Source: an uncultured Alphaproteobacteria bacterium
GTDB lineage: Bacteria > Pseudomonadota > Alphaproteobacteria > Bin95
Direction: 5' to 3'
Length of the DNA stretch: 48,617 nt
NCBI GenBank assembly: GCA_938083135.1
Contig: CALLKY010000003.1
Coordinates: 1 to 48,617, forward strand
Part shown: positions 1 through 48,617 of the stretch, in pieces
Layout: the number at the start of each line of letters is the position of its first letter
Position numbering within the stretch: position 1 is the stretch's first letter
The notes under the pieces: model-generated
Database searches by the model: none
Told to the model about the DNA's origin: nothing
Seen by the model: the letters and a program-made list of their open reading frames with translations, nothing else
Position numbers and translations under genes: made by a program

Positions 1-138
1 AATGGATCGCTATAGCCACCATCACCGCCGTTTTTGGCCACACCTCACCCAATGAACCAAGCTGGAGGCACAAAATGCTTGAAAGCGCTGATTTGGCTCG
101 GCTACCATCGGACAGGAGCCGCAAATGGGAAATCCCCG
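1..138. mobile_element. Foreign DNA end interrupting the biotin carboxylase gene (possible IS end)
   Basis: On the minus strand, the biotin carboxylase reading frame is normal up to the GNGDLY motif (codon ending at 139). It then turns abruptly into about 38 residues unlike any carboxylase before a stop at 22-24. The family continues this motif with VE and an ATP-grasp core, so 1-138 is not native to the gene. The junction-proximal bases (ATTTCCC/GGGAAAT near 125-135) look like an insertion-sequence terminus, but no transposase is recognisable in so short a piece. It does not match the IS1595-like end at the other side of the window. A chimeric contig end or a genomic rearrangement is possible too. 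Confidence 0.35.
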
Positions 139-735
139 ATAAAGGTCGCCATTGCCGAGGGCTGACTGGGCTTCAGAACGACAGCGCTCGAATGCCTCGG
201 CAAGTTCATCAGCGCTGAAGGCAGGCCGCATACCACGCCCACCGCCGCCCGCAACGGCTTTGACCATCACAGCACCTTTGGGGCCTAGATCAGAAAGGAA
301 AGCGGTTGCCTCCTCCAGCGTTGTTGGCGCAGATGTGCCGGGGAGGGTCGGAATTCCTACCTCTGCTGCTCGCTTGCGCGCGGCATGCTTGTCACCAAAA
401 AGCGCCAGCGTTTCCGGGCGTGGGCCGATGAAAGTTAAGCCCGCTTTCGCGCAAGCCTCTGCGAAGGCCGCGTTTTCCGAGAGGAAGCCATAGCCTGGAT
501 CGATCGCTGTAGCGCCTGCATCAAGCGCAGCGGCGATGATGGCGTCACCATCCAAATATGCAGCAACACCGCGACCCGGCAGGATGCGCGCCTCATCAGC
601 CTTCTGCGTGTGGAGGCTTGAGGCGTCGTTGGCTGGATATACTGCGACGGTTTTTAGATTCAGCTCCGCAGCAGCTCGGCAGATGCGCACTGCGATCTCG
701 CCACGGTTTGCGACCAGTAGTTTGCCGGTGATCAT
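139..735 (-). pseudogene. Biotin carboxylase (acetyl/propionyl-CoA carboxylase alpha-type), 3' part missing
   Basis: This is the N-terminal part of a biotin carboxylase, the ATP-dependent subunit that carboxylates biotin in acyl-CoA carboxylases. The start at 735 gives MITGKLLVANRGEIAVR, the canonical opening, with an AGGA ribosome site upstream; an in-frame ATG at 768 is less likely. Visible motifs are NRGEIA (about residues 10-15), PGYGFLSEN (residues 80-88) and the glycine-rich ATP loop AGGGGRGM (about residues 162-169). The frame breaks after GNGDLY (about residue 199). Full-length proteins have 450 or more residues, so the catalytic ATP-grasp C-terminal half and any biotin carrier domain are absent. 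As it stands the product would be inactive. The minus strand runs towards the window edge, so the rest may lie beyond an insertion. Confidence 0.82.
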
Positions 736-858
736 CTGCAATCCTGTCCTGAAAGCCTGCCTCGCCAAAGCGAGTACGGAAAATGTTGGACAAGGGTATC
801 TGGCGCTTCACGATTGGCCAAGCTGGCGCACAGAAAGCAAAGCCTGCATTCAAACCAA

Positions 859-892
859 CAACGGCGGAGCCCCGTTCAGGATTCCGCCGTTG
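859..892 (-). terminator. Intrinsic-terminator-like hairpin after the aldehyde dehydrogenase gene
   Basis: This is a perfect 10-bp inverted repeat (CAACGGCGGA / TCCGCCGTTG) with a 14-nt loop, 36 nt beyond the stop of the aldehyde dehydrogenase. Read on the minus strand it is followed by TTGGTTTG, a modest T-rich tract. It separates the dehydrogenase from the carboxylase gene, which starts at 735 on the same strand. Confidence 0.55.
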
Positions 893-927
893 CACAAGCT
901 AGCAAGACATTGTGGGTCAGAGGGGCG

Positions 928-2364
928 TTATGCGCCCCAGCCGCTCACGGCTTTAACTTCACAGAAGTCTTCCAGGCCCCACATGCCGCCTTCGCGCCCG
1001 TTGCCGGATGCTTTGACGCCGCCGAATGGCGCGCCAGCGCCGCGTGGCTGGCCGTTCATTTCGACCATGCCTGAACGCAGTTCCATAGCCACGCGGCTGC
1101 GACGTGCATCGTCACCGCTTTGGACATAGCTGGTCAGGCCATAAGGTGTGTCATTAGCAATGGCGATCGCTTCCTCTTCCGTATCGAATGGAATGATGGA
1201 TAGAACCGGGCCGAAGATTTCTTCCCGGGCGATGGTCATGTCATTGTTCACATCTGCGAACACTGTCGGACGGCAGAAGAAGCCACGGTTCAGGCCGTCT
1301 GGACGCCCGACACCGCCAGCAATCAACCGCGCGCCTTCATCAATCCCAACTTGGATCAGGTTCTGGATTTTTTCGAACTGGGCACCGCTGACGGCTGGTC
1401 CCATGTGGCGACCGTTGGACCCGGCAGGGCCAACTTCCAGGGCCTGCGCAGCGGCTGCTGCTGCTTCTACGGACTGGTCATAGATTTCGCGCTGTACCAG
1501 CATCCGTGTCGGGGCGTTGCAGGATTGTCCGGTGTTGTTGAAGCAGTGCATGGCACCACGGCGAACGGCTTTTTCATCGGCATCGGCAAACACGATATTG
1601 GCACCTTTGCCGCCAAGCTCCAGGTGAACTCGCTTCAGTGTTTCAGCTGCATTCTTAGAGATCAAACGGCCAGCACGGGTTGAGCCAGTGAAGGACACCA
1701 TGTCGATGTCCGGGTGGCCAGATAGCTGCGTACCGACACCCGGTCCATCGCCGTTCACGAGGTTGAAGACGCCAGCAGGAACGCCAGCCTCATCCAGAAT
1801 TTCAGCGAAGATCAATGCATTCATCGGCGCGATTTCAGATGGCTTCAGCACCATTGTGCAACCGGTCAGCAGGGCAGGGATGACCTTCAGCGTGATTTGG
1901 TTCATCGGCCAGTTCCACGGGGTGATCATGGCAATGACGCCCGCCGGATCCATGACGATGCGGTCATTCGGAGCGTGATCACCAAGCGGGCGCACAAACT
2001 CAAAATTCTCAGCGGCTTTGATGAAATTGGTGATGTGGCCAAGGCCAGCCGGCGCTTGTTGTTGTTTGGCCATGTCGATGGGCGCGCCCATTTCTTGGCT
2101 GATCGCGGCGGCCATATCATCCATGCGGCTTTTGTAGATTTCGCGGATTTTCTTCACCAGCGCGAGGCGTTCAGCAGGCGGGGTCTTAGACCAAGCCGGG
2201 AAGGCGCGTTTGGCGGCAGCGACCGCTGCATTGGTGTCAGCTTCGCCACCAAGCGAGATGGTCGCAAATGCGTCCTCGGTTGAAGGGTCGATGACCTCCA
2301 GCGCTGTGCCTTGTTGCGGGGCGACCCATTTGCCGTCGATGTAGAAGTCAGTTTTGTTGATCAT
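928..2364 (-). CDS. NAD(P)-dependent aldehyde dehydrogenase family protein
   Basis: A 478-residue aldehyde dehydrogenase that should oxidise an aldehyde to the carboxylic acid with NAD(P)+ in the cytoplasm. The catalytic cysteine is C282 in GQSCNAPTR, the general-base glutamate is E249 in LELGGKG, and the nucleotide-binding segment SFTGSTRAG is near residues 224-232. I chose the ATG at 2364 because an AGGACA ribosome site precedes it and the protein then starts at the usual place (FYIDGKWV); a longer frame opens at 2415. Length is normal. It lies alone between the PhyH gene upstream (164 nt gap) and a terminator-like hairpin downstream. In this neighbourhood it may finish the oxidation of a hydroxylated or BVMO-derived intermediate, but the substrate cannot be read from sequence. 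Confidence 0.93.
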   Translation of the reverse strand: MINKTDFYIDGKWVAPQQGTALEVIDPSTEDAFATISLGGEADTNAAVAAAKRAFPAWSKTPPAERLALVKKIREIYKSRMDDMAAAISQEMGAPIDMAKQQQAPAGLGHITNFIKAAENFEFVRPLGDHAPNDRIVMDPAGVIAMITPWNWPMNQITLKVIPALLTGCTMVLKPSEIAPMNALIFAEILDEAGVPAGVFNLVNGDGPGVGTQLSGHPDIDMVSFTGSTRAGRLISKNAAETLKRVHLELGGKGANIVFADADEKAVRRGAMHCFNNTGQSCNAPTRMLVQREIYDQSVEAAAAAAQALEVGPAGSNGRHMGPAVSGAQFEKIQNLIQVGIDEGARLIAGGVGRPDGLNRGFFCRPTVFADVNNDMTIAREEIFGPVLSIIPFDTEEEAIAIANDTPYGLTSYVQSGDDARRSRVAMELRSGMVEMNGQPRGAGAPFGGVKASGNGREGGMWGLEDFCEVKAVSGWGA

Positions 2365-2508
2365 GATATGTCCTGTCCCTGTTGAGTGGGTCTGAAATGC
2401 GTCCGTCACCTTCATATGTAAGGTGATTGCGTGGTGATTTTAAGCGCGGCATCGCGTCCCTGCTGACATGCTTGATTATGTGGCGGTTTGGCTGTGACGC
2501 AAGCAATC

Positions 2509-3324
2509 TCAGTTGGCGCGCCAGACGACTGGAAACAGGTCGCTATCCAAAGGCGCGCCGCTTGGAATGCCGGGGTCGCGCAGCATACGCTGAAGGTTTG
2601 GGCGCGGATTATACGTCACGTCATCGCCAGCCCAGCGTTGGACGTAGGCGCGCCGACGCTGATCATTGCTGGCATTGCCAGGTGCGCCATGCAGCGTTAA
2701 CGCGTGATGGAGGGTGCAATCGCCGGGTTCCATGGTGAATTGGGCGATATCATGCTTGTCCCGTTCGGCATCAATATCTGGCACTTCGGGCAAGTCCTCA
2801 GTGTATTTTTGATTGGGATCGAAGGAGACGGCAAGGAAGCGTTTGCCCCAGCGGTGTGAGCCTTTGATGTATTCAACCGCCCCTGTTTCAGGTGTGACCG
2901 GATCGAGTGCTACCCAAAGTGTGGAAATTTGGTCGCCTGCGACGGGCCAGTAGGTTCCATCGTGATGCCAGAGCGTGCGCGTCGACGTGCCTGGCTCTTT
3001 GACCAGTATCTGATCAAAGATCACATTGATCTTGTTCGCACCCATTAGCGTTCCCGCAATCTCCGCACCGGGTGAATCGAACACGGCGCGTTTGAAGCCA
3101 TCAATATGATGCCAAATAAACGTGTCGCTGAAGAAATTGCCCGTCGCCCCATCTTCGTTGATGCTTTTGACGAGGCCGGACGGATTGGCCTTATCGGCCT
3201 CAATAGAATCACGCAGCAACGTGATCCACTCCGCATCAAACAGCCCTCTCAGGCACACGATGCCGTCCCGCTGATAGGTCTCAATTTCTTCGGCAGTGAT
3301 GGCGCGAGGTAGGGGACTCGGCAT
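2509..3324 (-). CDS. Phytanoyl-CoA dioxygenase (PhyH) family protein
   Basis: A 271-residue Fe(II)/2-oxoglutarate-dependent oxygenase of the PhyH family, which hydroxylates substrates such as branched acyl-CoAs or secondary metabolites. The iron-binding HxD is H120/D122 in WHHDGTYWP. The distal histidine is probably H212 in TLHGAPGN, and basic residues RRR at 223-225 could hold 2-oxoglutarate. The double-stranded beta-helix core (STLWVALDP, GSHRWGK) is complete. The gene is on the same strand as the aldehyde dehydrogenase and could share its transcript. The 348-nt AT-rich region upstream is shared with a divergent methyltransferase gene. Substrate unknown. Confidence 0.9.
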   Translation of the reverse strand: MPSPLPRAITAEEIETYQRDGIVCLRGLFDAEWITLLRDSIEADKANPSGLVKSINEDGATGNFFSDTFIWHHIDGFKRAVFDSPGAEIAGTLMGANKINVIFDQILVKEPGTSTRTLWHHDGTYWPVAGDQISTLWVALDPVTPETGAVEYIKGSHRWGKRFLAVSFDPNQKYTEDLPEVPDIDAERDKHDIAQFTMEPGDCTLHHALTLHGAPGNASNDQRRRAYVQRWAGDDVTYNPRPNLQRMLRDPGIPSGAPLDSDLFPVVWRAN

Positions 3325-3672
3325 GGATCACTTATCCTTTGGAGATTGGGTTCCGGGATTGAGATTAACGCTGTGAAGTAGAGGCGTCGATGCAGCTTTG
3401 TTTGCTGCTAAACCTCCCGTTCGTGTCTATATCTACCTCACGCAAAGCACAGTGGAATTCTGCTGTTAGAAACCGTTGAGAATCGCCAGATTACGTGCAC
3501 AAATACGATCTGAGAATCTTTCTGTTTTTCTACGCCAAATCTCGAATCAGTCCATATTTTTACTGTTGATGGATGGGGCTAAACATTTGGGCAGAATTTA
3601 AGCGGTTATAATTTGAATTGTTTTGTTTTAGGCTTTCATATCCACACATCCGCAGCTCGAAAGCTCAAATCC
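3325..3672. other. Divergent intergenic region, AT-rich, no gene seen
   Basis: 348 nt between the PhyH start (minus) and the methyltransferase start (plus). It is visibly richer in A/T than its surroundings and holds no open frame with coding character. It should carry promoters for both genes. On the plus strand a perfect TATAAT sits at 3607-3612, about 60 nt before the methyltransferase ATG, but no good -35 hexamer stands at 16-18 nt. No long inverted repeat was seen. Confidence 0.5.
3607..3612 (+). promoter_or_regulatory. Candidate -10 box for the methyltransferase gene
   Basis: TATAAT matches the sigma-70 consensus exactly, 60 nt upstream of the chosen start at 3673. The upstream hexamer at the expected spacing (CATTTG) is poor. 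This is a suggestion from sequence only. Confidence 0.3.
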
Positions 3673-4458
3673 ATGGCCGATGCCCTCAAAAAGGCGCTCG
3701 AAACGAATTACAATGCAATCGGATCAGCAATGATCGAAAAGCTCTACAGTGAGAATTTCCTCTCGCTGAGTGGAGCTGACGGAACGGATCGGCTGGTTGC
3801 TGCAAGTGAAACAGAGCAGGGTGCGCATGTGTTGGATATTGGCTGCGGGTTAGGCGGTCCAGCAATGCGGATCGCAAGCAAGCATGGCCGTAAGGTGACG
3901 GGCGTTGACTTGGTCGCCACCAATGTAACGACGGCCCGCGCACGGGTCTTGGAAGCTGGGTTGTCAGACCAGGTTCAGATTATGGAAGGCGATGCGACAG
4001 CGCTGCCGTTCGCGGAAGGAACCTTCGACGCTGTATTTAGCCAGGATGCGCTTTGCCATGTTCCCGACAAGGGCGCTGCACTTGAGGAAGCAGCGCGGGT
4101 TGTTGTGCAGAATGGTGCGATCGGCCTCACCGACTGGGTGGAGACTGATAAGATGACGGAAACGCGGCGGGCGGCCGTTCTGGATGCATTGTCAGCCCCT
4201 AACCTTCAAACCCAAGCTGGATATGAGCAAACCATGGAGAGCCACGGCATGCAGGTGGCTGTGAGCGAGGATATCAGCAACGTCTTCGCTGCATTCTACG
4301 ATGGCGTGATGGTGCGTTTAAAGAAGATGGAAGCCGAGATTTCAGAACGCTTCAGTCCCCGTGTTTTTGCGATCATGATGCAGAAGAATGGCGTGTTCCA
4401 GACCGCCTTCGCTGAAGGCAGCCTGGGCGGCGCTTTGATCGTTGGGCATCGTAAATAG
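3673..4458 (+). CDS. Class I SAM-dependent methyltransferase
   Basis: A 261-residue class I methyltransferase. Motif I is VLDIGCGLGG (about residues 53-62), followed by the acidic VTGVDL and the GDATALPF / FDAVFSQDALCHV segments that bind the adenine end of SAM. The pattern and length resemble the Methyltransf_11 small-molecule enzymes such as sarcosine/dimethylglycine and related N- or O-methyltransferases. The acceptor is not predictable. I chose ATG 3673 (MADALKKALE) over the upstream frame beginning at 3613 because the extra 20 residues look non-homologous. It stands alone, followed by a small membrane-protein gene 74 nt downstream. Confidence 0.85.
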   Translation: MADALKKALETNYNAIGSAMIEKLYSENFLSLSGADGTDRLVAASETEQGAHVLDIGCGLGGPAMRIASKHGRKVTGVDLVATNVTTARARVLEAGLSDQVQIMEGDATALPFAEGTFDAVFSQDALCHVPDKGAALEEAARVVVQNGAIGLTDWVETDKMTETRRAAVLDALSAPNLQTQAGYEQTMESHGMQVAVSEDISNVFAAFYDGVMVRLKKMEAEISERFSPRVFAIMMQKNGVFQTAFAEGSLGGALIVGHRK

Positions 4459-4532
4459 GGCGGGCCAAGCTTTAAATCCCTATGCGCTGCGTTATCGGGT
4501 AAGCTCTGAGCAACAAGGGAAAGGACGATGCT

Positions 4533-4745
4533 ATGCTGCCGCTCCTTAGAACCCGATACGCGTTCCGCTTCTTCGTTGTCTGCGTCATCCTGGTTTGCGC
4601 CTATTGCACCTATTACGCAGGGCTAGCGTTTCTTTATACGGTCCTAGCGCTGGGGGGCATCACGGCACTCTTGATGATCGCGCGGAAGTACAATCTTATA
4701 TCGGGCAGGCGGGTGTATGATTTCGACTTGCCAGAAGATAAATAG
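4533..4745 (+). CDS. Small membrane protein of unknown function
   Basis: A 70-residue protein with two likely membrane segments (about residues 11-30 and 31-48) and a charged C-terminus ending RRVYDFDLPEDK. A good ribosome site (GGGAAAGGACG) lies 5-10 nt before the ATG. No family is recognised. The frame, start signal and membrane-like composition make it a credible gene rather than chance. It is followed 108 nt later by the cupin gene on the same strand. The sequence does not suggest a job. Confidence 0.6.
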   Translation: MLPLLRTRYAFRFFVVCVILVCAYCTYYAGLAFLYTVLALGGITALLMIARKYNLISGRRVYDFDLPEDK

Positions 4746-4853
4746 CCTCAACATACTGATGTAGTCCGGCGGCTCATTATTTCGAAATGCTCCGGGCAGT
4801 GCGCTGGATACCTGCAGCGCATGGCACAACGCCCACTGTTGAGGACTACTGCT

Positions 4854-5384
4854 ATGTCGAGACCTATTCGCCGTGTCGTAACCGGCCATGACGCAAATGG
4901 CGTCGCCACTGTCATCATGGATTCAGACGCGCCCTGCATCCTTAGCCGCCCAAACCGCCCCGGCGTTACGCTCACAAACCTGTGGCAGAACGGTAAAACG
5001 CCAGCAGCTATGGAGCGCCATGACGATCCGGTCGACGGGCCATTGATGCTACAGCCGCCAAAAAACGGCTCCGTCTTCCGCATTGTGCAATTCGACCCTG
5101 AGAACCCGGAAGAATTGGCTAAGCTCGATGGCAAGTCTGCCTTCGCTGAGATGGGGGCTGGAGACAATGTCGTCGAAAATGCGAGGCATCCCTTCATGCA
5201 TCGCACGGACTCACTTGATTATTCCGTGATCTTGACGGGCGAGATCTACATGATGATGGATGACGAGGAATATCTGCTGAAAGCCGGCGATACCGTTGTT
5301 CAGCAAGGTACCAACCATGCCTGGTCCAACCGCGGCACAGAACCTTGCCAGATCGCCTTTATCCTGACCGATGCTGTAAAATAG
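4854..5384 (+). CDS. Cupin-domain protein
   Basis: A 176-residue single-domain cupin. The barrel is formed by LDYSVILTGEIYMMMDDEEY and GDTVVQQGTNHAWSNRG. The first cupin motif lacks the usual paired histidines (TDSLDY), while the second keeps the histidine in TNHAW, so metal binding may be weak or atypical. The start at 4854 is preferred over 4821 because GAGGA lies nine nt before it and the protein then begins MSRPIRRVVTGHD, the usual opening for such proteins. Close relatives often accompany catabolic genes, and this one precedes a BVMO gene by 139 nt on the same strand. Enzymatic or sensory role unknown. Confidence 0.82.
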   Translation: MSRPIRRVVTGHDANGVATVIMDSDAPCILSRPNRPGVTLTNLWQNGKTPAAMERHDDPVDGPLMLQPPKNGSVFRIVQFDPENPEELAKLDGKSAFAEMGAGDNVVENARHPFMHRTDSLDYSVILTGEIYMMMDDEEYLLKAGDTVVQQGTNHAWSNRGTEPCQIAFILTDAVK

Positions 5385-5523
5385 GTGCGGCTGTGGTTGG
5401 ATAACTGCAATTGCCATGATCGGCAGACCGGTGTTTGATAGGGGCCTAGCCAATAGCGCGGGTGCCGGGTTTGCTCCTGCGCGCTATGGCATTCTGTAAT
5501 CTGCGAGAGGTTTTGAGCGGACA

Positions 5524-7317
5524 ATGGCTGTATCTGGAACGAAAGACGCACCAGCGCGCAAGAATGATCCGAACAAGATGGCGGCGCGGGTCGCGTTTGA
5601 TCCGACGGTGCCCAGCGATAAACCGCAGGAATATTACGACACGATCAAGCAAAGGTTCGCCGAGGAGCGTGATGTTCGGCTGAAGCACCGTCCGGAGGGC
5701 CTAAGTCAATATACGTCGGAACTCGAAGGCGATTTGGCTAAGTACGAGGTCGATCCTTACGCCGAGGAACAGACTGAACGTGAGCCGATCACTGATCACG
5801 TGGAGTGCCTGTTTATCGGCGGCGGTTTTTCCGCCTTGTTGACGGCGGCACGCTTGCGCGAACGCGGCGTTGAGAGCATCCGTATTGTCGAGCGTGGCAG
5901 CGATGTGGGCGGAACGTGGTACTGGAACCGGTATCCAGGTGCTGCGTGCGATGTCTCTGCTTATGACTATCTGCCATTGCTCGATGAATTGGGTTACGTG
6001 CCGAACAGCTTCTTTGCGAAGGGGCCAGAAATTTACGCGCACTGCCAAGCGATCGCCAAGAAATATGATCTATATGACCTAGCGGTTTTTCAAACCACGG
6101 TCACCGCGACCCATTGGGATGAGAAAGAGAAGATTTGGCGCCTCGAAACAGATAGAGGCGACAAGCTGACGGCACGCTTTGTCATTGTTGCTAATGGCAC
6201 ACTCGCAAAGCCGAAGCTGTCGCGCATCAAGGGCATGGAGACGTTTGAAGGTCATTCCTTCCACAGCTCCCGCTTTGATTATGATTATTGCGGCGGCGAT
6301 CTCTCCAATCTCAAAGATAAGGTCGTTGGCGTTATCGGCACCGGTGCATCGGCGGTCCAGATCATTCCCCGTGTTGGAAAGGCGGCGAAGGAGCTTTACG
6401 TATTCCAACGCACGCCATCTGCCATCGATATCCGGGACGATATTCCGACAGACCCGGACTGGGCAGCTTCCCTCAAGCCCGGATGGCAGGTTGAACGGCT
6501 CAAGCGCCACGTGCTCAATACAAAGGCAGATCCTGAGAAACGTCGGGAGATTGAGAAACTGCCGCGGGAGGAGCGCATCAAGCGTTACGAGAACCAGAAC
6601 ATTGAACACCAGATGCGGATCCATGCCCGCGTTGATTCAATCGTTGAAGACAAAGCGACCGCTGAAGCGCTGAAGCCCTGGTATATGCATCGCTGTAAGC
6701 GCCCATGCTACGACGACGAATATCTGCCAGCATTCAACCGACCCAATGTCCACCTAGTGGATACCAAAGGGCAGGGCGTCACAGAAATCAACAAGCGTGG
6801 CGTGGTGTTTGAAGGTAAGGAATATCCCGTTGATGTACTGATCTACGCCACCGGGTTCGAGGTGCAGGTCACGGGCATCTATAATGATATTCGCGGCGAG
6901 AATAATCTGGAATTGAACGAGAAATATTCTGAAGGCATGCGAACGGTTTTCGGCGTGCATTCAGCGGGTTACCCGAACATGTTCATCATGGGTGGGTACC
7001 AGGCATCATTCCAGTTCAACGTGACTTTCATGTTGCAGACCCAAGGCTTCCACATTGCGGAGTGCATTAAATACACCCGCGAAAATGGCCACACGACCAT
7101 CGACGCTAAGCCGGAAACGGAACAATGGTGGGTCGATGAAGTCATCAAGTTCCGTGGCACCACGGATCGCAATAAGGAATGCACGCCTGGCTATTATAAC
7201 TTTGAAGGCCAGGAAAACCGGCGGCAGGATGGCAACTACAACGGCGGCATGTACCAATATGCCGAGCACCTCCAAACCGCCAAAGACAAGTTGCCAGAGT
7301 ATTTTAAGTTCGATTGA
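5524..7317 (+). CDS. Flavin-containing monooxygenase, Baeyer-Villiger type (BVMO 1)
   Basis: A 597-residue NADPH/FAD monooxygenase that should insert oxygen next to a ketone, giving an ester or lactone. The first Rossmann motif FIGGGFSALLTAARL is at about residues 97-111, the GTWYWNRYPGAACD block at 130-143, and the BVMO fingerprint FxGxxxHxxxF at 241-251 has F in place of the common W. The NADPH Rossmann motif VIGTGASAVQ is at 270-279. A roughly 95-residue N-terminal extension before the FAD site is longer than in BVMO 2 at 27544-29184 and is seen in the larger cyclic-ketone and steroid enzymes. The 3' end overlaps the convergent luciferase-like gene by 14 nt, so the two transcripts can form antisense pairs. 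Confidence 0.9.
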   Translation: MAVSGTKDAPARKNDPNKMAARVAFDPTVPSDKPQEYYDTIKQRFAEERDVRLKHRPEGLSQYTSELEGDLAKYEVDPYAEEQTEREPITDHVECLFIGGGFSALLTAARLRERGVESIRIVERGSDVGGTWYWNRYPGAACDVSAYDYLPLLDELGYVPNSFFAKGPEIYAHCQAIAKKYDLYDLAVFQTTVTATHWDEKEKIWRLETDRGDKLTARFVIVANGTLAKPKLSRIKGMETFEGHSFHSSRFDYDYCGGDLSNLKDKVVGVIGTGASAVQIIPRVGKAAKELYVFQRTPSAIDIRDDIPTDPDWAASLKPGWQVERLKRHVLNTKADPEKRREIEKLPREERIKRYENQNIEHQMRIHARVDSIVEDKATAEALKPWYMHRCKRPCYDDEYLPAFNRPNVHLVDTKGQGVTEINKRGVVFEGKEYPVDVLIYATGFEVQVTGIYNDIRGENNLELNEKYSEGMRTVFGVHSAGYPNMFIMGGYQASFQFNVTFMLQTQGFHIAECIKYTRENGHTTIDAKPETEQWWVDEVIKFRGTTDRNKECTPGYYNFEGQENRRQDGNYNGGMYQYAEHLQTAKDKLPEYFKFD

Positions 7318-8188
7318 CCGGCTTGATGACAGCCTCGCCATAAGCGGCGAGGCTGTCTTCTAAGCCTTTGCCGAACGCTGATAACGGCAAGGCAATACGA
7401 TCAACGCCAGCCGTTGCGCTGGCAGCGATTGCGGCGTGTGGATCTTTGCCGGAGCCGGGTAAGGCGTCTGGGCAGCCGGTCATAACTTCAATTTCTGCCG
7501 GATTACGCCCAATTGCCCTGGCCTCATCGCGGAGCGCCTGAATGACGCCGGATGGATCGAGACCAGCGCCTGTCGCTGGAAAGAAGCCGTTGCCATAACG
7601 CGCGGCCCGGCGAATTGCCGATTTGGAGTGGCCGCCCACGATGATCGGCACCTGTCCATGTTTGGGTTTTGGGTTACAGCTCATGCCTTTGAAGTTCACG
7701 AATTCCCCTTCATAGCTAGCATCATCACTGGCCCAGAGGGCGCGCATGGCCTCAAGATATTCGTCTGTGCGCCGTCCCCGTCGTTCAAACGGCACACCGA
7801 GCGCATCGAACTCCTCTCGTAGCCAGCCAACGCCAATGCCGAGTTCCAAGCGTCCGCCCGTCAAATGATCAATCGTCGCCAACTGCTTCGCGAGCACCAG
7901 GGGATTGCGCTGGGGCAGCACAAGAACGCCCGTAATCAACCGCAGATTAGACGTGACCGCGCCCACATATGTCAGCCAGCTCAGCGGGTCCGGCCATGGC
8001 ATATCGATGCCGCCGGGCAAGCGACCGGTCTCATTATACGGATAGGGGGTGGAATAATCCGTTGGCACAACGACATGCTCAACGGCGATAACGGATTCAA
8101 ACCCAGCCGCTTCCGCAGCCAGAACAAGTCGCTTGGCATCTTCAGGGTCTGGGAAGGTGATGTTGCCGAAATGCAGGGCGAACTTCAT
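7304..8188 (-). CDS. Luciferase-like (LLM) flavin/F420-type oxidoreductase
   Basis: A 294-residue TIM-barrel oxidoreductase of the bacterial-luciferase superfamily. Recognisable blocks are MKFALHFGNITFP, GFESVIAVEHVVVP, LRLITGVLVLPQRNP, LGIGVGWLREEFDALG and VPIIVGGHSKSAIRRAARYGNGFFP, as in the F420-dependent LLM class subfamilies. Whether the cofactor is F420 or FMN cannot be told, and many alphaproteobacterial members are annotated F420-dependent only by similarity. The start at 8188 is taken because the family begins MKFALHFG; an ATG at 8212 would add eight unrelated residues. It is convergent with BVMO 1. It could act before or after the BVMO in ring degradation. Confidence 0.87.
   Translation of the reverse strand: MKFALHFGNITFPDPEDAKRLVLAAEAAGFESVIAVEHVVVPTDYSTPYPYNETGRLPGGIDMPWPDPLSWLTYVGAVTSNLRLITGVLVLPQRNPLVLAKQLATIDHLTGGRLELGIGVGWLREEFDALGVPFERRGRRTDEYLEAMRALWASDDASYEGEFVNFKGMSCNPKPKHGQVPIIVGGHSKSAIRRAARYGNGFFPATGAGLDPSGVIQALRDEARAIGRNPAEIEVMTGCPDALPGSGKDPHAAIAASATAGVDRIALPLSAFGKGLEDSLAAYGEAVIKPVNRT
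7330..7355 (+). terminator. Terminator-like hairpin just after BVMO 1, inside the convergent gene
   Basis: A perfect 10-bp stem (CAGCCTCGCC / GGCGAGGCTG) with a 6-nt loop lies 12 nt after the BVMO stop and is followed by TCTTCT. It lies wholly within the 3' coding end of the luciferase-like gene, so the same bases serve as codons on one strand and a probable transcript end on the other. Confidence 0.5.
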
Positions 8189-8338
8189 GGGATGTGCTCC
8201 TTGCTGAAGCAATTGGGTGTTTTATGAACTGTTGTCTGAATAGGCCGGGCTTGCAACGGTTTGGCTGAAACCAGCTTGGATAGGTGCGTTTTCCGCACTA
8301 CGCTAACTGCAAGTGCGGTTCAACCAGGGAGACGGAAA

Positions 8339-9223
8339 ATGCATCAGGATGACATCGATCCACAGGTTTTTGACCTCTATGACGAGTATTGCCATACCGA
8401 CATGCCGCGCCGGGAGTTCCTCTCCAAGGCGGCGGCGCTCACGGTGATTGGCGGTGGTTCTGCCCTTGTGATGGCGCAGGCGCTGCTGCCGCGCTATGCG
8501 GAAGCGCAGGAGGTGTCGTTCACAGATAAACGCATCAAGGCCACATATGTTGATTATGCGTCACCGGGCGGTACGTCTGGCAAGATGCAAGGCTATCTGG
8601 TGAAGCCAGAAGGGCCTGGCCCATTCCCGGCTGTCGTCGTGATCCATGAGAACCGCGGCCTCAACCCTTATATTGAGGATGTTGCCCGTCGGGCCGCCGT
8701 GGATGGTTTCTTGGCTTTGGCACCAGACGGCCTGTACCCAGTTGGTGGCTATCCGGGCAATGATGATGACGGCAAGGCTCTGCAACGGAGCTTGGACCGT
8801 GGCCAGCTCATGACAGACTTATTGAACAGCGCTCAGTATGTGAAAGCGCATCCGCTTTCCACGGGCAAGTTGGGCGCTGTGGGGTTCTGCTTTGGCGGCG
8901 GTGCAGTGAACCATCTCGCAGTTCAAATGGGCGAAGGATTAAACGCAGGCGTTCCGTTCTATGGCGCTGCCGCAAAATCTGAGGATGTTCCAAAGATAAA
9001 GGCAGCCTTGCTTGTTCAATACGCAGAGGATGATGCGCGCGTGAATGCCATGCGGCCTGCCTTTGAAGCAGCATTGAAAGCTAATGGCGTTCAGCACGAA
9101 ATGCAGACATATCCAGATACGCGCCACGGCTTCCACAATTACTCAACGCCCCGTTACAACGAGGCTGCCGCTAAACTCGCCTGGTCACGGACAATCGCGT
9201 TCTTCAAGGAGCATCTGAGCTAA
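8339..9223 (+). CDS. Tat-exported dienelactone hydrolase family protein
   Basis: A 294-residue alpha/beta hydrolase of the dienelactone hydrolase family. The catalytic triad is C184 in GFCFGGG, an aspartate at 231/232 in AEDDARVN, and H263 in DTRHGFHN. The HENRGLNPYIED block is also typical. Near the N-terminus, RREFLSKAAALTVIGGG (residues 24-40) is a twin-arginine signal with a hydrophobic stretch and an alanine-rich cleavage region, so the mature enzyme should act in the periplasm. The start at 8339 has an AGGGAGACGG ribosome site; the frame extends upstream to 8261 without support. It may open lactones or esters, possibly those made by a BVMO. It precedes the RND pump genes by 105 nt. Confidence 0.9.
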   Translation: MHQDDIDPQVFDLYDEYCHTDMPRREFLSKAAALTVIGGGSALVMAQALLPRYAEAQEVSFTDKRIKATYVDYASPGGTSGKMQGYLVKPEGPGPFPAVVVIHENRGLNPYIEDVARRAAVDGFLALAPDGLYPVGGYPGNDDDGKALQRSLDRGQLMTDLLNSAQYVKAHPLSTGKLGAVGFCFGGGAVNHLAVQMGEGLNAGVPFYGAAAKSEDVPKIKAALLVQYAEDDARVNAMRPAFEAALKANGVQHEMQTYPDTRHGFHNYSTPRYNEAAAKLAWSRTIAFFKEHLS

Positions 9224-9328
9224 CGCAACACAGCGATTTGCACGGACGGCTTATTATTTCGCTGCCGTATCGGTGCGCTCGCCCTATACTGCGGTTGAGC
9301 CCTTAGCCCGTGTGAAAAAGGTGTGCCT

Positions 9329-10423
9329 TTGGCCAGCCGGATATCGATGTGGAAGCAATGCGCTATTGCAGCGGTGATCATCGCTGTCGGTGTCGGTGTG
9401 TGGACGCAGTTTGGTCCCGCCTCGTCGGCTACGGGCTCTGCCATTGAGCAGCCGGATCGTAAAAAGAAGAAACGGCCCAGGCAGGCACCGGTGATTGTTG
9501 CAGCGGTTGAAACGGCAGCGGATAATCTGACGGTCGAGGTGGTTGGTACCGGTCGGGCTAAGCGGTCTGTTGTTCTGCGTTCAGAGACAGATGGCAAAAT
9601 CGCGAAGCTCGCCCTAGCACCTGGCAAGCGATTTTCTGGAGGCGATGTGCTTGTCCAGCTAGCTTCCAGGGAAGCGGTGCTGGCGGTCAATCTGTCGAAA
9701 GCGCGGCTGGCGGAGGCTGTGCGGAGCCGTGACAGATTCACAAAGCTACAGCGGCGCGGGAATGTCGCGGCGGCAAGGCTAGACGAAGCGCGGACGGCTG
9801 CTGAAGTGGCTCGCTTGGAGCTGGCGCAAGCGCGTCAAAGGCTCACAACCCGCTCAATTCGCGCGCCCTTCGATGGTGTCGCTGGCCTGACTGAGGTCGA
9901 GGTCGGTGCTTGGGTCGATACCGGTATTGCTATCGCCCGCTATGATGACCGTAGCGCCATCGTCGTGGAGTTTGATCTGCCGGAGGCGCTGCTTGAACGC
10001 GTAAGCCTTGGCATGCCGCTCGCTGTCACCACGCCCTCTGCCGCGCGCCAATCTTTCACCGGGATGGTTGCTGCAGTGGATAACCGCGTTGATGCCGTGA
10101 GCCGGAGTATCCGCGTGCGTGCTGAAGTGCCGAACCCGGATGACCAATTGCGCCCCGGTGCCTCGTACATTGTCCGCTTGAATTTCCCTGGAAAAACCTA
10201 CGCGCGCACGCCGGAACTGGCAGTCCAGTATTCCAGAAGCTCACTGCACGTTTGGCGTGTCGCTGATGATAAAGTTGAACGGGTCCCAGTCCGCTTAGTC
10301 CGACGGTTGGATGGTGCGGTGCTGGTGGACGGCGATTTGGCAGCGGGCGATCTGGTCGTGATTGAGGGCACACAGCGGCTACGCCCAGGTGTTGCTGTGC
10401 AAGTGCTTGGGGGTGCACGGTGA
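9329..10423 (+). CDS. RND efflux periplasmic adaptor (membrane fusion protein)
   Basis: A membrane-fusion protein of about 364 residues linking an inner-membrane RND pump to an outer-membrane channel. It has an N-terminal membrane anchor (AAVIIAVGVGVWTQF), a lipoyl/barrel-sandwich domain (SETDGKIAKLALAPGKRFSGG), an alpha-helical hairpin rich in A/R/E, the returning IRAPFDGVAGL segment, a beta-barrel domain and a C-terminal membrane-proximal domain. Start choice: TTG at 9329 has AAAAAGG seven nt upstream; GTG at 9323 is too close to that site, and ATG 9347 is a further option. The 3' end overlaps the pump gene by 4 nt (GTGA), so the two are translationally coupled. Confidence 0.87.
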   Translation: MASRISMWKQCAIAAVIIAVGVGVWTQFGPASSATGSAIEQPDRKKKKRPRQAPVIVAAVETAADNLTVEVVGTGRAKRSVVLRSETDGKIAKLALAPGKRFSGGDVLVQLASREAVLAVNLSKARLAEAVRSRDRFTKLQRRGNVAAARLDEARTAAEVARLELAQARQRLTTRSIRAPFDGVAGLTEVEVGAWVDTGIAIARYDDRSAIVVEFDLPEALLERVSLGMPLAVTTPSAARQSFTGMVAAVDNRVDAVSRSIRVRAEVPNPDDQLRPGASYIVRLNFPGKTYARTPELAVQYSRSSLHVWRVADDKVERVPVRLVRRLDGAVLVDGDLAAGDLVVIEGTQRLRPGVAVQVLGGAR

Positions 10424-13400
10424 GTGGCGCAGATTCTGGCGGCCTTCCTGGCCTAAGCGTCCGCCGTCCATTCCTGGCAGGTGTGATGAACCTGCTGATT
10501 ATCATCGCGGGCGTTGCGGCCCTGTTCGGCATCGAAGTGCGTGAGCTGCCGGATATCGACCGGCCAATCGTAACGGTGCGCGCTAACTACCCTGGCGCGT
10601 CGCCAACGACAGTTGATGCAGAAGTCACCTCCCTGGTGGAGGGCGCGGTCGCCCGCGTCGCTGGTGTGGTGGCAGTGCGTTCATCCTCGGAGGAGGGCAA
10701 TTTCCGGATGCGGGCGGAATTCCGCGCGGATCGGGAACTGGCTGACGCCGCAAATGACGTGCGTGAGGCTGTCAGCCGCGTGCTGTCGCAACTGCCAGAC
10801 GGTGTCGAAGACCTGTTCGTCGTGAAGGCCGAGCAGGATGCACGGCCGATCATGAATATCGCTGTATGGAGTGATACTGACCCGATAGATGTTCTCACCC
10901 GGCGCGCTGATGATGAAATCATCCCAGAACTGACCGCCGTTGATGGTGTGGCAGATGTGGTTGTTTTCGGTGCCCGTGAACGGGTGCTACGTGTGGAAGT
11001 CTCACCTGCGCGACTGGCGGCATATGGCTTGTCTGTCGGCGAAGTGGCGGATGTGCTTTCGGCAGCCCAATTCGATGTGCCAGTAGGCAGCTTTTCTGCT
11101 GGGCAGATCGAAGTCCTGGTCCGTGCAGATGCTACGGTCGCTGATCCGGCGCGGATTGAAGCCTTGATGATCCGTGACCCCGTGCGGTTGGGCGATCTTG
11201 CTAGCGTCTATTTTGGCTTGGCCACACCGGAAAGTGTTGCGCGGCTGGATGGGCGTCTGGTCCTGAACCTTGGCATTATTCGCCAAGCGCAATCGAATAC
11301 CGTCGGCATTTCAACAGATGTGCAGAAGGCGTTGACGCAACTGGAGCAACGCTTTCCAGACTTGAAGTTTGAACTGACAAGCGATGACGCTGATTTCATC
11401 CGAGGCGCCATCAAGGAGGTGCTGACGTCTCTGGCGCTGGCTTTGATCATCGTCGTCTGTGTGATCTGGCTGTTTATGGGGCGGCTGACGGCGGCTTTGG
11501 TACCGGCTACAGCAATCCCAATTGCCTTGATGGGCTCCGTCGCTGCGATCTGGCTGATCGGATATTCCGTCAATTTGGTTACATTGTTGGCGCTTGTCCT
11601 AGCGACAGGTTTGGTGGTCGATGATGCCATTGTCGTAACGGAGAACATTGAGCGGCGGCGCGCTGAAGGCATTGGTGCGCGGGCGGCGTCTGTTATCGGC
11701 GCGCGGCAAGTATTCTTCGCGGTGATCGCAACGACGGTTACGTTGATTGCTGTATTCGTGCCGATCTCATTCTTGCCATCAGACGCTGGCCGTCTATTTG
11801 CGGAGTTCGGCTTTGTCCTGGCCATAACCGTTTCAATATCCTCATTCGTAGCGCTATCCGTTTGTCCGATGTTGGCAGCACGGCTTCCAAGCTTGGGCGG
11901 CGGCAATGGCGGCATTGCGGGACGATTGGGCGGAAGACTACTGCGGGGGTACACATCGATATTGCGACCACTGCTTGCTGTTCCAGTGCTGACGCTCGTG
12001 GGGGCTGCCGTACTGGCAGCTGGTGCCTCACTGGTCTATGGCGAACTTGGTGAGGAACTGACGCCGCCGGAGGACCGTGGGGCGGTCGTCGTCAGGCTTC
12101 AGGGGCCAGATGGTGCAGGCCTCGATTTCACAGACCGGCAGGTCGAGGCCGTTGAGCAGATGTTCAACCCTGCACTGGATTCAGGCGACGCTGAGGGCAT
12201 TTATTCCGTCACGGGTTGGTACGACTTGAACCGCGGATATATCGGCGCGCGCCTGAAGCACTGGGATGAGCGGGAGGTCGGCCAGCGTGAGATCGAGTCT
12301 GGCATCCGGCCAAAGTTGGCGATGCTGGCTGGCGCGCAAGCCAGGGTTAGTTCGGGCAATAGCCTCGGTCTTCGGCGCGGATCAGATGGCGGGATATCGA
12401 TGGCGCTAACGGGGCCTAGCTATCCTGCCATTGCCGAAGCGGCGGACGCATTTGCACTGGAACTCGCTAACCTGCCCGGCCTTTCTGGTGTTCGCGTGCA
12501 GTACCAGGCGACCCAACCGCAACTCTCCATCACCATTGACCGGGCGCGGGCGGCTGATCTTGGTGTCTCAATGTCAACACTATCCACCACGCTGCGCGCG
12601 CTGATTGACGAAGATGAGATTACCGAAATCACCATCGATGATCAGGCCGTGCCGATCATCCTGCAATCAGCCGCAGGTGCGGTTCGGGACCCGAATGATC
12701 TTCTGAACCTGTATGTACGGTCAGAAGCGGGCCATCTAGCGCCACTTTCGCAGCTTGTGACATTCTCAGAAGCGGGTGTGGCGGCAGAGCTCGATCGCCA
12801 TGGCCAGCGCCGCGCTGTGGAAATTGATGCATCCGTTGCCCTAGATCTGTCGTTGCGAGAGGCGGTCGATACTGTGAGGGCGCTTGCGGGGGAAACCCTA
12901 CCCCCTGGTGTTGGTCTGCTTTTGCTGGGGGAGGCGGCGGCGCTTGATGAAACCTCCAGTGCGTTGATGGTCACATACATTATTGCGCTGGTCGTCGTAT
13001 TTCTGGTGCTTGTGGCGCAGTTCGAGAGTTTGACCAGTGCCGCCGTGGTTATGGTCACTGTGCCGTTTGGTGTCTGTGCTGCGATCTATGCGCTTTGGCT
13101 GACGGATACGACAATCAACATTTACAGCCAGATCGGCGTGATCATGCTGATTGGAATCATGGCTAAGAATGGCATTCTGTTGGTCGAATTTGCAGACCAA
13201 CTTCGGGATAAAGGTCTGTCGGCAGGGGAGGCGGCATTGCAGGCGGCGACAGAACGCCTGCGCCCCATCGCCATGACGCTTGCCTCCACCGTGCTTGCAG
13301 GTTTGCCGCTGATTGTGGGCAGCGGGCCGGGGGCAGAGGCACGGGCGGCCATCGGCTGGGTCGTCTTTGGCGGTCTTGGCATTGCGGCTGTATTCACGCT

Positions 13401-13518
13401 GTTTTTGACACCCGCTGCATACGCCTTGATCGCAGGCCTCACCCGCAGTCGGGCATCTGCAGGTGTAGCACTGGAGGCTGAACTGGCCGACGCGAATAGC
13501 CGCGTGATTGCCAAATAG
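10420..13518 (+). CDS. RND efflux pump permease (AcrB/MexB-like superfamily)
   Basis: A 1032-residue resistance-nodulation-division transporter that exports compounds using the proton gradient. It opens with a GTG start and LSVRRPFLAGVMNLLIIIAG, the first membrane helix. It has two large periplasmic loops, and the TM4 region carries GLVVDDAIVVTENIERR, the acidic proton-relay signature. The second half repeats the fold, with GIMAKNGILLVEFADQLR. About 12 membrane helices are expected. Length is normal. The upstream adaptor overlaps by 4 nt; no outer-membrane factor gene is present in the window, so the pump must borrow a TolC-like channel encoded elsewhere. It probably exports hydrophobic substrates or toxic intermediates of the catabolic genes around it. 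Confidence 0.93.
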   Translation: MSGADSGGLPGLSVRRPFLAGVMNLLIIIAGVAALFGIEVRELPDIDRPIVTVRANYPGASPTTVDAEVTSLVEGAVARVAGVVAVRSSSEEGNFRMRAEFRADRELADAANDVREAVSRVLSQLPDGVEDLFVVKAEQDARPIMNIAVWSDTDPIDVLTRRADDEIIPELTAVDGVADVVVFGARERVLRVEVSPARLAAYGLSVGEVADVLSAAQFDVPVGSFSAGQIEVLVRADATVADPARIEALMIRDPVRLGDLASVYFGLATPESVARLDGRLVLNLGIIRQAQSNTVGISTDVQKALTQLEQRFPDLKFELTSDDADFIRGAIKEVLTSLALALIIVVCVIWLFMGRLTAALVPATAIPIALMGSVAAIWLIGYSVNLVTLLALVLATGLVVDDAIVVTENIERRRAEGIGARAASVIGARQVFFAVIATTVTLIAVFVPISFLPSDAGRLFAEFGFVLAITVSISSFVALSVCPMLAARLPSLGGGNGGIAGRLGGRLLRGYTSILRPLLAVPVLTLVGAAVLAAGASLVYGELGEELTPPEDRGAVVVRLQGPDGAGLDFTDRQVEAVEQMFNPALDSGDAEGIYSVTGWYDLNRGYIGARLKHWDEREVGQREIESGIRPKLAMLAGAQARVSSGNSLGLRRGSDGGISMALTGPSYPAIAEAADAFALELANLPGLSGVRVQYQATQPQLSITIDRARAADLGVSMSTLSTTLRALIDEDEITEITIDDQAVPIILQSAAGAVRDPNDLLNLYVRSEAGHLAPLSQLVTFSEAGVAAELDRHGQRRAVEIDASVALDLSLREAVDTVRALAGETLPPGVGLLLLGEAAALDETSSALMVTYIIALVVVFLVLVAQFESLTSAAVVMVTVPFGVCAAIYALWLTDTTINIYSQIGVIMLIGIMAKNGILLVEFADQLRDKGLSAGEAALQAATERLRPIAMTLASTVLAGLPLIVGSGPGAEARAAIGWVVFGGLGIAAVFTLFLTPAAYALIAGLTRSRASAGVALEAELADANSRVIAK

Positions 13519-13599
13519 CTAAGGTGTTCGTCCGCTTGCTGCTCCGTTACTATGCAGCGCTAAAGTTAGTATTTTAGGCGAGATATAAGGACGAAGACT

Positions 13600-15003
13600 T
13601 TGGAAGAATTGATTCTTCCCTTCTTGATGTTTGCGACATTGCTGGCGTTGATGCTGACGGGCTATCCGATTGGTGTGATCCTGGGCGGGGTCGCCATTCT
13701 ATTCGGCTTTATCGGCATGGCGTTCGATCTCTTCCAGATGATCGAGTTCTTCAATCTGGTCCCAAGGGTCTGGTATTTCGCGGAGAACCTGCAGCTTATC
13801 GCAGTGCCGCTCCTCATCTTGATGGGCGTATTGTTGGAGCGGTCCAGGCTCGCGCAGGACCTGCTATTGGCGCTTGGTTTGCTGTTGCGCGGTGTTCCGG
13901 GCGGTGCAGCACTTTCCGTCACAATTATGGGCGTTCTGTTCGCGGCGATCACTGGCGTCGTCGGCGCGTCCGTCATTGTGATGACGCTAATAGCGTTCCC
14001 GCCAATGCTGCGGGCCGGATATCATCCACCCCTGGCGCTTGGAACAATTGCAGCGTCGGCCACGCTTGGCATCATGATTCCGCCAAGCATCCTGCTCGTT
14101 TTTCTGTGCGAGATGCTGCAAATTTCATATGGATATCTCTTTGCCGCAGCGATCTATCCGGGGCTCTGCTTGGCTGGGCTATATCTGCTCTATATCGGAA
14201 CCTACGCGTTCTTGAACCCGTCTGCCGCGCCCAAGCTATCGCTTGAGCAGTTCTTGGAGGCGCAGCCGGGCGTGCAGGCAATACAATCCCCGTCGCGGAC
14301 GACGGTTGCGCTGCTTGTCGCGCGCGGCATTGTACCGACAGCTATTTTGATTGCCCTGGTGATGGGGTCCGTTCTCTGTGGGATTTTCACCGTTACGGAA
14401 TCAGCGGCGGTCGGCGTGTTGGGTGCGTTGCTGCTAGCGGCCATCAGAAACCGCATGAATTTGTCCGGACTGCGGGAAAGCTTGACGCGGGCGTCGATGA
14501 CCATCGGCATGGTCGCGGTGTTGTTCATCGGTGCGACCTCGTTCGCCTATGTTTTCCGCATGCTGGGCGGAGAGGAAGCGATCCTAGCCCTCATCAATAT
14601 CGGGGCGTTGGATTCATGGGGCGTATTGATCTTCGTGATCGGTTTGATCTTCCTGATGGGCTTCTTCTTTGACGTTCTTGAGATCCTGCTGATCGCCATG
14701 CCGATCTTCGGCCCCATCGTGGCGCCTCTCGATTTCGGTGTGCATATCGCGCAAGCAGACGTGGTCTACTGGTTCGCAATTCTGGTGGCGATTACGCTGC
14801 AAACATCCTTCCTGACACCGCCGATGGGCCTGTCACTGTTCTACATCAAAGGTGTGGCCCCGGAAGGGATTAGCATGAAGCAGATATCGGTCGGGATCAT
14901 CCCGTTTGTGCTGCTGCAACTGGGGTGTGTGGCTGTTGTGATGTGGCAGCCAGGTCTCGTACTCAGCCTGCCAAAGCTGCTGTTTGAAAGTCAGGTGTTT
15001 TGA
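13600..15003 (+). CDS. TRAP transporter large permease (DctM-like)
   Basis: A 467-residue polytopic membrane protein of the TRAP DctM family, the sodium-driven transport subunit for organic acids and other solutes. Hallmarks are TGYPIGVILGGVA near the start, the GVLFAAITGVVGASVIVM repeat and LGIMIPPSILLVFL. The second half carries LIFLMGFFFDVLEILLIAMPIFGPIV and LTPPMGLSLFYIKG. TTG at 13600 is the start, with AAGGA upstream. The gene comes before, not after, the small permease and overlaps it by 4 nt (TTGA). A periplasmic DctP binding protein is not encoded beside it. Confidence 0.92.
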   Translation: MEELILPFLMFATLLALMLTGYPIGVILGGVAILFGFIGMAFDLFQMIEFFNLVPRVWYFAENLQLIAVPLLILMGVLLERSRLAQDLLLALGLLLRGVPGGAALSVTIMGVLFAAITGVVGASVIVMTLIAFPPMLRAGYHPPLALGTIAASATLGIMIPPSILLVFLCEMLQISYGYLFAAAIYPGLCLAGLYLLYIGTYAFLNPSAAPKLSLEQFLEAQPGVQAIQSPSRTTVALLVARGIVPTAILIALVMGSVLCGIFTVTESAAVGVLGALLLAAIRNRMNLSGLRESLTRASMTIGMVAVLFIGATSFAYVFRMLGGEEAILALINIGALDSWGVLIFVIGLIFLMGFFFDVLEILLIAMPIFGPIVAPLDFGVHIAQADVVYWFAILVAITLQTSFLTPPMGLSLFYIKGVAPEGISMKQISVGIIPFVLLQLGCVAVVMWQPGLVLSLPKLLFESQVF

Positions 15004-15665
15004 GCGAAGACAAGACCAACATGGCACCCGTTGCGGATCATCAGAGAGACCGCTTCGCTCGGACCAGCCTCCGGGTTGCCCATTGGATTGAACGGCCTGC
15101 ATTCTGGCTCGGCGCATCCTCCGCTTGGCTCATGCTGGCGCTTGCTTTGTTGATTGTGTTTGACGCGTTTGGTCGACGCTATATCCGAACCTGGTCTTTT
15201 GTGATTGAGAATGACTGGCACGTCCTGATCAACTCACCGATGTTTCAGGATGCTGAGTGGCATTTGCACACCATCGTGACGTTCTGTGCGCTGGGCTATG
15301 CCCACGCCCGCCACGCCCATGTGCGGCTTGATCTATTCCGCCCGGGCTTCAGGCCGCGTACCAAGCTTTGGATTGAGTGGCTGGGCGGTGTTGTGCTGTT
15401 CATGCCGTTCATGGCGATTTTCTGCTTCTACGCTTACATGTATTTCGATCTTGCCTGGCTCTCCAATGAACAGGCAGGGGATACCAACGGCATCAATCAC
15501 CGCTGGTTCATCAAGTTCTTTATATTCCTTGGGCCGCTAACGCTGCTGATGGCGGGTGCGGCTAGCCTGATCAGACTGACAGTGCGCCTATTCGGCCCCG
15601 AACATCTCCACAGTCAAACAGGCACGGATCACATTACGGCAGAGAACCATTCCGCCTATTCATAA
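15000..15665 (+). CDS. TRAP transporter small permease (DctQ-like)
   Basis: A 221-residue protein with four likely membrane helices, e.g. ASSAWLMLALALLIVFDAF, WHLHTIVTFCALGYAHA, GGVVLFMPFMAIFCFYAYMYF and FIFLGPLTLLMAGAASLI. HARHAHVRLD between helices 2 and 3 is characteristic of DctQ subunits. It would sit with the large permease at 13600-15003 in the inner membrane. The TTG start overlaps the large-permease stop (TTGA); ATG 15021 is the alternative. Its stop is 6 nt before the end of a convergent crotonase gene. Confidence 0.87.
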   Translation: MSEDKTNMAPVADHQRDRFARTSLRVAHWIERPAFWLGASSAWLMLALALLIVFDAFGRRYIRTWSFVIENDWHVLINSPMFQDAEWHLHTIVTFCALGYAHARHAHVRLDLFRPGFRPRTKLWIEWLGGVVLFMPFMAIFCFYAYMYFDLAWLSNEQAGDTNGINHRWFIKFFIFLGPLTLLMAGAASLIRLTVRLFGPEHLHSQTGTDHITAENHSAYS

Positions 15666-15670
15666 GCTGC

Positions 15671-16465
15671 TCAATCAGCCTTTTTCTTATCAAGCGGCAA
15701 TGGGCTTTTGCCGTCCAGGAACGCACTCAGTCGCCCAATTGTTTCAGGCGGTTTCATCATGTTGCTGTTGAGGAACTCCATGAACAGCCCGTCTTCATGG
15801 GACATATCGTTCATGCGCGGCAGAAGGTTGGTGATCTGCCAATTGGTCGTTGGTGTGTTCTCCGCAATTCTCGTGGCCAGCTGCAGCGCCTTGGCTTTTT
15901 CTGTTCCCGCAGGCTCCACATATTGTGCGATGCGGACATTACGGGCCTCTTCCGCGTTCAGGATACGCCCTGTCAGCATCATATCCGTCATAGTCGCGTT
16001 GCCGACGATCCGCTGGACCCACACGGTCCCGCCGCCACCAACGAATATCCCGCGCTGGCCTTCAGGTAGGCCAAATACGGCAGTGTCAGCCGCGACGCGG
16101 ACATGCGCCGCACTCGCAAGTTCCAGCCCACCGCCGATCACGGGGCCATGGAGTGCGGCCACGAAGGGGATCGGTCCGCGGGAAATGAGGTTGAATGTCC
16201 GGTGCCAAAGTGAGCCGATGTAAGGCTTCTGATACGGAGCACCGGGGCGAATACGCTCCGCCAACCATGCCAGATCAAGGCCTGCGGAGAAATTGCGACC
16301 ATGGCCAAATAACACAGCGGCCCTGGCTTCTCCCCCAGCACGGATAGCAGCAGCCGATAGGGCGTTCAGCAGGCCCTCATTGATCGCATTGCGCTTGTCA
16401 GGACGATTCAAGCCGATCAGCGCAACATTGCCCTTAAGCTCATAGGTGATGAGATCATCAGTCAT
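15671..16465 (-). CDS. Enoyl-CoA hydratase/isomerase (crotonase) family protein
   Basis: A 264-residue crotonase-fold enzyme acting on acyl-CoA thioesters. Oxyanion-hole segments are GRNFSAGLDL and GPVIGGGLEL. FGLPEGQRGIFVGGGGTVW retains the glutamate at the usual catalytic position and the glycine loop, consistent with hydratase or isomerase activity. The start at 16465 (MTDDLITYELKG) is preferred; the frame runs upstream to 16582 but would overlap the amidohydrolase gene by 73 nt. The gene lies 44 nt downstream of the amidohydrolase on the same strand, which suggests a two-gene operon. The acyl group handled is not evident. Confidence 0.88.
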   Translation of the reverse strand: MTDDLITYELKGNVALIGLNRPDKRNAINEGLLNALSAAAIRAGGEARAAVLFGHGRNFSAGLDLAWLAERIRPGAPYQKPYIGSLWHRTFNLISRGPIPFVAALHGPVIGGGLELASAAHVRVAADTAVFGLPEGQRGIFVGGGGTVWVQRIVGNATMTDMMLTGRILNAEEARNVRIAQYVEPAGTEKAKALQLATRIAENTPTTNWQITNLLPRMNDMSHEDGLFMEFLNSNMMKPPETIGRLSAFLDGKSPLPLDKKKAD

Positions 16466-16509
16466 ATTCGCTGGATTCCATTTTCTATCGGATAGTAGCC
16501 GCGCCAGAC

Positions 16510-17400
16510 CTAATCGAACCCAAAGAGCGCTTCGGGATTGTCCACCAGGATTTTCTTGCGAACAGCGGGGTCTGGTGCCCAATCGGCAAGTTGGTTCATG
16601 AGCGCGCCGTCATTTGGCATATGGCCGGAAACCCAAGGGTGCGGCCAGTCTGTACCCCAAATTACGCGATCTTCGTTGGCTTCAATGATCGCGCGGGCAT
16701 AGGGTGTGACGTCGCTGTAAGGGGGCTTTTCCTGGGTTGTGATGCGGTAGGAGCCAGAAAGTTTCGTCCAGCATTTGCCATCGCGCATGAGGTCCAGGAA
16801 TTCTTGAAATCCGGGATGCGTTATTGGGTTCGAGGTTTTCATATAGCCGAGATGGCCAACAGATACATCAACCGCCATGGCGTTCATCGTGGCGCGGAGA
16901 TCTTCAAATTCATGCACATGCACCAACAGCTCCAGATGCCAGCCAAGGTGCTTAATGCGATCCGTGAATTTCTGCATCGCCCGAATGTCTTCAAACGGCA
17001 TGCCACCTTTGTCGACCAAGTTAACCCTGACGCCGCGCACCCGTCGTTCATGCAGTGCTTCTAGCTCTGCATCGGTGATGTCTGCGCCGACAGCAGCGAT
17101 GGCCATGAACTTGCCATCCATGCGGTCCACAATGTCCAACATGCAGGAATTATCGGTGCCGTAAACGCTTGGTTGCGTTAGCACGGCCCGCTTGATGCCG
17201 CCGAGGGTGCGATGGAGTGCTAAGTAACGCTCAAGTGGCGCTTCTGGTGGGGTGTATCCGCGCCTCGGTGAGAAATCATAGGTGTCGTCCGGCCCAAAGA
17301 TGTGGGCGTGGCTGTCGATGGCACCTTTAGGCACGTCGAAGCTTGGCGCGATCGGGTCCGGGTCCGGGCCTTGGCATAGCGGGTAGGGGTCTTCGGTCAT
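16510..17400 (-). CDS. Amidohydrolase 2 family protein (LigI-like, metal-dependent hydrolase)
   Basis: A 296-residue TIM-barrel hydrolase of the amidohydrolase superfamily, in the branch that includes 2-pyrone-4,6-dicarboxylate lactonase (LigI) and related lactone hydrolases or decarboxylases. DSHAHIFG (H31, H33) forms the N-terminal metal-type HxH, and D251 in GTDWPHPW is the conserved catalytic aspartate at the end of strand 8. VLTQPSVYGTDN in strand 2 is also shared with LigI-like proteins, which work without strongly bound metal. It may open a lactone or pyrone ring in a degradation route with the adjacent crotonase. Divergently transcribed from the SMP-30 lactonase gene. Confidence 0.83.
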   Translation of the reverse strand: MTEDPYPLCQGPDPDPIAPSFDVPKGAIDSHAHIFGPDDTYDFSPRRGYTPPEAPLERYLALHRTLGGIKRAVLTQPSVYGTDNSCMLDIVDRMDGKFMAIAAVGADITDAELEALHERRVRGVRVNLVDKGGMPFEDIRAMQKFTDRIKHLGWHLELLVHVHEFEDLRATMNAMAVDVSVGHLGYMKTSNPITHPGFQEFLDLMRDGKCWTKLSGSYRITTQEKPPYSDVTPYARAIIEANEDRVIWGTDWPHPWVSGHMPNDGALMNQLADWAPDPAVRKKILVDNPEALFGFD

Positions 17401-17543
17401 TGGGGCCTCGATCAGCGTGCGGGTCTGGAATGGTTCGAGGAAACGTGCCGGACTTTCGCGCGCTGGTCCAGCAGGAAAACGTTTGGCGGTGCTTCTGTCA
17501 TCAGCATAAGCTTTTAGCCAGTGAATACAGAGGGAGTGAGCAG

Positions 17544-18401
17544 ATGCGGGAATTGGCGACAGGGTACGGCTTGGTTGAAGGGCCTGTTTGGCATGGCGAA
17601 CTCGGCTTGCTCTACAGCGATGTTTTGAATGGCGGTGTGTTTCGGGCTGCCAAAGATGGCACGATCAGCCAGCAAGTGCCGAAGCGGCGTGGTATCGGCG
17701 GCATGGCACTTCATGTCGATGGTGGGCTCATCATGGGTGGCAGAGATATCGTCGCTAGTGACATCGATGGCAGCGCCATGGGTGTCTTGCTAGCTGGTGC
17801 TGAAACCAAAGCAGGCATCGGGTTCAACGACCTTACGACTGACAGTGCCGGTCGAATTTACGTTGGTGACTTGGGCTTCAGCGTATTCGGTGGCGGCGCG
17901 CCGAAACCCGGATTCCTGCACGTGATTGACCTTGATGGCACGGATCGCGTGATCTCAGACGGGATCATGCTAACGAACGGCATGGGTTTCTCACCAGACG
18001 GCAAGTCGCTCTATCACTCCGATGCGCGGGCTGATGTTGTGCGGGTTTATGATGTGCTGGCTGATGGGTCGGTCAGCGGATGGCGCCCGTTTGCGGAGAT
18101 TGCGAAGGGTGAAACGCCTGATGGTCTAGCTGTCGCTGCGGATGGGTCTGTATGGGTGGCGCTCGCCCATGGCAGTGCTGTTGCAGTGTATGAGCCAGAT
18201 GGACGCCTGCGGGAACGTATTCCCGTACCGCTGCCAATGGTGACCAGTGTGTGCTTTGGCGGCGATGACCTTCAGGACCTCTATGTCGTGACGGGTAGCA
18301 GAGGCGGGCCCCGTGAGAATTGCGGCAGCGTATTTGTCACGCGCGCGGTAGTTCCTGGATTGCCGCTGGCGCCAGCGAAAGTGCGGCGGCCAGCGGCATA
18401 G
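17544..18401 (+). CDS. SMP-30/gluconolactonase/LRE family protein
   Basis: A 285-residue six-bladed beta-propeller lactonase of the SMP-30/gluconolactonase family, which hydrolyses sugar or other lactones with a divalent cation. EGPVWH (E12) provides the first metal ligand. FNDLTTDSAGRIYVGD, TNGMGFSPDGKSLYHSD and PDGLAVAADGSVWVAL are the propeller repeats carrying the other ligand positions. I chose ATG 17544 because GAGGGAG lies 7-10 nt upstream; the open frame extends to 17343 but that part is antisense to the amidohydrolase gene and reads as non-protein. It is divergent from the amidohydrolase and convergent with the second crotonase. Confidence 0.88.
   Translation: MRELATGYGLVEGPVWHGELGLLYSDVLNGGVFRAAKDGTISQQVPKRRGIGGMALHVDGGLIMGGRDIVASDIDGSAMGVLLAGAETKAGIGFNDLTTDSAGRIYVGDLGFSVFGGGAPKPGFLHVIDLDGTDRVISDGIMLTNGMGFSPDGKSLYHSDARADVVRVYDVLADGSVSGWRPFAEIAKGETPDGLAVAADGSVWVALAHGSAVAVYEPDGRLRERIPVPLPMVTSVCFGGDDLQDLYVVTGSRGGPRENCGSVFVTRAVVPGLPLAPAKVRRPAA
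18361..18398 (+). terminator. Hairpin at the 3' end of the SMP-30 gene
   Basis: A perfect 10-bp inverted repeat (TGCCGCTGGC / GCCAGCGGCA) with an 18-nt loop lies within the last codons of the lactonase gene, ending just before its TAG. No T-run follows, so it could be an RNA-stabilising fold rather than a terminator. It faces the convergent crotonase, whose stop is 14 nt beyond the lactonase gene. Confidence 0.3.
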
Positions 18402-18414
18402 CCAGAACTGTGGT

Positions 18415-19218
18415 TTACGAGCCGGTGAATTTGGCGGCGCGCTTTTCCCGGAAGGCGGCAATGCCCTCGGCATGGTCGGATGACATACCGGCTTCCGTTT
18501 GCATTGTGGATTCAAGCGCCATTTGTGTCGGGTAGTCGTTCTCCAGGCTTTGCCAATACATGCGCCGGATCATGCCAAGTGACCGTGGCCCATGACCAAG
18601 CCGCGTGGCGAGCTTCATGGTCTCGGGCATCAAATCTCCGTCTTCAACGACACGGTTGACGAGACCCCATTCGCGGGCGGTCTCTGCTGGCAGCTTGTCC
18701 GCGAGCAATGAGAGTTCCAGCGCGCGTTTCGCCCCAATCAATCGTGGCAGAATGTAGGTGGAACCGCCGTCTGGCACGAGGCCAATGCGGGCGAATGCTT
18801 GCAGGAAATAGGCAGACTTTGCCATCACAACGAGATCGCAGGAAAGCGCAAAGCTCATGCCGACGCCAGCGGCAACGCCATTCACGGCGGCAATCAGCGG
18901 CGTATCCAGTTCACGCAAGCGGAGGAACATCGGATTGTACCAGGCCTCCAAGCTGCTAAGGACTTCGCCACGGGCTTCTGCAGCGCGGTCACGAGGTGGT
19001 GCATCGGGATCATTCAAGTTGGCACCAGATGAAAACGCCCGGCCAGCGCCGGTAATAATGACGCAGCGCAGATCGCTACCAGCGTTCTCCACCTGATCAA
19101 TCGCAGCCGTGAAGTCGCTCCGCATTTTGACACCCCAGGCGTTCAGTGAGCCGGGGTCATTCAGGGTCAGAAGGCCAATACCGTCATTGACCTCAAGCGT
19201 GATTTTGCCGTGTTCCAT
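18415..19218 (-). CDS. Crotonase family protein, PaaG-like enoyl-CoA isomerase/hydratase
   Basis: A 267-residue crotonase. Oxyanion-hole segments are GRAFSSGANL and NGVAAGVGMSFAL. The active-site loop ARIGLVPDGGSTYILP carries an aspartate (VPD) where classic hydratases have glutamate, as in PaaG-type isomerases of ring-opening pathways, so isomerisation is more likely than hydration. The start at 19218 has GGAGAG upstream; the ATG at 19230 lies inside that ribosome site region. It is 45 nt from the Gfo/Idh/MocA gene on the same strand and probably co-transcribed with it. Confidence 0.88.
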   Translation of the reverse strand: MEHGKITLEVNDGIGLLTLNDPGSLNAWGVKMRSDFTAAIDQVENAGSDLRCVIITGAGRAFSSGANLNDPDAPPRDRAAEARGEVLSSLEAWYNPMFLRLRELDTPLIAAVNGVAAGVGMSFALSCDLVVMAKSAYFLQAFARIGLVPDGGSTYILPRLIGAKRALELSLLADKLPAETAREWGLVNRVVEDGDLMPETMKLATRLGHGPRSLGMIRRMYWQSLENDYPTQMALESTMQTEAGMSSDHAEGIAAFREKRAAKFTGS

Positions 19219-19263
19219 GTGTCTCTCCATAGTCTTTCAAATGCGAAATATGTCTGCGGGCGT

Positions 19264-20319
19264 TCAAAGCGGTAGCGTAATTGACTGGCCTTGGCGGAGC
19301 GAGCGAGTGACGGCTTCGGTCCATTCCATGTAGCGAAAGCCAGTTACGAGGTCTGTATGTGTGACAGGCTCTGTCCCGCGAATGGCGTTAATGAACTCTT
19401 CCTCGACACGCCATCCGCCGCGCTTGGCAGCTTCAATTTCAACGGGTGCCAGCTCCACGTCCCCGCGTTTTCCGGCCGACAGACCAAGCGCGCCGCCAAC
19501 AGGGTGACGGAGGCGCAACGTCCCCTCCGTCCCGAAGATATGCACGTCCGCCATATCGGGGACGTGGCCAAGTACGCTGGAAACGTTGAAGCGCATTTGA
19601 CCGCCTTGCTCCATCTGGCCAATAACGTCGATGTGGTCAGGAATTTCCATTGCGCGGCGGGCACCGGTCTCATCAACTCTGTGGCTGACGATACTTTGAC
19701 CGACAGCCATCACAGACCGCGCTGGCCCGACCCACCGCATCATCGCCTCATACCAAATACCCATATTCATGACATTCATGCCTGAAAGCGCCCGGTCTTG
19801 GCGCCAATGGATAGGGGTAGAGCCATCTGGATAGGCCCTGTTGGCAGCGATACGGGCGTCAATCGCAATCAGCTCACCGATGTAACCGTCTGCGATCATT
19901 GCCTGGATTGTTTGATCGAACGCCAATGTGTGGGGGGCTGGAACAATCTGCGCGACAAGGGCGGGGTGGTTTCTGGAGGCTTCAAGCATGGCCCTCGCAT
20001 CGCCCAGGTCCAGCGCCATACGCGCTTCGCACAGAACGTGCTTGCCTGCAGCCAATGATGCGACGGTCAGCGTTTTATGCATGTTCGGCCAGGTGCCGAT
20101 GCACACAGCGTCAATATCACTGGCGGCCAGAAGAGATGGCCAGTCATCATAGACGGTTGGAATATTGAATTCGTCAGCAACCCGTTGGCCTGATGCACGG
20201 CTGCGGTTTGCGACGGCCACAGTCTCTACGCCAGCCTGTGCTTTTAGGCCTGGAATATGACGGGATGTTGTGTTGCCGCCGGCACCGATTAGGCCGACGC
20301 GGATGGTCTCTGCTGGCAT
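19264..20319 (-). CDS. Gfo/Idh/MocA family oxidoreductase
   Basis: A 351-residue NAD(P)-dependent dehydrogenase. The N-terminal Rossmann fold is VGLIGAGGNTTSRHIPGL. The strand-end segments DIDAVCIGTWPNMH and KHVLCEARMALDLGDA match the family, where the lysine of the usual E-K-P is here replaced (CEAR). The C-terminal alpha/beta domain includes GRAVFL-like features and the ADVHIFGTEGTLRLRHP strand. The change at the EKP motif, normally part of the active site, could alter or abolish classic sugar-dehydrogenase chemistry. It is divergent from the PRISE-like reductase gene with 130 nt between them. Confidence 0.85.
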   Translation of the reverse strand: MPAETIRVGLIGAGGNTTSRHIPGLKAQAGVETVAVANRSRASGQRVADEFNIPTVYDDWPSLLAASDIDAVCIGTWPNMHKTLTVASLAAGKHVLCEARMALDLGDARAMLEASRNHPALVAQIVPAPHTLAFDQTIQAMIADGYIGELIAIDARIAANRAYPDGSTPIHWRQDRALSGMNVMNMGIWYEAMMRWVGPARSVMAVGQSIVSHRVDETGARRAMEIPDHIDVIGQMEQGGQMRFNVSSVLGHVPDMADVHIFGTEGTLRLRHPVGGALGLSAGKRGDVELAPVEIEAAKRGGWRVEEEFINAIRGTEPVTHTDLVTGFRYMEWTEAVTRSLRQGQSITLPL

Positions 20320-20449
20320 GGGGTCGTTCCTTCTGAAGCGTGTTTGCAGGCCATGCTAACAGCCGCCAAAGGGTATGGGATAGATGCTGGCATTCGCTGC
20401 ATCAGCGATTACGATGGCTGCATCGATAGCAATCGCTCGGAGCTTGTTC

Positions 20450-21535
20450 ATGGCGGATCGCACACTGTTGGTCGTAGGCGCTACTGGCCTGCTTGGCCGC
20501 GCCGCATTGGCGCATTTCAAAGGCTTGGCCGGTTGGAATGTGATCGGCATGTCCCGCCGCGCACCTGATATTTCAGGCGTCCAGCACCTAAAGGCCGATT
20601 TGATGGATCCAGCTTCGGTTGCCGGGCATAAGGCCGCCCTCGCGCCCGTTACGGATGTGCTTTACGCCGCGCTGTTTGAAATGGATGACCTCGTCAGCGG
20701 TTGGCGGCACCAGGAGCAGATTGAGCGCAATACGGCTATGTTCGAAACACTGCTAGCGACGGTTGAGGATGCGGCACCCGGTCTAGCCCATGTGCATTTG
20801 TTGCAGGGGACAAAGGCCTACGGCATCCATGTTGAGCCGATGAAAGCACCCGCCAAAGAACGTTGGCCGCGCCATGACCACGAGAATTTCTACTGGCACC
20901 AGGAAGATCATCTGAAGGCGCGGGCGGCTGATGGCGGCTGGCGGTATACGATTTGGCGGCCACAGGTCGTATTCGGCCATGGACTTGGTAGCCCGATGAA
21001 CCTGATCGCGGCGGTTGGCGTGTATGCCTCCATCTGCCGGGCGCGGGGCGAACCGTGTCGATACCCCGGCGGCATTCCCGTTACGACAGAAGCCACGGAT
21101 GCCCGCTTGCTTGCGCGCGCAGTCGCATGGGCAGCGGCAGCAGATGGCGCTGCGAATGAGACCTTCAACATTGCTAACGGCGATGTCCTGCTTTGGCCTA
21201 ATCTGTGGCCAACAGTTTGTGACCATTTTGGCGTAGAGCCGGGGGAGCCTGAGCCACAGACCCTGGCTGAAACAATGCCTCTGCTAGAGGCCGAATGGGC
21301 AGACATCGTCCGCACCCATAATCTAGCGTCGCATTCCCTGGATGAATTGGTCGGCGGTTCCTGGCAGTTTCTGGACCGGGCCGTACGGGCCGGCGGTGCA
21401 GCAACGCCGCCATCCCTGGTTTCGACCATCAAGCTTCGGCAGGCAGGGTTTGGCGATTGTTATGATACAGAGGACAGCCTGCGCTATTGGTTCAGTGAAA
21501 TGCAGGCCAATCGCCTACTACCTGATTGGCAGTAG
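20450..21535 (+). CDS. NAD(P)-dependent SDR reductase, PRISE (progesterone 5-beta-reductase/iridoid synthase-like) family
   Basis: A 361-residue extended short-chain dehydrogenase. The cofactor loop is GATGLLG (residues 10-16). The catalytic pair is not the usual YxxxK. Instead LLQGTKAYG supplies a lysine and ENFYWHQEDHL a tyrosine, the two motifs that define the PRISE enone 1,4-reductases. Such enzymes reduce the C=C of activated enones in steroids and monoterpenes. ATG 20450 (MADRTLLVVG) is the start; the upstream extension to 20384 is an alanine-rich reading with no support. It stands 71 nt before an MFS gene. With two BVMOs nearby, a role in terpenoid or steroid-like ketone metabolism is a fair guess. 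Confidence 0.85.
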   Translation: MADRTLLVVGATGLLGRAALAHFKGLAGWNVIGMSRRAPDISGVQHLKADLMDPASVAGHKAALAPVTDVLYAALFEMDDLVSGWRHQEQIERNTAMFETLLATVEDAAPGLAHVHLLQGTKAYGIHVEPMKAPAKERWPRHDHENFYWHQEDHLKARAADGGWRYTIWRPQVVFGHGLGSPMNLIAAVGVYASICRARGEPCRYPGGIPVTTEATDARLLARAVAWAAAADGAANETFNIANGDVLLWPNLWPTVCDHFGVEPGEPEPQTLAETMPLLEAEWADIVRTHNLASHSLDELVGGSWQFLDRAVRAGGAATPPSLVSTIKLRQAGFGDCYDTEDSLRYWFSEMQANRLLPDWQ

Positions 21536-21606
21536 CTGCACCCACCTTTCACCCGCGCGGCTTCCGGTATAGGCATGCGGCCTGACGCAGCCGGAGATAC
21601 CCCCTT

Positions 21607-22812
21607 TTGACCCCATCTTTTGATCCCCGTTATCGGATCGTATTCGGTGCCTGCGTGACGCAGTTTGCCGTTATTGGGCTGCTATTCGCATATGGCCTGT
21701 TCTTCGAAATATTCGAAAATGAGTTCGGCTGGCCGCGCGCGGTGCTCTCCGGTGCGATGTCGCTTGTGGTGCTGTCGATGGGGTTCCTGGCGGCGTTTAG
21801 TGGGAGGCTAAGCGATCTCTACGGCCCGCGCATCGTATTGAGCGTTTCCGGCATCGTATTCGGCATTGGCGTCGCGTCGATCTCGCAGATCAGTGCGCCA
21901 TGGCATCTCTTCCTGATTTTCACGATGTTTATCGGCGTCGGCATGGCGACCCATGATGTGGTGACATTATCGACCGTCGCGCGTTGGTTTGTGCGGCGGC
22001 GGGGGATGATGACTGGCGTTGTGAAAGTGGCGACAGCAATTGGCCAGATCAGCTTGCCTGCTGTCGTTGCTGCCTTGATCGCAGCGTTTGGCTGGCGCGA
22101 TGCCATCATGGTCACAGGTTTCGCTGCCGCAATTTTGCTGTTTGGCGCTGCCCAACTGGTGCGTCGACCTGAAGAGGGCGAGGCGACGGGGGCAAGTGAA
22201 GAAGCGGCAACCCCAGCGCCAGCCCCGATTGATTACAAGGCCGCGGTGCGAACACGGGTTTTCTGGATGCTATGCGCCGCGCAATTCCTATTTTTCCCGA
22301 TTCTTAGCGCCATCCCATTGCATATGGTGGCACATGGATCAGACCTTGGGCTGTCTGTCACGCAAGCAGCAGGGCTGGTTTCAACCATCGGCGCGGCTAG
22401 CATCGCTGGGCGATTGATTGTCGGTAATTTGATTGACCGTATCGGCGGTCGCGGCGCCTATATGCTTGGCCTGACGCCGCTGGTGCTGAGCCTTCTGGCG
22501 CTGTTGGCGATTGATGTGCCTTGGATGCTGTATGGCGTGATGGCGCTATATGGAATCGGCCATGGCGGCATGTTCACAGTCGTTTCGCCCACAATCGCCG
22601 AGTATTTTGGCGTTCAGTCCCTCGGCGCGCTGTTCGGCACCATCTTATTCTTCGGATCGCTCGGTGGTGCTGCTGGTCCAATCATGACCGGCTTTATCTT
22701 CGATTGGACAGGCAGTTACGCCGTCGCATTCACAATCCTCGCTATCATGGGCGGGCTAGCGCTACTGCTGATTTCCCTGCTGCCAAGGAAACTGCCTAGT
22801 CCACAGAGCTAG
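21607..22812 (+). CDS. MFS transporter
   Basis: A 401-residue major facilitator with about 12 predicted membrane helices. The family loop between helices 2 and 3 is seen as GRLSDLYGPRIVL, and its counterpart in the second half as GRLIVGNLIDRIGGRGAYMLG. The arrangement and the N-terminal FEIFENEFGWPRAVLSGA resemble monocarboxylate/oxalate-type (OFA or MCT-like) carriers. TTG 21607 is the start, with GGAGA upstream. Probably imports an organic acid or exports a product. Its last 17 nt overlap the convergent luciferase-like gene. Confidence 0.9.
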   Translation: MTPSFDPRYRIVFGACVTQFAVIGLLFAYGLFFEIFENEFGWPRAVLSGAMSLVVLSMGFLAAFSGRLSDLYGPRIVLSVSGIVFGIGVASISQISAPWHLFLIFTMFIGVGMATHDVVTLSTVARWFVRRRGMMTGVVKVATAIGQISLPAVVAALIAAFGWRDAIMVTGFAAAILLFGAAQLVRRPEEGEATGASEEAATPAPAPIDYKAAVRTRVFWMLCAAQFLFFPILSAIPLHMVAHGSDLGLSVTQAAGLVSTIGAASIAGRLIVGNLIDRIGGRGAYMLGLTPLVLSLLALLAIDVPWMLYGVMALYGIGHGGMFTVVSPTIAEYFGVQSLGALFGTILFFGSLGGAAGPIMTGFIFDWTGSYAVAFTILAIMGGLALLLISLLPRKLPSPQS

Positions 22813-23839
22813 CGACGTCCATAATCTGCTCTAGCGTCGCGATCCTGTCGGCAGCGCTGGCTTTGTCGTCCAAGCGGACGTTCAGGCAATTGACGCCGAC
22901 ATCGCGGTATTTGCGGAACCGTGCGCGGGCCATGTCGGGTGTGCCGAGCACTTGGAACTCTGTCACCATTGCGTCTGGGACGTTAGCGACAGCGGCATCC
23001 CGCTCGCCTGCTTTCCATAGGCGCTGGATTTCCAGGGCCTCGTCTTTGTACCCGGCCCGCTGGAATGCTTCGTTATAGAAGTTGGTTTTGGCGGAACCCA
23101 TCGCGCCCATCTGGAATGCAACTCCTGCCTTTGCAGTCGCGACCATCCCCTCAACATCCTCACCGATAGACATCGCAACTTGGGTGGATATCTCCATATC
23201 GGCTAGGTTTCTGCCTGCTTTGTCTGCCCCTTTGCGCATGTAATCGAAATGCGCTTCCGCGTGATCTGGCGAGAAGGAGGTTCCGAGCCAGCCATCTGCG
23301 GCCGCACCTGTATATTCAAGCGCGCGCGGGCCGAGTGTCGCCAGATAGATCGGGATGTCAGCGGGATTGACGTCCAACCGAAGCGCTTTGCCCTCGCCAC
23401 CAGGGCGGGGCAGCACGTGGACGTCACCGTCGTATTGCAGCTTCTCACCGGCGAATGCCATGCGACAGATTTCGACTGTTTCGCGCAGTCGTGTGAGCGG
23501 CTTGGCATAGGGCGCACCGTGCAGGCCTTCAACCACTTGCGGCCCGCTCACGCCAAGGCCAAGCCGGAACCGGCCACCAGAAATCTCGTTGAGCGAAAGC
23601 GCGGTCATTGCCGTCATCGCCGGGGCGCGGGCGCTGATCTGCATGATGCCGGTGCCAAGATGAATGCGTTCCGTTTTCGCCGCCAGATAGGCCAGAGTCG
23701 TGATCGCATCTTGCGCCCATGCCTCTGCCGACCAAACGCAATCAACGCCCATGCTATCCGCTGCTTGAACCACTTCAGATGCGGTTTTGATATCCTTGCC
23801 CGCAGCGCCGCCGACATAAATCGAGATTTTCATTGCCAT
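22796..23839 (-). CDS. Luciferase-like (LLM) oxidoreductase, F420-type subfamily
   Basis: A 347-residue luciferase-superfamily oxidoreductase, distinct from the one at 7304-8188. Blocks are MKISIYVGGAAGK, DCVWSAEAWAQDA, LGTGIMQISARAPAMTAMTA, GRFRLGLGVSGPQVVEGLHG and PIYLATLGPRALEYTGAAADGWLG, as in the F420-dependent enzymes of the mycobacterial Rv3520c type. Cofactor use in this organism is uncertain. A GAGGAG ribosome site precedes the ATG at 23839. It is the last gene of the minus-strand run that contains the selenoprotein, 71 nt after the thioredoxin-reductase-like gene, and may be a terminal partner of that system or simply a catabolic enzyme read through from it. Confidence 0.87.
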   Translation of the reverse strand: MAMKISIYVGGAAGKDIKTASEVVQAADSMGVDCVWSAEAWAQDAITTLAYLAAKTERIHLGTGIMQISARAPAMTAMTALSLNEISGGRFRLGLGVSGPQVVEGLHGAPYAKPLTRLRETVEICRMAFAGEKLQYDGDVHVLPRPGGEGKALRLDVNPADIPIYLATLGPRALEYTGAAADGWLGTSFSPDHAEAHFDYMRKGADKAGRNLADMEISTQVAMSIGEDVEGMVATAKAGVAFQMGAMGSAKTNFYNEAFQRAGYKDEALEIQRLWKAGERDAAVANVPDAMVTEFQVLGTPDMARARFRKYRDVGVNCLNVRLDDKASAADRIATLEQIMDVASSVD

Positions 23840-23910
23840 TGTGGCGGCTCCTCATGGTGCGTTTCCGGTCGTCATGATGCGGAATAGTCGGCGCATTTGG
23901 CAATCCAGGA

Positions 23911-24813
23911 TTAACTGGCGATGGCCTGGGCTGCCGCCACAGCGTCTGCAACAGCATCTGCAATAGCGCCACCGTGATCAGCCCGGGCGGCACCGATGGC
24001 ATAGAGACCGGGAAGGGTGGTCTGCATGGTCGCGCCAACAGTTAATGCGCCATCCGCATTTCGTTTGGCTTCTGGCGGCGCTAGCGCTGTTTGTGGGGTC
24101 AGGCCAATAAACGGGAAAACCGCGGCGATTGGATGATCTTTCTCTGAACCGCTGGCTTGATCGTGGAGCCGTATAGCGTCCACGCCTTCGGTGCCAATGA
24201 TTGCGCGAACATCTATGCCAGTTCGAACGTGGACATTACTGTGAGCCCGAATCCGTTCAACGAAGTCTACACGCGCACGCGGCGCTGGCCCCCGGATCGC
24301 GACAGTGACTGAGGCGCAATGTTCCGCCAGGTGCAGCGCTTCCTGAAAAGCAGCATCGCCGCCACCAACTACAAGAACATCTTTGTCACGATACAGTCCA
24401 CCATCACAGAAGGCGCATTGGGATACGCCGCGGCCTGCTAGTTCTGTCTCTCCGGGAACGCCAAGCTGTTTCAACGCGGCACCTGTCGCGAAGATAATGG
24501 CGGGGCCAGCGGCTTCCTGCTCTGGTAGGTGCCAAAGCGCACCATCCTGCTGAAGCGCGGTGACGGCTCCCATCCGATAATCGGCACCAGCGACCAGCGC
24601 CCGTTCTAGCAGTGTGTTCACGAGGTCTGGGCCGCTTTCAGCCTCGCCCTCAACACCCTCCAGCTTGCCGACATTGGTGATTAGCCCGCCGAGGAAGCCA
24701 TCGTCGACCAGGGCCGTCGCGATGCCGCGTTCTGCCAGTTCAGCGGCGGCGGTTAGGCCTGCAACGCCAGCGCCAATGACTATGGCCCCGTGGGTTCCGC
24801 CGTTCGCTGTCAT
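23911..24813 (-). CDS. Thioredoxin-reductase-like FAD/NAD(P)H disulfide reductase
   Basis: A 300-residue flavoprotein with the domain order of low-molecular-weight thioredoxin reductase. The FAD site is VIGAGVAGLTAAAEL (about 12-26), then ATGAALKQLGVPGE (109-122), the redox disulfide CAFC (C133/C136 in SQCAFCDGG), the NADPH site VVGGGDAAFQEAL (148-160) and the C-terminal GLYAIGAARADHGG. Family TrxRs usually have CATC; the altered spacer and a weaker NADPH-binding region suggest a dedicated partner rather than housekeeping TrxR. It starts inside the stop of the upstream gene (ATGA), so it is translationally coupled to the cysteine-rich paralog pair and the selenoprotein, and most simply supplies their electrons. 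Confidence 0.9.
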   Translation of the reverse strand: MTANGGTHGAIVIGAGVAGLTAAAELAERGIATALVDDGFLGGLITNVGKLEGVEGEAESGPDLVNTLLERALVAGADYRMGAVTALQQDGALWHLPEQEAAGPAIIFATGAALKQLGVPGETELAGRGVSQCAFCDGGLYRDKDVLVVGGGDAAFQEALHLAEHCASVTVAIRGPAPRARVDFVERIRAHSNVHVRTGIDVRAIIGTEGVDAIRLHDQASGSEKDHPIAAVFPFIGLTPQTALAPPEAKRNADGALTVGATMQTTLPGLYAIGAARADHGGAIADAVADAVAAAQAIAS

Positions 24814-25847
24814 AGGTCTTGATCCTCAAGTGATTTCAGTGCGCGCGTTTGGATGGCAGACCCGCCGGCCCATAGCGGCAGATAGGTCATTTTCACACCT
24901 GGCCCACCGGTGATAATCGGCAGAATATCTTGTGGGGATGCAGCAATAGGTTTGGCCGCATTGATTGACATAACGCCCGGTATTTCAATGGATGTGGTTT
25001 CAAATATGAATGTCTGCATGTCGCCGATGCTCCAGCCATGCTTGTCTACGCCTGCCGCAAGTTCCGGCGGTAGCAGAAACACCTGTTGGCCGGGTGGGCG
25101 TGCCCGTCCCGCACTAGCGGCGGCACCCGTTGCAATCATGGCTGCGGCCATGGGCGTTAGGATGGCTTCGGGCGTGTCGCGGTCATCCAATGGCAACACT
25201 TCCACCGTGCCGGAGACACCCAGCACTGTGACAGCGCTTGCATCTGTGCCGAGGCCTTGGCGTTCCGCGAGGCCAGGATAGATTGTTGGCAGGGTTTCAG
25301 CACAGCAGAAGCTGTATTTCCCGGGTTGCCCCATCGTCGCCATATCGCCGGAGCCTTCACGTGCGCCGCCAATATTCCGCATGACAAGCGACACAGCCCG
25401 GCCAATCGCAGCGTTCGCGCGGGTGCCAGGACCAAGGCAGTTGGTGCCTGAATTCATGTCTAATTTTGCAGCGACGGGGCCATGTACGATTGTGGCGATG
25501 GCTGGTGTCCCGGTCGTCGTGAGCAATCCTAGGACATTGAATGCTGGGTCTAGGCAGGCTGTCGCTGCCGTCAGGACAACCGGCAATTCTGCCGGTATGC
25601 AGCCTGCAAGCATGCACTGATAGGCCACGGCGCGAGGTGTGAGGTCGCCATAGAGTGGGGGCAGCAGGCCGTGAGATCGATCTGGCTCTGCAACGCCTTC
25701 AAGCATGGCCTGGAGGTGACGATCTGTGGGTGGTGTCAGCGGCAGGCCGTCAGACAATTCCGCGGCTGCCAGCAAGGCCTGGGTTTCGTCAAAACCCATC
25801 GTTTCTGAGACGAGCGGCAAGGCTGCGTCTGCGCCGAACACGCTCAC
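24810..25847 (-). CDS. Unknown cysteine-motif protein, selenoprotein-operon partner B
   Basis: A 345-residue protein, not assigned to a known function. It is a clear paralog of the adjacent 346-residue protein: the two share DG(L/F)PL, (M)AGC(I/K)P, (N/S)GTNC-type (C137), ANA(A/T)IGRA, NIGGA, KY(S/A)FC (C181) and a C-terminal glycine-rich stretch (SP(Q/E)DI...GG.G...Y.P). Matching cysteines are C83, C137 and C181, with an extra C182. There is no signal peptide and no membrane helix, so it should be cytoplasmic. It overlaps both neighbours by 4 nt (ATGA), implying stoichiometric expression, perhaps as a heteromer with its paralog. The cysteines and the adjacent Sec protein and flavin reductase suggest a substrate-binding or catalytic thiol component. 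Confidence 0.8.
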   Translation of the reverse strand: MSVFGADAALPLVSETMGFDETQALLAAAELSDGLPLTPPTDRHLQAMLEGVAEPDRSHGLLPPLYGDLTPRAVAYQCMLAGCIPAELPVVLTAATACLDPAFNVLGLLTTTGTPAIATIVHGPVAAKLDMNSGTNCLGPGTRANAAIGRAVSLVMRNIGGAREGSGDMATMGQPGKYSFCCAETLPTIYPGLAERQGLGTDASAVTVLGVSGTVEVLPLDDRDTPEAILTPMAAAMIATGAAASAGRARPPGQQVFLLPPELAAGVDKHGWSIGDMQTFIFETTSIEIPGVMSINAAKPIAASPQDILPIITGGPGVKMTYLPLWAGGSAIQTRALKSLEDQDL

Positions 25848-26884
25848 CGGTTGGGCAACCGCACCGATGAGGCCTCTGTGAAGCCGAAGGTCGGGATATA
25901 AGCTGAATGCTTGCCAGCACCGCCTGCGACAAGAACCTGAATGTCCTCCGGCGACCGGGAGAGGTAATAGCGGCCGTTCCGAATTTCCTGTTCGCGCTCT
26001 TCGTAGTTCTTTTGGTTCTCGATGGATACGCGCTCCACGGGCACCGCTGAATCTTCGTACAGCTTCTCCTGCACGGCTTCGACCGACCAGCCATCACGGT
26101 GCACGGTCGCGGCGTGTTCCGGACCGAAAACCACGGTATAGGGGGCGGTGCCGTAGATCGTGTTGGCACCCGTCTGGGAGATGGATCCAGCGATGGTCGT
26201 CAGGATGCCTTCACCAGTGGTGCTGCCGTGATCATTGATATTATGTGGCGGCTCGGAGGGCAGGGCGGTGACGACGCTATCTGTCGCTGCAAAGCCCTTG
26301 CGCACATGATAGGGTTCCCACGGGCTTTCCTCTTCGTTCTCACCAAAGCAAAACGCATATTTTGCTGGTGAGCCTTGGGTCGAGCGATCCATTTCACCGG
26401 GCTTCGCGCCGCCAATATTCAGCAGCGTGAGTTGCAGCGCCCGCCCGATGGTCGCATTGGCAGGCCAGCCTTGGCCAAAGCAATTGCTGCCACAGTTGAC
26501 GCCAAGTTCCTTGCGGATCGGCCCGCTCAAGATGAGCATCGGCGCGCAAGGATGCGTCGTCGCCAGGGTTCCATGAAGATTATAGTCAGGGTTAAGAACG
26601 GCGCGTACTGCCGCTACAATTGTTGGAAAAAACTCTGGCTTACACCCAGCCATTACTGCATTGGCGGCGATGGATTCAAAGGTTGGCACAACCCGGCGTG
26701 GCGACATGGGCAAGAACGGCTCGTTGTCGCCATGTGCGGTTTCCATGAAGGCCGCGACTTTCGCTTCCGTTGGCATTACCAGCGGAAACCCATCACCCCA
26801 GCCCTGCGCCATGGCGTAATCGTTCCAAGCGTCCGGGTCGAGATTTTCCAGCTCAAGGACTTGGTCAGTCGTGATATCCGCCAT
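25844..26884 (-). CDS. Unknown cysteine-motif protein, selenoprotein-operon partner A
   Basis: A 346-residue protein of unrecognised function, paralogous to partner B at 24810-25847. Cysteines visible are C81 (MAGCKPE), C113, C131 and C135 (NCGSNCFG) and C179 (YAFCFGENEEE). C81, C135 and C179 align with the paralog's C83, C137 and C181, whereas C113 and C131 are private. This copy has a longer acidic insert after the FC motif. It starts 77 nt after the selenoprotein stop; the gap carries a 10-bp inverted repeat. A weak AAGAG ribosome site precedes the ATG. The two copies have probably diverged by duplication into different roles of one complex. Confidence 0.8.
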   Translation of the reverse strand: MADITTDQVLELENLDPDAWNDYAMAQGWGDGFPLVMPTEAKVAAFMETAHGDNEPFLPMSPRRVVPTFESIAANAVMAGCKPEFFPTIVAAVRAVLNPDYNLHGTLATTHPCAPMLILSGPIRKELGVNCGSNCFGQGWPANATIGRALQLTLLNIGGAKPGEMDRSTQGSPAKYAFCFGENEEESPWEPYHVRKGFAATDSVVTALPSEPPHNINDHGSTTGEGILTTIAGSISQTGANTIYGTAPYTVVFGPEHAATVHRDGWSVEAVQEKLYEDSAVPVERVSIENQKNYEEREQEIRNGRYYLSRSPEDIQVLVAGGAGKHSAYIPTFGFTEASSVRLPNR

Positions 26885-26904
26885 CGCTCTTTTCTCACAT
26901 AAGT

Positions 26905-26934
26905 GCGCCCGGCGGCTGCAAGAGCGCCGGGCGC
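26905..26934 (-). other. 10-bp inverted repeat between the selenoprotein gene and partner A
   Basis: Perfect arms GCGCCCGGCG and CGCCGGGCGC enclose a 10-nt loop. In the mRNA this would be a very stable hairpin 26 nt after the selenoprotein stop and 20 nt before the partner A start. The minus-strand sequence after it (ACTTATG) is not a U-run, so a partial terminator, an RNA-processing stop or a translation modulator is likelier than a full terminator. Confidence 0.6.
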
Positions 26935-26960
26935 GTTATTATCGCCGGTGTGACAGCACT

Positions 26961-27482
26961 TTAGGCGTCCACAGAGCGCTTGAGTTCACTGAATGCTGTC
27001 TTGATCCGTTCGGCAAGTTCAGCCTCGTTCAGTCCGCCTACGGGGTGTTTGACGATCAGCAATTTGGGGTCAGCATTCCGGGCCTTAGCCTGCGCACGGA
27101 CAAGCGGCAGGAAGGTTTCGGTGATGACGATATAGGTCTCTACGCCGCGATCCTCTAAGTCGATACTGTCATGGAAACTCCACGACGAGCACGACCCTCA
27201 ATCCGCTAAAGCGACGATGGCCCCTTTATAATTCGCTGCGACTTGGTCAATCAGTGCTGCCGGGGCCGGCTGCGCTGCACTATCCTTGAACAGGTAGTCG
27301 ATATTATCGGTGGACCGGAAGTCGCCCATCATCGAGCGCACGCCTTGCAAGAGTTCCTGCGCGTTGGGCTTTAAGTTTGAGATAATGGCGATCGGGTCTT
27401 TGGACCAATCTGTCGGGGTTAGATTGTCCCCGTGCTTTTCGGCCTCCTGGGCCAGCCCGAAGGACGGATTAACGATCCGCAT
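26961..27482 (-). CDS. UGSC-family selenoprotein with in-frame TGA read as selenocysteine
   Basis: Read with TGA (27198-27200) as selenocysteine, this gene encodes 173 residues with Sec95 in ALADUGSCSSWSFHD. The frame upstream (94 residues from ATG 27482, AAGGAG six nt before it) and downstream (78 residues to TAA 26961-26963) is open and protein-like on both sides. The second half alternates strand-helix-strand: GAIVALAD, then U-G-S-C and a helix, VETYIVIT, a helix, LLIVKHPVGG. The U-x-x-C pair is a redox motif like CxxC. The name UGSC follows a family known to contain Sec or Cys forms. A SECIS-like hairpin starts 11 nt after the TGA. The gene lies 61 nt after BVMO 2 and heads the partner A/B/TrxR-like genes. 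A stop-at-TGA annotation would give a truncated 94-residue protein lacking the active site. Function unknown; thiol-dependent reduction is the best inference. Confidence 0.88.
27168..27186 (-). promoter_or_regulatory. Bacterial SECIS-like hairpin for selenocysteine insertion
   Basis: On the minus strand the TGA is followed by 11 nt and then by a 7-bp stem (GUCGUGG / CCAUGAC, one G-U pair) closing a 5-nt loop AGUUU. Bacterial SECIS elements are short stem-loops inside the coding region with a small apical loop carrying a G near its start, roughly 16-37 nt from the UGA; here the loop begins 18 nt after it with G as its second base. It should bind SelB. The fold is drawn by eye, not computed. 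Confidence 0.75.
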
Positions 27483-27543
27483 CTGCATCTCCTTCTGTGT
27501 GTATCGGTCAACGCTACCACCCGCATCCGGGGGCGGCAAACGG

Positions 27544-29184
27544 CTAGTCTAAGTTCAACTCCTTATATCCGCTGGCAGCCACGGCTTCACATTTCTCGCG
27601 ATATTCCGGCGCCGTGCCGCTATAGCGGACGATGGTGCGGGTCTGCTTGCCTTCAACATTCAGGTTGATGCCTGTCATCCAGGAATCGATTTCGTTCGAA
27701 AGCAGGCCTTCCGCCTTCTCTGAGACAAAGCTGTGCCATTCCGCGACGGCTTCCGCTGGCGCCTCCGCTTGGCGAACGCCATTGTCGCAAGCGTGGCCAA
27801 TCAAGCGGCTGATCCAGTCCACATTGTATTCAATGCTGCGCGGATTATTGCCGAGCGCCGCGTGCGGTCCCATGATCATGAACATATTTGGGAAATCATC
27901 GACCATCACGCCAACGAACGTGCGCGGCCCACCAGCCCATTTCTCTTTCAGCCGTGCGCCGCCCTTGCCTTGAATGTCGATCTTGTCGAATGCGCCCGTG
28001 ACAGCATCAAAACCTGTCGCGTAGATGATGACGTCAAATTCGTAATCCTGGGCGGACGTGCGGATCCCAGTTTCAGTAATGCGTTCAACAGGTTCTTCCA
28101 ACATGCTGACAAGCTTGACGTTATCCTGGTTATAAACCTCGTAGTACTTGGTCTCCTGGGGCACGCGGCGCGTGCCGAAGCCGTGGTCTTTTGGGATCAG
28201 CATGTCTGCTGTTTTCGGGTCTTTAACACGCTCACGGATTTTGTCTGCGACGAAATCTGACATAAGGCGGTTGGCCTCACGATCCACGAGCATGTCGCGG
28301 AAATTGCCTTGCCAGATGCCGAAGCCCTGACCGGCATAAAGGCTTTCCCAGAAGGCGTTGCGTTCTTCTTCCGTCACCTCAAATGTGCCGCGCAAATCAA
28401 CGGTGTGTATGAAGCATGCGGCAGTCTCCAGGCAGCGCTGGAAAATCTCAGGGTAGCGGCTGCGAATGTCCTCCATCTCGTCCTTCGGTATGGGACGATT
28501 ATGGAGCGGCGTGCACCAGTTGGGGCGGCGCTGGAACACAGTTAGGTGCTTGGCCGTCTTGGAAATCTCCTGGATCGCCTGAACGCCGCTGGCGCCAGTG
28601 CCAACCACAGCAACGCGCTTGCCTGCGTAGTCTATGCCTTCTTTTGGCCAAAGCCCGGTATGGGTCCACGGGCCTTTAAAGTCTTCGATGCCTTCAAACT
28701 TTGGCATTGTCGGTGTGGAGAGCAGGCCGATTGCGCTGACGATGAAACGCGCGCGGTAGGTCGTGCCATCGGCCAAAGTGACCGCCCAGCAGCAGGCTTC
28801 TTCGTCATAGTGGGCAGCATCGACGCGGGCGGAAAATTGGATGTCTTTGCGGAGGTCAAACTTGTCGGCGACCAGATTGCAGTAGCGTTCGATCTCTGGC
28901 TGGCCAGAGAAAGACTCACTCCAATCCCATTCATCCAGCAGCTCTTTCGAGAAGGAATAGCCGTAGGAGTAGCTTTCGGAATCAAAGCGCGCGCCAGGAT
29001 ATCGGTTCCAATACCACGTGCCGCCAACGCCTGTTCCAGTCTCCAACACCCGCACGTTGAGGCCAAGTTCGCGTAATCGGTACAGCTGGTACATGCCCGA
29101 AATGCCAGCACCGATTACGATGGCGTCAAAGTCGAGTGCGTCAGCGTTGGGTGTGCTGTTTTCAGCCAAAGCGGTCTGGTTCAT
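27544..29184 (-). CDS. Flavin-containing monooxygenase, Baeyer-Villiger type (BVMO 2)
   Basis: A 546-residue type I Baeyer-Villiger monooxygenase. FAD site VIGAGISGMYQLYRL (about 22-36), GTWYWNRYPGARFDSESY block, exact BVMO fingerprint FKGPWTHTGLWP, and NADPH site VVGTGASGVQAIQEI. It should convert a ketone to an ester or lactone with NADPH and O2 in the cytoplasm. The start at 29184 (MNQTALAENS) is preferred; the frame opens at 29232 and an intermediate ATG exists at 29214, with no ribosome site clearly better. It is shorter at the N-terminus than BVMO 1 and belongs to the cyclohexanone/cyclopentadecanone-monooxygenase-like group. An alpha/beta hydrolase lies upstream on the same strand and the selenoprotein 61 nt downstream. 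Confidence 0.92.
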   Translation of the reverse strand: MNQTALAENSTPNADALDFDAIVIGAGISGMYQLYRLRELGLNVRVLETGTGVGGTWYWNRYPGARFDSESYSYGYSFSKELLDEWDWSESFSGQPEIERYCNLVADKFDLRKDIQFSARVDAAHYDEEACCWAVTLADGTTYRARFIVSAIGLLSTPTMPKFEGIEDFKGPWTHTGLWPKEGIDYAGKRVAVVGTGASGVQAIQEISKTAKHLTVFQRRPNWCTPLHNRPIPKDEMEDIRSRYPEIFQRCLETAACFIHTVDLRGTFEVTEEERNAFWESLYAGQGFGIWQGNFRDMLVDREANRLMSDFVADKIRERVKDPKTADMLIPKDHGFGTRRVPQETKYYEVYNQDNVKLVSMLEEPVERITETGIRTSAQDYEFDVIIYATGFDAVTGAFDKIDIQGKGGARLKEKWAGGPRTFVGVMVDDFPNMFMIMGPHAALGNNPRSIEYNVDWISRLIGHACDNGVRQAEAPAEAVAEWHSFVSEKAEGLLSNEIDSWMTGINLNVEGKQTRTIVRYSGTAPEYREKCEAVAASGYKELNLD

Positions 29185-29277
29185 GGTCCTACAATGCTCT
29201 CCACGGGGCCGCATTGATGCGTGCGGTGTCAATTGCGGCTACGATAACGCCCAATCCGTTCATCGCCAACGCTAGTT

Positions 29278-30093
29278 CTATTCTGTGAGGCGCGATTGTA
29301 GCGCGTTGGCACAGGCCGCCGCATCCGTCAGGAAAACCCGGTGCTTGGCTTGTGGAAAGTCCAGCTGAGTGCAGTTCGCTGCCCGCTTAGCCAAAATTGG
29401 GTGCTGGGTAGCATCTACGAACGGTGATCTGCCCGCGACGATGTTCAAAATCGGCATGGTCAGGCGATGTAAATCTGGCCCAAGATCAGCCGCGCGCAAA
29501 CTCAGCACGACCGCGGCAACGGCTTCCGGCATGGCGTCAACATGCAATGCACTTGCCCATGCGATAAGCGCCGGGTCGATTAGTGCTGGATCGAAGCTGC
29601 CTTCGGTCAACATATCGCCCCAGGCTTCAATGCCGCCGGGCTTCGCCAGCACCTCCGGCCATCCACCAATATTGTTGACCAGATCGCCGCGCCAGCCCGT
29701 TGATGCCACTGTGATAGACGCGATCCGTTCCGGGGCATGAATGCCGAGATACAAGCCTGCCGTGCCACCGAAGCTTTCACCGACAAAATGGCAGCGGTCG
29801 ATCTCCAACACGTTCAGCACGTCAAGCACATCGTCTGCATAATCGCTGACTTCAAGGCTTGGCTGAGACCACATCGCTTTGGAGGCTCCGTGGCCGCGCA
29901 TATCTATCGCGATCATTTGGCGATCAGGAGCAAGCCTGCTGATCCAAGGCAGCCACGCCAGCCCATTCAGGCCAAGACCGTGCTGGAACACGATAGGCGT
30001 TGCGGCAACTGCGCCCTCATGCTTGGTCCAGGGATCGCGCATATCGAATACGCGGTATCCTAGGCCCTTAGGACTGGTGTGGATGTGTTGCAT
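29278..30093 (-). CDS. Alpha/beta-fold hydrolase
   Basis: A 271-residue alpha/beta hydrolase. The oxyanion segment is HGLGLNG, the nucleophile elbow is GESFGG, and the C-terminal histidine is in AKHRVF, with an acidic residue in SPFVD as the likely third member. It resembles the esterase/lactonase/C-C hydrolase group that often follows a BVMO, where it would cleave the ester or lactone product. The ATG lies one nt after the GST stop (30095) and 93 nt precede BVMO 2 downstream, so the three are likely one transcript. Confidence 0.87.
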   Translation of the reverse strand: MQHIHTSPKGLGYRVFDMRDPWTKHEGAVAATPIVFQHGLGLNGLAWLPWISRLAPDRQMIAIDMRGHGASKAMWSQPSLEVSDYADDVLDVLNVLEIDRCHFVGESFGGTAGLYLGIHAPERIASITVASTGWRGDLVNNIGGWPEVLAKPGGIEAWGDMLTEGSFDPALIDPALIAWASALHVDAMPEAVAAVVLSLRAADLGPDLHRLTMPILNIVAGRSPFVDATQHPILAKRAANCTQLDFPQAKHRVFLTDAAACANALQSRLTE

Positions 30094-30094
30094 C

Positions 30095-30727
30095 TCAGGC
30101 TTTCAGCCGCTCTGCGGTCGCTGTATCTGCTTTTAGTGTGCGCGCAAATGATGGCAGGGCCGTCATGCGATCAAAGAAGGACTGCACGTTGGCGGGGAGG
30201 GTTTCCGTCACGTTTTTCTTATAGCCACGCATGACATAAGCCATGCTCAGGTCTGCGGCGCACATCTCGTCACCAAGCAGGTAGGGCTGGCGACTGAACA
30301 CAGCGTCCAGCGCTTCAACACAAGCTGTGCCGCGCCCCTGCATTTCGGCCACGACATCATCTAATTGCGGTTGGAAGGCGCGGCGGTGATTTGTGATTTC
30401 GCCAAGTGGGCGGGCGAATGTGGATTCTGCGAACCAGCACCATTGCAGGTAATGGGCATAGCGTGCGTCCGACTTGGCGGGCTGTAGGCGACCTTCGCCA
30501 TATTGGTCCAGCACGTACTGCATCATGGCGCAGGATTCATACATCGTCATGTCGCCATCAGTCATCACCGGGACTTTGCCCACGGGGTTCAACGCCCGCC
30601 ATTCTGGACTTGCGCGGTAATCAGCAGAGAAATCAACCGGATTGATTTCATAAGGAACGCCAAGCTCCTCACACACCCAGATGACACGAAAGCCGCGGGT
30701 TCCGGTGGAGTGATAGATATTCAACAT
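30095..30727 (-). CDS. Glutathione S-transferase family protein
   Basis: A 210-residue cytosolic GST-fold protein. The N-terminal thioredoxin-like domain opens MLNIYHSTGTRGFRVIWVCEELGVPYE with the cis-proline in NPVGKVPVM and the glutathione gamma-glutamyl contact YESCAM. The C-terminal helical domain includes GDEMCAADLSMAYVM. S7/T8 or R11 are candidate catalytic residues. I chose ATG 30727; the longer frame to 30922 adds 65 unrelated residues. It is the first gene of the minus-strand run with hydrolase, BVMO and selenoprotein, and could add or remove glutathione on an electrophilic intermediate. Confidence 0.88.
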   Translation of the reverse strand: MLNIYHSTGTRGFRVIWVCEELGVPYEINPVDFSADYRASPEWRALNPVGKVPVMTDGDMTMYESCAMMQYVLDQYGEGRLQPAKSDARYAHYLQWCWFAESTFARPLGEITNHRRAFQPQLDDVVAEMQGRGTACVEALDAVFSRQPYLLGDEMCAADLSMAYVMRGYKKNVTETLPANVQSFFDRMTALPSFARTLKADTATAERLKA

Positions 30728-30940
30728 GGTGGGGCAGTCCTGACTTTCGGTCGGTGAAAAGTGGGTTGATTTGAGGCTAGTCGTGAACATTCCTGCGTTC
30801 AATCCCATAGCGGATCGTGTGATCTGGAAATAGCGGTTTGGGCAGTTTCGTAAACGTGCGCTTAGGCTGAGTCGGTTTAGATAGAGAAATGAGTTTTGTT
30901 GAACTGAGAGCCCTATGTTCATGAGCGGCAGTGAGTTCCG

Positions 30941-32584
30941 ATGAATGATCCGGCGATAATCGTTGGACTATTCCTAATTTTCGGCATTGTCTTAATGCTG
31001 GGGATTGCTTTGGTGCGCGCAAACCAGCGAAATCGGCAATTAGTCAGCGGCATCAACCAAATCTCGGGCAACTTTTCACTCTGGGATGAGCAAGGACGGT
31101 TGGTTCTTTTCAATCAACGCTTCGCAGATGATTTGGGGAATGCAGTTGGCGCTGTTCCGCCGGGCTCTACCTTCGAGCATTACATTCGAACACGTGTTGA
31201 GAATGGGTTGGTCCCAGAATCGAGGGACGATGCGGAGGGCTGGATTGAGCAGCGCCTTGAGCACTATCGCAAACCGGCTGGCGCATTCGAAATTCGAATG
31301 GGCGAAGATTCCTGGAATCTCGTCAGCGAACGTCGAACCAACCAAGGCGGCGTTGTGATCTATGGTGTCGATATCAGCGCCCTAAAGGCCGCCCAGAAAA
31401 CTGCTTTTGAAAGCGAGCAGAAGTTTCGGGATTTTGCGTCGTCGGCAGCAGATTGGTTTTGGGAAACAGATGCAGACCACCGGTTCAGTTACGTATCTGA
31501 AAATATACAACGTCTAACGGGAATGCGCCCTGGCGATATTATCGGCAAGCGGCGCGATCAAACTGCAGAGACATCGGATGACCCAGCGCTATGGGCCGCC
31601 CATAATGATACTATCGGGCGTCGCGAACCATTTCGTGAGTTTACAATTCGCCGCCGAATTGCTGACGGGCCGTTTCTATGGACTGCGATTAGCGGCGTGC
31701 CCCATTTTGCACCCGATGGACAATTCGCAGGGTATCGCGGTGTCGGCCGAAACGTCACTGAACTGGTTACAGCCAGGCAAGCCCTTGAGGGCAGTGAAGC
31801 CAAGGCGCGCCAGCTTGCGCACAGCGCACAAGAAGCCCGGATTGCTGCGGAAGCTGCGGACAGTGCAAAGTCTGAATTCCTGGCAAGCATGTCCCACGAA
31901 TTCCGAACACCGTTGAACGCCATCCTTGGGTTCGGGCAATTGCTTACGTTAGAAGGTCAGAACACGTTGTCTGCAACACAGCGTGAATACTTGGCAATGA
32001 TCATGCAGAGCGGAGATCATTTGCTATCGCTCATAAACGAAATACTGGACCTTGCCTCTATCGAAGCCGGCCAGCTGCGCATGTCCATGACAGCCTTGGA
32101 CCCGCAAGACATTGCTCAAGATGTTGTGAAAACGATGCAGCCTGTTGCGGCTAAGGCGGACATCAAACTGAATTTTGACGCACGCGTATTGGAGCAGCGC
32201 ATCAAGGCGGACCCTAAGCGGCTCAAGCAAATCCTGCTGAACCTGGTCTCGAATGCTATCAAGTATAATAAGCCCAACGGGACCGTTGATGTAACGCTGT
32301 CGGAAGCTGATGGAATTATCCGGATATCCATTGAGGATACTGGGAATGGCATAGCTGAAGAGCTTCATTCGCAAATATTCGCCCCCTTCAATCGCCTCGG
32401 CGCAGAGCGATCCGGAATTGAAGGCGCGGGCATTGGCTTGGCATTGTGCAAGCGCTTGGTAACAATGATGGGCGGCGAGATTGGCGCAGATAGTGTGCTT
32501 GGCGCAGGTTCAACATTTTGGGTGACATTTCCGGCAGAACCAGCGCTAGAAAGTTCCTTAAGCCAGCCCCGCGTTGCTAGTTAA
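30941..32584 (+). CDS. PAS-domain sensor histidine kinase
   Basis: A 547-residue membrane-anchored sensor kinase. One N-terminal membrane helix (about 6-27) precedes a PAS_7-like domain (about 38-150: GNFSLWDEQGRLVLFNQRFADDLG...), then a second PAS (about 160-275: FRDFASSAADWFWETDADHRFSYVSENIQRLTG). A coiled coil rich in A/E/R follows, then HisKA with H319 in SMSHEFRTPLNAILG, and HATPase_c with NLVSNAIKYN (N438), DTGNG (466-470) and GAGIGL (495-500). No receiver domain and no response-regulator gene is beside it, so it is an orphan kinase. It is divergent from the GST gene over 213 nt. PAS sensing of a small molecule, redox state or oxygen is possible; the ligand is unknown. Confidence 0.92.
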   Translation: MNDPAIIVGLFLIFGIVLMLGIALVRANQRNRQLVSGINQISGNFSLWDEQGRLVLFNQRFADDLGNAVGAVPPGSTFEHYIRTRVENGLVPESRDDAEGWIEQRLEHYRKPAGAFEIRMGEDSWNLVSERRTNQGGVVIYGVDISALKAAQKTAFESEQKFRDFASSAADWFWETDADHRFSYVSENIQRLTGMRPGDIIGKRRDQTAETSDDPALWAAHNDTIGRREPFREFTIRRRIADGPFLWTAISGVPHFAPDGQFAGYRGVGRNVTELVTARQALEGSEAKARQLAHSAQEARIAAEAADSAKSEFLASMSHEFRTPLNAILGFGQLLTLEGQNTLSATQREYLAMIMQSGDHLLSLINEILDLASIEAGQLRMSMTALDPQDIAQDVVKTMQPVAAKADIKLNFDARVLEQRIKADPKRLKQILLNLVSNAIKYNKPNGTVDVTLSEADGIIRISIEDTGNGIAEELHSQIFAPFNRLGAERSGIEGAGIGLALCKRLVTMMGGEIGADSVLGAGSTFWVTFPAEPALESSLSQPRVAS

Positions 32585-32660
32585 GCGGCGTCGCGCTGGA
32601 CCCAGGATTTCAGAACAGTCCATACTCCCCGCATCAGAAGAAATATGTGGGGCAAATGCG

Positions 32661-34292
32661 ATGCCAGAAGTTGGATCATCAGACTACGATTATATTGTCG
32701 TCGGCGCAGGGTCTGCCGGGGCTGCTGTAGCGGCGCGGCTATCTGAAAGTGGTCGATATCAAGTGCTTTGCTTGGAAGCGGGTAAGGAAGGGTCCGATTA
32801 TTTTTGGTCTCGCGTGCCCGTCGGCATTGCCAAGCTGATCGATAATCCAGCCGTCAATTGGTGCTATTCCTCAGAACCAGATGAAGGATCTGGCGGCAGG
32901 CGGATTGAAGTGCCGCGGGGCAAGATGTTGGGCGGCTCTAGCTCCATCAACGGCATGGTTTTTATCCGTGGCCAAGCGCGGGACTACGATGGCTGGGCAC
33001 AGCTTGGTAATCGCGGCTGGAGCTATGACGATGTACTCCCAACCTTCAAGAAGATGGAATCCTACGCGGGCGGGGAAGATGAATTCCGTGGCCGCGATGG
33101 CCCGCTGCGTGTTGACGATACCCCGCGCCATCAAGTGCCGCTGCTGGAAAAAATGATCGCCGCGGCGGAGAAGATTGGCGTTCCATTCAACAAGGACCTA
33201 AACGGTGCCACGCAAGAGGGCATTGGCATGTCCCAGGTGACGATCTCAAAAGGCCGGCGCCAATCAACCGCATATTGCTACCTCGACCCGGCGCGCAGCC
33301 GGTCAAATCTCACGATCCAGCAGGATGCCATGGCGGAGACGCTAATCCTCGAAGGCAAGCGCTGCGTCGGCGTCCGTTACACGGTCGCAGGTGAAGCCAG
33401 GGAGGCGCGGGCGTCTCGGGAGGTGATTGTATCCAGTGGGTCGATCAACTCACCCAAGCTGCTGGAACTGTCTGGGATTGGGCAGGCGGACCTGCTGCGC
33501 AGTCTTGGTATCGAGCTTGTGCATGAACTAAAGGGCGTTGGCGAGAACTTGCGGGACCACTATTCGCCCCGTGTGAAGTTTGCCATCAAAGAGAAGAACG
33601 CGACATTCAATGACAATGCCCGTGGATGGCGGCTTGCGCGGGAGGTTATCAAATATGCACTCTTCAAGGATGGGTTTCTGGCGCGCACGTCGGTTCCGCT
33701 CCGGATGTATTTCCGTACCCGCGAAGGGCTGGAAACGCCGGATGCAACGATCTCTATTTTGCCATTCCTCTACGAAATGGTCGGTCGCCAACGACGGATT
33801 GCAAAGCGCCAAGGCATCACGATGAACGTCAACGTACTGCGCTCAGAAAGTCTTGGCTCGATCCACGTGAAGTCAGCCGATCCGGCAGAGCCGCCCGCCA
33901 TTAAGTTCAATTTCCTTTCCTCCCAGCACGACCGAGACGGCCTGCTGGCTGCCATGCGCAAAGGGCGGGAGCTTATGGCAACGTCGCCGGTCGCAGAAAT
34001 GACAGGAGAGGAGATCGCCCCCGGCATCGATAAGCAGACGGACGAAGAATTGCTGGAATGGGTGCGCAACAACGCCGAGACGACCTATCACCCGGTCGGC
34101 ACCTGCAAGATGGGATCGGACCCGATGGCCGTTGTTGATGCTCAATTGCGGGTACACGGCATTGAAGGCCTCCGCATCGCAGACGCCTCGATCATGCCAA
34201 CGCTAACCAGCGGCAACACCAATGCGCCAAGCATTATGATCGGTGAGAAATGTGCGGCGATGATCCTTGCAGCTTCAGAAGATCATATGTGA
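32661..34292 (+). CDS. GMC family FAD-dependent oxidoreductase (choline/alcohol dehydrogenase-like)
   Basis: A 543-residue glucose-methanol-choline oxidoreductase that oxidises primary or secondary alcohols. FAD site YIVVGAGSAGAAVAARL near the N-terminus, GMC signature 1 GKMLGGSSSINGMVFIRG, signature 2 ASREVIVSSGSINSPKLLELSG, and the C-terminal active-site stretch YHPVGTCKMG with SGNTNAPSIMIGEKCA. Both the catalytic histidine (YHPVGT) and the H/N partner near the end are present. The start at 32661 (MPEVGSSDYDYIVV) is preferred; the frame opens at 32574, overlapping the kinase gene end, and that extension is unlike the family. The stop overlaps a 16-bp palindrome shared with the convergent isomerase gene. 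Confidence 0.9.
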   Translation: MPEVGSSDYDYIVVGAGSAGAAVAARLSESGRYQVLCLEAGKEGSDYFWSRVPVGIAKLIDNPAVNWCYSSEPDEGSGGRRIEVPRGKMLGGSSSINGMVFIRGQARDYDGWAQLGNRGWSYDDVLPTFKKMESYAGGEDEFRGRDGPLRVDDTPRHQVPLLEKMIAAAEKIGVPFNKDLNGATQEGIGMSQVTISKGRRQSTAYCYLDPARSRSNLTIQQDAMAETLILEGKRCVGVRYTVAGEAREARASREVIVSSGSINSPKLLELSGIGQADLLRSLGIELVHELKGVGENLRDHYSPRVKFAIKEKNATFNDNARGWRLAREVIKYALFKDGFLARTSVPLRMYFRTREGLETPDATISILPFLYEMVGRQRRIAKRQGITMNVNVLRSESLGSIHVKSADPAEPPAIKFNFLSSQHDRDGLLAAMRKGRELMATSPVAEMTGEEIAPGIDKQTDEELLEWVRNNAETTYHPVGTCKMGSDPMAVVDAQLRVHGIEGLRIADASIMPTLTSGNTNAPSIMIGEKCAAMILAASEDHM

Positions 34293-34306
34293 GGCGCTAG
34301 CGCCTC
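34291..34306. terminator. 16-bp perfect palindrome across two convergent stop codons
   Basis: GAGGCGCTAGCGCCTC covers the last bases of the GMC gene and the last codons of the DsbA-fold isomerase. In RNA from either strand it gives a 6-7 bp stem. It has no U-run but sits exactly where two transcripts meet. Confidence 0.45.
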
Positions 34307-34929
34307 CGCTCTGATGCGGGCGGGAGCGCCATGATGCGCTGGCTTTCGGGTTCTGCCATGAAGGGGGAGCCGTTTAGCCATTCCAGCATCAGCTCAAACA
34401 TATCGTCGCCCCAGAATATCTGGCCTTCGATCAGGAATGTCGGCACGCCGTAGACGCCGTTTGATACGGCACTTTCTGTGTTCAGCCGTAATTGATCTTT
34501 GACCGCTGCATCACTGGTTGCGGCGGCGAGGTCATCAATCCCGAGCTGTTCGGCGAGGCGGGTGAGGCTGTCTGGATCCTGGCCGTCCTGCCCATTGGCC
34601 CAAATGTGATCAAAGATTACGCCGATGGCGGCGCTATCCGAACCAAGCGCAATCGCCAGGCGAAGCAATGTTAACGGATTGAATGGATGGCGCGGGGGAG
34701 CCTTAAACGGCAGCACAAGCTTCTGGGCGCGCCAGCGCGTTAGCAGGAAGGTGTGGCGCTTCTTAGCTTCAATCTCCGCCGGACCAAGCTGGCCCCAATG
34801 ATTGAGAAGCCCGGCAAAGAGAACCGGACGGAACCGCACCTCAACATCATCTGGCAGCCGATGCAGCTGGTGGAATTGCAAATAGGCATAGGGCGAAATA
34901 ACGTCAAAAAACCAATCAGCCTGTCGCAT
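34297..34929 (-). CDS. 2-hydroxychromene-2-carboxylate isomerase / DsbA-family protein
   Basis: A 210-residue DsbA-fold protein of the HCCA isomerase (kappa-GST-like) group, enzymes that isomerise 2-hydroxychromene-2-carboxylate with glutathione in naphthalene degradation and related reactions. It opens WFFDVISPYAYL, where the serine replaces the DsbA cysteine and activates GSH. RFRPVLFAGLL, HPFNPLTLLRLA and GVYGVPTFLIEGQIFWGDDM are the other family blocks. Cytoplasmic, no signal peptide. Its neighbours are a GMC oxidoreductase and an M3 peptidase, so the physiological substrate is not obvious. Together with the GST at 30095-30727 it points to glutathione-dependent steps. Confidence 0.87.
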   Translation of the reverse strand: MRQADWFFDVISPYAYLQFHQLHRLPDDVEVRFRPVLFAGLLNHWGQLGPAEIEAKKRHTFLLTRWRAQKLVLPFKAPPRHPFNPLTLLRLAIALGSDSAAIGVIFDHIWANGQDGQDPDSLTRLAEQLGIDDLAAATSDAAVKDQLRLNTESAVSNGVYGVPTFLIEGQIFWGDDMFELMLEWLNGSPFMAEPESQRIMALPPASERRR

Positions 34930-34966
34930 GCGTAATGTCTCCCAGTCGTGCTTGAAACGTCACGCC

Positions 34967-37048
34967 TTAAGCGAGGTTCTCTTTACGCAGCAGTGCATCC
35001 GGTGACGGAAGCTTGCCGCGGAAGGCGAGGTAGGCAGCCTCTGCATCCATAGACCCGCCGGATGAATACACATAGCGGTGTAGCTTCTCCGCCGTGGCTT
35101 CATCAAAAGCGTCACCGGCTTCCTCGAAAGCCTGGAACGCATCTGCATCCAGTACGCCAGACCACATGTAGGAATAATATCCGGCTGAATACCCATCGCC
35201 TGAGAACACGTGCGCAAAATGCGGTGTTGCATGGCGCATGACGATTTCTTCAGGCATGCCGATATCCGCCAGCACGGAGGCTTGAAACGCCATCGGATCA
35301 ACATCTGCAGCTTCTTCTGGCGTGAGCGCATGGAATGCCATGTCGACCAAGGCTGATGCTGTGAACTCTACGTTCGAGAAGCCTTTGTTGAACGTGCGCG
35401 CCGCTTTCATTTTATGCAGCAAGGCTTCAGGGATAGCCTCGCCCGTCTCGTGATGGAGGGCGAAGCGTTGCAGGACTTCGGGAACAGTTAGCCAATGCTC
35501 GTATAGCTGCGACGGCAATTCCACAAAATCGCGGCTGACGGAAGTGCCAGAGATCGATGGATATGTGACATCGGACAGCATGCCATGAAGGGCATGGCCA
35601 AATTCATGGAAGAGTGTGCGGGCGTCATCCATGGTGATCAATACAGGCTCGCCTGGTGGCGCTTTGGCGAAATTCATGACGTTCAGGATGATGGGCGTTT
35701 GGCCTTCACCACCTTGGTCATTGGCAAGGCGATGCTGCTCCTGAAAGCCGCTCATCCACGCACCGGAGCGCTTGGATGGTCTGGCAAAATAGTCAGCTAT
35801 GAAGGCGGCCTTGCGGGCACCCTCGGCGTCGAGCACCTCAAACACACGCGCGTCAGGGTGATAGGCTTTCGCTTCTTTTCGCTCGACGAAGCTAACACCA
35901 AACAGACGGTTGGCCGTGTCAAAAGCCGCTAAGATCAACTGGTCCAGCTGCAGGTATGGCTTTAATTCTGCATCATCCAGATTAAATCGTGCGGCGCGTA
36001 CTTTCTCTGAATAGTACCGCCAGTCCCAGGGGGCGACGGAATGGTTTTGGCCTTCTGCTTGGATGAGGTCTGCGAGGTCGCTAGCTTCTTCTGCGGCGCG
36101 GGCACTGGCTTTTTCCCACATGGTTTCCAGCAGATTGCGCACGTTCTCTGGCGTTTTCGCCATGGTGTCATCAAGCTTGAAGTGGGCGAAGGTCTCGTAG
36201 CCGAGGAGGGCAGCTTTCTCGGCGCGTAATTTGACGATCTCAGCGACAATGGGGCGATTGTCCCGCGCGCCATCCGTCTCGCCGCGCGCTGCCCAGGCTT
36301 TGAACGCTTGTTCCCTGAGGGCGCGCTTGGAGGAAAACGTCAGGAATGGCTCAATGATGGATCGGCCGAGCGTTACGGCATGCTTGCCCGGATGGCCGCG
36401 TTCTTCAGCAGCAGCCCGCATGCTGGCTTTGAGAGAGGCGGGCAGGCCAGCGAGATCAGTCTCATCTTCGAGCAGAAGCAGATAGGTGCTTTCGTCCGCC
36501 AGTATGTTCTGCGAAAACGTTGTCCCCAAAGTCGCCAGCCGTTCGTTGATGGCGGCAAGCCGGGTTTGGTCTTTATCGTTGAGATTAGCGCCGGAGCGAA
36601 CGAAGCCTTTCCACTTTTTCTCAAGCACCCGCAGCGCTTCATCATCTAGCCCCAAGTTCGCGCGATCCTGATAAAGCGCATCAATTCGCTTGAAGAGTGC
36701 TGCATTCATTGTGACGGCTGAGTGATGCCGTGCCATTTCTGGCGCGAGCTTCCGCTCAAGCGCTTGGAGCGCATCATTCGTGTTGGCACCAGCAATATTC
36801 CAGAAGATTGCAGATGCGCGGCTGAGCAGGGGGCCGGCCAGTTCGAGGGCAATCACCGTATTCTCGAACGTAGGCGCAGCACTGGCGCTGGCGATTGCGT
36901 CGATTTCTGCTAGATGCGCTGGCAATGCCACATCAATCGCTGCCTCAAGGTCCGCCTCGCTGATCTTGCCAAATTCTGGCAGGCCCAAGGGGCCGGCCCA
37001 TTTGCCGATTGCTGGATTGATCGGCTGGTCGGCAGTCGTTTCAGGCAT
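34967..37048 (-). CDS. M3 family zinc metallopeptidase (Dcp/oligopeptidase A-like)
   Basis: A 693-residue thimet-type oligopeptidase. The zinc site is HEFGH (H481, E482, H485) in TLFHEFGHALHGM, followed by VELPSQLYEHW, giving the third ligand glutamate in the next helix. The long helical N-terminal half typical of M3 enzymes is complete, and the length fits peptidyl-dipeptidase Dcp or oligopeptidase A; the SGTSVSRDFVELPSQ stretch is closer to Dcp. It degrades short peptides in the cytoplasm. The gene is separated from ureG by 35 nt on the same strand, so read-through from the urease operon is possible, but no functional link is implied. Confidence 0.92.
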   Translation of the reverse strand: MPETTADQPINPAIGKWAGPLGLPEFGKISEADLEAAIDVALPAHLAEIDAIASASAAPTFENTVIALELAGPLLSRASAIFWNIAGANTNDALQALERKLAPEMARHHSAVTMNAALFKRIDALYQDRANLGLDDEALRVLEKKWKGFVRSGANLNDKDQTRLAAINERLATLGTTFSQNILADESTYLLLLEDETDLAGLPASLKASMRAAAEERGHPGKHAVTLGRSIIEPFLTFSSKRALREQAFKAWAARGETDGARDNRPIVAEIVKLRAEKAALLGYETFAHFKLDDTMAKTPENVRNLLETMWEKASARAAEEASDLADLIQAEGQNHSVAPWDWRYYSEKVRAARFNLDDAELKPYLQLDQLILAAFDTANRLFGVSFVERKEAKAYHPDARVFEVLDAEGARKAAFIADYFARPSKRSGAWMSGFQEQHRLANDQGGEGQTPIILNVMNFAKAPPGEPVLITMDDARTLFHEFGHALHGMLSDVTYPSISGTSVSRDFVELPSQLYEHWLTVPEVLQRFALHHETGEAIPEALLHKMKAARTFNKGFSNVEFTASALVDMAFHALTPEEAADVDPMAFQASVLADIGMPEEIVMRHATPHFAHVFSGDGYSAGYYSYMWSGVLDADAFQAFEEAGDAFDEATAEKLHRYVYSSGGSMDAEAAYLAFRGKLPSPDALLRKENLA

Positions 37049-37083
37049 GGGGTGGTCCTTGATTCGGTCAGATCGCTTGTCTC

Positions 37084-37704
37084 TTAATGTTTTAGACCGC
37101 CGCTGGTTCGAATAAAGTCAATAATAACTCGCAACCCGACCCCAGTTTTCAAATTTGTGAACACAAATGGGCGTTCGCCGCGCATTCTTAGCGTATCTGA
37201 CCGCATAACGTCCAAATCTGCACCCACAAGCGGCGCCAGATCGATTTTGTTGATTACAAGCAAATCTGACCGAGTAATGCCTGGGCCGCCTTTGCGCGGG
37301 ATTTTCTCGCCCGCAGCAACATCAATCACATAGATCGTAATGTCTGCGAGTTCTGGGCTAAACGTGGCCGCCAGATTATCACCGCCAGACTCGATCAAGC
37401 AAAGCTCTGCCAACGGGAATTTCCCACACATATCTGCGATAGCGGATAGATTGATGGAAGCGTCCTCGCGGATGGCGGTGTGCGGGCATCCACCGGTCTC
37501 AACGCCTTCAATCCGTTCTGCTGGCAAGGCGCCAGAGCGTGTGAGGATCATCTGATCTTCTTTGGTGTAGATGTCGTTGGTGATGACAAATAGGTCGTGC
37601 GCATCCCGCATGCCCTTGCACAGCGCCTCACAAAGAGCAGTCTTGCCACTGCCGACCGGGCCGCCGATACCAACGCGAAGGGGGCCGTTTGGGGAAACGC
37701 TCAT
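37084..37704 (-). CDS. ureG: Urease accessory GTPase UreG
   Basis: A 206-residue SIMIBI-class GTPase that delivers nickel to urease within the UreDFG complex. P-loop GPVGSGKT (15-22), the nickel-binding CPH motif (C73-P-H75 in [12 protein letters not shown]), the ESGGDNL switch and the base-recognition NKIDLA are all present. It overlaps the stop of ureF by 4 nt (ATGA). It is the last gene of the urea operon. Confidence 0.97.
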
Positions 37705-38369
37705 GATCGGAATATCCTTGCGTATTGGGTCTCGTGGCGCATGGATGCGATCTCATGCGCCGGGGTTGATGTCCAGATTTCATCTAGGCTGGCGGGCGCA
37801 GATTGCGCGGCCTCGGCGACAACTGCCTCTAGCGCGGCGATCGCGCGCTGACCATCGGTCTGGCCAAGGGGTATCAGGCGCACACCGGCTGAAATGATAT
37901 TGGCAGCGACGGCTTGTAGATATAACGGTAGAGCATCCCCTAACGCAGCGCCATGAACGGCAGCCGTAAATCCCGCTGCGACGGGGAGAACGGGCCGCGC
38001 GCCTAATTCAGCGGCGAACGCGTCTAGTTCTGGATGCGGCCAAGCGGCGCGAACGGTTTTCAGAAAGGCTTCGCCCTGATGCTCTGCCTCCAGCAGCAAT
38101 TCAGCAGTTGGAACCCAAGCGGCAGCTTCCTTTGCCATTGCTGCAGCCACATTCGGCGCTGTGCCATGGGTAGCGGCGAAAAACCCAGCATCCGTGCGTC
38201 CTGTGCCAAAGCGCAAAAGGCTTGCGCACCAATCCGTCAAAGTTTCAGGGTCGGCGACGACGCCAGCCTCAATCGCACTCTCAAGCCCGTGGCTATAGGA
38301 GAACGCGCCAATTGGGAACGCGGGGGAAAACCAAGTTTGCAGGCGCAGGAGGACGGCAATATCAGTCAT
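37701..38369 (-). CDS. ureF: Urease accessory protein UreF
   Basis: A 222-residue all-helical protein that bridges UreG and UreD and gates nickel insertion. The family opening [21 protein letters not shown] is complete, as are [11 protein letters not shown] and the helical C-terminus. Start 38369 ([10 protein letters not shown]) was chosen; the longer frame to 38438 is merely the shadow of the His-rich ureE tail. It overlaps ureE by 8 nt and ureG by 4 nt, so translation is coupled throughout. Confidence 0.94.
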
Positions 38370-38856
38370 GGCTATGGCCGTGATTGTGTCCGTCATCATG
38401 ATCATGGGCATGCGCATGGCCATGATCGCCATAGGCACCGCCTTCTGGCTGAAACGGTTCCTCTACGTTCCGTGCTTCCCCGCCAAGACCCTCGACCATT
38501 GCGGCCAGCACATGGTCATGGCGGACCAGGATCCTGTCCGCTTGCACTTCCGCCGGAGTGTGCCGATTGCCGAGATGCCATGCCAGACGCATTAACGCCA
38601 ACCGGTCGCTCGCGGTCACTTCCAATAATGGTTCTGGCTTGGCGCTGATCCGAAACCAGCGTCCATCTTCCGCCTGCAATCCGTCACCCTCCGCCATAGC
38701 AACGGCTTTCGGGAGATCCAGCAGAAGGTGCTCGCCATTGTTAGCGTGTAGGCGGATGCGGCGACGATGCCGGGCGTCGAAATCAAGCGGGATTTCAGCC
38801 GTTGTATCAGTTGCAGGCCAGTGCCCCGCTGTCGCGTGGATTGATGCAGTCAACAT
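38362..38856 (-). CDS. ureE: Urease accessory nickel metallochaperone UreE
   Basis: A 164-residue nickel chaperone. The N-terminal peptide-binding domain (LDFDARHRRRIRLHANNG) and the ferredoxin-like metal domain (WHLGNRHTPAEVQADRILVRHDHVL, with the dimer-interface metal histidine) are followed by a tail with nine histidines alternating with D/G/A in the last 21 residues, a nickel store as in Klebsiella UreE. The gap from ureC is 85 nt and contains a hairpin. Confidence 0.94.
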   Translation of the reverse strand: MLTASIHATAGHWPATDTTAEIPLDFDARHRRRIRLHANNGEHLLLDLPKAVAMAEGDGLQAEDGRWFRISAKPEPLLEVTASDRLALMRLAWHLGNRHTPAEVQADRILVRHDHVLAAMVEGLGGEARNVEEPFQPEGGAYGDHGHAHAHDHDDGHNHGHSHD

Positions 38857-38874
38857 GACAAATGCCGCTTAGAA

Positions 38875-38899
38875 CTCTCGCCCCCCAAAGAGGGGAGAG
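38875..38899 (-). other. GC-rich hairpin in the ureC-ureE gap
   Basis: Arms CTCT..CCCC and GGGG AGAG form an 8-bp stem with a 2-nt bulge and a 7-nt loop between the ureC stop and the ureE start. This is the largest non-coding gap inside the ure half of the operon. It may tune the amount of accessory proteins relative to structural subunits; not a clear terminator. Confidence 0.35.
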
Positions 38900-38941
38900 G
38901 AAACCGCATGGCAACGTTTGGCTTTATTGGCAAAGATTGGC

Positions 38942-40639
38942 TCAAAACAGGAAGTACCGCTGCGCCAAGCTGACGACTTCTGCGGGCTCACAGGTGAGCA
39001 ATGCGCCATTGGCTTTGACCTCGTAAGTCTCCGGGTTCACATCGATATCAGGCGTCAGCGTATTCAATTTCATCGAGGCTTTTGAGATATCGCGCACGCC
39101 CTTTATCGCGACCAACGCCTTATCCACCTCGAGCCCAGCATTCAGCCCGGCCTCACTCACGAAGGAAACGCTGGTCGCTGTTCTGGCTTTGCCGTAAGCG
39201 CCGAACATGGGCCGGTAATATTCTGGCTGTGGTGTTGGAATGGAGGCGTTCGGATCACCCATGACGGCAGCCGCGATCATGCCACCTTTCACCACCAGAT
39301 CAGGCTTCACGCCAAAGAAGGCAGGTGACCAAACAACCAGGTCCGCAAGCTTGCCCACTTCAACCGAGCCAATATGCTCGGACATGCCATGGGTAATGGC
39401 CGGGTTGATGGTATATTTGGCGATGTAGCGGCGGGCGCGGAGATTGTCATTGTCGCCGGTCTCACCATCCATTCGCCCAAACTGGCGCTTCATTTTATCT
39501 GCCGTCTGCCAAGTGCGGATCAGCACTTCGCCGACCCGGCCCATGGCCTGACTGTCGGACGCGATAATTGAGAACGCGCCCATATCATGCAGAATATCTT
39601 CCGCTGCAATGGTTTCCTTGCGGATACGGCTTTCGGCAAAGGCCACGTCTTCCGGAATGCGCGGGTCTAAGTGATGGCAGACCATGAGCATGTCCAAATG
39701 CTCATCAACTGTGTTGACCGTATAGGGCCGCGTTGGGTTGGTGGAGGACGGGATCACGTTATCCAACCCGCAGACCTTGATGATATCTGGCGCATGGCCA
39801 CCGCCCGCGCCTTCTGTATGAAACGCGTGGATGACGCGGCCTTTAAGGGCGGCGACAGTATCCTCAACAAAGCCGCTCTCGTTCAGCGTATCGGTATGAA
39901 TCATCGCCTGGATGTCCATTTCATCCGCAACATTGAGGCAGTTATCTATCGACGCTGGCGTTGTGCCCCAGTCCTCATGGAGTTTGAGCGCGCATGCGCC
40001 CGCGTTGATCTGGTCGATCAACGGCTCCGGTTCTGAGGTATTGCCTTTGCCGCTGAAGCCCAAATTCACAGGAAAAGCGTCTGACGCTTCGATCATGCGC
40101 GAGATATGCCATTCACCGGGCGTGCATGTGGTGGCATTGGTGCCCGTCGCCGGGCCGGTGCCGCCGCCGAGCATGGTGGTGACGCCAGAATAGAGCGCCT
40201 CGTCAATTTGCTGTGGGCAAATGAAGTGAATGTGACAGTCGAACCCGCCAGCTGTGATGATTTTGCCTTCGCCAGCAATGGCCTCGGTCGAGGGACCGAT
40301 GATGATATCGACGCCGTCCTGAACATCGGGATTGCCCGCTTTGCCGATGGCGACGATCCGACCGTCCTTGATGCCGATGTCCGCTTTTACGATGCCCCAA
40401 TAGTCCAAAATGACAGCGTTTGTGATGACGGTATCAACCGCACCATCGCGGCGACGGACCTGGGATTGGCCCATGCCGTCGCGAATGACCTTACCGCCGC
40501 CGAACTTCACTTCATCGCCGTAGGTCGTGAAGTCTTTCTCAACCTCAATGAAGAGTTCCGTATCAGCCAAACGGACTTTGTCGCCGACAGTCGGGCCGAA
40601 CATATCGGCATAGGCATTGCGTGAGATTTTTACTGGCAT
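38942..40639 (-). CDS. ureC: Urease alpha (catalytic) subunit UreC
   Basis: A 565-residue catalytic subunit that hydrolyses urea to ammonia and carbamate at a dinickel centre. Nickel ligands are H136 and H138 (CHIHF), carbamylated K219 (CALKLHED), H248 (MIHTD), H274 (HAFHTEG) and D362 (ASDSQAMG); the mobile flap carries C321, H322 and H323 (MVCHHLD). All key residues are present at family spacing. ATG 40639 ([16 protein letters not shown]) is the start; the upstream reading to 40915 overlaps ureB in another frame. It lies 4 nt after ureB. Confidence 0.98.
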
Positions 40640-40643
40640 AACC

Positions 40644-40961
40644 TCAATCCTTCCCGTCCAAAGCGCCCATGACTTCTTGCCGGAACCCGATGATCCGCCG
40701 TGCACCGCCGAATGGCACAAGCTGAACGGCGCGGGACTGGCCCGGCTCAAAGCGAACAGCAGTTCCAGCGGCAATATCGAGCCGCATACCGCGGGCAGCC
40801 GCCCGGTCAAAGGCCAGCGCTGGGTTGGTTTCGGCGAAGTGATAATGGCTGCCGACTTGGATCGGCCGGTCACCGGTGTTCGCGACATCCATGCTGAGCG
40901 CTTCGAGGTCAGCATTTAGTTCAATATCGCCAGGGGCGGCGATGATTTCACCTGGTATCAT
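40644..40961 (-). CDS. ureB: Urease beta subunit UreB
   Basis: A 105-residue structural subunit with the family opening [16 protein letters not shown], then [28 protein letters not shown] and [14 protein letters not shown]. Separate gamma, beta and alpha subunits as in most proteobacteria. The gap to ureA is 11 nt and to ureC 4 nt. Confidence 0.97.
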
Positions 40962-40972
40962 CTGATAGCTCC

Positions 40973-41275
40973 TTAGCGGATGGGATCATGAACGGTGACG
41001 AGCTTAACGCCGTCTGGGAATGTCGCTTCAACCTGAACGTCGTGGATCATTTCAGCGATGCCCTCCATCACCTGATCGCGGGTGATGACGTGGGCGCCAG
41101 CTTCCATCAGGTCTGCGACGCGACGGCCATCCCTGGCACCTTCGACGACAAAATCCGTGATAAGCGCAATGGATTCCGGATGGTTCAGCTTGACCCCGCG
41201 CTCAAGGCGTCGGCGGGCGACCATCGCCGCCATGGCGATCATCAGCTTGTCCTGTTCTCTTTGGGTTAGCCGCAT
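40973..41275 (-). CDS. ureA: Urease gamma subunit UreA
   Basis: A 100-residue gamma subunit: [38 protein letters not shown] and [12 protein letters not shown] are all family hallmarks. ATG 41275 is 10 nt after ureD; the frame extends to 41347 but the added residues lie within ureD coding and are not UreA-like. Confidence 0.97.
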
Positions 41276-41285
41276 GATTTCTCCA

Positions 41286-42134
41286 TTAACAAAGCCAAAC
41301 ACGGGGGGCTGTGGCGGGACGATCGAGCGTCCGATGGCGGAAAGCACCGATCACATCTGCAAGCATGCTTTTGAGCGCGCCAGCATCATCGCCCAACATA
41401 CGGGCAATTAGCAGCCCGCGCACATGAGTGGCACCAGCGAAAATAGGTAGATTGGCCATCTCAGTTTGCAGGTATTCTGTGTGTGCCGCAGCATCGGGTG
41501 CTGCATAGATCATCGTCGCGAGCGCCCGGGCGCTGCGGAACCCGGTTGCCGCAAATAGGCTATCACCGCCGCCTTCGACCAACATCCGGTCTCGCCATAA
41601 GGGCTGACCGGCGCGATCGATCCGCCAGTAATCTGTGAGGCACCCAGAAGCGAAGGTCTCATTGTGCGCCTTGCGACCAAGCACGATGGTCTCAGCCATG
41701 AGCAGGCGCGCATCATCGGCAAGGTCAACATTGATCTGCCGGTTTAGAAGCGCGCCGTTGAACAGGATTGTCTCCTGCGGCAGCCATTCGAGCGTAGCAC
41801 CTGCATCAAGCCGCAGTTTAGTCTGCATCTTTGCAGGTGCATCCAGCGCACGATAGATCTTCTCCGCCGCTTGCCCTGACACAACGCCATCAGCGCCCGG
41901 ACCACACTCCACCGAAACGGACAAACTATCCCCGCCCGCTACGCCGCCTGCTGTATTTGCCAGCACAGCCTCTGGGGCTTCGCCATGGGTGCGGGGCGTC
42001 AATAGGCGAGCAGGGCTAGACGCATAGCGTTCTTTGAGCCGGGATTGGCCGGTTGCATCGGCTGCGAACCGTAGACGGGCTTCGCCATGGCTGCGCTGGA
42101 GCGCGCTATCAGACGCTGAGACGGCGTCGAACAT
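41286..42134 (-). CDS. ureD: Urease accessory protein UreD (UreH)
   Basis: A 282-residue scaffold protein that receives the UreFG complex and opens a nickel tunnel into the apo-urease. Family blocks: [50 protein letters not shown]-like segment ([11 protein letters not shown]), [14 protein letters not shown] and [11 protein letters not shown] 42134 is the start; the gene begins 26 nt inside the 3' end of urtE, tying the transporter and urease halves into one unit. Confidence 0.92.
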
Positions 42135-42804
42135 CGGCTTCGTCCAGGTCGCTGGGGGCTCCAGACATAACGACTTCGCCTCTATCCATGACGATGAACT
42201 GATCCGCCAGCTCCTTTGCGAAATCGAAATACTGTTCGACCAATAGGATCGCCATATCACCGCGTTCTGCAAGCGTCGTAATCGCCGCGCCGATCTGTTT
42301 GATGATCGATGGCTGTATTCCTTCCGTCGGCTCATCCAGGGCAAGCAGCCGTGGTCGCATCACCAGCGCCCTGCCAATGGCAAGCTGTTGTTGCTGGCCG
42401 CCTGAAAGGTCACCGCCGCGGCGGCCGAGCATATCCTTCAATACGGGAAAGAGCGTGAAGACCTCTTCAGGGATGGTGCGGTCGCTTCTAGGCAACATCC
42501 CGAACCCGGTTTTGAGGTTTTCTTCAACCGTCAGCAAAGGAAAAATCTCACGACCCTGGGGCACGACAGCGATGCCTGCGCGGGCACGGTCTGCAGCACC
42601 CATGCGGGAGATATCTTTATCCTCCCACATGATCGCGCCGTCCCGGATTGGCGTTTGGCCAACGACGCCCCGCATCAAACTGCTTTTGCCGACGCCATTG
42701 CGACCAAGCACACAGGTCACCTGGCCTTTCATCGCAGACATGGAAACAGATTTCAGCACCTGACTGGCACCGTAATAAAGATTGATATTCTCTACCTTCA
42801 ACAT
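42109..42804 (-). CDS. urtE: Urea ABC transporter ATP-binding protein UrtE
   Basis: A 231-residue LivF-type ATPase. Walker A GRNGVGKSSL, ABC signature LSGGQQQQLAIGRAL, Walker B LLALDEPTEG and the H-loop replaced by Q in LLVEQYF, as is usual in UrtE. EGIQPSIIKQI is also characteristic. Forms the heteromeric ATPase pair with UrtD. ATG 42804 lies one nt after the urtD stop. Confidence 0.94.
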   Translation of the reverse strand: MLKVENINLYYGASQVLKSVSMSAMKGQVTCVLGRNGVGKSSLMRGVVGQTPIRDGAIMWEDKDISRMGAADRARAGIAVVPQGREIFPLLTVEENLKTGFGMLPRSDRTIPEEVFTLFPVLKDMLGRRGGDLSGGQQQQLAIGRALVMRPRLLALDEPTEGIQPSIIKQIGAAITTLAERGDMAILLVEQYFDFAKELADQFIVMDRGEVVMSGAPSDLDEADVRRRLSV

Positions 42805-42805
42805 G

Positions 42806-43567
42806 TCAGCGCCCCAGATACACTTCGATGACGGCCTCATTGGCAGACACAGTATCCAGTGTCCCCTCTGCCAATACGGAGCCTTCGTGCAGCGCTGTCA
42901 CTTTGCAATCCAGCGCACGGACGAATTCCATATCGTGTTCAACAACGACGACGGAGCGCTGGCCGCCAGAAATGCGCTTCAGCATGGCAGCGGTTTGCAT
43001 TGTCTCTGCATCGGTCATACCGGCGGCAGGTTCATCGATCAGCATAACATCTGGGTCTTGGGCGAGCACCATGCCGATTTCCAGCCACTGCTTCTGACCG
43101 TGGCTGAGATAGCCTGCCAATTCATTGGCGCGGGCAGTCAAAGCAATTTCATCGAGAATAGAGTCTATTCGCGCCTTTTGGTCCGGGCGGATCTTCGCAA
43201 ATAAGGAAAAGCGCGCCCGCCGGTCGCCTGCAAGTGCAAGCTCCAAGTTCTCGAAGACGGTATGGTTCTCAAACACGGTAGGACGCTGGAACTTCCGTCC
43301 AACGCCAAGCTTGGCGATGGCAGCCTCATCAAGCTTGGTCAAGTCATGGCGACCGTGCAGCAGTACATCGCCGCGATCAGGCTTCGTTTTGCCGGTGATG
43401 ACATCCATCATCGTTGATTTTCCAGCCCCGTTCGGGCCGATGATCGCACGGAGTTCGCCTGGCTCCAGGAACAAGCTCAATTGGTTCAGTGCGCGAAAGC
43501 CATCAAATGTGACGGTGACGCCGCTGACATACAAAATGGCATCGGTCAGTTTGGGGGTATCAGTCAT
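42806..43567 (-). CDS. urtD: Urea ABC transporter ATP-binding protein UrtD
   Basis: A 253-residue LivG-type ATPase. Walker A GPNGAGKSTM, FQRPTVFENHTVFENLELAL, signature LSHGQKQWLEIGMVL and Walker B VMLIDEPAAGMTDAE identify UrtD rather than a branched amino-acid LivG (SHGQKQWLEIGM is typical of UrtD). The start overlaps urtC by 8 nt. Confidence 0.95.
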   Translation of the reverse strand: MTDTPKLTDAILYVSGVTVTFDGFRALNQLSLFLEPGELRAIIGPNGAGKSTMMDVITGKTKPDRGDVLLHGRHDLTKLDEAAIAKLGVGRKFQRPTVFENHTVFENLELALAGDRRARFSLFAKIRPDQKARIDSILDEIALTARANELAGYLSHGQKQWLEIGMVLAQDPDVMLIDEPAAGMTDAETMQTAAMLKRISGGQRSVVVVEHDMEFVRALDCKVTALHEGSVLAEGTLDTVSANEAVIEVYLGR

Positions 43568-44687
43568 CGCCCGCCTCCGCAGATGCCATCTTGGGCGGCT
43601 TTTGTTTGCGCACGATCACCTCCCGCAACCGCGCCATTTCAGCAACAATGCCTTTGGGGAAGAACAGTGTTACGGCAACAAATAGGCCGCCGAGTGCGAA
43701 GAGCCAGAATTCCGGCATTGCACCCGTCAGATATGTTTTGGCGTAATTCACCAGAACGGCGCCTAACGCCGCGCCAACGAGCGTTCCACGCCCGCCGACG
43801 GCCACCCAAACGATGATTTCGATGGAGTTGGCAGGCTGGAATTCACTTGGGTTGATAATCCCGACCTGGGGCGTGTACAGGGCGCCCGCGACGCCAGCCA
43901 TCATGGCTGAGACAACGAAAGCAAACAGCTTGTAGTGCTCAGCCCTGAAGCCAATGAACCGGGCGCGGCTTTCGGCATCGCGAACGGCCGTTAACACGCG
44001 CCCGTATTTCGATGTCGTCATCCAACGGCAAAGTAGGTATCCACCCGCAAGTGCTACCGCAGAGGCCAGCATGAGGCCGGCGCGGGTGGCGTCTGCTTGT
44101 AGGTCCAAGCCTAGGAATTCCTTGAAGTCCGTCAGACCGTTATTGCCACCAAAGCCCATATCGTTCCGGAAGAATGCCAGCATGAGCGCGAAGGTCATGG
44201 CCTGGCTGATGATGGAGAAATAGACACCCGTCACGCGGCTTCTGAAGGCCAGCCAGCCGAATAGAAACGCCAGCGCGCCCGGTGCAGCCATGCAGATGAT
44301 AATTGCAAAAAGGGGGCTGTCTGAACCCGCCCAATACCAAGGCAACTCTTTCCAATCCAGGAACACCATAAAGTCTGGCAGGTCCGGGTTGCCATAGACG
44401 CCCCGGTCGCCGATCTCACGCATCAAATGCATGCCCATGACGTAGCCGCCGAGCGCAAAGAACGCCCCGTGCCCAAGGCTCAAAATCCCAGCGAAACCCC
44501 AGATCAAATCGACCGAAAGCGCCAGGAGGGCATAGCAAAGGTACTTACCGATCAATGACACCATGTAGTTCGGCACATGGAACGGTGAGCCAACCGGTGC
44601 CCAAGCATTCAGCGCCACGGCGCCGATGGCTACGATTGCCACAATGGCTAGGAAAATGCGGCCTTTGCCGTCTATGAGGCTGAGCAT
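43560..44687 (-). CDS. urtC: Urea ABC transporter permease UrtC
   Basis: A 375-residue LivM-type inner-membrane permease with around ten helices. GFAGILSLGHGAFFALGGYVMGMHLM, VTGVYFSIISQAMTFALMLAFFRNDMGFGGNNGLTDF and PANSIEIIVWVAVGGRGTLVGAALGA are UrtC markers, including the helix-loop that contacts the ATPases. ATG 44687 is one nt after the urtB stop; the longer frame to 44792 is shadow coding. Confidence 0.95.
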   Translation of the reverse strand: MLSLIDGKGRIFLAIVAIVAIGAVALNAWAPVGSPFHVPNYMVSLIGKYLCYALLALSVDLIWGFAGILSLGHGAFFALGGYVMGMHLMREIGDRGVYGNPDLPDFMVFLDWKELPWYWAGSDSPLFAIIICMAAPGALAFLFGWLAFRSRVTGVYFSIISQAMTFALMLAFFRNDMGFGGNNGLTDFKEFLGLDLQADATRAGLMLASAVALAGGYLLCRWMTTSKYGRVLTAVRDAESRARFIGFRAEHYKLFAFVVSAMMAGVAGALYTPQVGIINPSEFQPANSIEIIVWVAVGGRGTLVGAALGAVLVNYAKTYLTGAMPEFWLFALGGLFVAVTLFFPKGIVAEMARLREVIVRKQKPPKMASAEAGDD

Positions 44688-44688
44688 C

Positions 44689-46347
44689 CTAATTCTCCAC
44701 CGCTCGGCCTTTGAGGGCGAACAGCCCCCTTGGGCGCTTCTGGATAAAGAGGATGATCGCCACCAGCACGATGATCTTGCCGAGCACGGCACCGGAAACA
44801 GGCTCCAGGAATTTATTCACGATGCCGAGGCTGAACGCACCCACGAGCGTGCCCCAGAGATTTCCGACGCCGCCGAACACCACGACCATGAAACTGTCGA
44901 TAATGTAGGCTTGGCCAAGGTTTGGGCTAACGTTATCGACTTGGCTAAGGGCTACGCCCGCCATGCCAGCCACGCCGGACCCGAGGCCGAAAGTAAGCGC
45001 GTCGACCCTGCCAGAGCGGATGCCCATGGAATTCGCCATGCGGCGGTTCTGCGTCACTGCCCGCATCTCCAGGCCCATGGAGGTGAAGCGGATCAGTGCC
45101 CATACGCCCGCCAACACAGCCAGCGCGAAGACGATGATCCAGATGCGGTTGTAGGTCAGCAACACACCGCCAGTGAGTTCAACAGCACCACTCATCCATT
45201 CGGGATTTCCAACCTCGCGATTGGTTGGCCCAAAGATCGTTCGAACGGCCTGCTGCAGGATGAGCGATATGCCCCAAGTCGCCAGCAACGTTTCCAATGG
45301 GCGGCCATAAAGCCAGCGGATGACAGACCGCTCCATGAGCACGCCGAGACCACCAGAGGCCAGAAATGCAGCCGGGACAGCGAGCGCTAGCGAAAGGCCA
45401 AAATACTCAGGTGCCACGCTGCGAAACACTTCCTGGATCATGAACGTTACATAAGCGCCGATCATGACCATCTCACCATGGGCCATGTTGATCACGCCCA
45501 TGACGCCGAAGGTGATCGCCAGCCCTATAGCCGCGAGCAGCAGCACGGATCCGAGGCTTAAGCCCTGAAAGATGGACCCAAGTGTTTGGTAATAGAAAAG
45601 CCGGTCCTCAACCGTATCCAAAGCGACTGTGGCGGCAGCGCGAACGTTGGCATCCTTTTCGGTATCGCTTGCAAGTTGGGTGAGGATGATACGGGCTTCT
45701 GTGGCGTCGCTATCGGTGAGCAGTTCAATGGCAGCCAGCCGGTCTTCGGCTGCGGCTTCTGGTTTGCTATCGATGACCGCTAGGGCCATCGCCATAGCCG
45801 CTTTGACGTCTTTATCGGCTTCAGCCGCAAAGGCCTTTTTAAGGGCTGGACGGAGGGCGGGATCTGGCGATTTTTGCAAGCCGGATGCCGCGGCAAGCCG
45901 CTTTTCAGCATCTGGGTGAGAGAGGTTTAGGCCGCCAAGTACGCCGCGAATCTGGCGGCGTAGTCTGTTGTTCACGCGAATCTTTCTAAGGCCTTTGCTG
46001 GGAAGTACACCAAGCGCTTCATTCGAAATCGGATCGACGACGGCATATCCGTCTTTTTGCTTCTTCGCGATAACAACGCGCTTATCGGTTTTCTGAAAAT
46101 ACAGTTCACCGCTTGCCATGGCAGCCAAAATGGGCGCTGCTGCAGGGTCACCAGATGCGGCCAGGGCATCAATGCCTGCGCCGCGCTTCTTAGAAGATTT
46201 CTCTGTCAGGAGTTGAAGAGCCGCATCACGTTCAGCTGGAGTCGCTAATGCGTAGGAGCCATTTATGACACTGAGCGCGGCCAAGAAAATGATGAGACTG
46301 ATGATGGTGAATAAGCGGCTGAGCCTATAGGCATGATGCTGACACAC
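44689..46347 (-). CDS. urtB: Urea ABC transporter permease UrtB
   Basis: A 552-residue LivH-type permease. After a signal-like N-terminus (about 1-35, RLFTIISLIIFLAALSVINGSYALA) comes a roughly 230-residue soluble domain of alanine/lysine-rich helices, likely HEAT-like and periplasmic, which is a known UrtB trait absent from LivH. The membrane domain follows: GITFGVMGVINMAHGEMVMIGAYV-type segment, LLATWGISLILQQAVRTIFGPTNREV and GVGNLWGTLVGAFSLGIVNKFLEP. The start is GTG at 46347; no downstream ATG precedes the signal sequence. A 96-nt gap with a strong hairpin separates it from urtA. Confidence 0.94.
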   Translation of the reverse strand: MCQHHAYRLSRLFTIISLIIFLAALSVINGSYALATPAERDAALQLLTEKSSKKRGAGIDALAASGDPAAAPILAAMASGELYFQKTDKRVVIAKKQKDGYAVVDPISNEALGVLPSKGLRKIRVNNRLRRQIRGVLGGLNLSHPDAEKRLAAASGLQKSPDPALRPALKKAFAAEADKDVKAAMAMALAVIDSKPEAAAEDRLAAIELLTDSDATEARIILTQLASDTEKDANVRAAATVALDTVEDRLFYYQTLGSIFQGLSLGSVLLLAAIGLAITFGVMGVINMAHGEMVMIGAYVTFMIQEVFRSVAPEYFGLSLALAVPAAFLASGGLGVLMERSVIRWLYGRPLETLLATWGISLILQQAVRTIFGPTNREVGNPEWMSGAVELTGGVLLTYNRIWIIVFALAVLAGVWALIRFTSMGLEMRAVTQNRRMANSMGIRSGRVDALTFGLGSGVAGMAGVALSQVDNVSPNLGQAYIIDSFMVVVFGGVGNLWGTLVGAFSLGIVNKFLEPVSGAVLGKIIVLVAIILFIQKRPRGLFALKGRAVEN

Positions 46348-46395
46348 GGGTGATCTCTACTTCTGAAAATTATACATTCTTTACCGAGTACAAGA

Positions 46396-46422
46396 GAGGC
46401 GCGGCGAGGGGTGCCGCGCCTC
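46396..46422 (-). other. Stable hairpin between urtA and urtB
   Basis: Perfect 10-bp arms GAGGCGCGGC / GCCGCGCCTC with a 7-nt loop, 21 nt after the urtA stop. No U-run follows on the minus strand. Such hairpins after a binding-protein gene commonly protect its mRNA 3' end or stop part of the polymerases, giving more binding protein than permease. Confidence 0.65.
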
Positions 46423-46443
46423 CATTGCAGTTGTTACGTCGCC

Positions 46444-47727
46444 TTAGAACTTTGGCTTTTCGCAGTTGCCGCAGACCCAAGGGTAGGTCCAATTCGCGGT
46501 CAGCTTCTTGCTTTCCGGAATGAAATCTGACCAAGCGTCGCCAATGACAGGGCCATCGGTTTTCCAGACAGTTTCGAACTGGCCATCATCCTGTACTTCG
46601 CCGATAAGAACTGGCTTAGAGAGGTGGTGGTTGACGTTCATGACCGCCTTGGTGCCGGTCAGCGACGTAACTGTCTGGCCATACATGGCCTGACGCACGG
46701 CGTCGACATCGGTCGTCCCGGCTTGCTCGACCGCCTGCACCCACATCTTGAAGCCGATGTAATGTGCTTCCATCGGGTCATTGGTTACGCGGTTTTCGTC
46801 CTTCGTAAACGCATGCCATTTCTTGATGAATTCGGCGTTTTCCGGCGTTTCCACGGACATGAAGTAATTCCATGCCGCGAGATGGCCGACGAGTGGTGCC
46901 GTATCGATCCCAGCGAGTTCTTCTTCACCAACAGAGAAGGCCACGACCGGCAGGTCCTCAGCCTTCACGCCTTGGTTTGCCAATTCCTTGTAGAAAGGCA
47001 CGTTAGCGTCACCGTTAATCGTTGAGACGACTGCAGTCTTCTTGCCTTCAGACGCGAACGCCTTCACGCGGGAGACAATGGTCTGCCAGTCGGAGTGACC
47101 GAACGGCGTGTACTCTTCCATGATATCTTCATCCGCAACGCCCTTTGCGTTCAAGAACGCGCGGAGGATCTTGTTGGTCGTGCGGGGATAGACGTAGTCC
47201 GTACCGAGGAGGGCGAAGCGGGTAGCACCGCCACCGTCTTCGCTCATCAGATATTCAACAGCCGGGATTGCCTGCTGGTTTGGTGCTGCGCCCGTGTAGA
47301 ACACGTTGCGCGAAGATTCCTCGCCCTCATATTGGACGGGGTAGAACAGCATGCCATTCAATTCTTCAAAGACCGGCAGCACGGATTTGCGGCTGACCGA
47401 GGTCCAGCAACCAAACACTGCGGAAACTTTGTCTTTAGAAATCAATTCGCGCGCTTTTTCAGCGAATAGTGGCCAATTGGAAGCGGGGTCAACTATGACC
47501 GGCTCCAATTGCTTGCCAAGCAATCCACCCTTTTTGTTCTGCTCATCAATTAGCATGAGCATGGCGTCTTTTAGGGTGGTCTCACTAATAGCCATCGTAC
47601 CCGACAGCGAATGTAGAATACCGACCTTAATTGTATCGGCGGCGGCGCCAGCAACCGAGGCAGTAAGTGCCCCGACAAAGACGCCAGTTTGTATCAGGCG
47701 TCGAAGCCCAATGGATGGTTTGTGCAT
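46444..47727 (-). CDS. urtA: Urea ABC transporter substrate-binding protein UrtA
   Basis: A 427-residue periplasmic urea-binding protein. A Sec signal peptide (about 1-30, LIQTGVFVGALTASVAGAAA) precedes DTIKVGILHSLSGTMAISE. FGCWTSVSRKSVLPVFEE, LNGMLFYPVQYEGEESS, LGTDYVYPRTTNKI and PWVCGNCEKPKF-type tail are UrtA/AmiC-like urea and short-amide binding signatures. ATG 47727 has GGAGAG eight nt upstream; the frame extends to 47820, but that would start upstream of the sigma-54 promoter, so it is excluded. First gene of a 12-gene operon. Confidence 0.96.
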   Translation of the reverse strand: MHKPSIGLRRLIQTGVFVGALTASVAGAAADTIKVGILHSLSGTMAISETTLKDAMLMLIDEQNKKGGLLGKQLEPVIVDPASNWPLFAEKARELISKDKVSAVFGCWTSVSRKSVLPVFEELNGMLFYPVQYEGEESSRNVFYTGAAPNQQAIPAVEYLMSEDGGGATRFALLGTDYVYPRTTNKILRAFLNAKGVADEDIMEEYTPFGHSDWQTIVSRVKAFASEGKKTAVVSTINGDANVPFYKELANQGVKAEDLPVVAFSVGEEELAGIDTAPLVGHLAAWNYFMSVETPENAEFIKKWHAFTKDENRVTNDPMEAHYIGFKMWVQAVEQAGTTDVDAVRQAMYGQTVTSLTGTKAVMNVNHHLSKPVLIGEVQDDGQFETVWKTDGPVIGDAWSDFIPESKKLTANWTYPWVCGNCEKPKF

Positions 47728-47768
47728 GCCTAAATCTCTCCATGTTCCGTTCGCACGGATTAAGGAAT

Positions 47769-47784
47769 TGCAAACCATGTGCCA
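47769..47784 (-). promoter_or_regulatory. Sigma-54 (RpoN) promoter of the urt-ure operon
   Basis: On the minus strand TGGCACATGGTTTGCA matches the -24/-12 consensus TGGCAC-N5-TTGC(A/T) at every fixed position, with the GG and GC elements 10 nt apart. Transcription should begin about 12 nt after the GC, near 47758, giving a roughly 30-nt leader before the urtA ATG at 47727. Urea uptake and urease genes are commonly under NtrC-RpoN nitrogen control, which fits. Confidence 0.82.
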
Positions 47785-47857
47785 ACTTGAGAATGCCTTG
47801 TGCGCCTGAATAAAAGGCAATAAAACAGTATGTTGGTAGATTAAGAGGAATATATGG

Positions 47858-47873
47858 GCATTATCAATAATGC
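47858..47873. promoter_or_regulatory. Enhancer-like inverted repeat upstream of the sigma-54 promoter
   Basis: GCATTAT-CA-ATAATGC is a perfect 7-bp inverted repeat about 110 nt upstream of the predicted urtA transcription start, the distance at which bacterial enhancer-binding proteins such as NtrC act. It does not match the classic NtrC half-site GCAC/GTGC, so the binder may be another regulator. Confidence 0.4.
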
Positions 47874-47956
47874 ATAAAAAAACGGCATTATGGGTTTTAG
47901 CGCGCGAATAAATTAGGCACCGTGGCGACGGGGGTACCTGGAGTATCGTGCAAACT

Positions 47957-47970
47957 GCGGCTTAAGCCGC
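47957..47970. other. 14-bp palindrome GCGGCTTAAGCCGC
   Basis: Perfect palindrome followed on the plus strand by CTGCGTGTTTTTG. It could be an operator, or a short intrinsic terminator for plus-strand RNA, but no plus-strand gene lies immediately upstream. Confidence 0.35.
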
Positions 47971-48057
47971 CTGCGTGTTTTTGTAATAGATGATTCTTTC
48001 GAATAGTCTTAATAATATGTTAACTAATTGTTGGCGTTAACACATGAGGACGGCCTG

Positions 48058-48483
48058 ATGGCCAGTAATCTTAGCGGGAGCAGTCAGAGTGCGGAGGTGC
48101 GCCTCCTTGTAACGCCTTCGCAAACTGCGAAGCGCGCCGACGTTCATGTTGACTTGGATGTGGGTGAACTTAGCGCTGCGGACATAAATATTGTCTTCGC
48201 GTTTGATGCATCGGGTAGTCTTGGTTCTGTACCCTATGCGCAGCAGCTAAATGCAATTCAGACCACCATTGATGATCTGCGGGCGCAATTCGCGTCCGCC
48301 TCAAATGATGTACAGATCAAGCTTCTCCGTTTTGCCTCCAATGTATCTGATTTCCCAGATGGGGCTGCGACCGGGTTCGACCTGAATGATGCCGCGTTGG
48401 ACGATGTGCTGGCGCTGGCACCTTTCACAGGCGGTACCACAAACTATCTGGCGACCTTGAGAGCCGCGAACACTTTATTTTAG
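48058..48483 (+). pseudogene. VWA-domain protein, truncated by an insertion element
   Basis: The first 141 residues of a von Willebrand factor A domain protein. After about 35 residues, INIVFAFDASGSLG contains the DxSxS metal-ion-dependent adhesion motif, followed by a Rossmann-like VWA fold (NAIQTTIDDLRAQFA, VQIKLLRFASNVSDF, TGGTTNYLATLRAANTLF). ATG 48058 has GAGGA upstream. The frame ends at TAG 48481-48483, formed exactly where the sequence turns into an IS1595-like end, so the stop is made by the insertion. VWA domains usually run about 180 residues and here the last third is missing. The intact gene could have been a large secreted adhesin or calcium-binding protein, but this is guesswork. 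Confidence 0.75.
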
Positions 48484-48617
48484 GGGCTGGCCTAGATAGC
48501 TGAGAAAGGCTATGCAGGTCATATGGTTAGCATGCGTCGGCGGAGTAGGCTTCCGCGAAGTATTCAGATTGAGCTGATCAAGTATTTCGTTGCAGGTTCG
48601 ACGGCGCGCTCAGCCGC
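48483..48617 (+). mobile_element. IS1595-family insertion sequence, left end (runs off the window)
   Basis: The element appears to begin GGGGCTGGCCTAGATAGC at 48483, directly after the AT-rich host sequence TTATTTTA (48475-48482), which would be the 8-bp target duplication expected of this family. Its transposase starts 40 nt inside. GGGGCTG is a plausible terminal repeat for IS1016/IS1595 relatives. Only one end is in the window, so the duplication cannot be checked here. Confidence 0.65.
48523..48617 (+). CDS. IS1595 family transposase, N-terminal fragment
   Basis: 31 codons from ATG 48523 (or ATG 48532) read SRLPRSIQIELIKYFVAGSTARSA, the helix-turn-helix opening of IS1595/IS1016-type transposases (typically ...L.EHFVAGTTAR.A). 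The window ends before the zinc ribbon and the DDE/DDN catalytic core. Partial at the 3' side because the window stops. Confidence 0.75.
   Translation, partial: MVSMRRRSRLPRSIQIELIKYFVAGSTARSA

Follow-up and report, generated by a model that had tools for sequence, protein, structure and literature searches.

UGSC selenoproteins and their partner family as a candidate substrate-specific catabolic selenoenzyme

We found a real link between the UGSC-family selenoprotein and the protein family encoded beside it, here called the partner: the two belong together. They are obligately paired, they are often naturally fused, and the fusion is predicted to form one compact unit; computation likewise established the selenocysteine (Sec) coding of UGSC, a reductase specific to one subtype and a link to receptors. 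We regard it as an even call whether UGSC and its partner are two parts of one substrate-specific catabolic selenoenzyme that is re-reduced by thioredoxin-type electrons. Such an enzyme would probably degrade small organic compounds. From these observations we infer its catalytic roles, the direction of electron flow and the class of substrate.

RESULTS

The gene cluster and its selenium coding

The window, a 48,617-nt stretch of DNA, carries the genes listed in Table 1. As the preliminary description had stated, the Sec protein, partners A and B and a TrxR-like reductase are encoded in this order on one strand. It had also described 4-nt ATGA overlaps among the last three genes. The overlap between B and the reductase gene reads ATGA, while that between A and B, also of 4 nt, reads GTGA because partner B begins with GTG. 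The gap between UGSC and partner A is 76 nt.

Table 1. Features of the UGSC gene cluster and its surroundings in the window
Feature	Coordinates	Strand	Remarks
UGSC-family selenoprotein	26961..27482	minus	173 aa; Sec95 in UGSC, putative resolving Cys98
Sec codon TGA	27198..27200	minus	sole in-frame TGA; residue 95
SECIS-like hairpin	27157..27197	minus	directly 3' of the TGA; -21.7 kcal/mol
Partner A	25844..26884	minus	346 aa; no Pfam/NCBIfam model
Partner B	24810..25847	minus	345 aa; GTG start; ancient paralogue of A
TrxR-like FAD/NAD(P) disulfide reductase	23911..24813	minus	300 aa; CAFC
Baeyer-Villiger-type flavin monooxygenase	27544..29232	minus	same gene run, 61 nt upstream of UGSC
Alpha/beta hydrolase	29278..30093	minus	neighbour gene
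Glutathione S-transferase-like	30095..30922	minus	neighbour gene
Luciferase-like (LLM) oxidoreductase	22796..23839	minus	71 nt downstream of TrxR-like gene

For PF24696 (UGSC), whose cut-off is 25, the Sec protein scores 112.6 bits; it reaches 106.1 bits with the NCBIfam equivalog NF041046, below its cut-off of 125. The UxxC pair described earlier is present as UGSC, with TGA at residue 95. We aligned the window protein with 72 of 85 representative UGSC stretches (alignment A4). Residue 95, as Sec or Cys, and C98 are present in all 73 members, and the codon homologous to Sec95 in the 72 representatives is TGA (68), TGC (3) or TGT (1). At a Blastococcus locus (L034), the homologous column holds TAG.

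The stretch after the window's TGA folds with a z-score of -4.6, and none of 200 shuffles folded equally well; across 69 sequences the median z-score was -1.9 compared to codon-order shuffles. A codon-column alifold of the 69 post-TGA stretches found no significant common structure (21 of 100 shuffled columns did as well), probably because indels were disallowed; folding of single sequences, in contrast, was significant. The same genome encodes SelB (451.8 bits) and tRNA-Sec (67 bits; gathering threshold 47), and it holds five more UGSC genes with one TGA each. The proposed selenium dependence is thus well supported by the TGA codon, SelB, tRNA-Sec, the hairpin and the Cys homologues.

UGSC and its partner are paired and often fused

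Surveying 398 genomes of the phylum for co-occurrence, we found UGSC and the partner in the same five genomes and neither alone in any, which bears out the proposed association; independent draws would coincide in this way with a chance of 1 in 8.1e10 when kinship is ignored. At partner loci, UGSC is present in 76 of 80 cases, without exception on the partner's strand: it lies upstream in 66 and downstream in 10, and no more than 400 nt away in 73. The genomes of the other four loci all carry UGSC elsewhere.

We found 31 natural fusions that join UGSC and partner in one frame, 26 of which were aligned (A8), and the Sec TGA is the sole TGA in 28 of the 31. The AlphaFold2 model of one fusion (L037) is a single compact unit with a pLDDT of 93.5 and a pTM of 0.93. 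Its UGSC domain consists of five beta-alpha units whose listed structural matches are receiver, flavodoxin and Rossmann-like chains (Z up to 11.6), and a comparison of the UGSC sequence profile with PDB chains gave no credible relative. The model predicts a doubly wound alpha/beta domain with Sec95 at a helix start, which is not an obvious thioredoxin.

The partner as a putative substrate-binding or catalytic subunit

Partners A and B are one family, with 33% identity over 325 columns, and each forms a monophyletic clade (A: 14 tips, support 1.0; B: 11 tips, support 0.999). The family has no model in Pfam or NCBIfam, and a Pfam scan of 71 members returned scattered weak matches only. Its sequence profile had no credible relative among PDB chains. 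The AlphaFold2 model of partner A has a pLDDT of 94.8. A Foldseek search of the partner fold against the PDB returned nothing at E <= 0.001; its top rows were class I fumarase and Toblerone-fold amide hydrolases, all at query TM-scores under 0.25; with VIA-align, Z-scores reached 6.5 but for parts of the fold only. Rows for fumarase and cysteine desulfidase led us to consider a [4Fe-4S] enzyme, a reading that we dropped, as no more than two cysteines are conserved.

The partners had been described as cysteine-rich electron carriers sharing three cysteines. These three (A positions 81, 135 and 179) do align between A and B, but only two are kept across the family: in 71 members (alignment A3; 69 of 76 representative partner stretches plus the window proteins), C81 is present in 70, C179 in 61 and C135 in 28. 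Many polar positions, by contrast, vary little or not at all, among them D31, N75, N143, R148, D166, K175 and E182. The carrier role is therefore not the best description, and the conserved positions suggest a subunit that binds the substrate or takes part in catalysis.

Thioredoxin-type reductants linked to some UGSC loci

The CAFC redox pair noted in the reductase is present. The protein matches Pyr_redox_2 (96.3 bits) and scores 205.5 bits with TIGR01292, under the cut-off of 343.45, while the genome's separate canonical TrxB (gene on C18) scores 414.7 bits. All 11 other TrxR-like matches keep the CxxC.

Partners A and B are kept together across Alphaproteobacteria and in a Blastococcus genome. 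The TrxR-like gene adjoins UGSC in the window and in 9 of 12 other A+B-clade loci, where it lies on the same strand as UGSC in a gene order unlike the window's; consequently, the association between the two survived rearrangement. Three of the 12 loci have no TrxR-like gene, and L029 has no B beside A. Outside the clade, a TrxR-like gene occurs at only two loci, both times distant and on the opposite strand. The claim that the reductase is a member of the system therefore applies within the window's clade, including Blastococcus, where it travels with UGSC and A+B, but it lies outside the core system. Most loci carry no linked reductase or thioredoxin partner gene, so the reductant there would be the general cellular thioredoxin, or the reaction may involve no reduction.

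A thioredoxin-like CxxC domain is found on four other partners; its best PDB matches are thioredoxins, at a weak E-value of 0.011. In L009, a Pfam scan of the partner did not recognize this N-terminal domain, and we call it from its motif, a cis-Pro-like VPT and the weak PDB matches.

Receptors, catabolic neighbours and amplification

We scanned 223 of 248 selected neighbouring genes, having removed antisense overlaps and genes with out-of-range ends by hand, and 35 of the 223 adjacent genes encode TctC receptors. At distances of up to 1.5 kb, TctC genes account for 40 of 254 genes; farther away they account for 42 of 612. Such genes are common in Betaproteobacteria, which dominate the sample, and this weighs against the TctC link. 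CoA-type catabolic neighbours were also found, namely CoA transferase and PrpD-like genes. The window's own monooxygenase, hydrolase, glutathione S-transferase and LLM neighbours were tried as pointers to a substrate; none is kept in the 12 A+B-clade loci, and therefore no substrate is named by them.

One Chloroflexota metagenome-assembled genome (MAG) from groundwater, 5 Mb in size, holds at least 150 UGSC matches. In samples of these copies, the codon is TGA in 73 of 74 and the nearest paralogues are at most 78% identical. A family-5 solute-binding protein lies no more than 2.5 kb from 46 of 57 well-placed UGSC genes.

DISCUSSION

Proposed mechanism and its alternatives

In the proposed mechanism, a small organic substrate, often delivered by its own extracytoplasmic receptor, would bind in the partner (in the window, the A+B pair), which would serve as the substrate-holding part with its near-universal Cys81 and conserved polar residues. 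UGSC would present Sec95 at the helix start, and Cys98 would resolve it, an arrangement like that seen around Sec in GrdB/PrdB-type substrate reductases. The selenolate would attack an electrophilic carbon or bond of the substrate, and Cys98, perhaps together with partner Cys81 or Cys179, would resolve the product in Se-S or S-S form. Re-reduction of the enzyme would then come from a thioredoxin-type donor: the dedicated TrxR-like enzyme in the A+B clade, or the fused thioredoxin-like CxxC domain in the four other partners. The net reaction would be a selenium-dependent, probably reductive, bond cleavage in a catabolic substrate.

Alternatively, there could be no net reduction: the enzyme could be a lyase, transferase or isomerase in which Sec acts as nucleophile or acid-base group, with the TrxR-like enzyme doing no more than repairing oxidized Sec. 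We consider this possible, if doubtful. It is favored by the absence of a linked reductase at most loci, by the many conserved polar residues of the partner and by the CoA transferase and PrpD-like neighbours. However, the UxxC pair is strict (73/73), thiol reductants of two kinds, TrxR-like genes and thioredoxin-like domains, have been attached independently, and UGSC resembles GrdB and PrdB, which are reductases according to the available portion of PMC13188914.

A general thiol-redox or detoxification system that reduces peroxides or protein disulfides, as suggested in the selenoproteome literature, appears unlikely. The diverged UGSC copies of the Chloroflexota MAG, at least 150 in number and often near a solute-binding protein, fit substrate diversification rather than housekeeping, and the predicted UGSC domain resembles flavodoxin, receiver or Rossmann chains and is not an obvious thioredoxin; these points weigh against the UxxC motif, the linked TrxR-like reductase and the label of a likely Trx-fold, redox protein in the GOS 2008 paper (PMC2398784). 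That UGSC and partner are the whole system, with the A+B pairing and the TrxR-like gene as loosely associated passengers, is improbable: UGSC and a single partner suffice in most loci, three clade loci lack the TrxR-like gene and L029 lacks B beside A, but A and B are two well supported old clades found together from Alphaproteobacteria to Blastococcus, and the reductase gene adjoins UGSC at nine clade loci despite the changed order.

Significance

Few selenoprotein families are commoner in aquatic metagenomes than UGSC, for which the literature consulted gives no function since it was named. With a fixed partner, a clade-specific reductase, fused thioredoxin-like domains and linked receptors, UGSC becomes a testable enzyme. 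Our judgement is evenly poised on whether UGSC and partner form an undescribed selenium-dependent enzyme class that attacks diverse small organic compounds. Such a class would be widespread among free-living members of several phyla and in places amplified like no other selenoprotein: the groundwater Chloroflexota MAG would have over a hundred copies, many with their own uptake receptor, over double the size of the largest selenoproteome that a 2026 review gives for bacteria. If true, the part of selenium chemistry in organic-matter breakdown extends well past the known anaerobic Stickland fermenters, to soils, groundwater and marine waters.

Comparison with known systems

Besides the label given above, the GOS 2008 paper reports UGSC fused to a domain designated only as Unknown_1; this domain is probably the partner family described here. 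The available part of that account gives neither a function nor a partner gene for UGSC, and mentions no reductase, link to receptors or amplification (PMC2398784). The window reductase shares FAD/NAD(P) domains and a redox CxxC with bacterial thioredoxin reductase (TIGR01292), but it differs in its sub-cut-off score and in the presence of a separate canonical TrxB in the genome.

The likeness to glycine and proline reductase is better founded than the preliminary description could tell. Using hhalign against a profile of GrdB/PrdB-like (PF07355-like) proteins, we found that the Sec regions match with an E-value of 6.4e-6 and a probability of 84.9, Sec column on Sec column, over about 70 columns at 15% identity. 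Controls gave E-values of 0.08 with TrxR profiles and 0.35 for the partner, which is unrelated to the GrdB-like profile. The window protein had no match to PF07355 at E <= 0.01, nor at E <= 1. Both kinds of protein have a UxxC Sec at a helix start and a downstream sequence pattern, but the UxxCxxC of GrdB is absent in UGSC, where the motif reads UGSCSSW without the second C (position 101 holds Trp in 55 of 73 members and Cys in 11). Profiles for GrdA (PF04723) and for GrdE/PrdA-type proteins (PF09338) had no match in the genome, but control genomes were equally silent, so the result does not speak for absence.

Because the Sec regions match, UGSC may work like a glycine/proline-reductase protein; the likeness may also reflect convergence on a shared alpha/beta fold. 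The available part of PMC10838667 describes the fluoroacetate reductase FarB/FarE of Synergistota as GrdB/GrdE-like, suggesting that a GrdB-type selenoprotein can be recruited for carbon-halogen cleavage, and it mentions neither UGSC nor the partner. In the portion of PMC13188914 cited above, GrdB and PrdB have a thioredoxin-type electron supply, a feature that glycine/proline reductase would have in common with the proposed UGSC system.

Pairing of UGSC with its partner

We read the UGSC selenoprotein and its partner as a two-part enzyme because their pairing is fixed, natural fusions join them and the fused chain is predicted as a single compact model. The preliminary description had asked whether UGSC and partners occur apart; across a sample of 398 genomes of the phylum, profile searches found UGSC in 5 and partner matches in the same 5. 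All 11 partner matches listed adjoin a UGSC match, and 10 of 11 UGSC genes adjoin a partner (two pieces from genome G277 counted as one), the remaining one lying on contig C146, ~1.2 kb from the contig end.

Among GTDB contigs, 588 stretches carried the partner pattern and 570 were confirmed; the best 80 of the 570 were used and the sample is therefore tilted to close relatives. UGSC is present in 76 of these best 80 loci, on the same strand every time, upstream of the partner in 66 and downstream in 10, and within 400 nt in 73. For the four loci that lack UGSC, the genome has it elsewhere in every case. One-frame fusions number 31, with the Sec TGA as the sole TGA in 28. A 2008 ocean-metagenome paper (PMC2398784) describes a fusion of UGSC with a domain left unnamed, Unknown_1, which is probably the partner family. 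Fusions or pairs also occur in MAGs titled Bordetella parapertussis (L058, L074, L090 and L101), a label that looks doubtful for these environmental MAGs. On contig C4 of the window's genome (L007), two pairs lie near genes named by eye as phosphonate C-P lyase-type, PhyH-like, TauD-like and acyl-CoA ligase-like.

The window's locus and selenocysteine coding

As first described, the window's four genes share one strand (minus, 23911-27482) and the reductase carries a CAFC redox pair. The 4-nt ATGA overlaps claimed for the last three genes hold at the B/reductase junction, whereas A/B overlaps at GTGA. UGSC and A are separated by 76 nt, and A and B are 33% identical. Elsewhere in the window, an Rfam 5_ureB_sRNA match (123 bits, 40200-40484, plus strand) lies opposite a urease alpha-like gene.

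Genes of the window's locus and a partner gene elsewhere in the same genome
Gene	Coordinates	Strand	Features
UGSC Sec protein	26961-27482	minus	one in-frame TGA, residue 95 in UGSC; PF24696 match well above cut-off
Partner A	25844-26884	minus	scanned against Pfam and NCBIfam models, no match
Partner B	24810-25847	minus	scanned against Pfam and NCBIfam models, no match
Reductase	23911-24813	minus	low-molecular-weight TrxR-like protein, CAFC
Partner with N-terminal domain	L009 6528-7994		thioredoxin-like CPTC domain, no Pfam match

The window's genome encodes SelB (451.8 bits in a profile search) and a tRNA-Sec above the gathering score; each of the six UGSC genes detected there has one in-frame TGA. 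The stretch 3′ of the window's TGA folds with a z of -4.6 (0 of 200 shuffles fold as well); across 69 TGA-bearing sequences, the median folding z against codon-order shuffles is -1.9, with 32 below -2. The Sec-column codon in 72 representative homologues is TGA in 68, TGC in 3 and TGT in 1. A Blastococcus gene has TAG instead (L034 9735-9737), in line with the TAG-coded UGSC of Geodermatophilaceae, as published in the accessible part of PMC5330540. SelB above cut-off was not found in a Sphingomonas genome with Cys-form UGSC (L053, G503).

Predicted structure and conserved residues

The AlphaFold2 model of partner A (mean pLDDT 94.8) has no significant PDB match. A natural fusion, L037, is modeled as two domains in a single confident arrangement (pLDDT 93.5, pTM 0.93). 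Its UGSC part is predicted as five beta-alpha units, the Sec following strand three, and matches receiver-, flavodoxin- and Rossmann-type chains (Z up to 11.6), a predicted fold that appears to differ from the thioredoxin fold thought likely in PMC2398784. All 73 UGSC sequences aligned have Sec or Cys at residue 95 and retain Cys98. Residues D31, G32, P34, P38, A79, G80, G121, G147, R148, E182 and G321 never vary across 71 partners; 70 of these have C81 and 61 have C179.

Amplification and uptake receptors

The Chloroflexota MAG JACPQD (L084/G500, 5.0 Mb) encodes SelB (353 bits) and contains at least 150 matches for each of UGSC and the partner. In 388 kb sampled from its match-dense regions (e.g. 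L167-L186), we found 74 UGSC genes, 73 with TGA; a partner lies within 600 nt of 72 and shares one frame in 55. Nearest UGSC paralogues are at most 78% identical (median 69%), so the copies are not strain duplicates. The UGSC count exceeds the largest bacterial selenoproteomes in the accessible portion of a 2026 review (57, and 63 in a MAG; PMC13188914); groundwater MAGs of Deng et al. 2026, cited there, may overlap with this amplification.

A single family, represented by a family-5 solute-binding protein, accounts for 69 of the sample's 166 other genes; of the 57 UGSC genes more than 3 kb from stretch ends, 46 have a member of it within 2.5 kb. TctC receptors of tripartite tricarboxylate transporters make up 35 of 223 neighbour genes scanned (10/108 + 25/115). 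Their share is 40/254 within 1.5 kb of the pair versus 42/612 beyond (one-sided P 7e-5, genes not independent). The amplified and diverged copies, together with private receptors for uptake that belong to two unrelated types, favour catabolism of specific substrates over a housekeeping role.

The A+B subtype and its thiol reductants

A and B are, judged by their sequences, two old clades: each is monophyletic (A, 14 tips, support 1.0; B, 11 tips, support 0.999), and they are not sisters in the midpoint-rooted tree. Twelve loci related to the window's, one Blastococcus among them, all have A, followed by B in 10; the others are L036, whose stretch stops inside A, and L029, where B is missing. 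Next to UGSC, 9 of the 12 have a TrxR-like gene with CxxC, placed at the 5′ side of UGSC rather than at the 3′ end as in the window. Outside this clade, the loci scanned gave TrxR-like matches only in L045 and L124, more distant and on the opposite strand. Canonical TrxB of the window's genome is on contig C18, and the window carries a further reductase that has diverged. Four other partners (L009 in the window's genome, L124, L103 and L126) carry an N-terminal CxxC domain, three with a VPT-type cis-Pro motif; its best PDB matches are thioredoxins, though weak (E 0.011 and up).

The nature of the Sec domain, and the fact that thiol reductants are attached, suggest a reductive step that would be fed by thioredoxin-type electrons. 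The main rival is that Sec acts in a lyase-like or transferase-like manner. What we say of the pair's substrate, the bond attacked and the electron path of such a reductive step, we infer. The accessible parts of the open-access selenoprotein literature (UGSC; solute-binding proteins; Chloroflexota; Methylomirabilota; groundwater) yielded no UGSC function, obligate partner, reductase or receptors.

Relation to glycine and proline reductases

Four other proteins of the window's genome match the GRDB profile (PF07355) weakly, and three or more of these are interpreted as selenoproteins. They lie on contigs C69, C33, C97 and C106 (L139-L142) in mixed surroundings, three with a UPxC Sec motif and one beside hydantoinase-like genes. 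We compared a profile of 73 UGSC proteins with a GrdB-like profile of 12 weak-PF07355 proteins, true GrdB/PrdB sequences not among them, and the two aligned Sec on Sec (E 6.4e-6, probability 84.9); a GrdB-like profile of only four proteins gave E 2.9e-5. Control comparisons gave only weak matches, with E 0.08 for UGSC against reductase profiles and E 0.35 for the partner against the GrdB-like profile, to which the partner is unrelated. Therefore, the Sec domain is plausibly common to UGSC and GrdB/PrdB. UGSC differs in failing the family profile and in lacking UxxCxxC; without membership being implied, UGSC may, by analogy, work like GrdB/PrdB.

What the first reader, a model, noticed from the sequence alone, without database searches (positions are those of the whole stretch)
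26961..27482. Hidden selenoprotein: UGSC-family gene with an in-frame TGA that standard annotation would cut in two
The frame is open for 94 codons before the TGA and 78 after it, on one strand and in one phase. The codons after the TGA read U-G-S-C, then helix-strand-helix-strand, ending in a natural stop. A 173-residue product with Sec95 is far more sensible than a 94-residue one that stops just before a redox motif. Ordinary gene finders will mis-annotate it, and its whole active-site half will be missed.
Basis: partly seen in the sequence, partly recalled or inferred. Interest (0 to 1): 0.92.

Follow-up and report, generated by a model that had tools for sequence, protein, structure and literature searches.

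The report
UGSC selenoprotein with an unnamed partner
A bacterial gene that looks cut short by a stop signal really encodes a full-length selenium-containing protein of a known but functionally mysterious family (UGSC); its constant neighbours and distant kinship suggest that it is the reactive half of a two-part reductase.

Summary
Confirmed. On the minus strand, 26961-27482 is one 173-codon frame whose only internal stop is a TGA at codon 95, read as selenocysteine. It matches Pfam UGSC (112.6 bits, cut-off 25) across the TGA. The genome holds selA, selB, selD and tRNA-Sec, and six UGSC genes, each with one TGA. In 14 genomes of the order, all 61 hits that reach the motif carry exactly one TGA. 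Forty-six loci elsewhere have Cys at this position. Selection is similarly strong before and after the TGA. A hairpin with a compensatory base change starts just after the UGA in Sec genes; Cys homologs show no such signal.

UGSC is a selenoprotein family described by 2008, function unknown, so the core finding is a new member of a known kind. Three context results go further. (1) An unnamed ~350-aa gene adjoins UGSC in all 46 Cys loci; in 115 genomes of the class both occur in the same 13. (2) The Sec half of UGSC is distantly related to the Sec half of GrdB/PrdB (hhalign 2.9e-6), Sec on Sec. (3) This subtype keeps a TrxR-like flavoprotein nearby.

Best reading: UGSC is the selenol subunit of a two-subunit reductase; the substrate is unknown.

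The parts
26961..27482 (-). UGSC-family selenoprotein gene, 173 aa with Sec95, ATG start and TAA stop
27198..27200 (-). in-frame TGA read as selenocysteine (codon 95)
   Evidence: Cys at this position in 46 loci
27168..27186 (-). core of the bacterial SECIS-like hairpin: 7 pairs with apical loop AGUUU (27175-27179); in this copy the stem extends to about 27158-27197
   Evidence: signal absent in Cys homologs
27489..27494 (-). Shine-Dalgarno AAGGAG, 6 nt before the ATG
   Evidence: sequence
25844..26884 (-). companion subunit A (346 aa), no Pfam or NCBIfam name; family found next to or fused with UGSC
24810..25847 (-). companion subunit B (345 aa), paralog of A (32% identity), overlapping A's stop; tandem A-B kept in related loci
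23911..24813 (-). thioredoxin-reductase-like flavoprotein with CxxC (CAFC), overlapping the stop of B; homologs near 4 of 4 related loci examined and 8 of 46 Cys loci
22796..23839 (-). luciferase-like (LLM, F420-type) monooxygenase at the end of the run of genes; association not seen in the other loci checked

Best explanation
The gene makes a full-length UGSC-family selenoprotein. SelB with Sec-tRNA(Sec) reads UGA-95 as Sec, directed by the hairpin just 3' of it (inferred from sequence and covariation; selenium itself not measured). The protein is the catalytic selenol subunit of a two-subunit reductase. Sec95, after the third beta strand and at the start of a helix of an alpha/beta fold, attacks the substrate in a complex with the ~350-aa companion (A, here with a second copy B). 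Cys98 then resolves the selenyl intermediate as a Se-S bridge, and in this operon the TrxR-like flavoprotein, directly or through a carrier, reduces it again. The chemistry would resemble the Sec subunits of glycine/betaine/proline reductases (GrdB/PrdB), with a different companion and without a detectable pyruvoyl-type subunit. Shown: the frame, family, Sec machinery, Sec/Cys exchange, hairpin, companion linkage and profile kinship. Inferred: the complex, the redox cycle and the reductase activity. Unknown: the substrate; neighbours suggest a catabolic pathway.
For: Sec: frame and UGSC profile across the TGA; selA/selB/selD/tRNA-Sec; 6 of 6 own copies, 61 of 61 order copies reaching the motif and 32 of 32 copies in the class sample with exactly one TGA; Cys at the same column in 46 loci of the 84,980-species collection; purifying selection after the TGA; hairpin paired in 97% of cells with a C-G/G-C exchange, folding z median -3.2 in Sec genes against -0.6 in Cys genes, Cys pairing at shuffle level. 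Companion: adjacent in 46 of 46 Cys loci and nearly all Sec loci, fused in two architectures, same 13 of 115 genomes. GrdB/PrdB kinship: hhalign 2.5e-5, 2.9e-6 with 71 sequences; score 48.7 against at most 18.8 in 40 column shuffles and 23.4 reversed. TrxR-like gene near 4 of 4 related loci examined and 8 of 46 Cys loci.
Against: No biochemical data. The companion has no detectable similarity to any Pfam family, so the pyruvoyl partner of glycine/proline reductase is not matched. The GrdB kinship covers only about 95 columns around the motif, and UGSC does not hit PF07355 directly. Most other Sec loci and 38 of 46 Cys loci show no TrxR-like gene within the DNA held. Two companion genes in this genome have no UGSC nearby.
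Confidence: 0.6

Rival explanations
1. A genuine selenoprotein, but a general thiol-disulfide or peroxide-type oxidoreductase with a thioredoxin-like fold (the suggestion in PMC2398784), not a GrdB/PrdB-like reductase.
For: U-x-x-C is a common redox motif; the 2008 paper suggested a Trx-like fold.
Against: The confident model (pLDDT 88.5) runs beta-alpha five times with Sec after the third strand, and Foldseek/VIA matches are flavodoxin-, FtsZ- and receiver-like alpha/beta proteins, though absence from such a list proves nothing. A dedicated companion and catabolic neighbours do not suit a general antioxidant.
Confidence: 0.2
2. A Sec/Cys enzyme working with the companion, but non-redox: Sec acts as a nucleophile or ligand (for example a hydrolase, lyase or transferase step in catabolism).
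For: Neighbours in Cys loci include amidohydrolases, CoA transferases, an enoyl-CoA hydratase and a lyase; only some loci hold a TrxR-like gene; the companion's weak Foldseek matches include fumarate hydratases.
Against: Invariant second Cys at U+3, kinship to a reductase family, and the TrxR-like gene in the window's own operon.
Confidence: 0.15
3. Programmed dual product: UGA acts as stop when selenium is scarce, giving a 94-residue protein with its own role.
For: UGA decoding as Sec is commonly incomplete in bacteria (general knowledge, not tested here).
Against: The first half is not more conserved than the second; the Cys homologs are full length.
Confidence: 0.03
4. Pseudogene with a nonsense mutation, or a sequencing error.
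For: Only that TGA is a stop codon in table 11.
Against: TGA at the same codon in 61 of 61 hits that reach the motif; constraint after the TGA.
Confidence: 0.01

Closest known systems
UGSC-containing selenoprotein family (Pfam PF24696; NCBIfam NF041046; PMC2398784)
   Same: Length, U-G-S-C motif, Sec/Cys exchange, profile match over residues 3-169.
   Different: Divergent branch: below the NCBIfam equivalog cut-off (106 against 125 bits), Trp instead of Cys at U+6, tandem companion genes.
GRDB / PrdB selenoproteins (PF07355): Sec subunits of glycine/sarcosine/betaine and proline reductases
   Same: Strand, [U]xxC, helix, E..G[IV]P, strand arrangement, with Sec aligned on Sec.
   Different: Different N-terminal half, no direct PF07355 match, different companion, no pyruvoyl-type subunit detected.
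UGSC/Unknown_1 fusion noted in the GOS study (PMC2398784)
   Same: UGSC fused to another conserved domain; the companion found here is fused to UGSC in L024 and L053/L054/L058.
   Different: The Unknown_1 alignment is in a supplement that could not be read, so identity with the companion is not tested.

Membership tests
UGSC family (PF24696) | Pfam gathering score of 25 bits | tested here: met
   112.6 bits, residues 3-169; 104.9 bits from DNA with the TGA
UGSC family (PF24696) | Conserved [U/C]-G-S-C motif with Sec or Cys | tested here: met
NCBIfam NF041046 equivalog | Curated cut-off of 125 bits | tested here: not met
   106.1 bits, E 1.5e-30: homologous but outside the equivalog, so not filed there
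Bacterial selenoprotein | Conserved in-frame UGA with Cys homologs | tested here: met
Bacterial selenoprotein | SECIS-type hairpin shortly 3' of the UGA | tested here: met
   negative control in Cys genes
Bacterial selenoprotein | selA, selB, selD and tRNA-Sec in the genome | tested here: met
   all over their cut-offs
Bacterial selenoprotein | Selenium incorporated into the protein | not testable with these tools
   needs 75Se labelling or mass spectrometry
GRDB/PrdB (PF07355) | Match to PF07355 | tested here: not met
   PF07355 is not among the matches of 23 UGSC proteins at E up to 10
GRDB/PrdB (PF07355) | Homologous Sec-bearing segment | tested here: met
   profile-profile 2.9e-6 with shuffle and reversal controls
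Glycine/proline reductase complex | Pyruvoyl-type partner (GrdE/PrdA) | tested here: not met
   no credible Pfam family for the companion, 19 members, E up to 10; the Asn-Cys in A and B is not kept in the family
Thioredoxin fold | Trx-like fold | tested here: inconclusive
   model is alpha/beta, Rossmann/flavodoxin-like; predicted only

The most novel reading that the evidence does not exclude
UGSC plus its unnamed companion is a widespread two-subunit Sec/Cys reductase in bacteria and haloarchaea, a counterpart of glycine/proline reductase outside Stickland fermentation, with a new kind of substrate subunit and a catabolic substrate not yet known.
Probability: 0.4. Interest if true: 0.65.

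Novelty: new member of a known kind. Interest (0 to 1): 0.42.

Why it matters
UGSC is one of the commonest selenoprotein families in aquatic metagenomes (PMC2398784), yet it remains functionally uncharacterised (PMC13188914). A companion gene that tracks it across genomes, kinship of its active site with GrdB/PrdB and a TrxR-like neighbour turn that into a testable question: co-express the pair and look for NADPH-dependent reduction. The natural Cys versions offer an expression route without selenium. The Cys-to-Trp change that comes with a hairpin base-pair swap suggests an RNA signal and a protein active site evolving together.

Tried and rejected
PDB sequence searches with UGSC and companion profiles gave nothing convincing. 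Structure search of the companion gave nothing above Z 6.7. The idea that the Asn-Cys in A and B (GSNC, GTNC) marks GrdE-like pyruvoyl cleavage was dropped: most family members lack the Cys there. A companion relation to GRDB was tested and not found. GRDB-like loci hold no companion and no UGSC in the stretches fetched. No paper held uses the phrase 'UGSC family'. The Rfam scan of the window showed no known recoding element. Neighbour surveys gave a catabolic flavour but no single recurrent enzyme beyond the TrxR-like gene.

Full report
What is there. The gene lies on the minus strand at 26961-27482. It starts with ATG behind an AAGGAG at 27489-27494, reads 94 codons to a TGA at 27198-27200, continues 78 codons and ends at TAA. 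A mechanical ORF list shows only the part before the TGA. The read-through protein of 173 residues matches Pfam UGSC over residues 3-169 at 112.6 bits and NCBIfam NF041046 'UGSC family (seleno)protein' at 106.1 bits, under that model's 125-bit cut-off. It is thus a divergent member of the Pfam family, outside the NCBI equivalog.

Is the TGA selenocysteine? The genome (4.15 Mb, 99.99% complete) contains selA and selB side by side on one contig, selD and a tRNA-Sec with anticodon TCA. It has six UGSC genes, each with one TGA. In 14 genomes of the order there are 62 hits: 61 contain exactly one TGA, and the last is a contig-edge fragment that begins after the motif. In 115 genomes of the class, 32 of 32 UGSC hits have one TGA. 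Cys replaces it, in the same column, in 46 loci from actinobacteria, proteobacteria, Bacteroidota and haloarchaea among others. Against three orthologs, dN/dS is about 0.14-0.19 before and 0.12-0.17 after the TGA (dS is near saturation, so the ratios are rough).

SECIS. A hairpin with apical loop AGUUU follows the UGA (mRNA positions 15-33 counted from the U of UGA; window 27168-27186). In 20 distinct Sec sequences 97% of cells pair, no shuffle reaches that, and sliding the partner by 1-3 columns drops pairing to 51% or less. The pair at positions 21 and 27 is C-G in 16 and G-C in 4; the window is one of the four, with TGC..TTG (Cys, Leu) changed to TGG..TTC (Trp, Phe). In Cys genes pairing is at shuffle level. 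Median folding z is -3.2 for Sec and -0.6 for Cys genes. Related sequences can inflate such counts, but the Cys genes serve as a control with the same protein motif. The fused L024-type genes have a different stem and were left out of the pair count.

The companion. Directly downstream are two paralogous genes of about 346 aa (A 25844-26884, B 24810-25847) without a Pfam or NCBIfam match. A homolog adjoins UGSC in 46 of 46 Cys loci and in nearly all Sec loci examined (the exceptions, L022 and L044, are one ortholog on short contig stretches), and it is fused to UGSC in two arrangements (575 aa in L024; 548 aa in L053, L054, L058). In the class sample both families occur in exactly the same 13 of 115 genomes. 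Plasmid records name UGSC in several cases but list the companion as 'hypothetical protein' or leave it unlisted. Two companions in this genome have no UGSC in the stretch fetched. The UGSC-A-B order returns in L127, L130 and L131, each with a TrxR-like gene in the stretch; a fourth locus (L132) has a fused UGSC-companion, a second companion and a TrxR-like gene. TrxR-like genes also sit near 8 of 46 Cys loci. The background rate of such neighbours was not measured.

Fold and kinship. The UGSC model is confident (pLDDT 88.5): five beta-alpha units, Sec after strand 3. Matches are generic alpha/beta proteins. That does not favour the Trx-like fold suggested in 2008 (PMC2398784), but a model is not a structure. 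Profile comparison with GRDB/PrdB-like proteins collected from genomes of the class aligns the Sec of one on the Sec of the other: 2.5e-5, 2.9e-6 with 71 UGSC sequences; score 48.7 against at most 18.8 in 40 column shuffles and 23.4 for the reversed profile. I infer a shared active-site segment. Membership in PF07355 is not claimed, because UGSC does not match that model.

Mechanism. From these facts the most likely role is the selenol subunit of a two-subunit reductase: Sec95 attacks, Cys98 resolves, the TrxR-like protein (CxxC present) resets. The complex, the cycle and the substrate are inferred or unknown. Neighbours of Cys loci (CoA transferase, enoyl-CoA hydratase, amidohydrolase, acyl-CoA dehydrogenase, LysR and GntR regulators) point to catabolism, as do the flavin monooxygenase (27544-29232), alpha/beta hydrolase and GST genes next to the window's operon.

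Verdict. The family has been in the literature since 2008 at the latest (PMC2398784), and a 2026 review counts it among selenoproteins whose functions remain largely uncharacterised (PMC13188914). The companion's constant linkage and the GrdB/PrdB kinship were not found in the papers searched, which cover only open-licence literature, so priority cannot be claimed.

Noticed in passing
G000 C69, C33, C97, C106 (L107, L116): The same genome carries four GRDB/PrdB-like genes; the two read in full (L107, L116) stop at a TGA followed by P-N-C and a long open frame, so they look like further selenoproteins.
   Followed up: partly
window 26905-26934: A strong G+C-rich inverted repeat lies between the UGSC stop and the start of companion A, without a U run in the mRNA; perhaps an internal mRNA stabiliser or attenuator.
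   Followed up: no
window 40200-40484 (+): Rfam 5_ureB_sRNA match of 123 bits, probably reflecting a conserved urease gene rather than a shown sRNA.
   Followed up: no
L059, 2624-3526 and 8396-9493: A Myxococcales contig holds one Cys and one Sec (TGA, UGAC motif) UGSC gene, each with a companion, a few kilobases apart.
   Followed up: no
G000 C14:16122-17147 and C134:29544-30542: Companion homologs without a detectable UGSC gene in the stretch fetched; they may work with a distant UGSC or have another role.
   Followed up: partly
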